Source: Shewanella acanthi (GTDB lineage: Bacteria; Pseudomonadota; Gammaproteobacteria; Enterobacterales; Shewanellaceae). From it: a stretch of DNA of 64,000 bases. Below, in pieces: positions 1 through 64,000 of the stretch. The DNA is taken from the NCBI RefSeq assembly GCF_019457475.1, contig NZ_CP080413.1, positions 1,798,001 to 1,862,000 of the forward strand, read 5' to 3'. The notes under the pieces are model-generated. The model saw only the letters and a program-made list of their open reading frames with translations, had not been told where the DNA came from and searched no databases. The first letter of the stretch is position 1; every line of letters begins with the position of its first letter. The translations under genes were made by a program, and so were the position numbers.

Positions 1-1
1 G

Positions 2-502
2 GATGAAAGCGGCACAACCGAAGATATTCGCTATGAGAACCGCCCAGATTCGCGCCTTAAGCACAGTGTTTATCTGATGACCAAGGGGGCGCTCGATTCC
101 GGAGTTGTGGATTTTTCCTACCGCTTTAACACCGATGATTGGGATTTAACTTCCCATACACTCGAAACCCATTACCGTTATTACTTTAGTGGCAGTTTTT
201 ACGGCCAGTTGCACCTGCGCTATTACACCCAATCTAAGGTGGATTTTTATCAACCTTTCTTGTTATCTGATGAGCCATTACCCGAGTTTGCGAGCGCCGA
301 TTACCGCATAGGTGACATGGATGCTTACACCTTTGGGGTGAAATTTGGGCATCGTTTAGCCGGAGGTCATGAAATGACCTACCGTTTGGAATATTACCAG
401 CAGAATCCGACATCGGATGAGCCACTGCCTGGACAGTTACAAGAACTGGATATTTTCCCGACCCAGAAGGCGATAACTGCCCAATTTAGTTATTCTTTTT
501 AG
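2..502 (+). CDS. DUF3570 family protein, C-terminal part (5' end outside window)
   Basis: The reading frame is open from the left edge of the window to the TAA at 500-502, so this is the last ~166 residues of a longer protein. The visible part is dense in alternating aromatic and polar residues (YRYYFSGSFYGQLHLRYY, YTFGVKFGHRLAGGHEMTYRLEYYQQN) and ends in SYSF, a terminal aromatic typical of outer-membrane beta-barrels. I recognise it as the DUF3570 type, which in Shewanella and relatives sits beside ApbE flavin transferases. It is probably an outer-membrane protein of a flavin-dependent extracytoplasmic redox module. The direct role is unknown. Confidence 0.75.
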   Translation, partial: DESGTTEDIRYENRPDSRLKHSVYLMTKGALDSGVVDFSYRFNTDDWDLTSHTLETHYRYYFSGSFYGQLHLRYYTQSKVDFYQPFLLSDEPLPEFASADYRIGDMDAYTFGVKFGHRLAGGHEMTYRLEYYQQNPTSDEPLPGQLQELDIFPTQKAITAQFSYSF

Positions 503-542
503 TGAGATACTACTCGGCAGTGTCGAAAAGTGTCAGTATTGA

Positions 543-1553
543 GTGCGCCCTTGGTTACGCCATTTCCAAGGGTTGCACTCTTTACTGCTTTTCCCCCTTG
601 TGGAAGGCGATGGCTATGTTGGCAACGAAAGGGAAAGAGTGGTGAGTTTGACCTCGGTAGATAAGCGCAACCATGACGACCAGCTCCAGCCTCGGGATTG
701 GGGCTTTTTGGGGCAATTTAGGGCAATGGCCAGTCCCTGCGAGTTATTGATGGCCACGGATGATGTCCAGATTGCGGCAACAATGCTTAAACTTGCTATT
801 GAAGAAGTCAGCCGAATTGAGCAGAAATACAGCCGATTTATCCCCCACAATCCCCTGTGGCAACTGAATCATGGTTTGGGTAAGACCTGCACCATTGATG
901 CCGAAACCTCCAAACTGTTGCACTTTGCACTGCAGTGTTTTGAGTTGAGTGAAGGCCTATTTGATGTCACCGCCGGCCCTTTAATGCAACTGTGGCGCTT
1001 CGATGGTAGCGCCCATATCCCTACTCAACCAGCAATTGATAGGGCAATGGCCTTAGTGGGTTTTGAGCGTTTAACCTTGAGCGAAACTTCGTTGCATTTG
1101 CCTGAGGGGATGCAACTCGATCTCGGTGGTATTGCGAAGGAATATGCAGCGGACTCAGTGGCATATCTTTTAGCCGCGCGCTTTGCAACGATTTCAGTTC
1201 TCGTCAATCTCGGCGGTGATATTGCTTGTCCCGTGGCAAAGTCCCCCCCTTGGCAGGTAGGGATTGAAAACCCGACTAAATTAGATACTGCCGCAAAAGT
1301 ACTGAGCATCTCCAAAGGGGCGCTCGCCACCAGTGGCGATACGCGGCGATTTATTGAGGTCGATGGTAAACGTTATGGCCATATTATTCATCCCCGCACG
1401 GGTTACCCTGTGGTTGATGCGCCGCGCTCCGTCACTGTGATAGCGCCAAATTGTGTCACCGCGGGAATGCTTTCTACGATGGCAATGCTGAAGGGAAAAG
1501 CAGCAGAAGCTTTTTTAGCGGAACAACAACTCCAATTTACCGTTTATCGATAG
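543..1553 (+). CDS. apbE: FAD:protein FMN transferase (ApbE family)
   Basis: ApbE enzymes covalently attach FMN from FAD to Thr/Ser of target redox proteins, using Mg2+. Family signatures are visible: the Arg/Phe-rich YSRFIPHNPLWQLN segment, LDLGGIAKEYAAD near residue 189, NLGGDIACP near 222, SGDTRRF near 262, and HIIHPRTG near 280. No signal peptide or lipobox is evident, so it is either cytoplasmic or its true start is elsewhere. The frame opens at GTG 543; an internal GTG at 642 is an alternative and the conserved part begins only near MASPCEL, so the start is uncertain. It lies 40 bp behind the DUF3570 gene and 9 bp before the response regulator, which suggests one operon. Confidence 0.88.
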   Translation: MRPWLRHFQGLHSLLLFPLVEGDGYVGNERERVVSLTSVDKRNHDDQLQPRDWGFLGQFRAMASPCELLMATDDVQIAATMLKLAIEEVSRIEQKYSRFIPHNPLWQLNHGLGKTCTIDAETSKLLHFALQCFELSEGLFDVTAGPLMQLWRFDGSAHIPTQPAIDRAMALVGFERLTLSETSLHLPEGMQLDLGGIAKEYAADSVAYLLAARFATISVLVNLGGDIACPVAKSPPWQVGIENPTKLDTAAKVLSISKGALATSGDTRRFIEVDGKRYGHIIHPRTGYPVVDAPRSVTVIAPNCVTAGMLSTMAMLKGKAAEAFLAEQQLQFTVYR

Positions 1554-1562
1554 GGCGATTGC

Positions 1563-2222
1563 ATGCGGATCATGTTAGTTGAAGACAACGAGTTATTGGC
1601 ACAGGGGATCTGCATGAGCCTCCAAAAGCTAGGCATGCAGGTAGACCACTTAAACAGCTATCAGCAGGCGCTGGTGGGGATTAAGAATGAAAGCTTTAGT
1701 GCCATAGTGCTCGATTTAGGCTTGCCCGATGGAAATGGTAAAGAATTGCTTAAGGCATGGAGGCAGCAAGGCATCTCTATTCCGACCATAGTACTGACTG
1801 CCAATACGGATTTCGATACTAAGCTTGATTGTCTCGATATTGGTGCCGATGACTACTTAGGTAAGCCCTTCGACGTGCGTGAGTTGGCTGCAAGAATTCG
1901 CGCTATTGTGAGACGCCAATATGGGCTGGACCATAATAGCCTGATCATTGGTGCCTTGAGTATTGATTTAAACAGCCGAGAGGTGACTTTTCGCGATCAA
2001 AGTGTGCCCTTGTCGCGCCGTGAATTCCAACTCTTACTCGAACTTGCCCAGTCCTCTGGCAGAGTGCTGACGCGAAATCAGCTTGAACAACTCACCTATG
2101 GTTGGGATGAAGTGGGCAGTAATTCCATCGAAGTTCATATCCACCATTTGCGCAAGAAAATGGCCAACGAGCTGATTAAAACCGTCCGTGGTATTGGCTA
2201 TACCTTAGTTGAAATCAATTAA
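1563..2222 (+). CDS. OmpR/PhoB-family response regulator
   Basis: The protein has 219 residues: a receiver domain (about 1-115) and a winged-helix DNA-binding domain (about 125-218). Visible receiver residues are the acidic pair in VEDN (7-8), the phospho-acceptor Asp51 in VLDLGLPDG, Thr79 in VLTA and Lys101 in GKPFD. The C-terminal half carries the OmpR-type LSRREFQLLLELAQ and VEVHIHHLRKK-like elements (IEVHIHHLRKKM). It is closest in style to QseB/PmrA regulators. It starts 10 bp after apbE and is followed by its likely histidine kinase, so apbE and the two-component genes may be co-transcribed. Its target genes cannot be read from the sequence. Confidence 0.92.
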   Translation: MRIMLVEDNELLAQGICMSLQKLGMQVDHLNSYQQALVGIKNESFSAIVLDLGLPDGNGKELLKAWRQQGISIPTIVLTANTDFDTKLDCLDIGADDYLGKPFDVRELAARIRAIVRRQYGLDHNSLIIGALSIDLNSREVTFRDQSVPLSRREFQLLLELAQSSGRVLTRNQLEQLTYGWDEVGSNSIEVHIHHLRKKMANELIKTVRGIGYTLVEIN

Positions 2223-2330
2223 TCGGCGGAAATTGACGACATTTTTGAGTGACAAACCCAGACTTTATCGGTATTGAGTAACGGCCTTTTAAGGTAGTTT
2301 GAATTGATGCGTAAGCGCGGGGTAATTTAA

Positions 2331-3725
2331 GTGAAGCGACTCAGAGTGTTGGATGTGTATTCATTACGTTTATTACTGACATTGTTAATGTTATCGGGTA
2401 TTTCCGTGTCAGTGGGCATTTCGAGTTGGTATAGTACCCGAGATTCAGTGCATCAAATTGAAGAGCTATTTGATGCTCAAATGATGCAAAGCGCTAAAAT
2501 GCTTGAGCTTTTTTATCACGACGATGCAGAATTTTTGGTTCAGCAGCCATCACCGCAAGTGTTGCATGTGCCCGAAGGAGGCGTTAGCACCTTTGCTCAA
2601 AAGGCCGATGCTTTAAAATTGGCCTATGAACATAAATTGGCCTTTCAAATATGGAGCGAGCAGGGGAAAGCCCTAGTGTACTCCGATAATGTCGGGGTTG
2701 AGCCATTAAGTGATTTTGTTGCTGGCTACCATAAAAAAAACCTTACGGATGGTCTCTGGCACGTTTTCAGTTACTTTTCGACCAAACATAAACTGTGGAT
2801 TATTACCGGCCAGCGTGATGATGTGCGAGAGGAGTTGGTCTCTCAAATTATGCATAATGCGTTTATTGCGCCGCTCATTGTCCTGCCATTAATGCTAGTG
2901 CTGGTCAGTTTGATTTTTTACCTGCTATTTCGCCCACTAAAAGCCTTAGAGCGTGAGCTGATGAATCGATCACACAATGACCGAACCCCCTTAACAATGT
3001 CATTGCCAAAGGAATTAGTGCCAGTGCGACGTGCACTTAATCAATACATTACCACTTTAGATAAATTTATCGCCCGTGAGCGCCGTTTCAGCGCCGATGC
3101 GGCGCATGAGTTAAAAACGCCGTTATCGGTTATCAAGTTACATCAACAGGGTTTAGAGGGCCTGCTTGGTGATGAAACACAGCAGAGAGTGCACCTTGCG
3201 GCCATCGACTCGGGGGTTAAACATATGAGTCATACCGTCGAGCAGTTATTGTTACTGGCAAGGGTCGATTCAATTGAAGAACTTAATGTGAAGCATCACT
3301 CCCTACTGCCAATGATCGAAGAAGTGTTAAACCAACTCATGCCGATGATCACTGATTATGAATGGGATATTGATATCGATGCTGCTATAAAAATTCGCTG
3401 CGATCGCTTTTATTTGCTGCTAGTACTAAAAAACATTATTGAAAATGCCTGCAAGTACAGTCCACGCGAAACCCTCATTTGCCTCAGCGCCAGACAGGAA
3501 CCTCAAGCGATCAGGTTAGATATCGCAGATAGAGGCTTGGGCATGACCCCCGAACAAATTGACAGTGCAACAGAGCGTTTTTATCGCGTTAACGAAAATG
3601 AGGGTATCGGCGCGGGGCTTGGGCTATCCATTTGCCACCATATCATTGAGCTCCATGGCGGTGAACTGACGCTTTCACCGCGTGAGGGTGGTGGTTTGGT
3701 CGTCTCTGTGTTCCTTCCGCAATAA
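2331..3725 (+). CDS. Sensor histidine kinase (QseC-like)
   Basis: Inner-membrane histidine kinase of 464 residues, likely partner of the upstream regulator. There are two hydrophobic segments (about 11-31 and 172-198) flanking a ~140-residue periplasmic sensor region. The kinase core shows the H-box SADAAHELKTPLS with His259, the N-box LKNIIENACKYSP, the G1 box ADRGLGMTP and the G2 box GAGLGLSICHHI. It starts with GTG. A 108-bp gap separates it from the regulator gene; I see no clear terminator there. The stimulus is unknown, but the neighbouring DUF3570 and ApbE genes suggest a redox-related role. Confidence 0.9.
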   Translation: MKRLRVLDVYSLRLLLTLLMLSGISVSVGISSWYSTRDSVHQIEELFDAQMMQSAKMLELFYHDDAEFLVQQPSPQVLHVPEGGVSTFAQKADALKLAYEHKLAFQIWSEQGKALVYSDNVGVEPLSDFVAGYHKKNLTDGLWHVFSYFSTKHKLWIITGQRDDVREELVSQIMHNAFIAPLIVLPLMLVLVSLIFYLLFRPLKALERELMNRSHNDRTPLTMSLPKELVPVRRALNQYITTLDKFIARERRFSADAAHELKTPLSVIKLHQQGLEGLLGDETQQRVHLAAIDSGVKHMSHTVEQLLLLARVDSIEELNVKHHSLLPMIEEVLNQLMPMITDYEWDIDIDAAIKIRCDRFYLLLVLKNIIENACKYSPRETLICLSARQEPQAIRLDIADRGLGMTPEQIDSATERFYRVNENEGIGAGLGLSICHHIIELHGGELTLSPREGGGLVVSVFLPQ

Positions 3726-4865
3726 TGTCTATTTTCTTCATCTCCTTGAATTGCTTACACCTCAGCGTTTATTGCCTCACCTTTGTGATGAGTCGAAGGT
3801 GGGGGGGGTCCATCTATCCACTTTGAATTTACAAGCAAAGCTAATCTTAGCTTACTGTAATAAAAGGGCTTAAATCCCATTTAGTATGGATTTAATGCCA
3901 ATGTTGTTAGCAGCCGTTACTGTTGTTATTGGAAGTGAGATGTCCAGCAATTAGCACTACGAAAAAATTTAATTAGCTTAGTGTTGCCCTTCAAAGGGTG
4001 ATGTAAGTCGGTATATTCAGCATAAACGAGAGATAAACTAAGGCTATAAAATTGATAATGCCAACAAGATAAGGCATGGATTGCCAAGTGAGTTACCTAT
4101 GGCTCTAACATTAATAAAGCCCATATGATGTGTTATCCCATTGATTGTTCAGCTGAGATACAAGTTAACGGAGTATCATCAGTGGGCAGTGAGCTTGGAT
4201 GTGAAGATGATGATCCGATTCATTGTTAATAGAAAACGCTGATCGGCGACATTTATTAACATGACACTCAATTTGGATGAGATTGCGATAAATCGAAATC
4301 GATAGTTAACAGTGTTACCCGTTAACGGCGAAACCTTGTTTTGAGGGCTGTGACAGCCTGACGCTTGAAGACTGTAATGTTAGATACTAAGTGAGTCTTG
4401 CATAGATATGTCAATGTCCGGTGAGGTCAGTGAGCTAAACTCGTCGGCTTTGGTAAGATTGTTCCCCAATATTTGTAAGTTTTAAACATTCTGACTTTTT
4501 CTGTGGCAGAAGCTCGCGAAATATAGCGCTTATCCTAAGATTATTCTCAGTAGCCAACCTACTATGGGTGCTGAAGTTGTTTCCTAAATGGGATCTTGGC
4601 CGAGTTTTATTTATCGCCTTTGTCGATCCAGATCAAATTTGTAGGCGAATTTGGTTTTATATTCCTTATTGTTATAGGTATATTGCTAAATATTATCAAT
4701 CAAAAGGGGTTAACCTCATCTTTATTTATGAGTTTTTTTCCGCCTTCTGATATCTTTCGCGATATGTTGCAGCAGCTGTTTTTACCCCAAAATTAGCGGT
4801 GAAAGATTTTGACTGTCAACATAAAAATTATTGATTTCTTAGTTTATTTTTAGGTTACCTATCCT
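3726..4865. other. 1.1-kb gap without a convincing gene
   Basis: This is the longest gene-free stretch in the window. It is AT-rich and closed by frequent stops in all frames. It begins just after the kinase stop and contains an 8-base G run near 3800. Two overlapping short frames lie near 4570-4796; one would encode a hydrophobic peptide (GFIFLIVIGILLNI), but it lacks a good ribosome binding site and I do not call it. The 3' part must hold the opgGH promoter; TTGACT near 4809 followed by AT-rich sequence is a weak candidate. I see no repeat, tRNA or strong terminator. Confidence 0.6.
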
Positions 4866-6506
4866 ATGGTTAGCTTGTTGCGTTGCCAATCGTTTAAACC
4901 TTCTTCTTCAATCCTTTGCTCGCTGGCACTCAGTGTTTCTCTAGCATTGGCCGGTTCTGTCTCTGCTGCTGAAGAAACCAAACCTGCAGAGACTAAACCC
5001 ACTGTGACACCTGCTACACCGTCTAAAGCAGCTGTCCAGAGCGCAAACAAAAACCAAGTCAGATTTACTAAGACGGGTACGTTTGACTCAGATTATATTG
5101 TTAAATTAGCGCGTAAACTTGCTTCCAAGCCCTATGTAGCCCTTAAAGATCCTTTGCCAGCGGGCCTTGCCAAGCTGAGCTATGACGAGTACCGCGATAT
5201 TCGTTTTAATCCCGTATCGTCTATTTGGCGCGATCAGGGGTTACCTTTCCAAATGCAAATGTTTCACCGTGGTTTTTACTTTCAAGACTTGATTGAAATC
5301 GCCATTGTTGAGGGTAATCAGGCAACTCATCTAGCCTATGAGCCAAAATATTTCACCGCAGGTGAGGTACTCACCCAGGCATTGCCAAATGATGATATTG
5401 GTTATTCGGGTTTCCGTATCCATAACCAGTTAAACACCAACGGCGTTTTTGACGAATTAATGGTGTTTCAAGGGGCGAGTTATTTCCGCGCCTTAGGTAA
5501 AGGTAACTCCTACGGTCTGTCAGCCCGCGGCCTTGCGATTAAAACCGCCGATGCAGAAGGGGAAGAGTTTCCAATATTTCGTGCTTTTTGGGTTGAGCGT
5601 CCTTACTACGACAGCAATCTTGTTGTAGTGCATGCGCTGTTAGACAGCCCAAGCGTATCGGGTGCTTATCGTTTCTCAGTACGTCCTGGTGACAACACCC
5701 AAATTGATGTTGAGGCGACACTGTTTCCACGCGTTGAATTGAGTAAAGTGGGCCTAGCCCCAAGCACTAGCATGTTCTTACATTCGCTAAATGGTCGCCA
5801 CGATACCGATGACTTCAGACCTGAAGTGCATGACTCCGACGGTTTGTTAATGTTCAATGGCCGCGGGGAACACCTGTGGCGTCCATTGGCCAATCCTCGT
5901 CAGTTACAGATCAGTGCATTTTCTGACAATTCGCCTCAGGGGTTTGGTTTAATCCAACGCGAACGCAGCTATTCTTCCTATCAGGATTTAGAAGCCCGTT
6001 ATGAGCGTCGCCCGAGTCTTTGGATTGAACCTATGGGCAATTGGGGCCAAGGTGCCGTTGTGCTGACGGAGATCCCAACGGAATCTGAAATTCACGATAA
6101 TATCGTAAGCTTCTGGAAACCGCGTCAGCCCATTGCTGCAGGCAGTGAATATCACTTTGCCTATCGTATGAGCTGGGGTGATGAACCTGCTGCACGGAGT
6201 AATTCCGTCATGGTTAGCCGCACAGCCAGTGGGCGTGCGGATATTGCTAAAGCCACACCAAGACGTTTGTTTGTTGTTGATTATCAAGTTAATGGTCCGA
6301 TGCCGAACGAATTACCATTGGCTAAGGTAGAGTCCTCTGGTGGTGTGATTACCAATGTGGTTGTTGCGCCAAATGAGGCGAGCAATGGCTATCGTTTATC
6401 CTTTGAATTAGAACCAGAAAACAAAGACCTTATCGAGCTAAGGGCTGAGCTTAAGTTTTCTACTCCGCGTCAGGTTGAAACCTGGTTATATCGTTGGACA
6501 CTTTAA
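4866..6506 (+). CDS. opgG: Glucan biosynthesis protein G (periplasmic)
   Basis: OpgG is a periplasmic protein needed to make branched osmoregulated periplasmic glucans, acting with the membrane synthase OpgH. The 546-residue protein has a long signal peptide (hydrophobic core [20 protein letters not shown], cleavage probably after ...VSA near residue 35). A Thr/Pro/Ala-rich linker follows, then the OpgG beta-sandwich domain starting near [18 protein letters not shown]. Motifs recognisable for the family include [27 protein letters not shown] and [14 protein letters not shown]. The stop is 23 bp before the opgH start, so the two genes form an operon. The start ATG 4866 precedes the signal peptide directly. 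Confidence 0.95.
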
Positions 6507-6529
6507 GATCCCTACCGGAGCAATTGAAT

Positions 6530-8713
6530 ATGACTGTTTCCGAGAATTCAGTACTCGAGACTGAAGTCCTCGTCGGTGGCAGCGCCATGCCGAATGAACG
6601 GCCTGGCGCGATGGAGCCGCAAAGCCTAAGCAAAATGCCTGAAGGTTTTCCCCGTCGCAGCACTGTTGCTAATGGCGTTCGTTCAAAGGCGATTCGACGC
6701 TTCTTTGTTGTTGGCGGCGCTTTTTTGTTGTCAGCCTTTGCGATTTACGAGATGGCCGCAGTATTCAGTATCGGAGGCATCACGCCACTGGAATACCTGA
6801 TGCTTGCGCTGTTTGCCATCAACTTTTGTTGGATTGCCTTAGCATTTTGCAGCGGTATTGCAGGCTTTTTAATTTTGCTAAAAAAGCCTAGGCCTAACGA
6901 GTTAGCTGCGACTGAGCTGCATACGCGCACGGCGATTTTAATGCCGACTTATAACGAATCTCCGGACAGGGTGTTCTCGGCGGTGTCTGTGATGGCGGAA
7001 GCGCTGTCACAAACGGGCCATGGTCATGCGTTTGACTGGTTTATCCTAAGCGATACGACCGATCCTGACATTGCGTTGCTTGAAGAGCAGGCCTTTTTAA
7101 GACTGCGTCAGGAAACCCATAAGCATTCGCGGGTTTACTACCGTCGTCGCCGTAAAAACGTCGCCCGTAAGGCAGGTAACGTGGCCGACTTCTGTCGCCG
7201 CTGGGGTTCGCGTTACGATCATTTACTGGTGCTCGATGCCGACAGTTTAATGGAATCATCGACCATTACAGGTCTTGCCCAACGTATGCAGGCCGATCCC
7301 GATGCGGGTCTTATCCAGACCATCCCATCCTTGATCAATGGCACCACTCTGATGGCGCGTCTGCAGCAATTTGCCGCGCGAATTTATGGCCCTGTGATCG
7401 GTACTGGTCTAGGTTGGTGGGTACAAAAAGAAGGTAACTTCTGGGGCCATAACGCCATTATTCGTACCGAAGCCTTTATGGGCGCGGCGGGTCTACCACA
7501 CCTAAAGGGTAAACCGCCATTTGGTGGGCATATTCTAAGCCATGATTTTGTGGAAGCGGCGCTTATTCGCCGTGCGGGTTGGAGTGTGGTGATTGCCTAC
7601 GATTTACCTGGTTCCTATGAGGAATGTCCGCCTTCGATTATCGACCTTGCGGTACGCGATCGCCGTTGGTGTCAGGGTAACTTGCAGCATTCCCGTATTC
7701 TGCCAACCAAAGGTTTGCATTGGGTGAGTCGTCTGCATTTGATGACAGGCATTATGGCTTATCTGTCTTCGCCGTTCTGGTTGCTGCTGATTTTGACCGG
7801 TTTGATGCTTGCATTGCAGGCGCACTTTATTCGTCCTGAATATTTTACCGATCAGTTTTCGCTATTCCCAACTTGGCCAATCATGGACTCGGATAGGGCA
7901 TTAAGATTGTTCTATATCACCATGGGTGTGTTATTTGGACCTAAGATTTTTGGGGTACTGTTGCTGCTAAAAGACGGCAAGTTTGCCCGCAGTGTGGGTG
8001 GCCGTATAAAGGCAATTTTCAGCGTTCTCTTTGAAGTACTGTTGTCGGCATTGATTGCGCCAATCATGATGTTTATTCACTGCGGTGCTGTGATGTCGAT
8101 TCTGATGGGCCGTGACAGTGGTTGGTCACCCCAGCGCCGTGATGACGGTAGCATGCCTTGGCTTACCCTGATTTACCGTCACCGTTTGCATATGCTGGCG
8201 GGTTTCATGCTGGGTTACGCGGCCATTCTTGACTCATTGACCTTGCTTGCTTGGATGAGTCCTGCGCTGATTGGTTTATGGTTTGCTGTGCCGATTTCGG
8301 CGTGGACGGGTTCAATTAAAATCGGTGAAGTCTTTAAACGACTGGGTATTTTGGCGACCCCAGAGGAGCGCAATCCTGCGCCTATCTGTATTCAAGCACA
8401 GCTTGCTCGCGCCGCTTATCAGTCTTATATTGCAGAGCCTTGGACACTGGCTCAAGTGCTGAAAGATCCTGAGCTGATGGAGCTTCACTTAGCCATAGTA
8501 GACAAAGAACCCCTTCGCGCTGCGGGAACACCGATTGACCCCGTTGAGGCGATTGTGCACGTTAAAGTGCATGAGGCGCAATGTCAGCAAAGTGTGCTGG
8601 CCTTGTTTAATCGCCAAGAAATGGCCTTGGTATTAGCAAATCCATTAATGCTGCGCAGTTTGCAAAAACTCCCCGAACAGTTTGTGCCCGAGGATCTGGT
8701 GTCGTTCTGCTAG
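6530..8713 (+). CDS. opgH: Glucan glucosyltransferase H (OPG synthase)
   Basis: OpgH is a polytopic inner-membrane family 2 glycosyltransferase that polymerises glucose from UDP-glucose into the OPG backbone. Visible are two N-terminal membrane segments (about residues 57-80 and 90-118), the catalytic region with [17 protein letters not shown] (the D-x-D type metal site) and the [14 protein letters not shown] motif of the Q-x-x-R-W type, and several C-terminal membrane segments. ATG 6530 is preferred over the upstream in-frame codon at 6494 because GGAG lies 9 bp before it and it clears the end of opgG. At 727 residues it is clearly shorter than the E. coli protein (~850), with only ~56 residues before the first membrane segment. 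Confidence 0.95.
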
Positions 8714-8750
8714 ATAGCACGGATGTTAGCGCCCTGCGTTAATCTGACAA

Positions 8751-8778
8751 TGCCACTGAACTTTTCAGTGGCATTTTT
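8751..8778 (+). terminator. Rho-independent terminator of opgGH
   Basis: A perfect 10-bp stem (TGCCACTGAA / TTCAGTGGCA) with a 3-base loop is followed by five T. It lies 37 bp after the opgH stop. Confidence 0.9.
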
Positions 8779-9001
8779 GTTTGTACGAATGACCTATTGC
8801 GGGTGTCGGGATGCTTTAATCACAAGACGTTCAATTTAAAACTTGGCAGAGATTCCATTCATGTCTTTGAATCATGGTTGTACAGCGTTACTCATCAACT
8901 AAGGCATATTTCTATGGGTGAGATGTGATCTTTTCTCGGTGGCTTCAACTATAGTCAGTTAATCATCGGCATTGATATCTTGTGCAAACAGGGAGCAGTT
9001 T

Positions 9002-10648
9002 ATGGTGCCAGTGAGTAATCGTTTGCTCATTCACTATCTCGTTTCAGCACTAAGAACCCTAGGTTTACGAAGACTTGTGTCCCGCGTTTTCCTTTGGCAA
9101 TTTGTCAACTCGTACTATGTTCAATTTCTCTCTCCGTTAATTCTCATCGGTATGTTAAGTTTCACCCTTTTGATGCCAATTCAAGCGGCAGAAATGGTCC
9201 AAAGTGATGCTCAAAGGCAATTTAACCGCTTAAAACAACATACTATGCTGTTGGCACTCGCCGGTGTGAATCCTGTTTTTGAGCACAATTATCGGCGACT
9301 CTTGCAGATAGAAGCCCAGGGCATTGGTTCGAGTGAGCTTTCTGAGCTAAAAACCATGTCAGCACAAATCGATGGTTATTGGCGATATATTGCGTCGTCC
9401 AAAGTGTGCGTGATTAAGACTATATCCCGTATTGAAATTGAGAGTGATGAAGGGGCTAAAGATCCCTTAGCAACATTAGATGAAACCAGCCTTGGTGATG
9501 ATACTACGGCGATAAATTTGCCACGAGAGAGTCAGTCTGAATGTGAGTCAAGAGTGCTTGAAAGCGCGAATTCTACGCAAATGCTCAGTGTCATCGAACA
9601 ATTGCAGTTGTTAATTAACCTTGATACATCCCAACAATGGGCGACGTTAACGCTCGATGAGAAAATCACTCCAGGTATGGATGAGCCGCTTATCCCTGAA
9701 ATTGCATCTCGCCTTGAGCTGTTGGGTTATTTATCCCAACATACCACTCATACTTTGTATAGCGATGATCTAGTCGCTGCCATTGAAGCATTTCAGTGGC
9801 GCCATGGCCTGGATCCCGATGGTGTGATTGGGCGGCAAACCCTGTATTGGTTAAATCAGTCGCCGATGATGCGGGCTAAGCTGCTTGCCAAAAATACCCT
9901 GCGTCAACAAATCGTAAATTTGGAACTGAGCGGGAATTATTTGCTGATTAATATCCCCGGATTTTCACTGCAACTGGTAGAGCAGGGCCATGTTATCCTT
10001 AATTCCAAAGTGATCGTCGGCAAACCCTCAAGACCAACCCCCATACTTGATAGCCTCATTTCGAATGTGGTTATGAACCCTCGTTGGCACGTTCCTCGCT
10101 CCATTATTCGCCGCGATATCGTGCCTCATATTCTGGCCGATGCCGGATACCTCTCTGAGCGTGAGTTTGATATGTATAATAGCGAGGGGAAACCCGTAGT
10201 GCATTCTCCCGAAGAATGGCAACGTATTGCAGCATCGGGTTTTCCTTATCGATTAGTTCAACGACCCGGCCCTAAAAATGCATTAGGCAAATTTAAATTT
10301 CATTTTGAGAATAGCTACAGCGTTTATTTACATGGTACTTCAGAACCGAAACTTTTTAATAAGACGAACAGGGCATTATCATCGGGTTGTATTCGTGTTG
10401 AGAAAGTGGATGAATTAGCGCAATGGTTTAAAACCCATTTTGTGATAGATAAACGACTTTGGGATAGATTATTGTCAAATGATGCTCAAACCCAGTGGTT
10501 CGCGCTGTCGAACAAGGTGCCGGTGCACTTGGTCTATTTCACTGCGTGGCTCGATGAACAGGGACAGGTACAGTATCGTAATGATATCTATCAACTTGAG
10601 GCCGAGTTCACAAATTCGGTGTCTGCTGATATTTTCTTCACTCCCTAA
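9002..10648 (+). CDS. ycbB: L,D-transpeptidase, YcbB/LdtD type
   Basis: L,D-transpeptidases form 3-3 crosslinks in peptidoglycan in the periplasm. The 548-residue protein has an N-terminal membrane anchor or signal (FLSPLILIGMLSFTLLMPIQA). A peptidoglycan-binding domain lies at about 230-288 (LLGYLSQHTTHTLYSDDLVAAIEAFQWRHGL). A YkuD catalytic domain at about 310-490 carries YLHGTSEP and the SSGCIRVE motif with nucleophile Cys463. The N-terminal third holds extra poorly conserved sequence. ATG 9002 is chosen because GGGAG stands 6 bp before it; the frame opens earlier at a TTG. The ycbK gene follows about 120 bp downstream on the same strand, as in E. coli. Confidence 0.92.
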   Translation: MVPVSNRLLIHYLVSALRTLGLRRLVSRVFLWQFVNSYYVQFLSPLILIGMLSFTLLMPIQAAEMVQSDAQRQFNRLKQHTMLLALAGVNPVFEHNYRRLLQIEAQGIGSSELSELKTMSAQIDGYWRYIASSKVCVIKTISRIEIESDEGAKDPLATLDETSLGDDTTAINLPRESQSECESRVLESANSTQMLSVIEQLQLLINLDTSQQWATLTLDEKITPGMDEPLIPEIASRLELLGYLSQHTTHTLYSDDLVAAIEAFQWRHGLDPDGVIGRQTLYWLNQSPMMRAKLLAKNTLRQQIVNLELSGNYLLINIPGFSLQLVEQGHVILNSKVIVGKPSRPTPILDSLISNVVMNPRWHVPRSIIRRDIVPHILADAGYLSEREFDMYNSEGKPVVHSPEEWQRIAASGFPYRLVQRPGPKNALGKFKFHFENSYSVYLHGTSEPKLFNKTNRALSSGCIRVEKVDELAQWFKTHFVIDKRLWDRLLSNDAQTQWFALSNKVPVHLVYFTAWLDEQGQVQYRNDIYQLEAEFTNSVSADIFFTP

Positions 10649-10771
10649 GCTTCTGAACTTTTTGTGCATTTTTCAGTCTGAGATTTTACGTTGTCCTTAA
10701 GTCTTGATCTGGGTGGCAATTCAGTATAATTTGCGCTCTAGTTGTCCAAAAAGCGAACAAAAGGTGTTGAT

Positions 10772-11320
10772 GTGAGTTTACATTGTCCTGCCCGTAGGCA
10801 GTTGTTATTAGGCCTCAGTGGCGCGGCATTATGTTCAATCATTCCAAGTCAAGCGTTGGCGAGTCGTTCGACCAAAGGGATCCGCGAACTTAGCTTCTAC
10901 AATCGCCATACTGGTGAACATAATGATGGAAGCTATTGGATTGATGGTAAATATCAGCGGGAAGTGCTGCAAGATTTTAGTCATTTGCTAAGGGATCATC
11001 GGCAGAATGTCACCGCGCCAATCGATAAACGTCTATTCGATCTCTTGCATGCGTTAAAGACCAGCTTGAATGTCAATGACGAGATCCATGTGATATCGGG
11101 TTATCGCTCACCCCATACTAATGCCATGCTCGCCAATAAGAGCGGTGGTGTTGCCAAGAAAAGTTATCATATGCGCGGGATGGCGATGGACATCGCGATT
11201 CCCAGTGTCAATTTAAAGACCCTGCGGGATGCTGCACTGTCACTTAAACTTGGCGGTGTAGGCTATTACCCTAAGTCAGGGTTTGTACATGTGGACTGCG
11301 GCCCTGTGCGCCACTGGTAG
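10772..11320 (+). CDS. ycbK: YcbK-type DUF882 / M15-like protein, Tat-exported
   Basis: This is a DUF882 protein of the peptidase M15 fold, probably acting on or near peptidoglycan in the periplasm. The N-terminus carries a twin-arginine motif (ARRQLLLG) and a hydrophobic stretch ending ...SQALA, a Tat signal. The metal-binding elements typical of the family are visible: SGYRSPHTNAML, SYHMRGMAMDIAIP (His and Asp ligands) and FVHVDCGPVRHW at the C-terminus. GTG 10772 has AAGG 7 bp upstream and is preferred over TTG 10742. It sits directly downstream of the L,D-transpeptidase. Its last 50 bp overlap the convergent gene on the other strand. Confidence 0.88.
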   Translation: MSLHCPARRQLLLGLSGAALCSIIPSQALASRSTKGIRELSFYNRHTGEHNDGSYWIDGKYQREVLQDFSHLLRDHRQNVTAPIDKRLFDLLHALKTSLNVNDEIHVISGYRSPHTNAMLANKSGGVAKKSYHMRGMAMDIAIPSVNLKTLRDAALSLKLGGVGYYPKSGFVHVDCGPVRHW

Positions 11321-11714
11321 ACTCACTAATATTGTCCATAGGATGTGTGAGCTGCTGATAATACGTTAGCTCCACATCACGTGTCTGCTGTAGGTATTGC
11401 TTCAAGCTAGGCAAAATTTGTTGTCGCAATTTGCACAGTGCTTTTTGTTGTTGCCAATCATCAATGAGTGTATCGAGTAGGGTTGAAAATGGCTGCTGAT
11501 TCAGTGTTTGGCATTCGACAGGTGCACATCCAAATCGCTTAATAAGCAGTAGTAGACTGCGATTTTTTTGTTTGGCGCATGCCAATAATTCTAAGAGTTT
11601 CAATTCAATCGTGGTTTGCTCATAGGGCGAAGTTTCAATCAGTGCGATTAAGTCCCGCGCTAGTTCACTCGACAGTCGGATCTCTTGCAGTAGTAAATCC
11701 ATTTCGTGGCGCAT
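11271..11714 (-). CDS. Conserved-looking protein of unknown function
   Basis: I do not recognise this 147-residue protein. It is predicted to be largely helical, Leu- and Gln-rich (LKLLELLACAKQKNRSLLLLIKRFG, LIDDWQQQKALCKLRQQILPSLKQYLQQT), with no signal peptide or membrane segment. ATG 11714 is chosen because AGGGG lies 8 bp upstream; the frame extends to a TTG at 11744. The 3' end overlaps the 3' end of ycbK by 50 bp in convergent orientation. Good codon use and a clean ribosome binding site argue it is real. A helical-bundle regulator or adaptor is possible, but nothing in the sequence fixes a function. Confidence 0.65.
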   Translation of the reverse strand: MRHEMDLLLQEIRLSSELARDLIALIETSPYEQTTIELKLLELLACAKQKNRSLLLLIKRFGCAPVECQTLNQQPFSTLLDTLIDDWQQQKALCKLRQQILPSLKQYLQQTRDVELTYYQQLTHPMDNISESTSGAQGRSPHVQTLT

Positions 11715-11899
11715 ATCATTGCCCCTAATGTCCAAGAGTGGCAAGAGCTTATCAGGCTTAAGACTGATCAGGTGTGATCGGGATCGCGTGTTTTGGGTGA
11801 TTTATCCTGAGCCTCTACACTGCCCATGATCTAAAGCTCGTTAATTTCAGGTGTTCAAACAGTGTTAGAGTAGGTGAGTGCTTGTGCCAAGGAGTGTTC

Positions 11900-11928
11900 T
11901 TGTGCGTGTTGAACAACTGTGCTAGTAT
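11900..11928 (+). promoter_or_regulatory. Promoter of rplY, extended -10
   Basis: TTGTGC and TAGTAT are separated by 17 bp, and TGC directly precedes the -10, giving an extended -10 element. The predicted start near 11935 leaves a ~65-base leader before rplY. Confidence 0.6.
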
Positions 11929-12000
11929 GCGCCCGCTTTATATGAGTCACTGTTGGTCGAAAATGGTGACAAAATTTACTTTACATTAAGTGAGAAACAC

Positions 12001-12288
12001 ATGTCTTACACTATCCAAGCACAAACCCGCACTGAAATTGGGAAAGGTTCGAGCCGCCGCCTACGTCATGCAGGTAAAGTTCCTGCGGTTATCTACGGCG
12101 CAGGCAAAGAGCCAGTTTCTATTGTTTTTGATCACAAAGACATCATCAACATTCAAACTAACGAAGATTTCTACACTTCTGTAGTGACTATCGTTTTAGA
12201 TGGTAAAGAAATCGGTGTTCGTGCACAAGCTATGCAACGTCACGCTTTCAAGCCAATTATTGAGCACGTTGACTTCGTTTACGCTTAA
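12001..12288 (+). CDS. rplY: 50S ribosomal protein L25
   Basis: L25 binds 5S rRNA in the central protuberance of the large ribosomal subunit. The 95-residue protein is the short single-domain form without the C-terminal TL5/CTC extension. Recognisable segments are [24 protein letters not shown] and HVDFVYA at the C-terminus. The start is ATG 12001 (MSYTIQAQ), which matches the family's N-terminus; the frame extends 48 bp upstream but that part is leader. The gene is monocistronic, with its own promoter upstream and a terminator 20 bp downstream. Confidence 0.96.
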
Positions 12289-12307
12289 TTGTCGTATTTG
12301 AAGCATA

Positions 12308-12331
12308 AAAGCGCCTGAGGGCGCTTTTTTT
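12308..12331 (+). terminator. Terminator of rplY (bidirectional with tamB)
   Basis: The stem GCGCC/GGCGC is extended by AAA/TTT, with a TGAG loop and seven T. The A-rich 5' side gives a T tract on the minus strand, so it may also end the tamAB transcript. Confidence 0.85.
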
Positions 12332-12394
12332 GTACTTGGCGAACAAGGGGTTACGTCTGCCACATCCTTAACTCAGGCTGCTATCATAAGGCGA

Positions 12395-15300
12395 TTAGTT
12401 AATATTAAAGTTGTAATATAAGTCCAATGATTGGCCGAGCGTGCCGTTAACGGCTTCAAGATACAGCTGTGACAACAGATAGTATCTTACCGTCATTTCG
12501 TAGCCTGGGTTAAAGACCCCTACACCGTATTTCACCATGAGTTTTTCGCCAATGTAGCCGCTAATCGCGACGCGTCCTTCGTCATTGGTATCGAGCTGCA
12601 CGTTTGAGAAACCAAATTCCTCGATAATCCCTGTCGCAGTGCTGCCGATGCTGTTAATGGCCCCGCCGCCACCGACTTGAGAGCTCAGTCCAAGGGCTGC
12701 GCCCATCATCAAGGAGTTGTTTTGGTCGTTATTGCTACTGTTAAACCCACTGCCTTTGACAATATAGGATAAAATTTCTGCCTGTTCCTTGGCGGGATTA
12801 GAGAAGAGTGTGACAACGGGACGAGCCGGAGTACCGGTAATACGTACGCCTGCGACTAAATCTTCGCTTTTGATTTCGCGAATGGCTTCAATATTTAAAT
12901 TGGGTACCGAAGTTGGGCCAACGAATTGAACTTCACCGGTGCGAATATTGAGGGTTTGCCCCATAAATTTGTAGCTTCCTTGCATAACTTTGATATCACC
13001 AAAGAGCAGTGGAGGGCGAAATGCCTGCTGCTGCAGCTTGAGGGTACCTTGCAGTTTTCCATTCAGTCCCATGCCATCAATTTTAAGATCGTTACCGACG
13101 TTAATATTCAGATCGGCGACAATGGCATAGGGGCTAGGTTTAGGTTCTGAAGCGGCAATCGAATCATCGAATACGACGTCTTCGGAGAGTGCGACACCGC
13201 CTTCAGCTAATTGCACAATTTTAATGTTACCTGAAGGCACATCGACTGTGCCTTTGAGTTCCAATTGTTCTTGGCTGAAGGCAATGGTCAGATCCGGTGA
13301 GACATCCAGCAGTGCCAAAGGCGGCTGGATAACGGCTAACTTGTCCCCCTTAATGGCAATTTCGCCGCTGAACAGCCCCTGAGGCCAACGCATGTCGCCA
13401 CTGATCTGGCCCATACCATTGCCCATCATCCAACGTCCTTTCACGCTGGCTTGTTGGCCGCCTAACACCATCGACATATTCATTTTATTGATTAACGTGG
13501 GGTTTGCCGTGAGTGCTATCGCGGCTTGGGTCAGATCAATATTCCCCGCCACCTCGGGGGTTTCAAGCGAACCTGCAAAGGTTAGTCGGCTGGTGAGTAA
13601 TCCCTCGAGGGTATTAATTTGTGGGAAGAATTCGCCCAAGGGTTGCAGATTGATTTGCTTGATATTGGCATAGCCAGAGAGGGATCTATCAGGGCTTACA
13701 TTGATTGTCATTTCAGACTGCCAGCTGGCGACATTCTCGGATTCAAAATTAATGGTCGTCAGTAAACGTTTGGCATCTAAATCGAGCATTAATGCAAGCT
13801 GCTGATAATCAATAGTGACTTCACGTTTAGCTCGTTTAAGTTTGATACTGCCCGGACTAAATTCGAGGTTCACCTTGGCGGTGGGTTTCTTGCTGGCAGC
13901 CCATGCAACATTGGCGAGCATGGCAGCACTCCCATCCCATTTCATATTACGCGGCAATACAGGAATTAACAGTTTACCGGGACTGCCGTTATAGCTGATT
14001 TGAGCCTCTCCGTTTTTACCGAGATTAACGGAATTATCGAGACAGATTTTACTGTTGGGATTATCTAAGCAGAAAGGACTAATGCTGCCTTTATTCTTTG
14101 CTTGGTCCCAACCAATAAGAATGTCTTTATTTAACGACCATTTACCGACAGGGGTACTGAGGTTAATTCGATTTATTTGGGTTTGTGATAGGGTTTTTAT
14201 CGGGTCGTATTGATTACTCACGCTAAGATCTAGTCCTAAATCCCCAGTCGCATTTAAGGTTAAACTTTGAGTTTCAATGTTGCCTTTCGCATCCAAGTTG
14301 GTTGTTTCTAAGCTTTGTGAGCTAAGTTGTAGGGCCTGTGATGCTAATGAAACGCTAAACTCATGTTTATCTAGAGGCTTATAGAGGGCTTTAAGGGTCG
14401 ATTCGCGAAGTTTGATACTGCCATACATGAAGTCAACAAGATTGGAGTTGACCTCGACCTGTGGATGTTTTTCATCCCCACTGACATTGATTTTTGTCTG
14501 TAGTTGACCGCTAGCCTGTGGCAGCCAAAGTCCAAAATCGGGTACGGCTAATTCACCTGTGATTTGCCACGTTTTATTGGCTGTCCCTTGTAGGGTGAGC
14601 GTGGAGCCGAGTACCTTGGCATTAATGCCTTTGGTATCAATATAGAGTTTGTCATTCACACTAACATCGGCGCTGATGTCGAAGGGATAGCCATGCAGCG
14701 TGCCACTTAAAACGGTATTGGTCAGTGATACTTGCCAATGATTGTCACGGTATTCACCAGAGGTCTGCAGATGACCGCTGATTAAACTATCGGGCAGACC
14801 AGCAGTCGTTGTGACGCTTGATGCCGCAGGGGGGGTAACAGGTTTTGTACCTTTTGCATTATTAGTGCTATTAACTGCGCGAGTTGTTTGATGCGAGGCA
14901 GAAACGATATTGGTGCTATCAGCATCAGTTGTGGACTTTACAGTTGTGGTTGAGGTGTCTGCCATTAACTGTTTTTGAGTCTCTGATGTGGACTTGGATA
15001 TAGCGTCTGATGAAGATATTGGAATGGTTGAGTTGGGATGATTTGTCATCAGGGGTTGAGTCTTTTCCTCTGTTTGGGTCTGACTCACCACTTTCACTGA
15101 CGTAGTGTCCGCCGCTTTTGCGAATTCAGCCGTATTAGTGGCGTTGGTTTTATTCGCATTTACAGTATTTGAAACATGAGTCGCATTGGCTTTAGGAGGC
15201 GATGAATGCGCTTTTGCTGCGTTGCCGGATGCCGTTGTGGCTGACTGATTCTCAGCATCATTTGATTTGGGTAGGCTAATTTCCTGAAGCTTTAGGCCAT

Positions 15301-17005
15301 CGAGTAGGACTTCGGCATTCCACGCAATCGCTTGGCTGTAATCGAGCTCCCCTTTGACGTCGATGATGCCAAGCTCGCCCTCGGCATTAAATTGTTTAAA
15401 GGTGAGTTTTTGATTGCCATGTTCAAGTTCACCATTAAGGGCCAATACCCTGTTAAAGGGGGAGGTGACATTGGCATTAATGCTGGCCGATTGCTGCTTA
15501 AGATTGCCTCGACTCTCAAGTTGTAAACTATCAATTTTGTATTCTGCATCCTTCAGCGGCCACTGAAGGCGTCCATCCTTAAGGTTTAGATGATAGACGA
15601 GCTCTGGGTCCTTCAAGGTAATGTTACCCTCAAGGTTAAAATTCGCATCACCCTGTGCTTTAGCCTTAATGCTAAGTGCCCCAAGACTGTCAGATAAAGT
15701 CAGCGACAGGCTTTGTTGGCTGAGATCGGGTAATTCGGCTAACTGACTTAGCTGGGCATCCAGTGTTATGGATAATGGATAATCCTTTTCGAGTGCTAAT
15801 TTCCCCGCAAGAGTAAGGTGTCCGTCGGGGTGCGCTATGGCTAAATTATCCACTAAGAGTTGATGTTGAATAAAACTGCCCTTAAGGCTGAGATGATTAA
15901 TCAACTCCTTACGTGGGCCGATCTCAATACTGGTATTTGTCAGCACAAATTCACTAACGCTGACCGGAAAGGGCATCAATACTTGGGGTAGATGGGCAAG
16001 CGGCCATTCATCGTCTCTCACTGCGGCTTGAGCGGTTGCGTTTTTCTCTTCGACAGGTGGCTTTAGGCTCTCTTTGGGCTTACTGTTTTTATCCGCAAAT
16101 GCGGTATCGGCCGCAGCACTCATCTTCGGCGTTAAGCTGGTGTTGGATGATGGGCTACTAAGCTGATGCTCCATTGGAGCAGGCGCTGATGTATTTGCCG
16201 TTGTCGGGTCGAGATTGTTTTGCTGCACATCCTTTGAAGCGGTATTTGTATTCTGCTGCGCTGCTATCGCATCAGCGTTTGGTTCATCTAGCGGAATGAG
16301 TACTGATAGGCCTTCACTCGTCAGTGTTTCTACCGTGAGGCCCTTTGCAAACCAATTGGCTTTAGTTTCAATATGATTTGCACCAAAACGCATTTGATCA
16401 ACGGTTATTTCGATATCATTCAAATTAGCTGAATCTAAAATAATGCCAAAGGGTAATACCAGTTCTTGGGACTCAGTGTTTACATCTTCTTCAGTTGGGT
16501 CTGGACTGCTATTGGCCGACAATGCCGCTGTATCAATATTAACGTCCACTTTAGTGGTTTCGAGCGCGTTAACGCATAACTGTTTTTGCAGTAGGCAGGT
16601 CGGCTGCCAAGCTAAGTGCAGCCCCTCGAGTTTGACGACAATACCTTGCATAGACCAGGCGGCACTAGTCAGTTTAAGATCTTTATTTAATGAGCCAGCT
16701 TGGTAGTTTATCTCTAGGTTAGGAACAAATTTATTCGCCAAACTGATGCTGATCCGCGCGCCAATTTCAGTCCCCAGTAGCAGTGCCGTCAGCACCAGTA
16801 GGCTTAATGGGAGGTAAACAATGACCCTAATGACCCACTTGGTGACTGGCCACAGTGTGTGTTTTAGCATCTTAGGTGGGCTTTCTACGTCTTGATGTTC
16901 ACTCAGATCGTTGCCCTGTGGTGGAGAACCCAACTGTGCAGCAGATTCAGATGTTGCAGTGACGCCAGATGCTGGATTTTCTGGTGTTTTTGGGGGCTGA
17001 CTCAT
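12395..17005 (-). CDS. tamB: TamB translocation and assembly module protein
   Basis: TamB is a very long inner-membrane-anchored protein that spans the periplasm as a beta-taco groove. With TamA it helps autotransporter-type proteins insert and takes part in phospholipid transport to the outer membrane. The 1536-residue protein has one N-terminal membrane helix (about 52-75, VIRVIVYLPLSLLVLTALLLG), AsmA-like repetitive beta sequence, and the C-terminal DUF490 domain ending in YEMTVRYYLLSQLYLEAVNG...LDLYYNFNI. The start ATG 17005 overlaps the tamA stop (ATGA). Two low-complexity Ala/Thr/Ser/Asn-rich inserts (about residues 238-330 and 577-737) are unusual compared with the surrounding beta-rich sequence. 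It is longer than the ~1260-residue E. coli protein, which these inserts explain. Confidence 0.94.
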   Translation of the reverse strand: MSQPPKTPENPASGVTATSESAAQLGSPPQGNDLSEHQDVESPPKMLKHTLWPVTKWVIRVIVYLPLSLLVLTALLLGTEIGARISISLANKFVPNLEINYQAGSLNKDLKLTSAAWSMQGIVVKLEGLHLAWQPTCLLQKQLCVNALETTKVDVNIDTAALSANSSPDPTEEDVNTESQELVLPFGIILDSANLNDIEITVDQMRFGANHIETKANWFAKGLTVETLTSEGLSVLIPLDEPNADAIAAQQNTNTASKDVQQNNLDPTTANTSAPAPMEHQLSSPSSNTSLTPKMSAAADTAFADKNSKPKESLKPPVEEKNATAQAAVRDDEWPLAHLPQVLMPFPVSVSEFVLTNTSIEIGPRKELINHLSLKGSFIQHQLLVDNLAIAHPDGHLTLAGKLALEKDYPLSITLDAQLSQLAELPDLSQQSLSLTLSDSLGALSIKAKAQGDANFNLEGNITLKDPELVYHLNLKDGRLQWPLKDAEYKIDSLQLESRGNLKQQSASINANVTSPFNRVLALNGELEHGNQKLTFKQFNAEGELGIIDVKGELDYSQAIAWNAEVLLDGLKLQEISLPKSNDAENQSATTASGNAAKAHSSPPKANATHVSNTVNANKTNATNTAEFAKAADTTSVKVVSQTQTEEKTQPLMTNHPNSTIPISSSDAISKSTSETQKQLMADTSTTTVKSTTDADSTNIVSASHQTTRAVNSTNNAKGTKPVTPPAASSVTTTAGLPDSLISGHLQTSGEYRDNHWQVSLTNTVLSGTLHGYPFDISADVSVNDKLYIDTKGINAKVLGSTLTLQGTANKTWQITGELAVPDFGLWLPQASGQLQTKINVSGDEKHPQVEVNSNLVDFMYGSIKLRESTLKALYKPLDKHEFSVSLASQALQLSSQSLETTNLDAKGNIETQSLTLNATGDLGLDLSVSNQYDPIKTLSQTQINRINLSTPVGKWSLNKDILIGWDQAKNKGSISPFCLDNPNSKICLDNSVNLGKNGEAQISYNGSPGKLLIPVLPRNMKWDGSAAMLANVAWAASKKPTAKVNLEFSPGSIKLKRAKREVTIDYQQLALMLDLDAKRLLTTINFESENVASWQSEMTINVSPDRSLSGYANIKQINLQPLGEFFPQINTLEGLLTSRLTFAGSLETPEVAGNIDLTQAAIALTANPTLINKMNMSMVLGGQQASVKGRWMMGNGMGQISGDMRWPQGLFSGEIAIKGDKLAVIQPPLALLDVSPDLTIAFSQEQLELKGTVDVPSGNIKIVQLAEGGVALSEDVVFDDSIAASEPKPSPYAIVADLNINVGNDLKIDGMGLNGKLQGTLKLQQQAFRPPLLFGDIKVMQGSYKFMGQTLNIRTGEVQFVGPTSVPNLNIEAIREIKSEDLVAGVRITGTPARPVVTLFSNPAKEQAEILSYIVKGSGFNSSNNDQNNSLMMGAALGLSSQVGGGGAINSIGSTATGIIEEFGFSNVQLDTNDEGRVAISGYIGEKLMVKYGVGVFNPGYEMTVRYYLLSQLYLEAVNGTLGQSLDLYYNFNIN

Positions 17006-18882
17006 AGCTCTGTCCCCATAGTGATGTGTATGCGCCAAGAGCGTTCAATAGTATCGGTTTCCTTCAAACCTACCCCTAAATCCAATTTAATCGGGCCAAT
17101 TGGTGAGATCCAATGAATACCGCCACCGACTGAGACAACGGGTTCAAATTGATTGTTATCGAAGGCGTTACCCGCATCGACGAAGGTTGCCACTCGCCAT
17201 GTGGGGGTTAGATAATATTGATACTCAAAACTGCCGACCATCAGGTAACGTCCACCAATGACCTCGCGGTTGGTATTGCCATCGTTGTCTATGTAGTCCA
17301 AATAGGGCCCAAGTTCTTGAAAACCATACCCCCGAACGCTTTGATCCCCACCTGCAAAATAGCGTAATGAGGGTGGAATAAAGGCAATTTCATTTTCATT
17401 GGCCACGTTAGCAGCTAAATCGATTCTAGCCACTAGCCTATGGTTATCAAAAAAGGTATCAATCCACTTAAAGTTTGCTTTTAAGCGGGCAAGACGTATT
17501 TCCGATCCTAAAAAGGGATCAGCATAATCAAAACCGTAAATCTGCCTAAAGCCAGATTTAGGATCAAGGGTGTTATCCCCACGAATGGTTTTGGAGAAAT
17601 TCACGCCACCGAGCAAAAAGTTTGGATTGTAATCGATGTCGGATTGATTATATTCCTCGTGAATGGCGTCGAGCGAATAAGTCATTAGCCATTGATTTCC
17701 AAGTCCATGTTGCCTCAATGCACCGAGTAAAAACTTTGTCGATTCGAGCTGACCCGTATTACGAAAATCCCTTTCCTCGGGTTCATAGATTTGAGTGACC
17801 CCGTATTTATCCCGCAGAAGGCCAAAGCGTATTTTTAATTGGTCATTCAGTGGATGACTCATGGGGATCGTATATGTGGTTAAAAATTTTGGCCTGTCGG
17901 GTGACCATTCAAGGGTGGTTTCTTGCGAATGACCGTATTTATTGATTTGTGGAGTTCGCCATGTGACCCGTACCCTTGGCTCAAAGGTATTGCTTGCGCT
18001 TTGGCCAAAATCCCCCCCAAGACCTAACTCTATAGAGTGGCGGGCCTTATTGGTTAGTTCAACCTTCACGGGGATTTGCTCATCCTCAGCCAGATCTATT
18101 TGTGGGATCACTTTAATATTGGAAAAATACCCCGTATCTAATAGTTGGCGATTGAGCGCACTGACGCGCCGAGTAGAATAGGCCGCATCGGGTTTAAAGG
18201 GGATGAGTTGTTCGAGAATGTCCGGCTCAAGGGTGTGGCCCTCAAAGTTCACTTGGCCAAAGTGATAGCGCGCCCCGGAGTCAAAATGGAGACTGACTTG
18301 TGCCGTATTGAGATCACGATTGATTTTTATCTGTGCTTGAGTGTAATCCCCATCAAAATAGCCGCGGGCGAGGGCGAGAGTTACTAATTGTGACTTCACA
18401 TCGGCATAGGTGCCGTGATTAAGCTTATCGCCGGGCTTGATATTGACCTCGGACAGCCATTTATCGAAGGCGCGGTCATCAAGCATCTCACCCGAGAAAT
18501 TAATATCGACCCACTGAATGATTACCGGATCACCAGGGTTAACGTTAATCTTAAGTTCCCAAGGACCTTTGTCTTTTTCTTTTAGTTGGCCATCCACCTC
18601 ACCGTGGTAATACCCCATGGATTTCAGTGCGGTGTTGACGTTTTCTTCGACATTAAATAAAAAAGCCCGCCGTTGCACTTCTGAATCTGGCAAGCTGCCA
18701 AGGTGGGCAATGATATTGCGTTTGAGGTTCTCATCCACGCCTGTAACTGAGACGGTTAAAAAGTTATCGGCGGCAAGCGCTCCTGAGCTTATGAGGCCCA
18801 GACCAAGGAGTAAATGAAGTCGAACAGCAGACGAAATTCCCAAAATTCGATGCACTTTATAATCCCTATAGTGTGACCACAT
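17002..18882 (-). CDS. tamA: TamA outer-membrane BamA-family protein
   Basis: TamA is an Omp85-family outer-membrane barrel with three POTRA domains that docks TamB. The protein has a signal peptide (LHLLLGLGLISSGALAADN), POTRA repeats over roughly residues 38-270, and a C-terminal barrel with the Omp85 pattern (GGDQSVRGYGFQELGP, VDAGNAFDN, GGGIHWISPIGPIKLDLGVGL) ending in an HITMGTEL strand. ATG 18882 opens the frame; GTG 18855 with AGGG 8 bp upstream is an equally plausible start that leaves a normal-length signal peptide. The gene overlaps tamB by 4 bp, indicating translational coupling. It is divergent from the isoaspartyl peptidase gene, with 93 bp between them. Confidence 0.94.
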   Translation of the reverse strand: MWSHYRDYKVHRILGISSAVRLHLLLGLGLISSGALAADNFLTVSVTGVDENLKRNIIAHLGSLPDSEVQRRAFLFNVEENVNTALKSMGYYHGEVDGQLKEKDKGPWELKINVNPGDPVIIQWVDINFSGEMLDDRAFDKWLSEVNIKPGDKLNHGTYADVKSQLVTLALARGYFDGDYTQAQIKINRDLNTAQVSLHFDSGARYHFGQVNFEGHTLEPDILEQLIPFKPDAAYSTRRVSALNRQLLDTGYFSNIKVIPQIDLAEDEQIPVKVELTNKARHSIELGLGGDFGQSASNTFEPRVRVTWRTPQINKYGHSQETTLEWSPDRPKFLTTYTIPMSHPLNDQLKIRFGLLRDKYGVTQIYEPEERDFRNTGQLESTKFLLGALRQHGLGNQWLMTYSLDAIHEEYNQSDIDYNPNFLLGGVNFSKTIRGDNTLDPKSGFRQIYGFDYADPFLGSEIRLARLKANFKWIDTFFDNHRLVARIDLAANVANENEIAFIPPSLRYFAGGDQSVRGYGFQELGPYLDYIDNDGNTNREVIGGRYLMVGSFEYQYYLTPTWRVATFVDAGNAFDNNQFEPVVSVGGGIHWISPIGPIKLDLGVGLKETDTIERSWRIHITMGTEL

Positions 18883-18975
18883 TGTCCCCAGAAAAACTCA
18901 AACAGGCAAGGAGATGATTGAAATTAGTCATTGAAATGGTTACAAAGGCTCCTACTGTTTAAGGGGATGTAAATA

Positions 18976-20019
18976 ATGAAAAATAAATTCGCCACCTTTA
19001 GTTTAATTCTCTCGAGTACACTTTTTATGACACTCAATGCTCAAGCCAATGATAAACCCTTTGCTATTGCTATCCACGGTGGGGCAGGCACTATTTCCAA
19101 GGCCAATTTAACCCCAGAACTGCGTCAAGCCTACAAAGACAAACTCAAAGAAGCGGTCGATAAGGGCTCAAAAGTACTCGAACAGGGTGGCGATAGTGTA
19201 GTGGCAGTGCAAACAGCCATTAATGTATTAGAGAATAGTCTACTATTTAATGCCGGTGTGGGTTCAGTGTATACCTATGATGGTGGACATGAGCTCGATG
19301 CATCAATTATGGATGGCAAAACGATGAACGCAGGTGCGGTCGCGGGCGTGCGTCATATTGCCAATCCCATCGATTTGGCACTGGCGGTGATGAATAAGTC
19401 AGAGCATGTGATGTTATCTGGCGCTGGTGCGGAAGAATTTGCGTTGACTCAAGGTTTTAGCTTAGTACCAAACAGTCATTTCGATACGGATGCCCGTTAC
19501 CAACAATTGTTAGATGCGCGCCAAAAAATCAATGCGGCCGAAAAATCCGAGCAAATCGCCGGTATCGAGACCAAAGTTGAGATGAAGGATCTGGACTATA
19601 AATTCGGCACAGTTGGCGCTGTGGCCCTAGATAAAAATGGCAATCTCGCGGCGGGAACATCCACGGGTGGCATGACGGCTAAGCGTTTTGGCCGGATTGG
19701 TGATTCGCCCGTGATAGGTGCGGGCACCTATGCGGAAAATGGCGTCTGTGCGGTATCGGCAACGGGGCATGGCGAGTACTTTATTCGCTACCAAGTGGCT
19801 GGAGATATCTGTGCTAAGGTCAAATACCAACAAAAATCCATTATCCAAGCCGCCGATGAGGTTATCAATCAACGATTAATTACCGCTGGCGGCTCGGGTG
19901 GGGTGATTGCCGTTGACCACAGGGGCAATATCGCAACGCCCTTTAATACTGAAGGTATGTACCGTGCAACCCGCAGCAATGGTGAACCTGCCCAAGTGTT
20001 TATTTGGCAGGACCAATAA
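18976..20019 (+). CDS. iaaA: Isoaspartyl peptidase / L-asparaginase (Ntn-hydrolase), exported
   Basis: Plant-type asparaginases hydrolyse isoaspartyl dipeptides and L-asparagine after self-cleavage into two chains. Motifs seen: FAIAIHGGAGTI at the N-terminal edge of the domain, and the cleavage site KFGTVGAVALD, where Thr212 becomes the nucleophile of the beta chain. GTSTGGMTAKRFGRIGDSPVIGAGTYA and the C-terminal GGSGGVIAVDHRGNIATPFNTEGMYRA complete the active site. A signal peptide (TFSLILSSTLFMTLNAQAND) indicates a periplasmic enzyme. The start ATG 18976 has GGGG ~10 bp upstream. It is followed by its own terminator. Confidence 0.93.
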   Translation: MKNKFATFSLILSSTLFMTLNAQANDKPFAIAIHGGAGTISKANLTPELRQAYKDKLKEAVDKGSKVLEQGGDSVVAVQTAINVLENSLLFNAGVGSVYTYDGGHELDASIMDGKTMNAGAVAGVRHIANPIDLALAVMNKSEHVMLSGAGAEEFALTQGFSLVPNSHFDTDARYQQLLDARQKINAAEKSEQIAGIETKVEMKDLDYKFGTVGAVALDKNGNLAAGTSTGGMTAKRFGRIGDSPVIGAGTYAENGVCAVSATGHGEYFIRYQVAGDICAKVKYQQKSIIQAADEVINQRLITAGGSGGVIAVDHRGNIATPFNTEGMYRATRSNGEPAQVFIWQDQ

Positions 20020-20075
20020 GCGGCAGCAGAGTAGAGACGTATCTTCTTCACTCCGCAACACCTAAACAGTCAGCG

Positions 20076-20110
20076 AATGGCAGTTCAAATTGGACTGCCA
20101 TTTGTGTTTA
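20076..20110 (+). terminator. Terminator of iaaA
   Basis: AATGGCAGT pairs with ACTGCCATT, extended inward by three more pairs, followed by an interrupted T-rich tail. Confidence 0.75.
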
Positions 20111-20273
20111 TTCATTCTCTGAGCGTGTGCTTTTCAGTCGTCTTTTCTTGAAGTTTAACAGCCAACACAAGTATTTTTGGGTGAACTACACTTTGTGGGT
20201 TATGACGATTGGATCGTTTGGCGATTCAGCTAAACCAATTAGTTAACACAAAGCGTGTTCAGGAGGAAATGCT

Positions 20274-20858
20274 ATGGCAACCTATAAAGTCGGTTATTTC
20301 GTGGGAAGTTTGTCTTCTAATTCAATCAACCGCTTGCTAGCAAAAGCATTGGCTAGACTGGCACCGCCGGATCTTGAATTGATTGAAATCCCGATTAAGG
20401 ATTTACCGCTGTATAGTCCTGATTACGATGCTGACTTTCCGCCTGTTGCGCGGGCGTTTAAAAAAGCCATTGCTGAGATGGATGGGATTTTGTTTGTCAC
20501 GCCCGAATATAACCGTTCAATTCCAGGCGGATTAAAGAACGCTATTGACTGGGCAAGTCGTCCTTGGGGACATAACTCCTTTACTGCCAAGCCCTCGGGA
20601 GTGATTGGTACATCGCCTGGTTCAATCGGTACGGCGTTGGCACAGCAGAGTCTTCGAAGTGTGCTGTGCTTCTGTAACTCGCCTTTGATGAATACCGTAG
20701 AGGCATACGTCCAGTTTAAACCAGGCCTAATTACCGAAACGGGCGAGGTTACGGATGAACATACCGCAGCTTTCCTAACTAAGTACATGAATGAATTACA
20801 TGCCTTTATTGTTCGTGTACTCACTGTATTACCACGTATTCCTCCTTCTGCAGATTAA
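20274..20858 (+). CDS. NAD(P)H-dependent FMN reductase (ChrR/YieF-like flavoprotein)
   Basis: The 194-residue flavodoxin-fold protein matches the NADPH-dependent FMN reductase family, whose members reduce quinones, azo dyes or chromate. Signature segments are the phosphate loop GSLSSNSINRLLAKAL (about 11-26) and TPEYNRSIPGGLKNAIDWASRP (about 76-97). The first binds the FMN phosphate and the second is the highly conserved flavin-binding loop. AGGAGG lies 7 bp before ATG 20274, one of the best ribosome binding sites in the window. It stands alone between two terminators. The physiological substrate cannot be read from the sequence; quinone reduction in defence against oxidative stress is the usual role. 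Confidence 0.88.
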   Translation: MATYKVGYFVGSLSSNSINRLLAKALARLAPPDLELIEIPIKDLPLYSPDYDADFPPVARAFKKAIAEMDGILFVTPEYNRSIPGGLKNAIDWASRPWGHNSFTAKPSGVIGTSPGSIGTALAQQSLRSVLCFCNSPLMNTVEAYVQFKPGLITETGEVTDEHTAAFLTKYMNELHAFIVRVLTVLPRIPPSAD

Positions 20859-20927
20859 GCGGTTCGCGAGTAAAAATGATTCAAGAAGGACAAGGCGTCG
20901 TTGATGCTGGACGACGAAATGGGGTAG

Positions 20928-20952
20928 AGCGAGCCTCTGGGCTCGCTTTTTT
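20928..20952 (+). terminator. Terminator of the flavin reductase gene
   Basis: GCGAGCC/GGCTCGC stem, TCTG loop, followed by six T. Confidence 0.88.
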
Positions 20953-21438
20953 GGGGAGCAATTGCAAATGGGATATTTATATTTTTTAAACTGCCAAGAT
21001 AAACGGTTGGCAGTCGTTTAAATTTGGTTCACGACAAAGTGAATCGCCACGGCATTGTCCGTTTGGCTATCGATATCTGACCATGCCTTCATTCAGTTTT
21101 CCAATGAATTGGTCATCAAATGGAATATCCTTTCAGATTCACCAATGACAAATTCCCCAGTAATGTGAGCCTATCTGGTAAGAAAATTTACTTATCTTGG
21201 ATGGATGCTTTGGAACAGTGCCAGACAAACTAAGGCGTGTTTAGCATACCCTTTGTATTTCGCTGCTGTGAGACGTTGAAAGTTAAACATTCGACCCTTC
21301 GGTAGCCCTATTTGAGTGTTAACCTACTCAAATAGGGCAATAAAGTAGCTGTTTAACTGTTTGAGCGCTGATGAGTATCAGATTTAATACTCTAATGTTA
21401 ATCTGATTGAATTGATACACACTTTCGAATGGTCAAAT
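20953..21438. other. Intergenic region with two inverted repeats
   Basis: No gene is visible. It contains ACTGCCAA/TTGGCAGT at 20990-21014 (9-base loop) and a much stronger 13-bp perfect inverted repeat at 21305-21338. The rest is unremarkable AT-rich sequence. Confidence 0.6.
21305..21338. repeat. 13-bp perfect inverted repeat
   Basis: GCCCTATTTGAGT and its exact complement ACTCAAATAGGGC flank an 8-base loop. Neither side has a T tract, so it is not a typical terminator. Confidence 0.7.
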
Positions 21439-22074
21439 TTAAGCTTTTTTAAAGTGCAATACGCGGTTATTCGCGGGCATTGCGACATCTTGGTTAAGTG
21501 ACAGTCGTTGCTGCTGTGCAAGCTCGATGATCCACTCAATATCTCGAATCCCGCTTTGGCTATCGCGCAGCTTTAAAAAGGCATCGAACTGACGATTACT
21601 GTCGCTGGTGAATTGGCCTTGATAATTGAAGGGGCCATAGATGCACAGTGTACTGAGATTATCGAGTTGCGAAAGACCGTCAAAAAATGCCTCAACCATG
21701 GTTTTACTCATGATATGCAAGGTATTGGCGGTAAATACCGCATCGATTGATTTAGCAATGTCTTTAACCGGCCATGGTTGTGTGACATCAAGCATCAAGG
21801 GTAACCTAAGGTTGTCGAGCCCAAGAGCCAATCCTTCCTGCTGACATCTCGCTATAATCCCAGCTATGTAATCGGTTTGATCACTGGTTTGCCACAATAC
21901 ATGGGGTAAGTGACGGGCGAAATGCACTGCATGCTGCGCAGTGCCACTGCCGATTTCAAGTACATGCTGTGATTGACTAAACGCCTGCAACAACACATCA
22001 AGGATCGGGCCTTTGTTATTTTCACAGGCTTGGGAAAAGGGGAGTTCTATCGAAGGATGTGCAGAATGGGTCAT
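21439..22074 (-). CDS. DUF938 family protein, SAM-dependent methyltransferase fold
   Basis: The 211-residue protein is of the DUF938 family. It carries a class I methyltransferase signature: motif I VLEIGSGTAQHAVHFARHLP (about 37-56), the acidic end of strand 2 in WQTSDQTDY, and LMLDVTQPWPV followed by AVFTANTLHIMSK, which resembles motif IV. The N-terminal SQACENNKGPILDVL is a DUF938 hallmark. No substrate is established for the family. The gene is transcribed alone toward a gene-free region. Start ATG 22074 gives the expected N-terminus. Confidence 0.85.
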   Translation of the reverse strand: MTHSAHPSIELPFSQACENNKGPILDVLLQAFSQSQHVLEIGSGTAQHAVHFARHLPHVLWQTSDQTDYIAGIIARCQQEGLALGLDNLRLPLMLDVTQPWPVKDIAKSIDAVFTANTLHIMSKTMVEAFFDGLSQLDNLSTLCIYGPFNYQGQFTSDSNRQFDAFLKLRDSQSGIRDIEWIIELAQQQRLSLNQDVAMPANNRVLHFKKA

Positions 22075-22444
22075 AGCGGTCGTGTTTAATCTCTTATAGA
22101 AAAACTGATAAAAAGACGTAGATGGACTTAAAAATGGGATTGTTCAAATTTTAGCAATATCTAAAGCTAAGTAGACTTTTGTTAGAATATCCCATTGAGA
22201 CATGAATAGTAACTTGTTTCGGTTAACCACCAACATCTCCCCATCGGCGCAATTGACCCAGCTTGAATTGTTAACAGCCTTACTCTTATTCGGACGCAGC
22301 GCGACGGCAAGAGTTGACCTTATAAGTAACTTCGTTATACTCACAAATTCTGAACATTTGTAAAATATATCAAACATATCATTTGCGAAAACGTATTCGA
22401 TTGAATGGGTTATCAAATGAGCTATGTTTTCAAAAGGATTGCCT

Positions 22445-23734
22445 ATGTCGGCTCTGCGCTGCGCCTCCTATTACAACGCCACAATCAACCAAGAATCCAA
22501 CTATCCCACCCTTGAGGATGACATTCGTGTCGATATTGTCGTAATAGGCGGTGGATTTACTGGTGTGGCAACGGCGCTAGAGCTTGCCGAAAAGGGTTAT
22601 AGCGTGGCGCTCCTTGAAGCGAATAAGATTGCTTGGGGCGCAACGGGTCGCAATGGCGGCCAAGTCACGGGCAGTCTTTCCGGCGATGTTGCCATGACCA
22701 AACAATTGCGCCGCCATTTAGGCAATGATGCTGAAGACTATGTGTGGAATTTACGCTGGCGCGGCCACGATATTATTAAAAATCGGGTTGAAAAGTACTG
22801 TATTGACTGCGATCTCAAGTTTGGCCATATCCAAACCGCCTATCAGCCTAATCATATGCAGGATCTGAATGCGATGTTTGAGGAGGCGCAGCGCCGCGGA
22901 ATGGGCGAGTACATGACCTTAGTTGAGGCTAAGGACATGGGCGCGTATTTGGGGTCGCCCTTGTACCATGGCGGTTTAGTCAATAGGCGCAATATGCACC
23001 TGCATTCAGTGAACCTGTGTCTGGGCGAGGCGAGGGCCGCTGAATCCCTCGGTGTTCAGCTTTTTGAGCATTCTGCGGTACTCGATATCCAAGAGGGCGA
23101 GCGGGCAAAAGTGATGACCGCCAAGGGCAGCGTGACCGCAAACAGCGTGCTGATTGCGGGTAATGCTTACCATAAACTGGGTAGACCAAAATTACGCGGC
23201 ATGTTATTTTCCGCATCCCTTGGCAATTGCGCCACGGCAAAATTGCCCGATGAAATCGCACTACAAATTAATCCACAGGATTTAGCGGTGTACGATTGCC
23301 GTTTTGTATTGGATTACTATCGCCTCACCGCCGATAAACGACTCATGTTTGGTGGCGGCACTAACTACAGTGGTCGCGATCCTAAAAACGTTGCGGCAGA
23401 ACTTCGCCCCTCTATAGAGCGCACCTTCCCGCAATTAAAAGGTGTTGATATTGAATTTGCCTGGGCAGGTATAGCGGGGATTGTGATTAACCGTATTCCG
23501 CAGCTGGGTAAGATTTCACCTAACGTCTTTTATTGCCAAGGTTATTCCGGCCATGGGGTGGCGACCTCGCATATTATGGCGGAGATCATGGCTAAGGCAA
23601 TTGATGGTCAGCTGCATGAATTTGATCTGTTTGCGGCCATGCGCCATATCCGTATTCCGCTGAATGAATGGTTCGGAAATCAGGCGCTGGCACTCGGTAT
23701 GCTGTATTACACGCTACGAGAAAACTGGCGCTAA
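22445..23734 (+). CDS. FAD-dependent oxidoreductase, PuuB/OrdL-like
   Basis: DAO-family flavoenzyme of 429 residues, similar to gamma-glutamylputrescine oxidase. An FAD Rossmann motif is clear at about residues 29-55 (DIVVIGGGFTGVATALELAEKG), and WGATGRNGGQVTGSLSGD is the second flavin-contact segment typical of this group. The C-terminal AWAGIAGIVINRIPQLGKI and YCQGYSGHGVATSHIMAEIMAKA close the FAD site. The likely reaction is oxidative deamination of an amine or gamma-glutamylated polyamine in the cytoplasm. No other Puu genes are nearby, so the substrate is uncertain. ATG 22445 is chosen over 22424 because AAGGA lies 7 bp upstream. Confidence 0.85.
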   Translation: MSALRCASYYNATINQESNYPTLEDDIRVDIVVIGGGFTGVATALELAEKGYSVALLEANKIAWGATGRNGGQVTGSLSGDVAMTKQLRRHLGNDAEDYVWNLRWRGHDIIKNRVEKYCIDCDLKFGHIQTAYQPNHMQDLNAMFEEAQRRGMGEYMTLVEAKDMGAYLGSPLYHGGLVNRRNMHLHSVNLCLGEARAAESLGVQLFEHSAVLDIQEGERAKVMTAKGSVTANSVLIAGNAYHKLGRPKLRGMLFSASLGNCATAKLPDEIALQINPQDLAVYDCRFVLDYYRLTADKRLMFGGGTNYSGRDPKNVAAELRPSIERTFPQLKGVDIEFAWAGIAGIVINRIPQLGKISPNVFYCQGYSGHGVATSHIMAEIMAKAIDGQLHEFDLFAAMRHIRIPLNEWFGNQALALGMLYYTLRENWR

Positions 23735-23779
23735 TTCAGTGCAATAAGTGAGTAGAAAACTCAGCGGTTGAAAGCTTGG

Positions 23780-24658
23780 CTATTTCTCTTCTATAAGTTT
23801 TTCTGCAAGGTAATCGACCAAGACGCGGATTTTGGCACTCAAATGGCGGTTTTGTGGATAGACCGCCCAAATCCCTTCTTTAGACTCACGGTGGGCATCA
23901 AGAAAAGAGATGAGTCTTCCCGCCTTAATATCCTCCTCAATGTAATAATCCGGCAACTGCACTATGCCGATGCCCTTTAATGCGGCATCGCGCAGGGCGT
24001 AACCGCTGTTACAAATTAGGTTGCCGCGCACTTTTATATTGCGCTCGCGACCGTTTTCAATAAAGCGCCAGTAATTGTGATTCCCGATCAGGCAATTATG
24101 TTGGCTCAGTTCCGATAAGGTATGTGGCTCGCCGTATTTTTCAACATAGCTTGCCGAGGCGGCAACATAGTGGGTGCGGCTACTTAAGGGTTTCGCCATA
24201 AGACTTGAGTCGGCCAATTTACCGAGACGAATGGCGAGATCGTATCCGCCCTCAACCAGATCTAAGGTTCGATTGGTTAAATCGACACTGAACTCAACGC
24301 TTGGATATTGCACCATAAAATCATTCAGTAGCGGCATCACAAACTTTTCACCGTAGGCCACGGGCGCCGTAAGCTTAACGAGGCCTTGGGGAGAGTTCTT
24401 TAAATCGGAAATGGCACGCTCGGCTTCTTCTAATCCCGTTTGTAATTGGCGGCAGTGTCTATAATAAATCGCACCTTCTTCTGTGAGTGACACCTTGCGG
24501 GTGGTGCGGTAAAAGAGCTTAGTGCCGAGGCGATTCTCAAGGGCGCCGATTTGACGGCTCACATGGGCGGTAGAGACGTTTAATCGCTGGGAAGCGAGGG
24601 TAAAGTTTTCGAGTTCGGCCACGGCAACAAATTCAGAAATGCCATCCCATAAATACAT
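23780..24658 (-). CDS. LysR-family transcriptional regulator
   Basis: The 292-residue protein has an N-terminal winged helix-turn-helix (about 5-65, EFVAVAELENFTLASQRLNVSTAHVSRQIGALE written in the LysR pattern) and a C-terminal substrate-binding domain. It belongs to the CrgA-like branch (LVKLTAPVAYGEKFVMPLLNDFMVQYP). It is transcribed divergently from adhC with 183 bp between, the classic LysR arrangement, so it probably controls adhC-fghA and possibly itself. It converges with the PuuB-like gene, leaving 45 bp and no clear terminator. The inducer is unknown. Confidence 0.92.
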   Translation of the reverse strand: MYLWDGISEFVAVAELENFTLASQRLNVSTAHVSRQIGALENRLGTKLFYRTTRKVSLTEEGAIYYRHCRQLQTGLEEAERAISDLKNSPQGLVKLTAPVAYGEKFVMPLLNDFMVQYPSVEFSVDLTNRTLDLVEGGYDLAIRLGKLADSSLMAKPLSSRTHYVAASASYVEKYGEPHTLSELSQHNCLIGNHNYWRFIENGRERNIKVRGNLICNSGYALRDAALKGIGIVQLPDYYIEEDIKAGRLISFLDAHRESKEGIWAVYPQNRHLSAKIRVLVDYLAEKLIEEK

Positions 24659-24811
24659 TATTGCTACTCAGTAAAAATGAATTGTCAAAATGGTAGATTA
24701 TTAATCATTGAGGAACAAATACAATTTATCAATTCCACCGCCCAAGTTATGTTTGGGTTATTGTGGCTAAGTTTCTTTGCAAAAATCTCTTAGCAAAAAG
24801 CGATGGCGTAA

Positions 24812-25981
<1,170 letters not shown>

Positions 25982-26075
25982 TGGCCATTCAGCCCCAAGG
26001 TGTCGCCCTTGGGGTTTTATATCTTAGTGCTTAAAAGCTAATTGAGCTTTAGGATATTTGCCAAAAGGGACTTGT

Positions 26076-26915
26076 ATGACCATAGAAAATATCAGTTGTA
26101 ACAAGAGCTTTGGTGGCTGGCACAAGCAATATCGTCACCATTCACAGGTACTGAACTGTGAGATGCGCTTTGCGATCTATTTGCCGCCCGAGGCCGTGAA
26201 TAAGCCCGTGCCAGTGCTCTATTGGTTGTCGGGCTTAACCTGTACCGATGAAAACTTTATGCAAAAAGCTGGCGCCCAGCGTATGGCGGCTGAGCTCGGC
26301 ATGGCGATTGTGGCGCCTGACACTAGCCCAAGGGGTGACGGGGTGAGTGATGCGCCGGATAATGCCTATGACTTAGGCTTAGGCGCAGGCTTTTATTTAA
26401 ATGCCACCCGTGCACCTTGGAGTCAGCATTATCGGATGTATGACTATGTGGTACACGAATTGCCGGATTTAATTGAAGCAAACTTCCCTGTGACCAGCCA
26501 GCGCGCCATTTCGGGCCATTCGATGGGCGGCCACGGTGCATTGGTGATTGGTTTAACCAATCCACATAGCTACAGCTCCATTTCGGCCTTCAGCCCGATT
26601 AGCAACCCGAGCAATGCGCCTTGGGGCATTAAAGCCTTTACCGAATATTTGGGTGAAAATCGTGAGCATTGGCGTCAATACGATGCGAGTGAGCTGCTTA
26701 AGTTAGCGGTTACCCAATTGCCGATTTTGGTTGACCAAGGCGATGCCGATAGCTTTTTAGATAGTCAGTTGATGCCGCAATCCTTAACCCAAATCGCGGA
26801 GAGTTCGGGTTATCCACTCGATTTACGAATGCAACCTGGGTACGACCATAGTTACTACTTTATCGCCAGCTTTATTGAAGATCATTTGAAATTCCATAGC
26901 CTGTATTTCAAGTAG
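26076..26915 (+). CDS. fghA: S-formylglutathione hydrolase
   Basis: This esterase cleaves S-formylglutathione to formate and glutathione, the second step of formaldehyde detoxification after AdhC. The 279-residue alpha/beta hydrolase carries the nucleophile motif GHSMGGHGAL with Ser149, the oxyanion-region YWLSGLTCTDENF typical of the esterase D family, and the C-terminal QPGYDHSYYFIASFIEDH containing the catalytic His. ATG 26076 has AAAAGGGA 5 bp upstream; an upstream TTG at 26058 is less likely. It is likely co-transcribed with adhC. A long terminator follows. Confidence 0.95.
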   Translation: MTIENISCNKSFGGWHKQYRHHSQVLNCEMRFAIYLPPEAVNKPVPVLYWLSGLTCTDENFMQKAGAQRMAAELGMAIVAPDTSPRGDGVSDAPDNAYDLGLGAGFYLNATRAPWSQHYRMYDYVVHELPDLIEANFPVTSQRAISGHSMGGHGALVIGLTNPHSYSSISAFSPISNPSNAPWGIKAFTEYLGENREHWRQYDASELLKLAVTQLPILVDQGDADSFLDSQLMPQSLTQIAESSGYPLDLRMQPGYDHSYYFIASFIEDHLKFHSLYFK

Positions 26916-26949
26916 TCTTAAGGCGTTAAGTCAGTGCTAGAGAGATAGA

Positions 26950-26986
26950 AATGCCGCGCTTTGATCAATACAAAGTGCGGCATTTT
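26950..26986 (+). terminator. Convergent terminator between fghA and sdaA
   Basis: 14-bp stem with one G-T pair (AATGCCGCGCTTTG / CAAAGTGCGGCATT), 7-base loop, then TTG-interrupted T tail. It lies between convergent genes and probably works for both. Confidence 0.8.
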
Positions 26987-27012
26987 GTTGTCTAGATTGC
27001 GGCGTTAAGGGA

Positions 27013-28389
27013 TTAACATTCTACGATATTTACCGCGAGACCACCTTTGGCGGTTTCTTTGTATTTGCTGCGCATATCTCTGCCTGTATCCATCATGGTC
27101 TTGATGACTTTATCCAATGATACCTTGTGGTTACCGTCACCGCGAAGCGCCATGCGAGAGGCGTTAATCGCCTTGATGGCGCCCATGGCGTTACGTTCGA
27201 TACAAGGCACTTGCACTAGACCGCCCACCGGATCGCAGGTTAAGCCTAGGTTGTGTTCCATACCGATTTCGGCCGCGTTTTCAACGTGCTCGACTGTGCC
27301 GCCCATAATTTCTGTGAGCGCGCCAGCCGCCATCGAGCAGGCAACCCCGACTTCACCCTGACAGCCCACTTCTGCGCCCGAAATCGAGGCATTTTTCTTA
27401 TATAAAATACCGATAGCGGCAGCGGTTAACAGGTAACGAGCGCAGACATCAATATCGACTTCCTGCACAAAGGTATCGTAGTAACACAAAACTGCAGGGA
27501 TAATGCCCGCCGCGCCGTTGGTTGGCGCTGTTACCACGCGATCGCCCGCGGCATTTTGCTCATTGACCGATAGCGCGAATAAATCCACCCAATCCATTGC
27601 GGTTAAGGGGTCGACGTTATTGCGACCCTCGGCCTTTAGGCGACGGTAAAGCGCAGGGGCGCGGCGACGTAGTTTTAGACCGCCAGGCAAAATACCTTCT
27701 TTCTGATAACCACGTTCGATACAGGTTTTCATGGTTTGCCAGATATTCCAAAGCTTAGCTTTGACTTCTTCTTCGCTGGCAAGGCTTAGTTCGTTAGCCA
27801 TCATCAATGATGAAATGCTTAAGCCGTGCTCGGTGCAAAGTTCCAATAAATGGGCGCTGCTGTCGAAATCAAATGGTGCCGATTTAATATGTGAGGCGGG
27901 TGAGGCATTGCGCTGGTGGATTTCGTCTTCATCTAAGATAAAACCGCCGCCGACAGAATAATAAGTGCGCTCGTAAATACATTCGCCGTTGGCATAGGCG
28001 TAAAGCGTCATCGCATTAGCGTGGGCAGGCAGGGTTTTACGTCTGTGGTAGGTAATGCCGTCTTCACGGGTAAATTTCACGACTTTACCGCAGTTTAGGC
28101 TAAGGGTTTCTTGCTTAGAAACGCGATCTAAAATGCCGTCTATGCTGTCGGTATCGACCGTTTCTGGGTCTTCCCCCATGAGTCCTAGGATAACGGCTTT
28201 GCCAGTGCCGTGGCCTTTACCTGTTTGACCTAGCGAGCCAAATAGCTCTGAGCGTAATTCATCCACCTTCGTAATCATGCCCGTATCAGTCAGGTGCTGC
28301 ATAAAGATTTTGCCCGCTTTCATTGGGCCAACGGTATGTGAACTTGATGGGCCAATGCCTATCTTGAACATATCAAATACGCTAATCAT
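27013..28389 (-). CDS. sdaA: L-serine ammonia-lyase (deaminase), [4Fe-4S] type
   Basis: The enzyme converts L-serine to pyruvate and ammonia with a 4Fe-4S cluster. The single 458-residue chain combines the beta (about 1-160) and alpha (about 190-455) domains. Motifs: [26 protein letters not shown] at the N-terminus, [31 protein letters not shown], and the cluster cysteines in [19 protein letters not shown] and [14 protein letters not shown]. It is encoded alone, convergent with fghA and with a 386-bp upstream region shared divergently with nagZ. Confidence 0.96.
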
Positions 28390-28775
28390 GATTGAGGTCC
28401 TGTTATGTCTTGATTTTTATTTTAGTATGGGTGCATGGAGAGGTGGGGAAGTTGGCAGTAAAAGCAATGGTATTTCGTCATAAAACACTGGCAAACTACA
28501 GCCCAACAACTCGCAAAAAAGGCTTGTGTGATACACTTTATGTCAGTATCCCATAGAACGGCATCAAGATTCACATTAGTTTTTTTGATTTAACTGACTT
28601 CGGATAAGCACAACTTAAGTGGGTCGGTGTTGATGGCGCTTTTATCGGCAGATAATCTGAATTTAATCGAACTGAGATAGCGAAAGTGGGCGAAATTTGC
28701 GATGTTAGCAAAGCTGGGATATCGAAACTTCGCTGGTTATTTTTTGGCTATGAATAAGAATTATTAGGGAAAATT
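28390..28775. other. Divergent intergenic region sdaA / nagZ
   Basis: This 386-bp stretch must contain both promoters. No strong -35/-10 pair, operator palindrome, hairpin or ORF stands out. Confidence 0.5.
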
Positions 28776-29804
28776 ATGAGCTATTTAATGTTGGACTTAT
28801 TGTCAGTTGAGGTCAATGGGGCCGAAGTCGAGATGTTGCGCCATCCTCAGGTGGGCGGTCTCATCCTGTTTTCCCGTAACTTCACGAGTCGCGAGCAATT
28901 AGTTAATTTAGTCAAACAAATTCGCAGTATTCGCCCTGAAATACTCATTGCCGTCGATCATGAAGGCGGTCGGGTGCAGCGTTTCCGTGACGGTTTTACC
29001 CATATCCCAGCCATGGGCGATATTCTTCCCGCAGCCAAGGGCGACATTTCCCTCGCTAAGCGTTGGGCACGAGAACTCGGTTTTTTAATGGCTATCGAGC
29101 TCTTAGCCTGTGACATCGATTTAAGTTTTGCCCCAGTACTGGATTTAAATGGCGTGAGCCAAGTGATTGGCAAGCGAAGCTTTAGCGCCAAACCCGATGA
29201 GGTAATCGCCCTAGCGAGCAGTTTTATTGATGGCATGGCTGAGGCGGGGATGGGTGCGGTCGGTAAACATTTCCCAGGCCATGGCAGTGTCGAGGCCGAT
29301 TCCCATATCGCGCAACCTATCGATGAGCGTGAGGGCGAGGCGATATTTAATCAGGATATCCTCCCCTTTAAGGCGCTGATTGCGAAGGGCAAGTTGACGG
29401 GTATTATGCCCGCCCATGTGATTTATCCAAAGCTTGATGCAAATCCCGCAGGATTTTCAGCCTACTGGCTGCAACGCATTTTGCGCCAAGAAATGGGGTT
29501 CAAAGGCGTGATTTTCTCCGACGATCTTGGCATGAAAGGAGCAACCTTTGCTGGGGATTATTTAGGCCGCGCGAAAGCTGCCTTGGATGCGGGCTGCGAC
29601 ATGATTTTAGTCTGTAACGATAATCCGGGCGTAATGACCTTACTCAATGGTTTTGAGTGGCCAACAACTGCGCCAAAGTATCCCGCGAGTCTGTTAAAAC
29701 CTAATGTAGGCCAAACCGCGTTAGCCCTTGAAAACGGTGTCCGATGGGAAAATGCCAAACAACTTGCTGAGCAAATTAATCTCGCTCAGCACGCAAAAAT
29801 TTGA
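28776..29804 (+). CDS. nagZ: Beta-N-acetylhexosaminidase (peptidoglycan recycling)
   Basis: NagZ is a cytoplasmic family 3 glycosidase that removes GlcNAc from GlcNAc-anhydromuropeptides during cell-wall recycling; in many bacteria its products control AmpC induction. The 342-residue protein has IAVDHEGGRVQRFRDGFTHIPAMG, the mobile catalytic loop GKHFPGHGSVEADSH containing the Asp-His dyad, and the nucleophile region GVIFSDDLGMKGA. AGGGAAAA precedes ATG 28776. ycfP follows 80 bp downstream in the same direction, an arrangement also seen in enterics. Confidence 0.96.
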   Translation: MSYLMLDLLSVEVNGAEVEMLRHPQVGGLILFSRNFTSREQLVNLVKQIRSIRPEILIAVDHEGGRVQRFRDGFTHIPAMGDILPAAKGDISLAKRWARELGFLMAIELLACDIDLSFAPVLDLNGVSQVIGKRSFSAKPDEVIALASSFIDGMAEAGMGAVGKHFPGHGSVEADSHIAQPIDEREGEAIFNQDILPFKALIAKGKLTGIMPAHVIYPKLDANPAGFSAYWLQRILRQEMGFKGVIFSDDLGMKGATFAGDYLGRAKAALDAGCDMILVCNDNPGVMTLLNGFEWPTTAPKYPASLLKPNVGQTALALENGVRWENAKQLAEQINLAQHAKI

Positions 29805-29885
29805 TGCAGCGCAGAGCATAACAAATAAATTTTGCTAGGGTTAGTCTTAACTTGGCGTGTTAAGTAACATGTAAAAGGGATGACG

Positions 29886-30428
29886 ATGATTTTCTATCTC
29901 CACGGTTTTGATGCAACTAGCCCTGGCAATCATGAAAAAATGCGCCAATTGGCCTTCATCGACCCCGATGTACGGCTCATTAGTTACAGCACCCTTCATC
30001 CCAAACACGATATGCAGCATCTGCTTAAGGAAGTCGCCAAGCAGATGCAATTTACCGATGACCCAGCTCCTTTGATGGTTGGCGTGGGCTTAGGTGCCTA
30101 CTGGGCAGAGCGCATTGGATTTCTTAACGGCTTAAAGTCGGTACTGATTAACCCTAATTTGCACCCTGAAGCCAATATGGAGGGCAAGATTGACCGCCCC
30201 GAGGAATACACTGACATTGCCAGTAAGTGTGTGACCGAATTTAGGCTTAAGAATAGCCACAAGGCACTTTGCATTTTATCCCGTCAGGATGAAGTGCTAG
30301 ACAATGTGCAAACTGCAGCGGAGCTTTGTCACTATTACGACATTGAATGGGATGAAACCCAGCCCCATAAATTTCCTCAACTTGGGACTTACCTGCCCAA
30401 GATAAAAGCTTTTAAGTCAAATCGTTAA
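29886..30428 (+). CDS. ycfP: YcfP/YqiA-type alpha/beta-hydrolase-fold protein
   Basis: The 180-residue protein closely matches the UPF0227 family (E. coli YcfP), with [61 protein letters not shown] and [23 protein letters not shown]. It has an esterase-like fold, but the usual G-x-S-x-G serine is replaced in VGVGLGAYW, so activity is doubtful. No biochemical role is established. ATG 29886 is preferred because AAAAGGG would touch the upstream ATG at 29880. It is likely co-transcribed with nagZ and ends at a terminator. Confidence 0.9.
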
Positions 30429-30450
30429 ACATCGAGCTTATTAATATGTC

Positions 30451-30472
30451 GTCGCCTTCATGGCGGCTTTTT
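30451..30472 (+). terminator. Terminator after ycfP
   Basis: GTCGCC/GGCGGC stem (one U-G pair), TTCAT loop, then five T. Confidence 0.75.
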
Positions 30473-30636
30473 GTCGTTTTTATTTTAACCAACACTCCTA
30501 AGTAAATCATTAAGCGTTTTGGGGAGTTAAAATTTGCCAATACCGCACAGAAAACTGTTTAAGTTGTTGATTTGTAATAATTCAGATGTGTGAGTATGAA
30601 ATTGAGATTAAGTTTACGGCAATTGGCTTTCTCGAC

Positions 30637-30664
30637 TTGAAATTATCAAATTTTGCTGTAAAGT
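30637..30664 (+). promoter_or_regulatory. Candidate promoter of an unannotated RNA
   Basis: TTGAAA, 16-bp spacer, TAAAGT, followed by a C-rich discriminator (CCGCCCC). It lies about 115 bp upstream of an orphan terminator and no protein gene lies between. Confidence 0.45.
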
Positions 30665-30670
30665 ACCGCC

Positions 30671-30785
30671 CCGTAGCCTTGCTACAAAATGCTACATATT
30701 TGTAATGCCATACTGTCCACTTGGACGACCTTTTGCGTATGTCGATTGACACAGCTAACTGCGTTATTGTTAGCTGTCTTTTTTT
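30671..30785 (+). ncRNA. Candidate small RNA (or acyP leader)
   Basis: An intergenic segment of about 115 bases runs between a plausible promoter and a strong intrinsic terminator with no ORF of its own. It can form three hairpins in order: GTAGC-CTT-GCTAC (30673-30685), GTCC-ACTT-GGAC (30715-30726), and the terminator stem (30751-30777). It does not resemble 6S, tmRNA, 4.5S, RNase P or Spot 42 as I know them. The alternative is a 5' leader with attenuation upstream of acyP, whose start codon is 135 bp further on. The strand is set by the T tract. Confidence 0.5.
30751..30785 (+). terminator. Orphan intrinsic terminator
   Basis: ACAGCTAAC/GTTAGCTGT perfect 9-bp stem with a 9-base loop, then C and seven T. 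ycfP already has its own terminator 280 bp upstream. Confidence 0.88.
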
Positions 30786-30919
30786 CCTCATTTTAATTCC
30801 TGACGATAAGTACTAACGCACCAAATCCCTTCTATTCACCAATGGCTTAAACATATCCCTTTGCCATAACAGTCGAAATTCGGACTATGCTTATCTCATG
30901 TTTGGCTTGGGGGCAGCAA

Positions 30920-31195
30920 ATGAAACGAGCGCTGATAACACTTAAAGGAAAGGTCCAAGGGGTTGGTTGCCGACACACTGTGATGACAAAAGCTAGAGCC
31001 CTAGGACTTACTGGCTATGTGACTAATTGCAGTGATGGCAGTGTTGAAATTCTGGCTCAAGGCAGTAGTCAGGTAGTCGATAGTTTGATTGCATGGTGCC
31101 ACGTTGGCGTGCCTGTAACCGAGGGGCTGAGTGTCGAAGTGGGTGAGGACTTAGGGGATGATATCTATTTGGATTTCTCGATTATGCAATCCTAG
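30920..31195 (+). CDS. acyP: Acylphosphatase
   Basis: A small cytoplasmic enzyme hydrolysing acyl phosphates. The 91-residue protein has the family motif near the N-terminus, KGKVQGVGCRHTV, with catalytic Arg18, and the second motif GYVTNCSDGSVEILAQG with the catalytic Asn. The usual aromatic residue of VQGVxFR is Cys17 here, and a Cys also follows the catalytic Asn. GGGGG a few bases upstream selects ATG 30920 over the codon at 30887. It is a single gene, convergent with csiV across a shared terminator. Confidence 0.9.
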   Translation: MKRALITLKGKVQGVGCRHTVMTKARALGLTGYVTNCSDGSVEILAQGSSQVVDSLIAWCHVGVPVTEGLSVEVGEDLGDDIYLDFSIMQS

Positions 31196-31357
31196 GGATA
31201 GTGTCATTTCAGAAGTCTTAGGATTGGTCATTCGAGTCCGATATGAATTGATGGATTAGACTCTTGCGTTAGCCGTCGCTTATCCCTATCAAATGGCTTA
31301 GTGCTTAGACTCACGGTCACTCATTGCTAGGAAATCTGTTGCTCTCTTTTCAAACAA

Positions 31358-31396
31358 TAATGCCCAGCGTAATAAATTGCGTCTGGGCATTTTTTA
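31358..31396 (+). terminator. Convergent terminator acyP / csiV
   Basis: AATGCCCAG/CTGGGCATT stem with a 15-base loop that can pair further, then six T on the plus strand. Confidence 0.8.
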
Positions 31397-31413
31397 AGGC
31401 GCTTAACTGAGAA

Positions 31414-32379
31414 TTACATGCTTGGTTGGGCCATCTTACGAATTTGGATCACCATTCCCATTTCGGGATGATCTAAGTAATGGATCTCGTCACTTTTTAC
31501 CCTACGGTTCTGTTCTAATGGAATCGACATCAAATAGGGTGTCATGACCTTCGAAGGTTCTACAGTTGTTGATGAACTCGCTCCAGCGTAACTGGTTGGC
31601 ATGTCATCTGTTTGCGTCGACATCATTTTGCGGCCCTCCTTACGCAGGTTAAGGGCAGTTTCGATATACAGATAGTGATTAAGATAGATATTAATTGTAC
31701 CGTCTAACTGCCACACGGGGGCGTTAGGCTGCATTTGACCTACGCCGCCATCGGAAATTGGCGTGCTAGTGTCTTGCCCTTGCGTCAACTGACGACCATC
31801 AAAGCTGTATCGGCCAGAATAGTCTCGCCCTGAAAACAGTCTGATTGGCACTGAACCACTTTTGCTAGTCATGGGTTGCTGCCATGTCATGTGTAGCAGG
31901 CTACGATTACCTGGCTCCCGTGAAAGGGCTGAAATAATACTAGAAAATTGCCCCTGATTGGATGACAGCAGCACAGCACCAGAAGTGTTTTGGCCATTAC
32001 CGCTGATTGTAGAAGGAATACTAGCGGGATAGCGGTAAGTAGTACTCGATGCTGTTGAAGGAGCATATTGATCCCCAAAGCTGCTCGAGCTACTTGAACC
32101 TGTTCCTTCGGCGCAGCGGCTATTGGCATTTTCATCATAAATTAAGGTACAGGGCTGCTCTGTTGCCACAGTACTGATTGCTTGGCCAACGACAGGGGAG
32201 ATCAAATCGAGAGCCCGCTCTGTTTTAGTGGCAATGGGCGCCATCGGCCATTGTTCGGTTGAATGTGTTTGACGCTCAAAAACATAAACTTCAACCTCAA
32301 ACCACGTCTGTGCCCGAGCAATTGAGCTGTGTGAAAGTGCAATAAGTGAAGCGATTGAAACCGCAAGTTGACGTAACAC
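31414..32379 (-). CDS. csiV: CsiV-family peptidoglycan-binding periplasmic protein
   Basis: In Vibrio cholerae CsiV binds peptidoglycan and supports PBP1a through its activator LpoA. This 321-residue protein has a signal peptide (SIASLIALSHSSIARAQ) followed directly by WFEVEVYVFERQ. The family's C-terminal block is present: LYIETALNLR, then RRVKSDEIHYLDHPEMGMVIQIRKM. The central third is Ser/Thr-rich and poorly conserved. It starts at a GTG that shares one base with the mfd stop; GGAG in the end of mfd is its ribosome binding site, so translation is coupled to mfd. The mfd-csiV arrangement is shared with Vibrio as I recall it. Confidence 0.85.
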   Translation of the reverse strand: MLRQLAVSIASLIALSHSSIARAQTWFEVEVYVFERQTHSTEQWPMAPIATKTERALDLISPVVGQAISTVATEQPCTLIYDENANSRCAEGTGSSSSSSFGDQYAPSTASSTTYRYPASIPSTISGNGQNTSGAVLLSSNQGQFSSIISALSREPGNRSLLHMTWQQPMTSKSGSVPIRLFSGRDYSGRYSFDGRQLTQGQDTSTPISDGGVGQMQPNAPVWQLDGTINIYLNHYLYIETALNLRKEGRKMMSTQTDDMPTSYAGASSSTTVEPSKVMTPYLMSIPLEQNRRVKSDEIHYLDHPEMGMVIQIRKMAQPSM

Positions 32380-35300
32380 TATTTATCTCCAAGACGATGT
32401 TGCGATAATTGTTCAAGCAAGAGTTTGACGAGCGCGAGTCTGTCCTTTGCCGTTTCGGCGTTTAAGATGAACTTTAGCTTATTCGGCCCATCCATACGAT
32501 AGATTTGTGGTTGGCTTTGCAGCAATCCAATGATAAAGCCCGGATCAACCACATGATCTTGGCTAAATTCAATGCTGCCGCCCTTGGCATGCACTTCAAT
32601 TTTAGTTGCCCCTAGCGCTGTTGCCTGATGTTTATACAGGGTCATTTCCATCAGGTTTTTGGTGGCATCGGGCAAAAGACCAAAGCGGTCAATAAGTTCG
32701 ACTTTGAGTTCATCGAGCGCCGCTTCGCTGTCGCAACTCGCAATACGCTTATAGAGTGACAGACGGATATTCACATCACCCACATAGTCCTCGGGCAGTA
32801 GCGCCGGAATTCTCAGTTCCATCTCACACTGCTGATTGAGCATCTGCGCCAGCGACGGCTCTTTACCTTGCTTGAGGGCTTTAACGGCCGATTCCAGCAT
32901 TTCCATATAGAGGCTAAAGCCGATTTTGGAAATATGGCCGCTTTGTTCATCCCCGAGCAGCTCACCTGCGCCGCGGATTTCTAAGTCTTGGGTCGCTAAC
33001 ATAAAGCCTGCACCTAAGTCTTCAAGGGCATCGATGGCTTCTAAGCGCTTGCGGGCATCGGTTGTCATGCGTTTAGGATGCGGCGTCATCAAATAGGCAT
33101 AGGCCTGATGGTGTGAGCGGCCTACCCGGCCACGCAATTGGTGTAACTGCGCTAAACCAAAGGTATCGGCACGCTCAATAATAATAGTGTTGGCGCTGGG
33201 GACATCGATACCGGTTTCGATAATAGTGGTACAGACTAAGACGTTGAATCGTTGATGATAAAAGTCCGACATTACCCGCTCAAGATCCCGCTCACGCATT
33301 TGACCGTGGGCGACCACCACCCGCGCTTCTGGCAGCAAGGTGCTGATGTCTTGAGCGCATTTTTCGATGGTTTCGACATTGTTGTGCAGGTAATACACCT
33401 GGCCACCACGGAGAATTTCCCTCAAGATCGCCTCGCGCACCGTGGCGGGATCGGACTCACGCACAAAGGTCTTCACCGCTAAACGCTTCGCGGGCGGGGT
33501 GGCGATAATGGATAGGTCGCGCATCCCCGACATCGCCATATTTAAGGTACGGGGAATCGGTGTTGCCGTCAGGGTTAAAATATCCACGTTGGCGCGCAGC
33601 GCTTTAATCTTTTCCTTTTGACGGACACCGAATCTGTGTTCTTCGTCGATGATGAGAAGCCCGAGGTTTTCAAACTTCGCTTCAGATTGCAGCAGTTTGT
33701 GGGTACCAATCACGATATCCACTTTGCCTTCTTCAAGCTGCTTTAATACTTGGTTTTGCTCTTTGGCCGTTCTAAAGCGTGACATCACTTCAGTCACAAC
33801 AGGCCAGTCGGCAAATCTGTCCTTAAAGTTTTCATAGTGCTGCTGGGCGAGTAGGGTGGTTGGCACCAAAACAACCACTTGTTTACCCGCATTGACCGCC
33901 ACAAAGGCGGCGCGCATCGCCACTTCGGTTTTACCAAAGCCAACGTCACCACAGACGAGTCTATCCATGGCAATTGGCGATTTCATGTCTTCGAGCACGG
34001 CTTGAATCGCGGTTTCTTGATCAACGGTTTCCTCGAAGGGGAATCCTTGGGCGAACTGGGCATATTCTTCATCGTTAATTTCACAGCTCTCGCCTGGTCG
34101 CGACTGTCTGCGGGCGTACACGTCGAGCAATTCGGCGGCGACATCGCGGATTTTTTCGATGGCTTTATTCTTCGCCTTAGCCCAAGTGTCGTTACCGAGT
34201 TTATTAAGATGCGCTTCACCGTCGGCGCCGACGCTGTAGCGGCTGATCATGTGCAGATTAGATACAGGCACATAGAGTTTATCGCCGCCCGAATATTCGA
34301 GCTGCAGGTATTCGGCAACTATCCCGCCGGTATCTAAGGTGACTAGGCCTTGGTAGAGCGCGACGCCGTGCTCGAGGTGAACAATAGGCTGACCGACTTT
34401 TAGTTCGGCTAGGTTTTTGATCAGGGTATCGTTACTGATCTGACGCTGTTTTTCGCGCCGGCGCTGCTGTGAAATACGCTGCCCAAAAAGCTCGGTCTCA
34501 CAGATAATGCTGATTGCCGTTTGTTTGCCTAGGTTAAGCAAACTGCCGCGGGACAGCGGCGAGACGATAAGGCCTAGCTTGGCATCGCTTTGAATAAATT
34601 CATCGAAGTGAGCAAATAGGGTTGGTTTTAACTGAATTTTGCTTAAGAGTTCGAGCAGGGCCTCGCGGCGACCTTCGGACTCGGCGCTAAATAGCAACCT
34701 GGGCGCGTGCAGGGCGTAATCCTGCAGCGCAATTAATGGCTGTTTTAGCTTATGGTTAGCGCTGATATCGGGTAATAGACTCGCATCTATCACCACCGCC
34801 TTGCTTTGATCCTGCTCTACTGTTGGGCTAATAAGCTGATAGCGCGGCAGCGGCTTGAAGGCAGCAAAAAGCTCTTCAATTAACAGGTACAACTCTTTGG
34901 GGGAGAGTAGCGGCCTTAGCGGATCGACCCGTCTGTCTTCATAGCGGGTTTCGACTTCATGCAAATGACTGCGGGCGGACTTTTCAATATCCCCAAGGGT
35001 AACAAGCTGCGTTTCTTTTGGCAGATAATCGAACAGGGTCGCAACCTCATCGAAAAACAGCGGCAGGTAATTTTCGATACCCGCAGGCATCAGATGACGG
35101 CTCACTAACTGATAGACGGATTCCGGCTCTTTTACAATCACCTCGAAGCGGCGACGGTATCTTTGTCTAAAGCCTTCGATGGCCGCACTGTCGGTCGGAA
35201 ACTCCTTAGCAGGCAATAGTTTTACAGCATCCACAGGTGTTGATGAACGTTGGGTTTCAGGATCGAAATGGCGAATGGTTTCGACTTCATCATCAAAGAG

Positions 35301-35864
35301 TTCAATCCGCAGCGGCTGGTTTACGCCCGTTGGGAAGATATCGAGAATTGAGCCGCGGATGGCAAACTCGCCGTGCTCATAAACCTGTTCAACCAAGTGA
35401 TAACCGGTATCTGTTAAATGCTGACGCACATCATGCAGCTGATATTTATCGCCTTTTTTAAGTACAAATACGTTAGCGCTCAAATAGGCCTTGGGTGGCA
35501 GACGCATCATCAAAGTACTGACGGGGACTATCACCACACTGTGTTCGGCTTGTGAAATCTGTGACAGGGTTTCTAAACGCTGTGAGATCAAATCCTGATG
35601 GGGTGAAAAACTATCATAGGGTAGGGTTTCACGGTCCGGAAATAGCCGCACCTTAATCGCTGTTTTGGCGAGTAAGTAATTCAGCTCAGATTCTATCGTT
35701 AAGGCACTTGGGGTATCGCTAGTGACAATGAGTGTGGTACCTGAATGCTGCTTAATAAGGCTTGCGAGGGTGATGGCTTGGCTAACCCCAGGAATACAGG
35801 ACAGGGTTTGCATCTGATTGCCATTTTTTACCACGGGCGGCGTGAGGGCTGAAATGTGCGTCAT
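32379..35864 (-). CDS. mfd: Transcription-repair coupling factor Mfd
   Basis: Mfd removes RNA polymerase stalled at DNA lesions and recruits UvrA. The 1161-residue protein shows the complete domain set: an N-terminal UvrB-homology region (about 1-340), the RNA polymerase-interacting CarD-like domain (about 480-550, VGQPIVHLEHGVALYQG), and the ATP-dependent translocase. The translocase has Walker A GDVGFGKTEVAM, the DEEH box LLIIDEEHRFGVRQ, TATPIPRTLNMAM and RGRVGRSHHQAYAY. The C-terminal TRCF domain holds PEDYVGDVNIRLSLYKRIA. The length is normal. The start ATG 35864 is 77 bp from the PilZ-like gene, which runs in the same direction. Confidence 0.97.
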   Translation of the reverse strand: MTHISALTPPVVKNGNQMQTLSCIPGVSQAITLASLIKQHSGTTLIVTSDTPSALTIESELNYLLAKTAIKVRLFPDRETLPYDSFSPHQDLISQRLETLSQISQAEHSVVIVPVSTLMMRLPPKAYLSANVFVLKKGDKYQLHDVRQHLTDTGYHLVEQVYEHGEFAIRGSILDIFPTGVNQPLRIELFDDEVETIRHFDPETQRSSTPVDAVKLLPAKEFPTDSAAIEGFRQRYRRRFEVIVKEPESVYQLVSRHLMPAGIENYLPLFFDEVATLFDYLPKETQLVTLGDIEKSARSHLHEVETRYEDRRVDPLRPLLSPKELYLLIEELFAAFKPLPRYQLISPTVEQDQSKAVVIDASLLPDISANHKLKQPLIALQDYALHAPRLLFSAESEGRREALLELLSKIQLKPTLFAHFDEFIQSDAKLGLIVSPLSRGSLLNLGKQTAISIICETELFGQRISQQRRREKQRQISNDTLIKNLAELKVGQPIVHLEHGVALYQGLVTLDTGGIVAEYLQLEYSGGDKLYVPVSNLHMISRYSVGADGEAHLNKLGNDTWAKAKNKAIEKIRDVAAELLDVYARRQSRPGESCEINDEEYAQFAQGFPFEETVDQETAIQAVLEDMKSPIAMDRLVCGDVGFGKTEVAMRAAFVAVNAGKQVVVLVPTTLLAQQHYENFKDRFADWPVVTEVMSRFRTAKEQNQVLKQLEEGKVDIVIGTHKLLQSEAKFENLGLLIIDEEHRFGVRQKEKIKALRANVDILTLTATPIPRTLNMAMSGMRDLSIIATPPAKRLAVKTFVRESDPATVREAILREILRGGQVYYLHNNVETIEKCAQDISTLLPEARVVVAHGQMRERDLERVMSDFYHQRFNVLVCTTIIETGIDVPSANTIIIERADTFGLAQLHQLRGRVGRSHHQAYAYLMTPHPKRMTTDARKRLEAIDALEDLGAGFMLATQDLEIRGAGELLGDEQSGHISKIGFSLYMEMLESAVKALKQGKEPSLAQMLNQQCEMELRIPALLPEDYVGDVNIRLSLYKRIASCDSEAALDELKVELIDRFGLLPDATKNLMEMTLYKHQATALGATKIEVHAKGGSIEFSQDHVVDPGFIIGLLQSQPQIYRMDGPNKLKFILNAETAKDRLALVKLLLEQLSQHRLGDK

Positions 35865-35941
35865 TGGCTAGAATAAACTGTTTTGGTTACAAAGAATTGC
35901 AATCATTGTAGTGACTTGAGCGCCTAGGTGCCAGTGAAAAC

Positions 35942-36529
35942 TCAGGAGGATTGCTGCTCGTCCCTAGCTTGTTTGCGGCGTTTTAACTGTTGCTGTTGTA
36001 CATTAAGGCTTGCCTTTACTAGCTGCTCGACATCTGACTCCAAAATTTGGTTAAAGCTTAAATCGATCTGGTATTGTTGATCCTGTGGGGCGGGTTGGCA
36101 GGCAGTCACTTGGGCAAAACAGAGAATCGCCACCAGTTCATCGTGAATAAAGAGGGTGACTTTATAGGTTTGGTTAAGTGCCATGGGGGTATCACTGATG
36201 ATCCGAATGCCACTACCACCAAATTGACTGCCGGTGTATTTTTCGCCTTCTTGGGTTTCCTTTTCGAGTACGTGCTGAAGCACTAAATCGACCTTGCGGG
36301 ATTGCAGTTTTAAGAAGTCGACGACCACCTTAGCTTCGTTGTCCAAGTTACGTAGTTGCAGCAGACAATTGGCCTCCAGTGCTTTGACCTCGCTTAAGAG
36401 CTGTAACCCTAGGGATTGCATTGATCTTAAGACAGTTTCACTGGGAATCGCTTGATTTTCGTCCCAAAGGCTAAGATAGGCCGTGAAGGTATGAGGCACA
36501 CTAAAATACGGATTGCTGTCGTTGAACAA
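35942..36529 (-). CDS. PilZ-domain-like protein
   Basis: The 195-residue protein has a PilZ-like C-terminal half (about 85-180) with a YTGSQFGGSGIRIISD strand-loop and LFIHDELVAILCFAQVTACQPAPQDQQYQIDLSF. The N-terminal part (about 1-80) may be the YcgR-like or a helical extension. The canonical c-di-GMP motifs R-x-x-x-R and D/N-x-S-x-x-G are not intact: no Arg pair precedes the loop and the loop reads Q-F-G-G-S-G. It may therefore not bind c-di-GMP. Its place upstream of mfd and divergent from lolC appears conserved in Vibrio. No signal peptide is visible, so the protein is cytoplasmic. Confidence 0.75.
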   Translation of the reverse strand: MFNDSNPYFSVPHTFTAYLSLWDENQAIPSETVLRSMQSLGLQLLSEVKALEANCLLQLRNLDNEAKVVVDFLKLQSRKVDLVLQHVLEKETQEGEKYTGSQFGGSGIRIISDTPMALNQTYKVTLFIHDELVAILCFAQVTACQPAPQDQQYQIDLSFNQILESDVEQLVKASLNVQQQQLKRRKQARDEQQSS

Positions 36530-36623
36530 GGCTTGCCTCTTTATTTATAGGTCTCAAAGCCCTATTATCGTGCCCATCTTAATGATTTAGCAAGTTCAGT
36601 ACACAGGACGCAGCCCTCTTTCA

Positions 36624-37856
36624 ATGGATCTTCGATTTCCTTTCTACGTTGGTTACCGTTATTGGCGGGCCAGAAAAGCAAACGCATTTGCTTCCTTTAT
36701 TACCCTTTTTGCCGTTTCCGGGATTTTTTTAGGTGTGGCTGCGCTGATTGTGGTCAGTTCGGTGATGAATGGCCTCGAAGGTCAGCTAAAACAACGGATT
36801 TTAGGTGCGGTTCCCCAGTTAACTGTCTATAGCGACGTGCCTTTTGCGGATTGGAAAGTTCAGGCTAAATCCCTCACTGCCTTAAACGGCGTACAAGGCG
36901 TGGCGCCAAGTGTGACCACCCAAGCTATGGTGCAATCGGTCGCGAATATTCGCGCCGTGCAAGTGTATGGCGTGTTTCCTGAGTTAGTTGCGCATTTATC
37001 TTCCGTTGCAGAGCACACCTATTCGGGGGCATTTAATGAACTCGAAAGCGGCCAGTACCGTATTATTCTCGGGGCGGAATTGGCGCGAGTCCTTAAAGTC
37101 TCCCCGGGTGACACCATAAGGTTATTAAGTGGCGATGGCGTGGTGTATTCGCCACTCGGCCCAGTGCCGAGTCAACGTAAATTTGTGGTATCGGGGATTT
37201 TTGAGATGGGCTCACAGGTCGATGGCGCTGTGGCATATATCCATTACCAAGACGCAAGGCGGTTAATGCGCCAAAAGAGTGATGAGATTGATCAGCTTAG
37301 AGTTTATTTAGACGATCCCTTTAGCGCGCCGATGCTTGCAAATTCAGTGCAGAAGATTTTTACCGAGCAGGGTATGAAGGTGCATACCAGTGACTGGCGC
37401 GATACCTATGGTCATCTTTTTAGCGCGGTGAAGATGGAAAAGAACATGATGTCGCTGATGTTGAGCCTGATTGTTGCCGTAGCCGCCTTTAATATTGTGT
37501 CGGCGCTGGTGATGATGGTGGTCGATAAAACCACGGACGTAGCTGTGTTAAAAACCCAAGGCCTACGAACTTATTCTGTGATGGGGATTTTTGTGGTGCA
37601 GGGCTCACTCAATGCCATTTTAGGCCTAGTGCTTGGACTTGTGGTGGGTATCGGCCTAACCCTGAATTTAAATGGGATTATGTCATCCCTTGGGATTTCA
37701 ATTCTCGGGGCAGGGCAAGTGTTACCAGTCAAACTGGAATTAGCACAGCTGTCGATGATTATCATCGGCACCTTAGTGGTAACACTGCTTGCGACATTGT
37801 ATCCCGCACTTCGCGCTGCCAGAGTGCAGCCTGCCGAAGCGTTGCGTTACGAATAG
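36624..37856 (+). CDS. lolC: Lipoprotein-releasing ABC transporter permease LolC
   Basis: LolC, with LolE and LolD, extracts mature lipoproteins from the inner membrane and hands them to LolA. The 410-residue protein has the MacB/FtsX-type layout: one N-terminal membrane helix (about 25-48), a large periplasmic domain (about 50-265), and three C-terminal helices (about 270-295, 318-345, 375-398). Signature segments are GVAALIVVSSVMNGLEGQLKQRILG and TLYPALRAARVQPAEALRYE. The ribosome binding site before ATG 36624 is weak. The gene is first of the lolCDE operon, with lolD 132 bp downstream. Confidence 0.93.
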   Translation: MDLRFPFYVGYRYWRARKANAFASFITLFAVSGIFLGVAALIVVSSVMNGLEGQLKQRILGAVPQLTVYSDVPFADWKVQAKSLTALNGVQGVAPSVTTQAMVQSVANIRAVQVYGVFPELVAHLSSVAEHTYSGAFNELESGQYRIILGAELARVLKVSPGDTIRLLSGDGVVYSPLGPVPSQRKFVVSGIFEMGSQVDGAVAYIHYQDARRLMRQKSDEIDQLRVYLDDPFSAPMLANSVQKIFTEQGMKVHTSDWRDTYGHLFSAVKMEKNMMSLMLSLIVAVAAFNIVSALVMMVVDKTTDVAVLKTQGLRTYSVMGIFVVQGSLNAILGLVLGLVVGIGLTLNLNGIMSSLGISILGAGQVLPVKLELAQLSMIIIGTLVVTLLATLYPALRAARVQPAEALRYE

Positions 37857-37988
37857 TTAAAAAGAGTGACTAATTGATAGTGATTTATCTTTAGTGGTTT
37901 TATTTTGCGATTAAGCCTGAGTGACAAAAGTTACGAATAGTTGAGTGCCCGCCACTCACAAACATCAGAATTGATAGAGAGAGTCTCA

Positions 37989-38684
37989 ATGCAAGACGTA
38001 TTACTGCAAGTACAGGCGGTAAGTAAAAGTTATCACGACGGCGCCGTGACGACCCAAGTGTTATCCAATGTGGATTTACAGGTGTTTAAGGGCGAGCAGT
38101 TGGCAATTGTGGGAACATCAGGCTCGGGTAAGAGTACCTTACTGCACATTATGGGGACCTTAGATAAACCCAGTGAAGGCAAAGTGTTTCTACAGGGTGA
38201 AGACCTTTATCAGGTCAGCAGTGCCCGTCAGGCACAAATTCGTAATCAGGATTTAGGCTTTATTTATCAATTCCATCATCTGTTGCCGGAATTCACCGCC
38301 CTTGAAAACGTCGCAATGCCTGGTTTTATTCAAGGAAAAGATCGCAAACAGGTATTAGCCGATGCCAAAGTTTTGTTAGCGCGTGTCGGGCTTTCACACC
38401 GCTTGGCACATATTCCTGCCGAGATGTCGGGCGGCGAACGCCAACGTGTGGCCATTGCCCGAGCACTGATCAATAAACCCAAGCTGGTATTGGCCGACGA
38501 ACCAACGGGAAACCTCGATGCTAATAGCGGTGAAGCCGTGTATGAGCTTATTCGTGAATTAGCCAATCAATTGGGAACGGCCTTTGTGGTGGTTACCCAC
38601 GATCCCAAACTTGCCGCGCGCATGGACAGACAACTGACGATGAAAAACGGCTTCCTACAAGTCGCTGCGGATGCCGCCCTATGA
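37989..38684 (+). CDS. lolD: Lipoprotein-releasing ABC transporter ATPase LolD
   Basis: This is the cytoplasmic ATPase of LolCDE. The 231-residue protein shows Walker A GTSGSGKSTLLHIMGTLD (about 43-60), the Q-loop region FIYQFHHLLPEFTALENVAMP, the ABC signature MSGGERQRVAIARAL, Walker B KLVLADEPTGNLD and the switch His in VVVTHDPKLA. ATG 37989 is chosen because it gives the family N-terminus (MQDVLLQVQAVSKSYHDG) and has GAGAG upstream; the frame continues 48 bp further up. The stop overlaps the lolE start (ATGA), indicating coupled translation. Confidence 0.96.
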   Translation: MQDVLLQVQAVSKSYHDGAVTTQVLSNVDLQVFKGEQLAIVGTSGSGKSTLLHIMGTLDKPSEGKVFLQGEDLYQVSSARQAQIRNQDLGFIYQFHHLLPEFTALENVAMPGFIQGKDRKQVLADAKVLLARVGLSHRLAHIPAEMSGGERQRVAIARALINKPKLVLADEPTGNLDANSGEAVYELIRELANQLGTAFVVVTHDPKLAARMDRQLTMKNGFLQVAADAAL

Positions 38685-39931
38685 AAGGACCGTTAGCACT
38701 TTCCATTGGTTGGCGTTTTTACCGCGCAAGACAATCCAATAGTTTTATCAGCTTTATCTCCTTTGCATCGACGGCGGGGATAGCGTTGGGTGTTGCCGTG
38801 CTGATTGTGGTCTTATCGGCGATGAACGGTTTTGAGCGTGAGCTTGAGCAGCGGCTTTTAGGGGTGATTTCACAGGCTGATGTGGTCGGGGTGAATGAGC
38901 CGATTGCCGATTGGCTTGAGGTTGAAGGCATTGCTAAGCAGATTGAAGGCATTAATGCCGCCGCGCCCTTTATTAAAATGCAGGGTCTAGTTCAAAAGCC
39001 CGGAGGATTTCAGGGCCTTGCGGTGGTGGGTATCGATCCTGAACAAGAAGCCAAAGTCTCAACATTATCGCAATTTATGAGCGAAGAAAGTTGGCAGAGC
39101 TTAAGTGAGGATGAAAACCATATCGTCCTTGGTAAGACGCTACTTAACAAACTGGGACTCGAGGTGGGCGATACACTGTCGCTCTATGTGCAGAATCTGG
39201 ATCCTGAGCAAGCAGGGGATTTACGTGCCGCTAAAAGTCACCGTTTTGTCGTGTCAGGTGTATACAACCTTGGCGGTGAATTAGAACTCACAACGGCCTA
39301 TATTCCGATGCGCTATGCAGCAGATATTTTGAATCTGAAAGATGGCGTTAGTGGGGTTCGTATTAGTGTGGCGCAAGTGTTTGATGCCCCCGCTAAAATC
39401 CGTGAACTGGGTTATGCCCTAAAACAGTCGGTCTATATCAGTGATTGGACTCGCACCCAAGGCCACTTATATCAGGATATTCAGCTAGTGCGTACTTTGA
39501 TGTACTTAGTATTAGTGCTGGTGATTGGGGTTGCTTGCTTTAATATTGTCTCGACCTTAGTGATGGCCGTGCGTGATAAGGCGAGTGAGATTGCGATTTT
39601 AATGACCATGGGCTTAAGCCGCGTCGCGATTATGGGCATTTTTATGGTGCAGGGCGCGCTTAATGGTTTATTGGGCTGCTTATTAGGTGGCGGTTTTGGT
39701 ATTTTACTGGCACTTAATTTAAGCAATATTGCCCGCTACATCGAGCAATTATTTGGTATTGAGTTACTATCCGCCGATGTATATTTTGTGGATTTTCTGC
39801 CTTCAGAGCTACATATAACGGACGCCATCTTAGTGATAGTGACAGCCTTTGTGATGAGCCTTATTGCTACACTGTATCCCGCGTGGAAGGCAAGTCAAAT
39901 AGGGCCAGCTCAGGCATTAGCGGGGCGATAA
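38681..39931 (+). CDS. lolE: Lipoprotein-releasing ABC transporter permease LolE
   Basis: Second permease of LolCDE, 416 residues, same fold as LolC: helix 1 (about 25-48, GIALGVAVLIVVLSAMNGFERELEQRLLG), a periplasmic domain, then three C-terminal helices ending in LYPAWKASQIGPAQALAGR. The LolC and LolE paralogues are clearly distinct here, as in enterics, so release is by the heterodimeric CDE complex. It overlaps lolD by 4 bp. A strong palindromic terminator follows 37 bp after the stop. Confidence 0.94.
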   Translation: MKGPLALSIGWRFYRARQSNSFISFISFASTAGIALGVAVLIVVLSAMNGFERELEQRLLGVISQADVVGVNEPIADWLEVEGIAKQIEGINAAAPFIKMQGLVQKPGGFQGLAVVGIDPEQEAKVSTLSQFMSEESWQSLSEDENHIVLGKTLLNKLGLEVGDTLSLYVQNLDPEQAGDLRAAKSHRFVVSGVYNLGGELELTTAYIPMRYAADILNLKDGVSGVRISVAQVFDAPAKIRELGYALKQSVYISDWTRTQGHLYQDIQLVRTLMYLVLVLVIGVACFNIVSTLVMAVRDKASEIAILMTMGLSRVAIMGIFMVQGALNGLLGCLLGGGFGILLALNLSNIARYIEQLFGIELLSADVYFVDFLPSELHITDAILVIVTAFVMSLIATLYPAWKASQIGPAQALAGR

Positions 39932-39968
39932 TCCACTATTTGCTAAGTGTGTGAAGCTGAGATAAAAC

Positions 39969-40003
39969 AAAGGCCAGTGATAGTTAACTATCACTGGCCT
40001 TTT
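39969..40003 (+). terminator. Bidirectional terminator lolE / suhB
   Basis: A 17-bp near-loopless palindrome centred on GTTAAC, with A-run and T-run flanks on both strands. It lies between convergent genes. Confidence 0.88.
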
Positions 40004-40040
40004 CAATGTTTAACTTGTATTTAGCGAGTTATCGCTCAGA

Positions 40041-40844
40041 TTAGCGCTTTAAACCTTCGTTCAGTAAAGGACGCATGATTTTCACTAACTCAGAAGTTAC
40101 TTTAGGGGCACCGGCAACGATGTTACCTGAAATCAGGTAATTATGACCGCCAGTAAAGTCGGTAACAGTACCGCCTGCTTCACGGCAGATTAAGTCGCCT
40201 GCTGCAATGTCCCAAGGTTTTAAACCTAATTCGAAGAAACCGTCCATACGGCCAGCAGCAACGTAGGCTAAATCCAATGCTGCAGAACCCGCACGACGCA
40301 GATCAGAACATTGACCGAACACTTCACCGAAAATGGCTAAGTAGCTCTCAGTATGTTGACGAGACTTGAATGGGAAACCCGTACCGATAATGGTTGATGT
40401 CAGTTCGGTAACATTGGTCACACGGAGACGGAAATCGTTTAACTTAGCGCCTTTACCACGAACGGCGCTGAACAGTTCTTCACGTACAGGATCGTAAACA
40501 ACGGCAACTTCAGTTTTGCCTTTGTACTGTAGCGCGATAGAAACCGCGAAGTGGGGGATGCCTCTAACGAAGTTGTTAGTGCCATCCAGAGGATCAACTA
40601 TCCAGATATAATCTTTATTTTCACCGCGGTTTTCGCCTTTCTCTTCACCCACGATAGTGTGATCTGGGTAAGATTTGCGAATTTGGTAAATGATAGCCGC
40701 TTCTGCTTCCTTATCTACACTGGTAACAAAATCATTGATACCTTTTGGACTGACCTCAACACGGTCAAGTTCTGTATAGGCGCGCATAATAGTTTGGCCG
40801 GCCGCGCGGGCAGCGCGAACAGCAATCGTCAGCATCGGATGCAT
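40041..40844 (-). CDS. suhB: Inositol-1-monophosphatase family protein SuhB
   Basis: SuhB is a Mg2+-dependent inositol monophosphatase; in E. coli it also serves in rRNA transcription antitermination complexes. The 267-residue protein has the metal-site motifs VGEEKGEN, IWIVDPLDGTNNFVRGIPHFAVSIAL and the C-terminal KPWDIAAGDLICREAGGTVTDFTGG. Length and motifs are normal for SuhB. It is transcribed alone, divergent from trmJ, and its promoter is well formed. Confidence 0.95.
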   Translation of the reverse strand: MHPMLTIAVRAARAAGQTIMRAYTELDRVEVSPKGINDFVTSVDKEAEAAIIYQIRKSYPDHTIVGEEKGENRGENKDYIWIVDPLDGTNNFVRGIPHFAVSIALQYKGKTEVAVVYDPVREELFSAVRGKGAKLNDFRLRVTNVTELTSTIIGTGFPFKSRQHTESYLAIFGEVFGQCSDLRRAGSAALDLAYVAAGRMDGFFELGLKPWDIAAGDLICREAGGTVTDFTGGHNYLISGNIVAGAPKVTSELVKIMRPLLNEGLKR

Positions 40845-40888
40845 TGCAATCCCCTGGATGTTAAAGAACGTTAAAAATAGCGGGCGTA

Positions 40889-40917
40889 ATTATACTCGAA
40901 TCGCAGATTATATCAAA
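40889..40917 (-). promoter_or_regulatory. Promoter of suhB
   Basis: On the minus strand TTTGAT and TATAAT are separated by 17 bp. The predicted start near 40881 leaves a leader of about 37 bases. Confidence 0.6.
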
Positions 40918-40998
40918 TGCAGATTTTCATATAAGCATTCAGCGACGCCTGTGATAGTATTCACTCCCTGTGTTTTATGAATTAAATTAAGTCTTTTC

Positions 40999-41736
40999 AT
41001 GCTAAGTAATATTCGTGTGATTTTAGTGGGGACATCGCACCCCGGCAATATTGGCTCGACTGCCAGAGCGATGAAAACCATGGGGTTATCGACCCTTTAT
41101 CTGGCTGAGCCAAGATGTGAAGTTGATGGTCAATCCATTGCGTTGGCCGCAGGTGCCTCTGATATTTTAAAACATGTGGTCAAAGTTGACTCCTTAAGCG
41201 ATGCGATTGCCGATTGCAGTTTAGTGATTGCGACCAGTGCCCGTAGCCGTACCTTAGACTGGCCAATGCTGGATCCCCGTGAAGCCGGACAAAAATTAGT
41301 GACCGAAGGCTTAAAAGGCCCCGTTGCCATCGTATTTGGCCGTGAAAATCATGGGCTTTCCAATGAAGAGTTGCAGCAATGCACCTACCATGTGGCCATC
41401 CCTGCTAACCCTGAATACAGTTCGCTAAACCTTGCTCAGGCTGTGCAGATTATTTGTTATGAAACCCGCGTAGCCCATTTAGCGCAAACTGAGCAGCCAC
41501 AGGAAGTGGAAGAGTACCCATTAGCGACTGATTTAGAGCGTTTCTTCGTTCACTTAGAAAGCACGCTGTCTTCAACTGGATTTATCATTAAAAATCATCC
41601 AGGTCAGGTGATGACAAAACTGCGCCGCCTTTTCAGCCGAGCGCGTGTTGAAAGCCAAGAGATGAATATTCTGCGTGGTATTTTGACATCCGTTGACAAA
41701 ATAGTTGAAAAAGTCGTTGATAAAAAAGAACAATAG
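40999..41736 (+). CDS. trmJ: tRNA (cytidine/uridine-32-2'-O-)-methyltransferase TrmJ
   Basis: TrmJ methylates the 2'-OH of residue 32 in the anticodon loop of several tRNAs, using SAM. The 245-residue protein has the SPOUT-knot motifs: [21 protein letters not shown] at the N-terminus, [15 protein letters not shown] in motif 2 and [18 protein letters not shown] in motif 3. The C-terminal ~80 residues form the TrmJ dimerisation extension. It lies 45 bp upstream of cysE on the same strand; a trmJ-(cysE)-isc order is common in gammaproteobacteria. Confidence 0.95.
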
Positions 41737-41781
41737 CTAAATTCTGTTTAGTAAATTATTGGTCATTGCGAAGGATTGAAT

Positions 41782-42603
41782 ATGGGTGTGATTGCTAGGC
41801 TGAAAGAAGATATTGAGTCTATTTATCACCGCGATCCAGCGGCGCGAAACGCCTTTGAGATCCTGGTGAACTATCCTGGGATGCATGCCATTTGGCTTCA
41901 CCGGATAAGTCATAAGCTGTGGAAAGCTGATTGGCGTTTAACAGCCCGTTGTTTATCAACCTTTTCGCGCTGGTTAACTGGGGTAGAAATTCACCCTGGC
42001 GCGACCATTGGCGATCGTTTCTTTATCGACCATGGCATGGGCGTGGTTATCGGGGAAACCGCAGAAATTGGCGATGATTGTACGCTTTATCACGGTGTAA
42101 CCTTAGGGGGTACAACGTGGCAGGCGGGTAAGCGTCACCCAACATTATGCAATAACGTGGTTGTGGGAGCTGGGGCAAAAATCTTAGGTCCGATTACCAT
42201 GCACGATGGTGCGCGTGTCGGGTCAAATTCTGTTGTCGTAAAAGATGTGCCTAAAGACACCACGGTGGTTGGGATCCCTGGCCGCGTGGTGACAACGCCC
42301 TCACCACAGTCGAAGGAAAAAACCGAGCGCCGTACTGCGATGGCGAAAAAGTATGGCTTTGATGCCTATGCAGTTTCGCCGGATAACCCAGACCCTGTTG
42401 CGAATGCTATCGGTCAGATGCTGGATCATATGCACTTAATGGATTCTAAGGTGCAGGAAATGTGTCAGGCGATTCAACGAATGGGTGGTGATGTTTGCAC
42501 TGAGCGCTTACCCGAGCTTGATATCGGTGAGTTTAATGATGTTGAAAAAGCCGCTGCTGATAAACGCCAAAATGTGGATGATGGCTTTGAGCCTAAAATC
42601 TAG
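41782..42603 (+). CDS. cysE: Serine O-acetyltransferase
   Basis: CysE makes O-acetylserine from serine and acetyl-CoA, the first step of cysteine synthesis. The 273-residue protein has an N-terminal helical domain and a left-handed beta-helix of hexapeptide repeats (about 65-180): [47 protein letters not shown] and [15 protein letters not shown] 90-residue acidic C-terminal tail follows. ATG 41782 with AAGGA 6 bp upstream is chosen over TTG 41776. Its position just before the isc operon links cysteine supply to IscS, which uses cysteine as sulfur donor. Confidence 0.95.
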
Positions 42604-42611
42604 CTAGTGAA

Positions 42612-42656
42612 AAGGAGTGGTCATTTGATTAATGTCCACTCCTTCTAGTGTTTTTT
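42612..42656 (+). terminator. Terminator of cysE
   Basis: AAGGAGTGG/CCACTCCTT outer stem with a nested CATT/AATG stem and a T run at 42651-42656. Confidence 0.75.
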
Positions 42657-42967
42657 GATAGAGACAATCGGTTAATTTCCCTATGAACATGCCAATTATG
42701 CCTAGCTTTTGAGCATCGTTGACATCGTTCATCTTCATTGATTACCAGATAGTGCGCTAGATCTCGATATAGATGGGATTTGGCCGATTAATTGCGGCAT
42801 TGGCATTGAATCTTAGGGCAGAAAAAGGTTAAATACCCCACCAAGATGAAAGGGTATTGTCAGGCGAAGTAAGGCAATACTTGAGCAAATCAGTAGGATT
42901 TATAGTTGACCATTTTACTCGGGTATGATGAAATAACCACATACCTGTTTGGGAGCATTTGGTAGTT
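42657..42967. other. cysE-iscR intergenic region
   Basis: This ~310-bp stretch holds the iscR promoter and operator near its 3' end. The first 240 bp show no ORF, hairpin or repeat that I can support. Confidence 0.5.
42902..42926 (+). promoter_or_regulatory. IscR type 1 operator
   Basis: The 25-bp site begins ATAGTTGACC and ends CTCGGGTAT. It closely matches the [2Fe-2S]-IscR type 1 site of the E. coli iscR promoter and contains the likely -35 TTGACC. It lies 41 bp before the iscR ATG and implies autorepression of the isc operon when Fe-S clusters are sufficient. Confidence 0.82.
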
Positions 42968-43429
42968 ATGAAACTTACATCTAAAGGTCGTTATGCAGTA
43001 ACCGCAATGCTCGATGTGGCTATCCACTCGGCTTCGGGACCGGTTCCCTTAGCGGATATCTCTGAAAGACAAGGGATTTCGCTTTCCTATCTGGAACAAC
43101 TCTTCGCAAAGTTAAGAAAGCACGGCCTCGTTGCTAGTGTGCGTGGTCCAGGTGGTGGTTACCGCTTAGGGCTCGAAGCTAATGATATTTCAGTTGGCAT
43201 GGTCGTTCATGCCGTAGACGAGTCTGTTGATGCGACTCGTTGCCAAGGATTAGGTAATTGCCAGAGTGGAACTCGCTGCTTAACGCACTCGCTATGGGGC
43301 GACTTAAGCAAACAAATTTCTGATTTTTTAGACGGTATCAGTCTTGCGGGCTTAATGCAGAAACGAGATGTGCAATTTATCTCGCTGAAGCAAGACTCAA
43401 TGCAAAAGGAACAAAGAGTCAGCTTATAA
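42968..43429 (+). CDS. iscR: Fe-S cluster-responsive regulator IscR
   Basis: IscR is an Rrf2-family repressor that senses Fe-S status by carrying a [2Fe-2S] cluster. The 153-residue protein starts [21 protein letters not shown], nearly identical to the E. coli N-terminus. The winged helix ([25 protein letters not shown]) is conserved, and the cluster ligands Cys92, Cys98, Cys104 and His107 are all present ([17 protein letters not shown]). ATG 42968 is favoured over TTG 42959. It is first in the isc operon, 79 bp before iscS. Confidence 0.97.
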
Positions 43430-43508
43430 GCTCTTTGTTATACGATAAAATTTATTATTTGTACGTTGTATGTAGCCTCGGCAGAGACTGCGAAGTACGG
43501 AGTGTGTT

Positions 43509-44723
43509 ATGAAGCTTCCTATCTATTTAGATTATGCCGCCACCACGCCTGTTGACCCACGTGTCGCAGATAAGATGTTCCAATACATGACGATGGACGG
43601 CATCTTTGGTAACCCTGCGTCACGTTCTCACCGTTACGGTTGGCAGGCTGAAGAAGCCGTCGATGTGGCCCGTAGCCAAGTGGCAGAGCTTATCAATGCA
43701 GATCACCGTGAAATCGTGTTTACTTCTGGCGCGACCGAGTCAAACAACCTAGCAATCAAAGGTGTAGCGCATTTCTACAATAAGAAAGGCAAGCACATCA
43801 TCACCAGCAAAACCGAACATAAAGCGGTTCTCGACACCTGTCGCCAACTTGAGCGTGAAGGTTTTGAAGTCACTTATTTAGAGCCAGAATCAAACGGCAT
43901 TATTCCGATGGAACGTTTAGAAGCGGCGATGCGTGATGACACAATCCTTGTGAGCATTATGCATGTGAACAACGAAATCGGTGTGATCCATGATGTGGAC
44001 GCTATCGGTGAGTTATGCCGTTCTAAAGGTATTATCTTCCATATGGATGCTGCCCAAAGCGCGGGTAAATTACCTATCGACGTGCAAACTACTAAGGTTG
44101 ACTTGATTTCTATCTCTGGCCACAAAATGTATGGCCCTAAAGGCATCGGTGCCCTGTATGTTCGCCGTAAACCGCGTATCCGCCTCGAGTCGCAAATGCA
44201 CGGTGGTGGTCATGAGCGTGGTATGCGCAGTGGTACGTTGCCGACTCACCAAATCGTGGGTTTAGGTGAAGCTGCTGCGATTGCAAAGGCTGACATGGAA
44301 ACCGATAACGCACGTATCGCTCAGCTACGTGACAAGTTATGGAATGGCATCAAACACATCGAAGAGACCTACGTGAATGGTGACATGACTCATCGTGTGA
44401 GCGGTAGCCTCAACGTTAGCTTCAACTATGTTGAAGGTGAGTCTCTGATGATGGCATTAAAAGATTTAGCGGTTTCATCGGGCTCTGCCTGTACTTCAGC
44501 CAGTCTTGAGCCTAGCTACGTATTACGTGCATTAGGTCTGAATGATGAAATGGCACATAGCTCAATCCGTTTCTCAATCGGCCGTTTCACGACAGAAGAA
44601 GAAATCGATCACGCTATCGAAACTATTACACAATCTATTGATAAATTAAGAGAAATGTCTCCATTGTGGGAGATGTTCAAAGATGGCATCGACCTGAATC
44701 AGGTTCAATGGGCCCATCATTAA
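43509..44723 (+). CDS. iscS: Cysteine desulfurase IscS
   Basis: IscS is a PLP enzyme that takes sulfur from cysteine as an enzyme-bound persulfide and passes it to IscU, TusA and others. The 404-residue protein has the PLP lysine Lys206 in [12 protein letters not shown] and the persulfide cysteine Cys328 in [21 protein letters not shown]. Length and numbering equal E. coli IscS. A GGAG-type ribosome binding site precedes ATG 43509. It is followed by iscU after 36 bp. Confidence 0.98.
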
Positions 44724-44759
44724 TCAACCATTTTCAATAGATAATTTTGGAGCAGTACC

Positions 44760-45143
44760 ATGGCTTACAGTGAAAAAGTAATTGATCATTACGAGAACCC
44801 ACGCAACGTTGGTTCTTTCGATAAAAACGACCCTTCAGTAGTGACCGGTATGGTGGGTGCACCCGCCTGTGGCGACGTGATGAAGTTACAGCTGAAAATC
44901 GGTGCAGACGGCATCATCGAAGACGCTAAATTCAAAACCTACGGTTGTGGTAGTGCCATCGCATCAAGCTCACTAGTGACTGAGTGGGTGAAGGGTAAAA
45001 CCATCGAACAAGCAGCGGCTATCAAGAACACCGATATCGCTGAAGAATTAGCCTTGCCACCGGTGAAAATCCACTGCTCAATCCTAGCAGAAGATGCCAT
45101 TAAAGCAGCTATTGACGAGTACAAAGCCAAGCAAGCTAAGTAA
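44760..45143 (+). CDS. iscU: Fe-S cluster scaffold IscU
   Basis: Scaffold on which Fe-S clusters are built and from which HscBA releases them. The 127-residue protein has the three ligand cysteines Cys37 (APACGDVM), Cys63 (YGCGSA) and Cys106 (HCSILAEDA). The LPPVK motif recognised by HscA stands just before Cys106. Length is typical. It is followed 14 bp later by iscA. Confidence 0.98.
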
Positions 45144-45157
45144 CATCTGGAGTTAAG

Positions 45158-45481
45158 ATGGCGATTACAATGACCCCAGCGGCAACTGAACGCGTCAGAT
45201 CATTCTTAGCAAATCGAGGCAAGGGCATTGGCCTTCGCCTCGGTCTTAAGACGTCTGGTTGTTCTGGTATGGCTTATGTGCTTGAGTTTGTTGATGTCCT
45301 AAACGATGACGATGAAGTCTATGAGATCGACGGTGTAAACATCATCATCGATGCAAAGAGCTTTATCTATCTCCAAGGTATCGAGCTGGATTTTGTTAAA
45401 GAGGGCCTGAATGAAGGTTTCCAATTTAACAATCCTAACGCAAAAGGTGAGTGCGGTTGCGGTGAGAGTTTCACCGTCTAA
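45158..45481 (+). CDS. iscA: A-type Fe-S carrier IscA
   Basis: IscA carries assembled clusters or iron to targets. The 107-residue protein has Cys35 in [10 protein letters not shown] and the C-terminal pair Cys99/Cys101 in GECGCGESF. Length and ligands are normal. It sits between iscU and hscB with 14-16 bp spacers, as in E. coli. Confidence 0.97.
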
Positions 45482-45496
45482 TTGCCGAAGTGACGC

Positions 45497-46021
45497 ATGA
45501 ATTATTTCGAGCTGTTTAAGTTTCCCCCTGCCTTCGATATTGACACCGCAGTGCTTGCAGAACGCTACCGCGAACTGCAACGTGCGGTTCACCCCGATAA
45601 ATTTGCCAATGACACTGAGCAACAGCGTTTGTTATCGGTTCAGCGTACCGCTCAGGTCAATGACGGATATCAAACCTTAAAGGATCCCATTCGCCGAGCC
45701 GAGCATATGCTAGCACTGCGTGGTATCGATTTAAGTCACGAGACTACCACGGTTAAAGACACTGCATTTTTAATGCAGCAGATGGAATGGCGCGAAGCCC
45801 TTGAAGATATCCGTCATAGTGACTCTCCTCAAGAGAGCATCGATGAGCTTTATGATTCCTTTGCCGATTTCCGGGCTAAGTTGACCAAACTTCTGACCGC
45901 CCAATTAAGCAGTGGCACAAATGAAGATGCCTTGTTAGCGGCAGATCAAGTACGCAAGCTAAAATTTATGGCAAAATTACACGATGAGCTGACGCGTGTC
46001 GAAGACGCTCTGTTAGATTAA
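45497..46021 (+). CDS. hscB: Fe-S co-chaperone HscB
   Basis: J-domain protein that brings IscU to HscA and stimulates its ATPase. The 174-residue protein has an N-terminal J domain with His32-Pro33-Asp34 ([10 protein letters not shown]) and a C-terminal three-helix IscU-binding domain (about 85-170). The tail runs to EDALLD. A 64-bp gap with an 8-bp hairpin separates it from hscA, wider than the other gaps inside the operon. Confidence 0.96.
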
Positions 46022-46042
46022 TTTTCCCGTTGCAGTTATTTA

Positions 46043-46066
46043 GCCAACTCTTTGGCTTGAGTTGGC
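46043..46066 (+). other. Hairpin between hscB and hscA
   Basis: GCCAACTC/GAGTTGGC with an 8-base loop (a second pairing AGCCAA/TTGGCT overlaps it), no T tract, 20 bp before the hscA start. Confidence 0.55.
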
Positions 46067-46085
46067 CCTATCAAGTTGGATAAAT

Positions 46086-47948
46086 ATGGCCCTTTTGCAG
46101 ATTGCTGAGCCCGGACAAAGCGCCGCGCCGCACCAACATAGACTTGCCGTAGGTATCGATTTAGGTACTACTAACTCCCTCGTCGCCGCTGTGCGCAGTG
46201 GCGTGACCTCCACTTTGCCCGATGAGCAGGGTGAACATTCATTGCCATCGATTGTGCGTTATACCGCTGACAGCATTGAAGTGGGCAATGTGGCGGCCTT
46301 GAGTTCGGCTATCGATCCACAAAATACCATCGTTTCAGTTAAGCGTTTCATGGGCCGCAGCCTTGCTGACGTTCAGTCAGGCGAGCAATCTTTCCCGTAT
46401 CAGTTTGAAGCCAGTGAAAATGGTTTGCCACTGTTTGTCACCCCGCAGGGGCAAGTCAATCCGGTGCAAGTGTCTGCCGAAATTCTGCGTCCGCTTATTG
46501 AACGTGCTGAAAAAACATTAGGTGGCGACTTACAGGGCGTGGTGATTACGGTACCTGCGTATTTTGATGATGCGCAGCGTCAGGGTACTAAGGATGCAGC
46601 TGCATTACTTGGTGTTAAAGTGCTGCGCCTCTTAAACGAGCCGACTGCAGCGGCTATTGCCTATGGGTTAGACACTAAGCAAGAGGGGGTGATTGCCATT
46701 TACGATTTAGGTGGTGGCACCTTCGATATTTCTATTTTGCGTTTAAACCGCGGAGTCTTTGAAGTGTTAGCCACGGGCGGTGATTCGGCCTTAGGTGGCG
46801 ATGACTTCGATCATCTATTACAGGCGCATTTGCAGCAAAAATGGCAATTAGCCGATGTGGATGCCCAAACTGCTCGCAAGTTACTGATCGAAGCGCGCCG
46901 CGTAAAAGAAGCCTTAACAGATGCGAGTGAAACGCAGGCGCGTATCACACTTGCCGATGGTACAGTGTTGACGCATGCGGTCACAAAGGCCGAGTTTAAT
47001 GAATTAATCGCGGCACTGGTCAAGAAAACCATTGCCAGCTGTCGCCGTACCCTGCGTGATGCGGGTGTAAGCTCTGATGAAGTCCTCGAAACTGTCATGG
47101 TAGGTGGTTCTACTCGTGTGCCGTTAGTGCGTGAACAGGTTGAAGCCTTCTTTGGTAAGGCGCCATTAACCTCAATCGATCCAGACCGTGTGGTTGCAAT
47201 TGGTGCGGCTATCCAAGCCGATATTTTGGTCGGTAATAAGCCCGAATCTGAATTATTACTGCTCGATGTGATCCCACTTTCCTTAGGGATCGAAACCATG
47301 GGCGGTTTGGTTGAGAAGGTTGTTTCTCGCAATACCACGATCCCTGTGGCCCGCGCCCAAGAATTTACCACTTTCAAAGATGGTCAAACGGCGATGGCCT
47401 TTCACGTTGTGCAGGGTGAACGTGAATTAGTGGACGATTGCCGCTCGCTTGCACGCTTTACGTTAAAAGGTATTCCGCCTTTAGCGGCAGGTGCTGCGCA
47501 TATTCGCGTGACCTTCCAAGTGGATGCCGACGGTCTTTTGAGCGTGACCGCGATGGAGAAATCCACTGGCGTGCAATCAAGCATTCAAGTGAAGCCGTCA
47601 TTTGGTTTATCGGATACCGAAATCGCAACTATGCTGAAGGATTCGATGAAACATGCCAAGGATGATATTACCCGTCGTATGCTTGCTGAGCAGCAAGTTG
47701 AAGCGGCGAGGGTACTTGAGTCATTAAATGCGGCACTTACAAAAGATGGCGAGTTACTGACAAGTAATGAGCGTGCGCAAATTGAGGTCCATATGGCCGC
47801 GCTTGCACAAACCGCGAGCGGCGATGATGCCGATGCAATTAAAAAGGCGATTGAAGTCCTTGATGAACAAACTCAGGATTTCGCCGCTAAACGTATGGAC
47901 AATTCTATTCGAGTGGCCTTTAAGGGTCAGTCAATCGACAACATATAG
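46086..47948 (+). CDS. hscA: Fe-S chaperone HscA (Hsp70 family)
   Basis: Specialised Hsp70 that drives cluster transfer from IscU in an ATP cycle. The 620-residue protein starts [34 protein letters not shown], near-identical to E. coli HscA. It has the Hsp70 signatures IAYDLGGG-like [15 protein letters not shown] and [16 protein letters not shown]. The substrate domain begins near residue 390. ATG 46086 is chosen by this match; its ribosome binding site is weak and it follows a hairpin. Confidence 0.97.
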
Positions 47949-47956
47949 GTGATGTG

Positions 47957-48292
47957 ATGCCCCAGTTAGTCTTTCTTCCCCACGCGGAATTATGTCCAGA
48001 TGGCGCCGTGTTGGAAGCCAAGGTTGGTGAAACCATTCTCGATGTCGCGCTGCGTAACGGTATCGATATTGAGCATGCCTGTGAAAAATCCTGTGCATGT
48101 ACCACTTGCCACTGTATCGTGCGCGAAGGTTTTGACGAGTTAGAACCAAGCGATGAACTCGAAGATGACATGCTCGATAAGGCATGGGGTCTTGAGCCTG
48201 AGAGCCGTCTGTCGTGCCAGGCTAAAGTAGTGGATTGCGATCTCGTGATTGAGATCCCTAAATACACAGTGAATATGGTAAGCGAAGGCTAA
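47957..48292 (+). CDS. fdx: Isc-type [2Fe-2S] ferredoxin
   Basis: Adrenodoxin-like ferredoxin that supplies electrons to cluster assembly. The 111-residue protein has ligand cysteines in EHACEKSCACTTCHCIVREGF and a fourth in ESRLSCQAKV, with the C-terminal hydrophobic strand LVIEIPKYTVN. ATG 47957 with AGGTG 5 bp upstream is favoured over the in-frame GTG 47954. It is last in the isc operon; a terminator follows 24 bp later, before rimK. Confidence 0.97.
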   Translation: MPQLVFLPHAELCPDGAVLEAKVGETILDVALRNGIDIEHACEKSCACTTCHCIVREGFDELEPSDELEDDMLDKAWGLEPESRLSCQAKVVDCDLVIEIPKYTVNMVSEG

Positions 48293-48316
48293 TTGATTTA
48301 CGCTTGCTATATCACC

Positions 48317-48343
48317 AAAAACCAGTCCTCGTGACTGGTTTTT
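48317..48343 (+). terminator. Terminator of the isc operon
   Basis: AAAAACCAGTC/GACTGGTTTTT, an 11-bp perfect stem with a CTCGT loop. It separates fdx from rimK and so from the displaced iscX. Confidence 0.88.
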
Positions 48344-48386
48344 GATTTCTGGCGCATAGCAAATATCCAAGTGCTATTCGCCGCGA

Positions 48387-48414
48387 TTGATTTATCCCTT
48401 ATCCGGCGTATTAT
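48387..48414 (+). promoter_or_regulatory. Promoter of rimK
   Basis: TTGATT, 16-bp spacer, TATTAT. It follows the isc terminator, giving rimK independent transcription. Confidence 0.55.
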
Positions 48415-48448
48415 GCGCTCAAAATGAAAATGGTTGTCGGAGACCAAA

Positions 48449-49348
48449 ATGAGAATCGCGATCCTATCGCAAGGGCCAGAGCTGTATTCAACTAAGCGAA
48501 TCGTTGAGGCTGCGACATTACGTGGTCACGAAGTACAAGTGATCAACCCGCTAGAATGCTACATGAACATCAATATGCGTCAGTCGAGCATTCATATTGG
48601 CGGTGAAGAATTACCGGCATTCGATGCGGTTATACCGCGTATCGGCGCATCGATTACTTTTTATGGCTCAGCGGTGCTACGTCAATTCGAAATGATGGGC
48701 GTGTATGCGCTCAATGATTCTGTCGGCATTTCCCGCTCCCGCGATAAACTGCGCTCGATGCAGTTAATGTCTCGCCGCGGTATTGGTTTACCTATTACCG
48801 GTTTTGCCAATAAACCGAGCGATATACCCGATTTGATTGATATGGTCGGCGGCGCGCCGCTAGTGATTAAACTGCTTGAGGGCACCCAGGGGATTGGTGT
48901 AGTGCTGGCTGAAACCCGCAAAGCGGCCGAAAGCGTGATTGAAGCCTTTATGGGGCTTAAAGCCAACATCATGGTGCAGGAATACATTAAAGAAGCCAAT
49001 GGTGCGGACATTCGCTGTTTTGTGCTCGGTGATAAGGTGATTGCTGCGATGAAACGCCAAGCAATGCCGGGTGAGTTTCGCTCTAACCTCCACCGCGGCG
49101 GTACGGCGAGTTTGGTCAAACTCACGCCAGAGGAGCGCTCAGTTGCCATTCGCGCTGCGAAAACCATGGGTTTAAATGTGGCGGGTGTGGATTTACTGCG
49201 CTCAAACCATGGCCCTGTGGTGATGGAAGTCAACTCTTCGCCAGGTCTTGAGGGCATTGAAGGGGCAACCGCTAAGGATGTGGCGGGTGCGATTATCGAG
49301 TTCGTCGAGAAAAATGCCGCCAAGGCGAAAAAGGTCATTCAGGCTTAA
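48449..49348 (+). CDS. rimK: RimK-type alpha-L-glutamate ligase
   Basis: RimK adds glutamate residues to the C-terminus of ribosomal protein S6. The 299-residue ATP-grasp protein starts [22 protein letters not shown] and has [20 protein letters not shown] (nucleotide-binding lid), [28 protein letters not shown] and [17 protein letters not shown] (metal site). Length matches E. coli RimK (300). GGAG lies 7 bp before ATG 48449. It lies between fdx and iscX, interrupting the usual fdx-iscX pair. Confidence 0.95.
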
Positions 49349-49471
49349 ACTTTCCTAGGACTGATACTTCAGTGACTGAGTTATCATTATTGGCGGTGCC
49401 TAAACGCATCGCCAGTAATGGACTAAACTCTATTCATTTGATGCAGTTGATTGTCCTTAAAGGGGATGGTA

Positions 49472-49669
49472 ATGACGCTTAAGTGGATAGATTCCTTAGA
49501 TATTGCCCTAGAGCTGTTAGAAGAACACTCAGATGTGGATCCCCACAAGCTGCATTTTACCGAACTCTACGAATGGGTGTTGGCGTTGGAGGATTTTGAC
49601 GATGATCCTAAACACTGTAATGAGCGGATTTTAGAAGCGATTCAGCAATGCTGGATTGAAGAAAAATAA
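49472..49669 (+). CDS. iscX: IscX (YfhJ), Fe-S assembly regulator
   Basis: IscX is a small acidic protein that binds IscS and iron and tunes cluster assembly. The 65-residue protein has LKWIDSLDIALELLEEH at the N-terminus and the hallmark LEDFDDDP followed by ILEAIQQCWIEE. The start is ATG 49472 with AGGGG 6 bp upstream. In E. coli iscX directly follows fdx as the last isc gene; here it is 1.2 kb away, behind a terminator and rimK, so it is probably not part of the IscR-controlled transcript. Confidence 0.94.
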   Translation: MTLKWIDSLDIALELLEEHSDVDPHKLHFTELYEWVLALEDFDDDPKHCNERILEAIQQCWIEEK

Positions 49670-49711
49670 ACTGAAACAGTTATCTATCACCTTATCTTTG
49701 ATGTCAAATTC

Positions 49712-49727
49712 TGTGATAATCATCACA
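49712..49727 (+). promoter_or_regulatory. CRP-type binding site
   Basis: TGTGATAATCATCACA is a perfect TGTGA-N6-TCACA palindrome, centred 50 bp upstream of an FNR-type site and 145 bp from the start codon of the microprotein gene. Confidence 0.72.
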
Positions 49728-49762
49728 TTTTAACCCGCTTTCTTGGGGATTGATGTTGTTAG

Positions 49763-49776
49763 TTGATCCTTATCAA
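49763..49776 (+). promoter_or_regulatory. FNR/EtrA-type binding site
   Basis: TTGATCCTTATCAA fits the TTGAT-N4-ATCAA consensus exactly. A class II position (-41.5) would place the transcription start near 49811 with TTATTC/TATTCA as -10, giving a ~55-base leader. Confidence 0.72.
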
Positions 49777-49864
49777 TTCCCCCATACTCAATTCACGTAC
49801 CTTGTTATTCAGTCTTTAAGCATTTACGGGCTTAATGTTATTCACAGTATGCAAGGACGTTGCC

Positions 49865-50032
49865 ATGAAACTTTTGTTTGCGCTAATGAGTTGCTTATTA
49901 CCCTCACTCGTCTGGGCACATTCTGGACACGGCGGTGTGGGATTATTCCATCATTTGTTAGATTTTGCCCCAGCTATGGTTTTAGTGTTACTGGTTGTTT
50001 GGGTAGGGATTTGGGCCAAAAACAAAAAATAA
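49865..50032 (+). CDS. 55-residue His-rich membrane microprotein
   Basis: I do not recognise a named family. The 55-residue protein starts with a signal-like segment (KLLFALMSCLLPSLVWA, possible cleavage after Ala18). A short His/Gly stretch follows, HSGHGGVGLFHH, with His19, 22, 29 and 30. One membrane helix (about 36-50, PAMVLVLLVVWVGIWA) and a basic KNKK tail end it. AAGGA lies 7 bp before ATG 49865. The His cluster near the outer membrane face could bind a metal or haem. Upstream FNR- and CRP-type sites suggest induction under anaerobic conditions. A terminator follows, so it is a single-gene unit. Confidence 0.72.
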   Translation: MKLLFALMSCLLPSLVWAHSGHGGVGLFHHLLDFAPAMVLVLLVVWVGIWAKNKK

Positions 50033-50089
50033 ACCCAAGACATTCCACCTAGCGGTGTGCTCGCTCAAGGTGGATTAATCAAATTGATT

Positions 50090-50127
50090 GACCAGTACCG
50101 TAAAATACGCGGTACTGGTGATTTTTT
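50090..50127 (+). terminator. Terminator of the microprotein gene
   Basis: ACCAGTACCG/CGGTACTGGT 10-bp stem, 9-base loop, then GA and six T. Confidence 0.88.
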
Positions 50128-50216
50128 GCTAACTAAAACTGCTTATAAATCCAGCCAATGTGTGCAATATCGCAGACTAATTTGCAATAGAGATAGGATT
50201 TAGATTTTAAATTTCG

Positions 50217-50222
50217 TATAAT
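50217..50222 (+). promoter_or_regulatory. -10 element of ndk
   Basis: A consensus TATAAT lies 42 bp before the ndk ATG, followed by a GC-rich discriminator. The -35 side is weak (TAGGAT at 17 bp). Confidence 0.5.
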
Positions 50223-50263
50223 CCGCGCGAATTTTTCAAACTAGCTGACAAAGGAAGCTTGTT

Positions 50264-50695
50264 ATGGCGATCGAACGCACATTTTCTATCATTAAGCCTG
50301 ATGCAGTTGCTAAAAACCACATCGGTGCAATCTACAACCGTTTTGAAACTGCTGGTCTGAAGATCGTTGCAGCTAAAATGTTACACCTGACTAAAGAACA
50401 AGCTGAAGGCTTCTACGCTGAGCACAGCGAGCGTGGTTTCTTTGGTGCATTAGTTGCATTCATGACTTCTGGCCCAATCATGGTTCAAGTATTAGAAGGC
50501 GAAAACGCTGTTTTAGCTCACCGCGAAATTTTAGGTGCGACTAACCCAGCTCAAGCTGCTCCTGGTACTATCCGTGCTGATTTCGCTGAAAGCATTGACG
50601 AAAACGCTGCTCACGGTTCTGACGCGTTAGAATCAGCTGCTCGCGAAATTGCTTACTTCTTCAGCGCTGAAGAACTGTGCCCACGTACTCGCTAA
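50264..50695 (+). CDS. ndk: Nucleoside diphosphate kinase
   Basis: Ndk balances nucleoside triphosphates by phosphotransfer through a phosphohistidine. The 143-residue protein has the catalytic His117 in [17 protein letters not shown], and [19 protein letters not shown] at the N-terminus. Length is that of the E. coli enzyme. Codon choice is strongly biased, as in highly expressed genes. It is monocistronic, with its own promoter and terminator. Confidence 0.98.
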
Positions 50696-50713
50696 TCCGA
50701 GTATGAGGTCATT

Positions 50714-50741
50714 AAAAGGGAGCCTAAGGGCTCCTTTTTTA
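50714..50741 (+). terminator. Terminator of ndk
   Basis: GGAGCC/GGCTCC stem with flanking A/T pairs, TAAG loop, six T. Confidence 0.9.
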
Positions 50742-51014
50742 TTGGCTGCGATTTCAATATTTATGATTAATGAATGAAGCTGAATATCTAACACATTAAT
50801 TTTATTAAGATTTAACTCAGTTTAAAAAATTTTAAAAACCTTCCTTGAAATCTGATTTCCCCATCCTTATATCTATTTCAGGATCGCTCGATGAGGATCC
50901 CAATCGATTCTGTGCCGCTAGGACAGAAGTTAATTTTGGCGACAGACAGGTTTAAATGCCGTATTCAGACAGTCATTTAACACCGTCAAAGAGAAAGTCA
51001 GTCTGCCAATTTCC

Positions 51015-51038
51015 CATATTGCTTAAGACAAGGATATG
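51015..51038 (+). promoter_or_regulatory. ROSE-type RNA thermometer over the ibpA-like start
   Basis: The 5' arm CATATTGCTT pairs with the 3' arm AAGGATATG, which contains the Shine-Dalgarno AAGGA. The pairing leaves a G opposite the SD G, a bulged C and a U-G pair, the exact hallmarks of the ROSE SD hairpin (U-U-G-C-U opposite A-G-G-A). It lies 3 bp before ATG 51042 in a ~170-base leader. Confidence 0.75.
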
Positions 51039-51041
51039 AAT

Positions 51042-51497
51042 ATGCGTAATTTTGACCGTAACTATGATTTAGCCCCACTTTACCGCAGTGCCATTGGTTT
51101 TGATCGTTTAGCCCAAATGGCTGAGCGCGCCGCCGCCAATAACGGCAACTCAGGTTATCCTCCCTACAATATTGAGCTCCTCGGCGAGAATCGTTACCGC
51201 ATCACGATGGCGGTTGCTGGATTTTCGATGGAAGAACTTGAGATCAGCAGTGAAGGTGAAAAACTCTTAGTCAAAGGCGATAAAGCTGAAAATCAATCTG
51301 AGCGCCAATATCTGTATCAAGGCATTGCCGAGCGCGGTTTTGAGCGTACCTTCCAGCTCGCCGACTATGTAACTGTACTGGGGGCCAACCTAGAAAATGG
51401 CCTTTTGAATATCGATCTAGTGCGTGAAATCCCAGAAGCCTTAAAACCGCGTAAGATTGAAATTACCACATCACGTATCTTAGACAGCCAATCTTAA
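51042..51497 (+). CDS. ibpA: Small heat-shock protein, IbpA-like (Hsp20)
   Basis: Holdase chaperone that keeps denatured proteins ready for refolding by DnaK and ClpB. The 151-residue protein begins [23 protein letters not shown], close to E. coli IbpA. It has an alpha-crystallin domain (about 40-130) with [18 protein letters not shown] and [21 protein letters not shown], and the C-terminal anchor near RKIEI. ATG 51042 is preferred over 51036 because AAGGA needs spacing. There is a single ibp gene here, not an ibpAB pair. Translation is probably under the thermometer hairpin described at 51015-51038. Confidence 0.94.
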
Positions 51498-51573
51498 TTA
51501 CGGGCCAATTGACTTAGCTATATGAATTTGTTTGATAAAAGCTAAGTAGGCAGTGATGGAGAGTTAAGTGAAT

Positions 51574-51602
51574 GAAAAAGGGGAGCTAATTGCTCCCCTT
51601 AG
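51574..51602 (-). terminator. Terminator shared by ilvH and the Hsp20 gene
   Basis: AAGGGGAGC/GCTCCCCTT, TAATT loop. The T-run is on the minus strand after ilvH; the plus side has a weaker T tract. Confidence 0.85.
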
Positions 51603-51623
51603 TATTTTGAAACTCAAAATAGA

Positions 51624-52118
51624 TCAGGCTCGCATTGCCTTTTCACCGCGGGCAAGGCCCACAACACCCGAGCGGGAAACCTCAATGACTTTGGTCACCT
51701 CCCCCATGGAGTTGATAAAGGCATCGAGTTTTTCTGTCGTGCCAACCAGCTGAATGGTATAAAGATTGGCGGTGACATCTACGATTTGGCCACGGAAAAT
51801 ATCCGCAGTACGTTTAATTTCTTCCCGCATTTCACCTTGGGCTTTTACCTTCACGAGCGCTAATTCACGCTCGATATAGGCAGATTCAGTGATGTTTGAC
51901 ACTTTGAGCACATCAATAAGCTTATGAAGCTGCTTTTCAATTTGCTCGAGGATCATTTCATCGGCCACTACGGTAATGTTGAGGCGCGATAGGGTATGAT
52001 CATCGGTTGGGGCAACAGTTAAACTTTCAATGTTATAACCGCGCTGGGAAAACAGGCCTACGACACGGGAAAGAGCGCCGGATTGGTTTTCCAATAATAG
52101 GGATATGATTCGACGCAT
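51624..52118 (-). CDS. ilvH: Acetolactate synthase regulatory (small) subunit
   Basis: Small ACT-domain subunit of acetohydroxyacid synthase III; it binds valine for feedback control and activates the large subunit. The 164-residue protein starts [38 protein letters not shown], near-identical to E. coli IlvH. The ACT domain covers about 1-75 and the C-terminal domain about 80-164. Its ATG shares one base with the ilvI stop, with GGAG just upstream, so the subunits are translationally coupled. Confidence 0.97.
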   Translation of the reverse strand: MRRIISLLLENQSGALSRVVGLFSQRGYNIESLTVAPTDDHTLSRLNITVVADEMILEQIEKQLHKLIDVLKVSNITESAYIERELALVKVKAQGEMREEIKRTADIFRGQIVDVTANLYTIQLVGTTEKLDAFINSMGEVTKVIEVSRSGVVGLARGEKAMRA

Positions 52119-53836
52119 TAGCATTTCTCCGTTTTGCTTAACCACATTTCGTTCATCGCGCCGCCGCGAATGAGCATAGGATAAACGTGCTCAGTTTCAT
52201 CCACCATAATGTCGATAAACACCAGTCTATCCTTCATGGCGAGGGCTTCGGCCATCTTAGTTTCAAGCTCTGCGGGATCGCTAATCGTCATGCCGACATG
52301 GCCGTAGGCCTCGGCAATTTTGGCAAAATTAGGCACAGAATCCATATAGGAGTGGGAATGGCGACCCGAATAAATCATGTCCTGCCACTGTTTCACCATG
52401 CCGAGGAAACGGTTGTTTAAGTTGATGATTTTAACCGGTGTGTCGTATTGCAGCGCGGTCGAAAGCTCTTGAATGTTCATTTGAATGGAGCCATCGCCTG
52501 TCACACAGACAACGGTCTCATTCGGCATTGCCATTTTTACGCCCATTGCTGCGGGCAAACCAAAGCCCATGGTGCCAAGGCCGCCCGAGTTAATCCAGCG
52601 GCGCGGCTTATCGAAGGGATAATAGAGCGCGGCAAACATTTGGTGTTGACCCACATCGGAGGCTACATAGGCATCGCCATTGGTGAGTTTGTATAAGGTT
52701 TCAATCACTTGCTGCGGTTTAATCCGAGTCCCCTCTTTATCGTAGGCTAAACATTGGCGTGCCTTCCAGCCATCGATATCCTGCCACCACTGCGCTAACG
52801 CTTCCCCATCATTTTTTTCATTCGACTCTTCGAGTAGGACTAGCATACTGTCGAGCACAGTATCGGCTGAACCTACAATCGGGATATCGACACGCACGGT
52901 TTTCGAAATCGATGAAGGGTCGATATCGATATGCAAAATCGTGGCATTAGGACAGTATTTTTCGACGTTATTGGTGGTGCGGTCATCGAAGCGCACACCA
53001 ATACCGAAAATCAGATCGCAGTTGTGCATGGTCATGTTCGCCTCATAGCGACCGTGCATCCCGAGCATGCCTAAGCTGTTTTTGTGGGTGCCAGGAAAAG
53101 CGCCTAAGCCCATTAAGGTGCTGACGACAGGGATATTTAACTTTTCGGCTAAGGTGAGAATTTGCTTTTCACAACCCGAAATAATGGCGCCGCCACCCAC
53201 ATAAAGAACGGGCTTTTTCGCGGCTATTAATGCCTGCAGACCACGGCGAATTTGTCCCTTATGTCCCATGGTCGTTGGATTGTAGGAACGCATCTTAACG
53301 GATTCGGGGTAAATGTAATCGTGCAGCAGTGCAGGATTCAGGCAATCCTTAGGTAAATCGACTACCACAGGACCTGGACGACCCGTCGAAGCAATGTAGA
53401 AGGCTTTTTTAATGATCTCGGGGATTTGAGTCGGATCTTGGACTAAAAAGCTGTGTTTCACGACCGGGCGTGAGATCCCTATCATGTCGCATTCTTGGAA
53501 GGCATCATTACCGATAAGATTGCTCGGTACTTGGCCTGAGAGCACAACCAGTGGGATTGAATCCATATAGGCGGTGGCAATACCTGTGATGGCATTCGTA
53601 GCACCTGGGCCCGAGGTCACTAACACCACGCCCACTTTGCCTGTAGCGCGGGCATAGCCATCGGCCATATGCACGGCCGCTTGCTCGTGACGTACCAGAA
53701 TGTGTTCAATACCGGGGATTAAGTGCAGGGCATCGTAGATATCTAGAACTGAGCCGCCAGGATAACCAAAAATGTGCTTAACACCTTCGTCAATCAGGGA
53801 ACGCACAATCATGCTGGCGCCGGATAACTTCTCCAT
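52118..53836 (-). CDS. ilvI: Acetolactate synthase catalytic (large) subunit
   Basis: Thiamine-diphosphate enzyme making acetolactate or acetohydroxybutyrate for valine, leucine and isoleucine. The 572-residue protein starts [37 protein letters not shown] and has the FAD/ThDP-family pattern [37 protein letters not shown] (with the conserved Glu in HEQ). The ThDP-Mg motif is [29 protein letters not shown]. It is IlvI rather than IlvB or IlvG by sequence. The leader carries an intrinsic terminator, so attenuation is likely. Confidence 0.97.
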
Positions 53837-53901
53837 GTGTAACTCCTATTGCATAGTACCGTTACGGTAAACAGTATCTCGTTACAGCGACGGTAATCGC
53901 T

Positions 53902-53932
53902 CTAAAAACAAGCCTGAAGGGTAATTCAGGCT
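53902..53932 (-). terminator. Leader terminator upstream of ilvI
   Basis: On the minus strand AGCCTGAA/TTCAGGCT (8-bp stem, 6-base loop) is followed by TG and five T. It lies 66 bp before the ilvI ATG and downstream of the ilvI promoter candidate, so it is a transcription attenuator candidate. Confidence 0.72.
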
Positions 53933-54007
53933 CCACTAGCTGACTTAAGTCTTTGCTTAAGCGTTCATCCTTTATGATGCAGCCACTGTTGCAATGAACA
54001 GAAAATC

Positions 54008-54037
54008 ATCATATTCAAATTAAAGAACACATATCAA
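54008..54037 (-). promoter_or_regulatory. Promoter candidate of ilvIH
   Basis: Minus-strand TTGATA, 18-bp spacer, TATGAT. The predicted start near 54001 leaves a ~165-base leader containing the terminator. Confidence 0.5.
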
Positions 54038-54169
54038 GGGTTTTTTGTAAAAAATAACTAACATGAATGAAATTCATCATTTGGACGGAGTAAATCAGAT
54101 TGTGTGCTGAAGTGGTGAGATGAATAAAATATGAATTAGGGATTTTTCAATTAATTGCAATTCAAAGAT

Positions 54170-54192
54170 TAAAAACGGCTCGATGGCGCCGT
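54170..54192 (-). terminator. Terminator of the Bcr/CflA gene
   Basis: Minus-strand ACGGC/GCCGT with an 8-base loop and TTTTTA tail, 35 bp after the stop. Confidence 0.55.
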
Positions 54193-54226
54193 ACAAATGA
54201 ATAAGCGGTTTGATGTGTGCTCCAAA

Positions 54227-55453
54227 CTAGCTAGTGGGTTTCGCCTTGTGGGTCGGACGGTTAAACTGACAAACACCAACTAACAGCACGGCAGTAAGCA
54301 TTAGCGCCGAAAAGGGCACGGCAGTGCCATTGTAAAAAAGTGCGAGCAGGGGGCCTGCAATAGCGCCGCAGCCAAAACGTAGCGTGCCAATTACCGCAGT
54401 GGCAGTGCCCGTTTCCTGTTTAAATTTCATCAACACTATGGCATCGGCGTTGACCGACATGATCCCCAAACTGCCCATCAGTGGAATGAGCATCAACACA
54501 GTGAAATGGTAACTCAGGCCTAATAGATTGACAGTTAACAGGCCAAAAGCGGCAATGGCCCCACAAAAAGTCGCCACATGCAACATACGCAGTGAACCGA
54601 AACGGCTCACAATGCGAGTATTGATGATATTGGCGAGCATTAGCGCCCCGACGTTGGTACTAAATAGCACTGCAAACATTGATTTATCTAAGGAAAACAC
54701 TTCCATATAGACAAAGGGTGAGGCGGTAAGGTAACAGAAAAACGCAAAGGAGGTCAGTACACCGCTGGCGATATTAAGTTTAACATTTGGGCGTGTAAAC
54801 ACAGTCCCATAGGCACCAAGAAAGGATTTTTGGCTGCGGCTACTTTTATCTTTATCACTTGGCATTTTTAAAAACAGCAGCACTAGGCAGAGTAGAAGGG
54901 CTGCGTAACCTGACTGGATAAAGAAAATCAGATGCCATTCACCGAGCGTTAAGATTAAACTGCCGATACTCGGGGCAAGTAGTGGCGCTAACATCATGAT
55001 TAGACTGACATAAGACATGCCCTTAGCGGTATTTTCACCGTAGACTTCTTTAATGTAACCCGGCACCACTACGGTTGCCGCGGCACCAATAAAGGCTTGT
55101 AGGAATCTTAGGCCTAAAAATACTTCAACTTGCTGGGCAAGCCCGAGCATAAAACTGGCCAAAGTGAAACCCGATAAGCCTATGATCGCCAAAGGTCTGC
55201 GACCGATGCGATCGGCAAGTGGTCCAAAGCACATCATACCAAGGGCATAACCGCCCAGATAAATACTCAAGGATTGCTGAATGGTGGTGATGTCGCTATT
55301 AAAACTCTTTGCTAGGGTCGACATGGCAGGCAAATACATGTCGATAGCCAAGGGCGTAATTGCCACTATGGCTGCAAGCATTGGAATTAACATAACCAAT
55401 CGTGGTATTGCACGTGCTTGAGCAGAGCCAGATGATTGCGATTGTGAGTCCAC
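54227..55453 (-). CDS. Bcr/CflA-family drug efflux transporter (MFS)
   Basis: Twelve-helix proton antiporter of the major facilitator superfamily. Helices follow the family order from about residue 20 (VMLIPMLAAIVAITPLAIDMYLPAM). The Bcr motif with LAIDMYLPAMSTLAKSFNSD and the MFS loop GPLADRIGRRPLAIIGL are present. Bcr/CflA members export bicyclomycin, chloramphenicol or sulfonamide-type drugs; the actual substrate here is unknown. The frame opens at TTG 55471, but GTG 55453 with GAGG just upstream is the better start. The gene is transcribed alone, divergent from the Pho-box lipoprotein gene. Confidence 0.9.
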   Translation of the reverse strand: MDSQSQSSGSAQARAIPRLVMLIPMLAAIVAITPLAIDMYLPAMSTLAKSFNSDITTIQQSLSIYLGGYALGMMCFGPLADRIGRRPLAIIGLSGFTLASFMLGLAQQVEVFLGLRFLQAFIGAAATVVVPGYIKEVYGENTAKGMSYVSLIMMLAPLLAPSIGSLILTLGEWHLIFFIQSGYAALLLCLVLLFLKMPSDKDKSSRSQKSFLGAYGTVFTRPNVKLNIASGVLTSFAFFCYLTASPFVYMEVFSLDKSMFAVLFSTNVGALMLANIINTRIVSRFGSLRMLHVATFCGAIAAFGLLTVNLLGLSYHFTVLMLIPLMGSLGIMSVNADAIVLMKFKQETGTATAVIGTLRFGCGAIAGPLLALFYNGTAVPFSALMLTAVLLVGVCQFNRPTHKAKPTS

Positions 55454-55730
55454 TATTACCTCGGGTGGCAAAATATTGTGTTAGCGCAGGCCGAAAACAG
55501 CCAATTGGCTATCTAACGATTTCAAGCTGGATATTGAAGGAGTATAGGGCGAAATCTCAAAGTTGAAGTATGCAATACTCACCCCTCGAAAAAGAATTTA
55601 GCCCGCGAATGGTAATCTCCTTACTCGAATTAGCCAAGCCACTTTATGTAACTTTAAATTTACTCATGTTTGATTAACCCTGTAATAGCTTATGGTTAGA
55701 GATAAAATGTAAACAGTTATGTAGTTGCCA

Positions 55731-55759
55731 ATGTCATTTTCTTGTCATGTTACTTTCAT
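55731..55759 (+). promoter_or_regulatory. Pho box: three tandem PhoB half-sites
   Basis: ATGTCAT, TTGTCAT and CTTTCAT begin at 55731, 55742 and 55753, an exact 11-bp period with 4-bp spacers, as PhoB sites require. A -10 candidate TATTAA follows at 55767-55772. Confidence 0.75.
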
Positions 55760-55822
55760 CGCAGCGTATTAAATCCCCATTAGTTTGTTTGGCTTTACCT
55801 CATTCAATCATTGGGACAAAAG

Positions 55823-57706
55823 ATGAAAACAAAACCCCTAGGACTGGCAGCGTTACTCACAACGATAATACTGAGTGGCTGTAGCGATGGAGATGATGGC
55901 CAGAATGGTCAAAACGGCGAAAAAGGTGCCGACGGCATTGCTTCGTTAGTCAATGTGACTGCATTGGTTATCGGTGATGAAAATTGCCCCGCAGGGGGGA
56001 GTCGCATCGATACGGGATTAGACACTAATCAAAACGGTGTGCTCGATGTAAATGAAATCGATATTACACAGAGCCAATATCTTTGCCAGTTAGTATCCGG
56101 TGGGTTGAGTGCTGAACTGATTGGTCGTCATCAAACCCATGTCTACGGCTTAAGTGCGGCTGAGATTGTCGAATTCCATCGTCCATCAAACCGCATTTTT
56201 GTTGTCAATGCCGTGAGTGGCAAAGTCGATGTGCTCGATGGCAGTGTTTTGGCGTCAGCCGGCAATGCAAGTGATCCCTTGAGTCTAAATAACCTTGAGA
56301 AAGTCGCAGAGCTTGATGTCGCCAAGGATGTGGCGATATCCAATTTGGGCAGTGTTAATAGTGTAAGTGTATCGGGTAATTTACTCGCCGCTGCCATCGA
56401 GCGTGGCGATGGTGCGGGAAATAACACTCAACGTAATGGATATGTTGCCTTTTATCAGTTAGATGCTGAGCAGGGCGCCGAGTATATTGGCGCCATTGAG
56501 GTGGGTGCATTACCCGATAATCTAGTGTTTAGCCACGATGGTAAGAATCTACTTGTCGCCAATGAAGGGGAGCCTAATCAGGATTACAGCTTAGATCCTG
56601 AGGGTAGTGTGGCACTTATCAAGATTGAAGATGGAAAGCCTGCTGCTACGGCGACCATCATCGGCTTTACAGACTTTAATGTTGGAGGGGCGCGTCATAG
56701 CGAAATTACCAAAGACATTAAAATCAATGGCCCAATGGCGAGTGTTGCCCAGGACTTAGAGCCTGAATACATCAGCATCAGTCCCGATAATGCCCGCGCC
56801 TTTGTGAGCCTGCAGGAAAATAATGCTATCGCAATTATTGATATTGCAAACGGAGCCGTAACAAGCATTTTACCGTTAGGATTTAAAGATTACGGTCTTG
56901 ATGTGAATAAAATTGATGCCAGCGATAAGGATGATGGCATTAATCTTCGCCGCTATGAAGGTGTGTATGGCATGTATCAGCCAGACACTTTGGCAAGCTT
57001 TAGCTGGAACAAGATGGATTTTATTGTGACGGCGAATGAGGGCGATTCCCGCGATTATAAAGGTTTTTCTGAAGAGGCTCGTGCAGGGGATTTAACCTTG
57101 GATCCTAACCACCCCCAATACGCTGCAGCGAAGGATAAGACCCAGTTAGCCCGCCTTAAAGTCACTACGAGTATGGGCGATGATGATAAGGATGGCGACT
57201 ATGACAGAATCGTGGGTTTCGGCGCGCGGTCTTTCTCTATTTGGACCCGCGACGGTCAGCAAGTGTTCGACAGTGGCAGCGATTTTGAACGTATCACGGC
57301 AGCACTCTTAGGTGATAATTTCAATAATAACAATGAAGAAAACAAAGGTGACAGTCGCAGCGACGATAAAGGCCCCGAACCAGAGGCCTTAGCGATAGGG
57401 CAGATTGGCCAAAAGCGTTATGCCTTCATCGGTTTGGAGCGAACGTCAGGCTTTATGATTTACGACATTACTAACCCATTTGCGGTGCATTTTGTCGATT
57501 ACGTGGTCAATCGTGATTTTGACGCAGATTTTGTGATTGATACCGATACGGGTGATGTCACTGGCGATGCAACCTTAGCGGGTGATTTAGGGCCTGAAGG
57601 AATGAAGTTTGTGAGTGCTGAAAACAGCCCATCGGGTTGGCCGCTGCTGATTATTGGCAATGAAGTGAGCGGCACCACCAGTGTCTACCAACTTAAGCAA
57701 CATTAA
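55823..57706 (+). CDS. Choice-of-anchor I family lipoprotein, probable Pho-regulon phosphatase-like protein
   Basis: The 627-residue protein has a lipoprotein signal (LAALLTTIILSGC, lipobox LSGC). A collagen-like Asp/Gly/Asn-rich linker and a short DUF7151-type domain (GGSRIDTGLDTNQNGVLDVNEID) follow. The long C-terminal region (about 95-625) is a beta-propeller-like choice-of-anchor I domain, with TANEGDSRDY and GPEPEALAIGQIG motifs and many Asp-rich loops that could bind Ca2+. These proteins are often annotated as alkaline phosphatase-like. The upstream triple Pho box supports a role in phosphate starvation. ATG 55823 with GGGA upstream is the start; the preceding in-frame TTG is not. Confidence 0.82.
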   Translation: MKTKPLGLAALLTTIILSGCSDGDDGQNGQNGEKGADGIASLVNVTALVIGDENCPAGGSRIDTGLDTNQNGVLDVNEIDITQSQYLCQLVSGGLSAELIGRHQTHVYGLSAAEIVEFHRPSNRIFVVNAVSGKVDVLDGSVLASAGNASDPLSLNNLEKVAELDVAKDVAISNLGSVNSVSVSGNLLAAAIERGDGAGNNTQRNGYVAFYQLDAEQGAEYIGAIEVGALPDNLVFSHDGKNLLVANEGEPNQDYSLDPEGSVALIKIEDGKPAATATIIGFTDFNVGGARHSEITKDIKINGPMASVAQDLEPEYISISPDNARAFVSLQENNAIAIIDIANGAVTSILPLGFKDYGLDVNKIDASDKDDGINLRRYEGVYGMYQPDTLASFSWNKMDFIVTANEGDSRDYKGFSEEARAGDLTLDPNHPQYAAAKDKTQLARLKVTTSMGDDDKDGDYDRIVGFGARSFSIWTRDGQQVFDSGSDFERITAALLGDNFNNNNEENKGDSRSDDKGPEPEALAIGQIGQKRYAFIGLERTSGFMIYDITNPFAVHFVDYVVNRDFDADFVIDTDTGDVTGDATLAGDLGPEGMKFVSAENSPSGWPLLIIGNEVSGTTSVYQLKQH

Positions 57707-57770
57707 TCCTTTGCTTTGGGGACAATACTAAGTGCTAATGGGGGTAATCAATTAGCGCCTCGAAACCGTT

Positions 57771-57803
57771 AACGCCAGAGCCATGCTCTGGCGTGTTTAT
57801 TTT
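57771..57803 (+). terminator. Terminator of the Pho-box lipoprotein gene
   Basis: ACGCCAGAG/CTCTGGCGT stem, CCATG loop, T-rich tail. Confidence 0.8.
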
Positions 57804-58066
57804 TATCATCCAGTCATTGGCAGCTTACGTTTTTATTGTGTTATGGTCTGTTCAAGCCCTCATTGGTGTTGCATTTTGTGAAACATCTTTACAATTTTCA
57901 ACGATGTCATCGCGGTATAGGATTGGCTTTCGCCCTTAAGCAACTTAATATGGGCGACTTTTTTAGTTGCTGAGCTTTTAGGAACTTACCTAAGCTTCGT
58001 TATACTTTATTACCTCAAGCGTGCATGTATAGGCTGCCGTGGAAGTCTTAATAGGGAGGTTACTGC

Positions 58067-59824
58067 GTGAGGTTACCAAGTCTTGTGTCTTATACGCCGG
58101 GTCTGGCGCAGATGCTGCAGTATGAGCGCCAATGGCTTCGCGATGATGTGCGGGCGGGGCTTTCTGTCGCCGCAGTCGCCTTACCTGTCGCGATTGCTTA
58201 CGCCCAATTAACCGGAGTGAATGCTGCTGTAGGACTTTATTCCTGTGTGCTACCTATGTTGGTGTACGCCTTGTTTGGCACCTCGAGACAATTGATTGTC
58301 GGGCCCGATGCTGCTACCTGCGCCGTCATCGCGGCTGTAGTCACGCCACTTGCGGCGGGCGATAGCATGAAACATTGGCAACTGGTCATGACCATGACCG
58401 CCATGACGGGCTTTTGGTGTTTAATTGCCAGCCGTTTTCGCCTCGGTGTGCTCGCCGACTTTCTCTCTAAACCGATTTTAATGGGACTCCTTAATGGTGT
58501 TGCTATCACTATTATCGTGGGACAGTTTTCAAAAATATTTGGTTTTACCTTTGACGAGCGTTACCTTATCGAGCGTTTGAAAGGGACACCTTCCTACTTG
58601 AGTCAGACCCATTGGCCGACATTATTGTTGGGAATGGTAACCCTAGTCACTTATATCGTGGTTAAGCGTTATCGTCCGCAGTGGCCTGCGTCTTTGTGTG
58701 CGATGGCCGTGGCGGCCATATTAGTTTGGGTGTTTAATCTGACCAGTTTTGAGATTAGTGTTGTGGGCGAGGTAACCTCTGGATTACCGCCTTTTCAAGC
58801 GCCGGCCTTTGATATAGGGATTGCCCGAGAGCTGGTGGTGCCTGCACTTAACTTAGCGATGGTGAGCTTTGTGAGTATGATGCTTACCGCGCGCAGTTTT
58901 GCGGCAAAAAATGGCTATGATATCGATGCCGATAAGGAGTTTAGGGCACTCGGGATTGCTAACATTGCCTCGGCCATTTCCCAAGGCTTTGCAGTGAGCG
59001 GCGCCGATTCGCGTACAGCGGTCAACGATGCCAATGGTGGTAAGAGTCAGTTAGTCTCGATTATTGCGGCGGTATTAATTGCGCTGGTGGCACTGTTTTT
59101 TACCGCGCCACTAAAATACATTCCAAGTGCGGCGCTGGGGGTGGTGTTGGTGATTGCCTCTCTTTCGCTGATTGATTTAAAGGCGCTGTGGAATTTAAGG
59201 GTTCGCGACCGTTCAGCTTTCTTTTTGGCCTGTACTACCTTGTTTTCAGTGCTGTTTATTGGTGTTATCCCAGGCATTACTCTGGCAGTTCTTTTAGGTT
59301 TATTCCAATTTTTAGCGACCGTGATGCGGCCGACGGATCAGGTATTAGGGCTGGATCATAAAGGGGTGATTCGTAGCGTCGATGATTCGGGTAAAGCGAA
59401 ATCTGTGCCAGGCGTCTTTATGTATCGTTTTAATTCGCCCTTAACTTACTTTAACGCCACTTATTTTAAACGTCGTTTATTGGAGAAGTTTATCCGCGAA
59501 ACTGAGCCTGTCGATTGCATTATCATCGATGCGGTGCCTTGTTTCACCCATTTAGATTTGAGTGTAATGGCCATGCTGGCGGATCTCCATCAAGTGCTGA
59601 AAAAGCGCGGGGTTCGTTTGGTGTTGGCGGGGCGTAAACGGCAGATGCTCGGTTGGTTTGAGCAGGCGGGTATGCATGCAGGCGAGGGCGGCATTTTAAT
59701 TCGTCCAGACATGTACCTCGCGCTCAAGATGAATCAAAGCTATAAACAAGCCCTTGCCGAAGGGCAGGCACCTGTGATTAAAAAGGATCCGGACGATCTG
59801 GTTTTACTCCACAGCCATTTATAG
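58067..59824 (+). CDS. SulP-family anion transporter with STAS domain
   Basis: SLC26/SulP transporters move sulfate, bicarbonate or related anions. The 585-residue protein has 10-12 membrane helices from about residue 28. It carries the SulP signature LPVAIAYAQLTGVNAAVGLYSCVLPMLVYALFGTSRQLIVGPDAAT and the conserved QGFAVSGADSRTAVNDANGGKSQL. A cytoplasmic STAS domain (about 445-560, VDCIIIDAVPCFTHLDLSVMAMLADL) ends it. GTG 58067 with GGGAGG 7 bp upstream is the start. It stands alone, with a terminator 17 bp after the stop. The transported anion is not evident. Confidence 0.92.
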   Translation: MRLPSLVSYTPGLAQMLQYERQWLRDDVRAGLSVAAVALPVAIAYAQLTGVNAAVGLYSCVLPMLVYALFGTSRQLIVGPDAATCAVIAAVVTPLAAGDSMKHWQLVMTMTAMTGFWCLIASRFRLGVLADFLSKPILMGLLNGVAITIIVGQFSKIFGFTFDERYLIERLKGTPSYLSQTHWPTLLLGMVTLVTYIVVKRYRPQWPASLCAMAVAAILVWVFNLTSFEISVVGEVTSGLPPFQAPAFDIGIARELVVPALNLAMVSFVSMMLTARSFAAKNGYDIDADKEFRALGIANIASAISQGFAVSGADSRTAVNDANGGKSQLVSIIAAVLIALVALFFTAPLKYIPSAALGVVLVIASLSLIDLKALWNLRVRDRSAFFLACTTLFSVLFIGVIPGITLAVLLGLFQFLATVMRPTDQVLGLDHKGVIRSVDDSGKAKSVPGVFMYRFNSPLTYFNATYFKRRLLEKFIRETEPVDCIIIDAVPCFTHLDLSVMAMLADLHQVLKKRGVRLVLAGRKRQMLGWFEQAGMHAGEGGILIRPDMYLALKMNQSYKQALAEGQAPVIKKDPDDLVLLHSHL

Positions 59825-59839
59825 TGGTGAAATGGGAAT

Positions 59840-59869
59840 AAAAAAGCGCGATTGAATCGCGCTTTTTTA
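59840..59869 (+). terminator. Terminator of the SulP gene (bidirectional)
   Basis: AAAAAGCGCGAT/ATCGCGCTTTTT, a 12-bp stem with a 3-base loop. Both strands have T runs, so the convergent small gene may use it too. Confidence 0.88.
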
Positions 59870-59914
59870 AGTGATTATCGATTTTGATTTATAAATAAGC
59901 TTTAGCCTAACGGC

Positions 59915-60121
59915 TTAGTCCTGCGGCAGTTTGTCTAAGGGGATCAGCCCTTGGTACCCATAATAGCCTATGGGGCCTAATAACAAGCTGAGGAAACACC
60001 AAACACATTTTTGCTTACTGCGAAGTTTGGCATCAGTTTTAAAAACTTTGTGCGCAAATAAGCAATGCAAAATAATTAAGCCAGTTAACATGGCGATGAT
60101 TTCAATGTCCGTATTGTTCAA
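59915..60121 (-). CDS. Small two-helix membrane protein of unknown function
   Basis: I do not recognise a named family with certainty. The 68-residue protein has a first helix (about 10-26, AMLTGLIILHCLFAHKVF), a basic loop KTDAKLRSKQK, and a second helix (about 40-58, CVWCFLSLLLGPIGYYGYQG). The LLGPIGYY pattern resembles the phospholipase D nuclease N-terminal-type membrane domain found in small envelope proteins. The start is TTG 60121 with AGGA 8 bp upstream. It is convergent with the SulP gene. Confidence 0.6.
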   Translation of the reverse strand: MNNTDIEIIAMLTGLIILHCLFAHKVFKTDAKLRSKQKCVWCFLSLLLGPIGYYGYQGLIPLDKLPQD

Positions 60122-60317
60122 GTATCTAATCCTAGAGACTATTTATTCGAATGGTTTTAGCCCGATAGGGCCTTTGAGTTAAGTCCCACACTCAACTCAA
60201 TCACTTAAGTGTATAGCTTAAGTGGTGTAACTTTACTCGATTTATATACCGATTGCTATTGGGTAAATAAAATAATCTGTTAGCTTTTAAGATGTTAGTT
60301 AGTTTTGGATAGTGTTT

Positions 60318-60974
60318 TTACTCTAAATATATTGCCACTTGTCCCTGTTCCCACACGGGGTATTTTTCCATTGCCCTGTGAAAGACTGTGCTTTGGATAA
60401 GAAGTGTTAACCACTGAATCAGCCGAGGAAAGTGAAGGTGTAAATCCCGCTTGCTATCCACGGCAGTAAACTGCCGAATAAAAGGGACAATAGCGTAATC
60501 GGCAAGACTTAAACTGTCTCGGACAAGAAACTGATGCCGATTAAGTTCAGTTTCTAGCCTCGCTAAAAACTCAGCAGCCCTAATGAAGTAATCCTCCTGA
60601 GTGAATTCGGGATGCCTATCAGCGTATTTGTACTTATCAAGCCAAGGTTTAAATTGTTGATCATTAAGGGTGATAAGCTCATCGATGAGCGTTTTCTCCG
60701 ATTGGCTTTGTCCGAGAAGTGGATGTATGGTTTGGCTGTAGGAGCCTTGCCTTAAGGCCCAATACATAATTTCTAAGCTTTCACTGATCACCTGACCATT
60801 GCTTTGTACTAATACAGGCACCGTTCCCCTAGGATTTGCCGCTAACATTTCACTGGGTTTCGCTTTTAGGATGATTTCCCGAATTTCGACCTTAGCTTCG
60901 CCCAGTAATAATCCAAGGCGAGCACGCATGGCATAGGGGCAACGGCGAAAGGTATAAAGTATCGGTAAAGGCAT
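60318..60974 (-). CDS. Glutathione S-transferase family protein
   Basis: The 218-residue protein has the two-domain GST fold: a thioredoxin-like domain (about 1-80) starting LPILYTFRRCPYAMRARLGLL with a CPYAMR active-site Cys, GTVPVLVQSNGQVISES (cis-Pro and glutathione-binding region), and an all-helical C-terminal domain with FLVRDSLSLADYAIVPFIRQF. The CPY-x-R type suggests an Omega- or Beta-like GST acting by a cysteine rather than a classical conjugating enzyme. The start is ATG 60974; upstream TTG codons at 60992 are less likely. No operon partner is present. Confidence 0.88.
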   Translation of the reverse strand: MPLPILYTFRRCPYAMRARLGLLLGEAKVEIREIILKAKPSEMLAANPRGTVPVLVQSNGQVISESLEIMYWALRQGSYSQTIHPLLGQSQSEKTLIDELITLNDQQFKPWLDKYKYADRHPEFTQEDYFIRAAEFLARLETELNRHQFLVRDSLSLADYAIVPFIRQFTAVDSKRDLHLHFPRLIQWLTLLIQSTVFHRAMEKYPVWEQGQVAIYLE

Positions 60975-61230
60975 AGCTACGCTTCTCAACAACTTGGGGA
61001 TTTAGATGACAATCACTGATTTTTTGGCATAGCTTAACCTAGTTTGACCTTCAATTAGCGACAATTTTAGCGAATCCTTGGTCAATTTCATGTGAGTTAA
61101 TTAATTTCTAGTGTTTATTCTGATGTGACTCAGGTAAAATTCGGCGCGATTTTTGCGATCCAGATAAGGTTTTGGATCATCGATAGCTAATGCACTGGAA
61201 ATTAAGTTCCAGCCAGCAGTTGAGGATGTT

Positions 61231-62232
61231 ATGTCAAACGTAGTTGTATGTGCTTTATATAAATTTGTTTCTTTACCGCACTTTGAGTCATTACGCGAAC
61301 CATTATTAACTATGATGGAAGAGGCGGAGATTAAGGGCACTTTACTGTTAGCGAGCGAAGGGATTAACGGGACTGTTGCAGGGTCTCAAGTGGCAATCGA
61401 TGCGTTGCTCGCGTGGCTTAACAACCAAAATGGCCTCGAAAACATCGTTTATAAATTATCTTTCGATGATGAAATGCCGTTCTATCGTACTAAGGTTAAG
61501 CTTAAAAAAGAAATCGTGACCATGGGCGTTGAAGGTATCGACCCACTCAAAGTGGTTGGCACCTACGTTAAACCCCAAGATTGGAACGCACTGATCTCCG
61601 ATCCTGAAGTCATCCTCGTTGATACCCGTAACGACTACGAAGTGCAAATCGGCACATTCAAAAACGCCATAAACCCTGTGACTGAAACCTTCAGAGAATT
61701 TCCTGAATACGTGAAGCAGAATCTTGATCCTGCCAAACACAAAAAAGTGGCGATGTTCTGTACTGGTGGTATTCGCTGCGAGAAATCAACAGCTTACTTA
61801 AAAGAGCAAGGTTTTGAAGAGGTGTATCACTTAGAAGGCGGTATTTTAAAATACCTCGAAGAAGTGAAACAGGAAGAAAGTCTCTGGGAAGGTGAGTGTT
61901 TCGTATTCGATAACCGCGTTGCGGTTGACCACAGCCTGAAAAAAGGCCAATACGACCAATGTAACGCTTGTCGTATGCCGATTACCGAAGAAGAGAAACT
62001 GTCTCCTGCCTATGTGCAAGGCGTAAGCTGCCCACACTGTATTGAAAAAATCAGCGACGAGCAGCGTAAGCGCTTTATTGAACGTGAGCGTCAGGTGAAC
62101 CTCGCAAAATCACGTAACGAAGCCCATATCGGCAGCGACGTTAACCAAGTGATTGAAGCCCGTCGCCAGAAAAAAGAAGAACTCCGTAAGCAATCCGCTC
62201 AAAAGAATAAGGCGAATCAAGTGAAGGCCTAA
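61231..62232 (+). CDS. trhO: tRNA uridine-34 hydroxylase TrhO (rhodanese family)
   Basis: TrhO (YceA) hydroxylates uridine at the wobble position of some tRNAs, the first step towards mo5U/cmo5U. The 333-residue protein has an N-terminal acylphosphatase-like domain (about 1-95), then a rhodanese domain with [20 protein letters not shown]. The catalytic-loop Cys lies near 177 in [22 protein letters not shown] Cys-rich element [14 protein letters not shown]...[10 protein letters not shown] follows, and a basic tail ends it. The N-terminal block [18 protein letters not shown] fits the family. GAGGA lies just before ATG 61231. Confidence 0.95.
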
Positions 62233-62260
62233 GCGGCAATCATTTCGTTGATTTGATGTT

Positions 62261-62289
62261 AAAGGCTCGGAGATCCTGGGCCTTTTTTA
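62261..62289 (+). terminator. Terminator of trhO
   Basis: AAAGGC/GCCTTT outer stem with a partly paired interior, then T run. Confidence 0.75.
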
Positions 62290-62439
62290 TGGGCGATTGT
62301 TATTTGAATTAAATTGAATCTTCTAGTGTGTTAGTGCTAACGTGCTGAAAAATATATTTTTACCATTTTGAGTTTTTAGCTTAGGCAATCATCTATCGTG
62401 TTGTGTCCAGGATTTAAAAATACTTCTAGGAAAACAGTG

Positions 62440-62922
62440 ATGATAATACGTATCAACCCTTTAAGCTCCTTGTTGCCAATTACACTCATTATGTTAAGCC
62501 TTACCTTGTCTTCAACTGTGACAGCGAATGAGGTTAAACTCAGCGAATTAACCAGTGAAATTACGGCCATGGATACCAAGTTATTCGCCGCCTTTAATCA
62601 TTGCGATATTGAGACCATGGGGCAGATTTTTGGTAAAGGGTTAGAGTTTTACCACGACCAAGGGGGACTGACCAATTACAGCCAGACCATGGCGGCGACT
62701 AAACAGAATTGCGATCGCAAACTGGGATTAACCAGGACCTTAGTGCCTGGTAGCTTAAGTGTGTTCCCCGTGCCGAACTTTGGGGCCATTCAGGAGGGGC
62801 GTCATCAATTTTGCCATTTTGAGAATGGCAAGAATGACTGTGGCACTTTTAAGTTTGTCCATGTGTGGAAAAAGCTTAGCGAGAAATGGGAGTTAGTGAG
62901 AGTTGTGAGTTACGATCACTAA
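62440..62922 (+). CDS. Secreted NTF2-like (DUF4440/SnoaL-type) protein
   Basis: The 160-residue protein has a signal peptide (SLLPITLIMLSLTLSSTVTA, cleavage likely after residue 29). An NTF2-like domain follows, with LTSEITAMDTKLFAAFNHCDIETMGQIFGKGLEFYHDQGGL at its start and EKWELVRVVSYDH at its end, the usual last strand. Four Cys in the mature part could form disulfides in the periplasm. The family binds small ligands; no enzymatic role is evident. AGGA lies ~8 bp before ATG 62440. The gene is transcribed alone, with its own terminator. Confidence 0.78.
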   Translation: MIIRINPLSSLLPITLIMLSLTLSSTVTANEVKLSELTSEITAMDTKLFAAFNHCDIETMGQIFGKGLEFYHDQGGLTNYSQTMAATKQNCDRKLGLTRTLVPGSLSVFPVPNFGAIQEGRHQFCHFENGKNDCGTFKFVHVWKKLSEKWELVRVVSYDH

Positions 62923-62938
62923 GCCTATTTGAGAAAGC

Positions 62939-62964
62939 CAAAAGGCGCACTAAGCGCCTTTTTA
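62939..62964 (+). terminator. Convergent terminator (NTF2-like / DUF2897 genes)
   Basis: AAAGGCGC/GCGCCTTT stem, ACTAA loop, T runs on both strands. Confidence 0.85.
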
Positions 62965-62987
62965 GTTGTGCAATAATACCGCAGTTG

Positions 62988-63230
62988 TTACTTCTTTATC
63001 TCAGCGTCTGAATCACTATCAGTAGGCGGTGTTTTGTCGGGAGCACTAGTTGCTTGCTCTGCTTCAGGTTCTTCAGTTCCTGACGTTTTGCCTTTAAGTG
63101 ATGTATCGTGTCCCTTATCTTGACCAAACTGGGGCATCTTGAATTTGGAGCTGTACTTCAGCACGGCAAGGTTACTGACAACCACACCGACCACCAAAAT
63201 GATAATGATCCATGCTTCGAAATTGGACAT
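62988..63230 (-). CDS. DUF2897 family small membrane protein
   Basis: The 80-residue protein starts MSNFEAWIIIILVVGVVVSNLAVLKYSSKFKMPQFG, the DUF2897 signature: one N-terminal membrane helix (about 6-25) and a basic juxtamembrane segment. The rest is a hydrophilic, low-complexity tail rich in Lys, Asp, Glu, Thr and Pro. No function is known. AGGAGTAAGG directly precedes ATG 63230. It lies between the NTF2-like gene and kdsB, 73 bp from kdsB on the same strand. Confidence 0.85.
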   Translation of the reverse strand: MSNFEAWIIIILVVGVVVSNLAVLKYSSKFKMPQFGQDKGHDTSLKGKTSGTEEPEAEQATSAPDKTPPTDSDSDAEIKK

Positions 63231-63303
63231 GCCTTACTCCTACTTCAATATTTACAGTAATGCTTAACCAGTCACTCATATTCAATGACGGGTAAGAGTA
63301 GCC

Positions 63304-64000
63304 TTAGCGTGTAGTTTGCAGCGCTAAATATTCCTCACACTTACGGATATCGTCGGGTACGTCCACTTCAACTGCGCTTGGCTCGGTAATGGCGATCTTA
63401 ATCTTGTAACCGTGCTCAAGTGCGCGCAGTTGCTCCAGTTTTTCAAGATCTTCGAGGCGACCGAGGGGCAACTTAGCAAAGGCATTCACAAAACGACGAG
63501 TATAAGCATAAATACCTAAGTGTTTGTAAACTGGGTAGTCATTGGTGTCGCGGCCGAAAGGAATGCGCGCACGTGAGAAATACAGGGCGTAGTCGTTGTT
63601 GTCGAACACCATCTTCACGTTCATTGGATTGTCGCGCTCTTCTTGAGCCTCAAGCTCAAAACCTAAGGTTGCCATCTCGAACTCACCCGGTTGATTAGCA
63701 AACAGTTCAATCAGTTGTTCAATTGCGCGGGGGTTAACTAAGGGTTGGTCGCCTTGCACGTTAATGATAAGGTCGGTTTCAGCTAGGCCTAATATCTCAC
63801 TGGCTTCGTTGATGCGATCGGTACCTGAGGCGGCGTTTGAGTCTGTCATTACGACTTTACCGCCAAAGCCTTCAACTGTGGTTTTAATGCGTTCATCATC
63901 GGTGGCGATATAGATGTTAGTCACGCCTTGGGCAAGTGATGCGCGTTCAAACACGTGCTGGATCATCGGCTTGCCATTGATGAGTGCCAGTGGCTTGCCT
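63304..64000 (-). CDS. kdsB: 3-deoxy-manno-octulosonate cytidylyltransferase, N-terminus outside window
   Basis: KdsB activates Kdo as CMP-Kdo for lipopolysaccharide core assembly. In Shewanella the homologue is reported to use 8-amino-Kdo. The frame is open to the right edge, so about 20 N-terminal residues are missing. Visible: [44 protein letters not shown]-type region ([17 protein letters not shown]), [11 protein letters not shown] and [27 protein letters not shown]-type text ([11 protein letters not shown]) is the family signature near the centre. The C-terminal [19 protein letters not shown] is typical. It is transcribed toward the DUF2897 gene. Confidence 0.95.

Follow-up and report, generated by a model that had tools for sequence, protein, structure and literature searches.

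A 55-residue gene located between iscX and ndk in Shewanella acanthi encodes a microprotein that probably acts as a membrane-anchored, periplasmic nickel-capture protein feeding cytosolic nickel enzymes, and that would in this organism be co-regulated with the [NiFe] hydrogenase. The homologues of this gene change loci but track nickel enzymes. Since they are found beside the genes of three different nickel enzymes, i.e., [NiFe] hydrogenase, urease, and cytosolic Ni-SOD, the microprotein most likely helps nickel to enter the cell; these three enzymes share nickel and the insertion of the metal in the cytosol, and nothing else obvious.

Identification of the Microprotein Gene

The window, i.e., the whole stretch of 64 kb that was analyzed, harbors the gene at 49865..50032 on the + strand (ORF MKLLFALMSCLLPSLVWAHSGHGGVGLFHHLLDFAPAMVLVLLVVWVGIWAKNKK). 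The ORF is preceded by the ribosome-binding site AAGGA (49853..49857, +) and, as the initial annotation had noted, ends before its own intrinsic terminator (50091..50129, +), which consists of the segment 50091–50119 followed by a T run. The gene stands alone between iscX (49472..49669, +; Pfam Fe-S_assembly, E 1e-29) and a frame at 50264..50695 (+) that, judging from its sequence, we take to be ndk. Both neighbors lie outside the unit and were used as synteny markers, ndk being found again in homologous loci. A protein search of 60 genomes identified homologues in 26 genomes, all of them among the 36 genomes of the same genus, and the iscX–ndk slot was found to recur. In the mature part of the protein, dN was 0.13–0.16 (∼0.15), while dS ranged from ∼1 to saturation, giving a dN/dS of ∼0.1. 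Purifying selection on the gene is strong, and its presence in 26 of the 36 same-genus genomes, along with the low dN against a high dS, establishes it as a real gene, as had been proposed. An alternative ORF of 100 aa at 49750–50052 was without support and was rejected.

Predicted Features of the Microprotein

None of the Pfam and NCBIfam models matched the microprotein above cut-off. Residues 1–18 (49865..49918, +) are predicted to form a signal peptide with the cut at VWA/HSGH, and the residues flanking this putative cleavage site, A18 and H19, are invariant in the genus. The mature N-terminus would begin with a His loop (49919..49954, +) containing His19, His22, His29, and His30, the four histidines pointed out in the initial annotation, all of which are invariant in the genus. 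The loop is followed by a predicted membrane helix (residues 31–53; 49955..50023, +). The AlphaFold2 model, with a mean pLDDT of 81, showed a signal helix at residues 2–15, a loop, and a helix at residues 31–53, in agreement with the earlier description of a signal-like segment and one membrane helix. The microprotein is thus apparently an exported, single-helix protein. The residues invariant in the genus include A18, H19, G21, H22, G26, F28, H29, H30, and P36, and H19 and H22 are invariant across the wider family. The family shares a common plan, in which the predicted signal peptide ends just before a His, a second His follows three residues on (HxxH), a third His is nearly always present just before the single helix, and the tail is basic. 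A lipoprotein reading of the segment LMSC (residues 7–10) was rejected as the Cys is not conserved.

The search of solved structures revealed nothing convincing, the best match being lactate racemase, itself a nickel enzyme, with E = 0.5. A literature search for the corresponding gene of S. oneidensis MR-1 under the guessed locus tag SO_2273 retrieved no papers. The family of these microproteins is undescribed.

Predicted Promoter Architecture and Possible Link to Hydrogenase Control

Two perfect palindromes reported in the initial annotation were found upstream of the gene, with their centers 50 bp apart: a CRP site, TGTGATAATCATCACA (49712..49727, +), and an FNR/EtrA site, TTGATCCTTATCAA (49763..49776, +). 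Each is the sole perfect match to its motif in the window, against an expectation of 0.07 for CRP and 0.09 for FNR, and the joint chance of perfect sites for both within 100 bp is ∼2e-5 per window. A consensus scan revealed no ordinary sigma-70 promoter before the gene. A weak hexamer, TACCTT (TAnnnT; 49798..49803, +), is the predicted -10 element and would place the transcription start near 49810. Relative to this predicted start, the CRP site is centered at about -91.5 (∼-91) and the FNR site at about -41.5 (∼-41). This FNR position, combined with a suitably spaced -10 hexamer, is the arrangement of a class II promoter, seen here at the level of sequence.

This layout was found to be conserved among homologues in the iscX–ndk slot. 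Of 30 distinct upstream sequences, 29 retained the FNR site with 0–2 mismatches and also carried a CRP-like site (0–3 mismatches) centered exactly 50 bp 5′ of it. The mean CRP match over the 30 sequences was 7.6/10 at the 50-bp offset and ≤4.4 at other offsets, and the FNR site lies at a variable 92–116 bp from the ATG. In most of these loci, a TAnnnT hexamer is present 35–36 bases past the start of the FNR site, i.e., at the class II distance. Owing to the conservation of both sites and of their 50-bp spacing, along with the hexamer found in most loci, the class II placement of the FNR site suggested earlier is well supported as a prediction. Among four additional iscX–ndk loci that were read apart from the 30 sequences (L110, L113, L115, and L116), the FNR site was retained and the CRP site degraded in L110, L115, and L116, and both sites were lost in L113, as also in the iscX–ndk loci L024 and L086. 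From the promoter architecture, the gene appears to be turned on upon oxygen depletion. The E. coli ansB promoter carries CRP and FNR sites in the same order and with the same 50-bp spacing; the ansB gene is unrelated, and the architecture of the microprotein promoter is read from sequence only.

The genome of S. acanthi has a [NiFe] hydrogenase ∼54 kb from the microprotein gene, and the promoter of the hydrogenase operon also carries a perfect FNR site (L130:18065–18078), as do the hydrogenase promoters of two further genomes (G002 and G005). The hyaABC mRNAs of S. oneidensis MR-1 dropped to 0.07–0.11 of the wild-type level when etrA was mutated, an effect regarded by the authors as indirect (PMC3078092). 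Anaerobic control fits a role in nickel supply, since the hydrogenase promoter has its own FNR site and hyaABC expression is low in the etrA mutant; the control of the microprotein gene would thus match that of its presumed client.

Genomic Settings of the Homologues

A blind scan yielded 56 genuine loci, of which 24 lie downstream of hypA, 27 in the iscX–ndk slot, and 3 beside ureD, the other two being one upstream of hypB and one orphan. A candidate in Solimonas (L093) proved to be a spurious frame in GC-rich DNA. Individual copies precede hypB (L075 and L114), neighbor ureD (L009, L052, L053, L055, and L104), or lie beside the structural genes of [NiFe] hydrogenase (L035 and L118). Genome G023 harbors one copy after hypF (L194) and another in a formate-hydrogenlyase-like region (L193). 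The names of representative neighboring genes were confirmed by Pfam; genome G427 was placed by coordinates only.

Built from members of the genus alone, profile A1 found the gene in no more than two distant genomes, where it lay beside nickel-enzyme genes, directly after the [NiFe] large subunit gene in one (L035) and directly before the Ni-SOD gene in the other (L036). These two matches are independent of the later widening of the profile. With the widened profile (A2), run over 395 genomes of the order, all the intact short matches examined outside the genus adjoined urease, Ni-SOD, or hydrogenase genes, with the exception of L158, which is without sodN yet retains the gene usually found upstream in Ni-SOD operons. 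In these operons (L119–L122, L131–L135, L142, L143, L145, and similar loci), a gene of ∼142 residues is often present directly 5′ of the microprotein gene; it shows a weak likeness to DUF2753, below the cut-off of that model.

In 12 genomes, the copy follows ureG, the position where hupE/ureJ can sit: the microprotein gene occupies it in L137 and other loci, and HupE/UreJ in L164 and L167. This placement would agree with the microprotein being a minimal nickel importer that replaces HupE/UreJ, with oligomerized helices forming the pore and the His loop its mouth, and several gene-bearing genomes (e.g., G016, G023, G031, and G034) had no match to HupE, NicO, or CbiM. However, conserved His or charged residues through which metal could pass are absent from the helix, the known metal importers have multiple helices, and importers other than HupE, NicO, and CbiM, such as NikABCDE and CorA, may be present. 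Such a minimal importer is considered unlikely, and capture of nickel for a separate importer is preferred.

Co-occurrence With Nickel Enzymes

The association was also examined in reverse, starting from the enzymes. The 395 genomes contained 35 clear sodN genes (a partial match in G676 is left out of this count), 30 of the cytosolic type and 5 of the exported type. The cytosolic type was recognized by the SAHCDIPC hook where it was read and was otherwise assigned by score; the exported type has a Sec signal peptide followed by HCQ[VI]PCGIYDD. The microprotein gene accompanied sodN in 30/30 of the cytosolic-type cases (26 as an adjacent profile match and 4 by frame reading) and in 0/5 of the exported-type cases, which points to the supply of the cytosol. 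Metal binding alone, as in periplasmic buffering of nickel against toxicity or for efflux, would equally yield a linkage to nickel enzymes. However, the gene tracks nickel consumers, no efflux genes were seen adjoining it, and it is absent with the exported-type Ni-SOD, which is a user of periplasmic nickel; hence, buffering rather than import is regarded as distinctly improbable.

The same distribution bears on the initial annotation, which suggested that the protein could serve a respiratory complex as an accessory subunit or a metal/heme relay. Such a role would be in keeping with the FNR and CRP sites and the linkage to hydrogenase in Shewanella, but the relatives go with urease and cytosolic Ni-SOD, which are soluble and non-respiratory. 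As the same family accompanies urease, cytosolic Ni-SOD, and [NiFe] hydrogenase, the common factor is nickel and not respiration. The idea of a metal relay thus pointed in the right direction, while the heme relay, the respiratory complex, and the accessory subunit were not borne out, and such a part in a respiratory complex is highly unlikely.

Among 56 Shewanella genomes, the gene and a [NiFe] hydrogenase were present together in 41, the gene alone in 2, the hydrogenase alone in 4, and neither in 9. The co-occurrence had p = 4e-6, uncorrected for ancestry; such p-values are optimistic because the genomes are related. In one of the two gene-only genomes, G008, the copy has lost most of its signal peptide, and in the other, G517, the copy precedes hypB. 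In the hydrogenase-only group, the hydrogenase of G001 is broken and a NicO permease gene lies next to hyp in that genome, G005 gave a strong match to CbiM, and G647 and G757 carry an intact hydrogenase with no microprotein homologue detected. The gene and a strong CbiM match were found together in G011, showing that the microprotein and CbiM are not strictly exclusive. The G008 copy (L195:7138–7272; also L091) is the sole wholly orphan copy; its genome lacks both [NiFe] hydrogenase and hypA, and the copy looks like a relic left by loss of the hydrogenase. Besides the microprotein gene and hypB, a Shewanella island (L075:8482–12326; also L114) contains a hypA-like gene and encodes an Fe-S/FAD oxidoreductase of 900 residues; in G517, where no [NiFe] hydrogenase was matched, this island may mark an unrecognized nickel enzyme or maturation target.

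It is very improbable that the copies in the iscX–ndk slot, which adjoin iscX at a locus without a nickel gene, have a job other than that of their nickel-linked relatives, since identical residues are invariant in both groups, all the genomes with an iscX–ndk copy among the 36 same-genus genomes have a [NiFe] hydrogenase (13/13) and none of the 36 has a hypA-linked copy in addition, and the predicted FNR control matches that of the hydrogenase operon.

Comparison With the Closest Known Proteins

The HupE/UreJ permeases (PF04955) resemble the microprotein in that several members have a signal peptide followed by an N-terminal AHxGH, and in their nickel-enzyme loci, including the position after ureG. 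However, they comprise ∼170 residues with several helices, as compared to ∼37 mature residues and one helix, and their motifs HPxxGxDH and FHGxAHGxE are absent from the microprotein, which gave no PF04955 match. The family profile matches the N-termini of HupE proteins; common descent is not claimed, as hardly more than the signal peptide and AHxGH is matched. The genome of S. acanthi also harbors three tandem HupE/UreJ-like genes (L196:3707–6151), one of which has a long N-terminal extension before the HupE/UreJ-2 domain, as in anglerases.

The anglerases Ang-1 and Ang-2 are likewise proposed to capture metal through an N-terminal His at the outer face of the membrane (PMC12537917). The mature microprotein is predicted to start with His, given its signal peptide and the invariant A18–H19. 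The anglerases are folded domains of ∼180 residues fused to HupE/UreJ-2, whereas the 55-residue microprotein has a short loop, a single helix, and no permease domain.

DUF6732 (PF20506) proteins are similarly small, with a signal peptide, AHxGH, and one helix. They differ in having an acidic tail and in occurring in cobalamin loci, the microprotein family having a basic tail and nickel-enzyme loci. The DUF6732 score was 12.4 bits for the microprotein and ≤20.7 for six relatives, against a curated cut-off of 27. In six other proteobacterial genomes (L123–L128), the DUF6732 gene was located directly 5′ of a CbiX-like chelatase gene in all six, and in L128 a precorrin-8X methylmutase gene comes next, where read. 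DUF6732 is a possible cobalt counterpart of the microprotein family. The small subunit of cobalt uptake, CbtB, whose partner is CbtA, also combines small size, a single helix, and His residues with a link to metal uptake; neither the microprotein nor the six relatives matched CbtB in Pfam.

Proposed Role in Nickel Uptake

In the proposed mechanism, removal of the Sec signal after export would expose an N-terminal His, with its free amine and imidazole. This residue, His4, and one or two additional His just before the helix may jointly form a Ni(II) site facing outward at the inner membrane (putative His1 metal site, peptide HSGHGGVGLFHH). Other secreted proteins have proven metal sites of the N-terminal-His type, and a domain of this kind occurs in fusion with HupE/UreJ-2 permeases (PMC12537917). 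The bound nickel would be handed to an importer, presumably a partner permease transporting it inward; a single nickel permease accompanying the gene in all genomes was not found. The imported nickel would then serve the insertion machinery (HypA/HypB and UreE/UreG) and Ni-SOD. In the absence of oxygen, FNR/EtrA at about -41.5 would activate the gene, aided by CRP at about -91.5, and through this control the nickel supply would rise together with the synthesis of [NiFe] hydrogenase. More tentatively, the family could represent a dedicated nickel-import component of ∼37 mature residues, either a capture module or a minimal importer, that is interchangeable among hydrogenase, urease, and cytosolic Ni-SOD loci.

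A survey in 2009 listed 62 bacteria with nickel enzymes and without a recognizable nickel transporter (PMC2667541). If the proposed role is true, a nickel-import microprotein would form part of the missing uptake in such organisms. Tiny and easily missed, the gene can occupy the position of hupE/ureJ and accompanies three nickel enzymes unrelated to one another, which makes it a concrete candidate to fill part of this transporter gap. It would also provide a mark in sequence data, as neighbors of the microprotein gene may be suspected to be unrecognized nickel enzymes.
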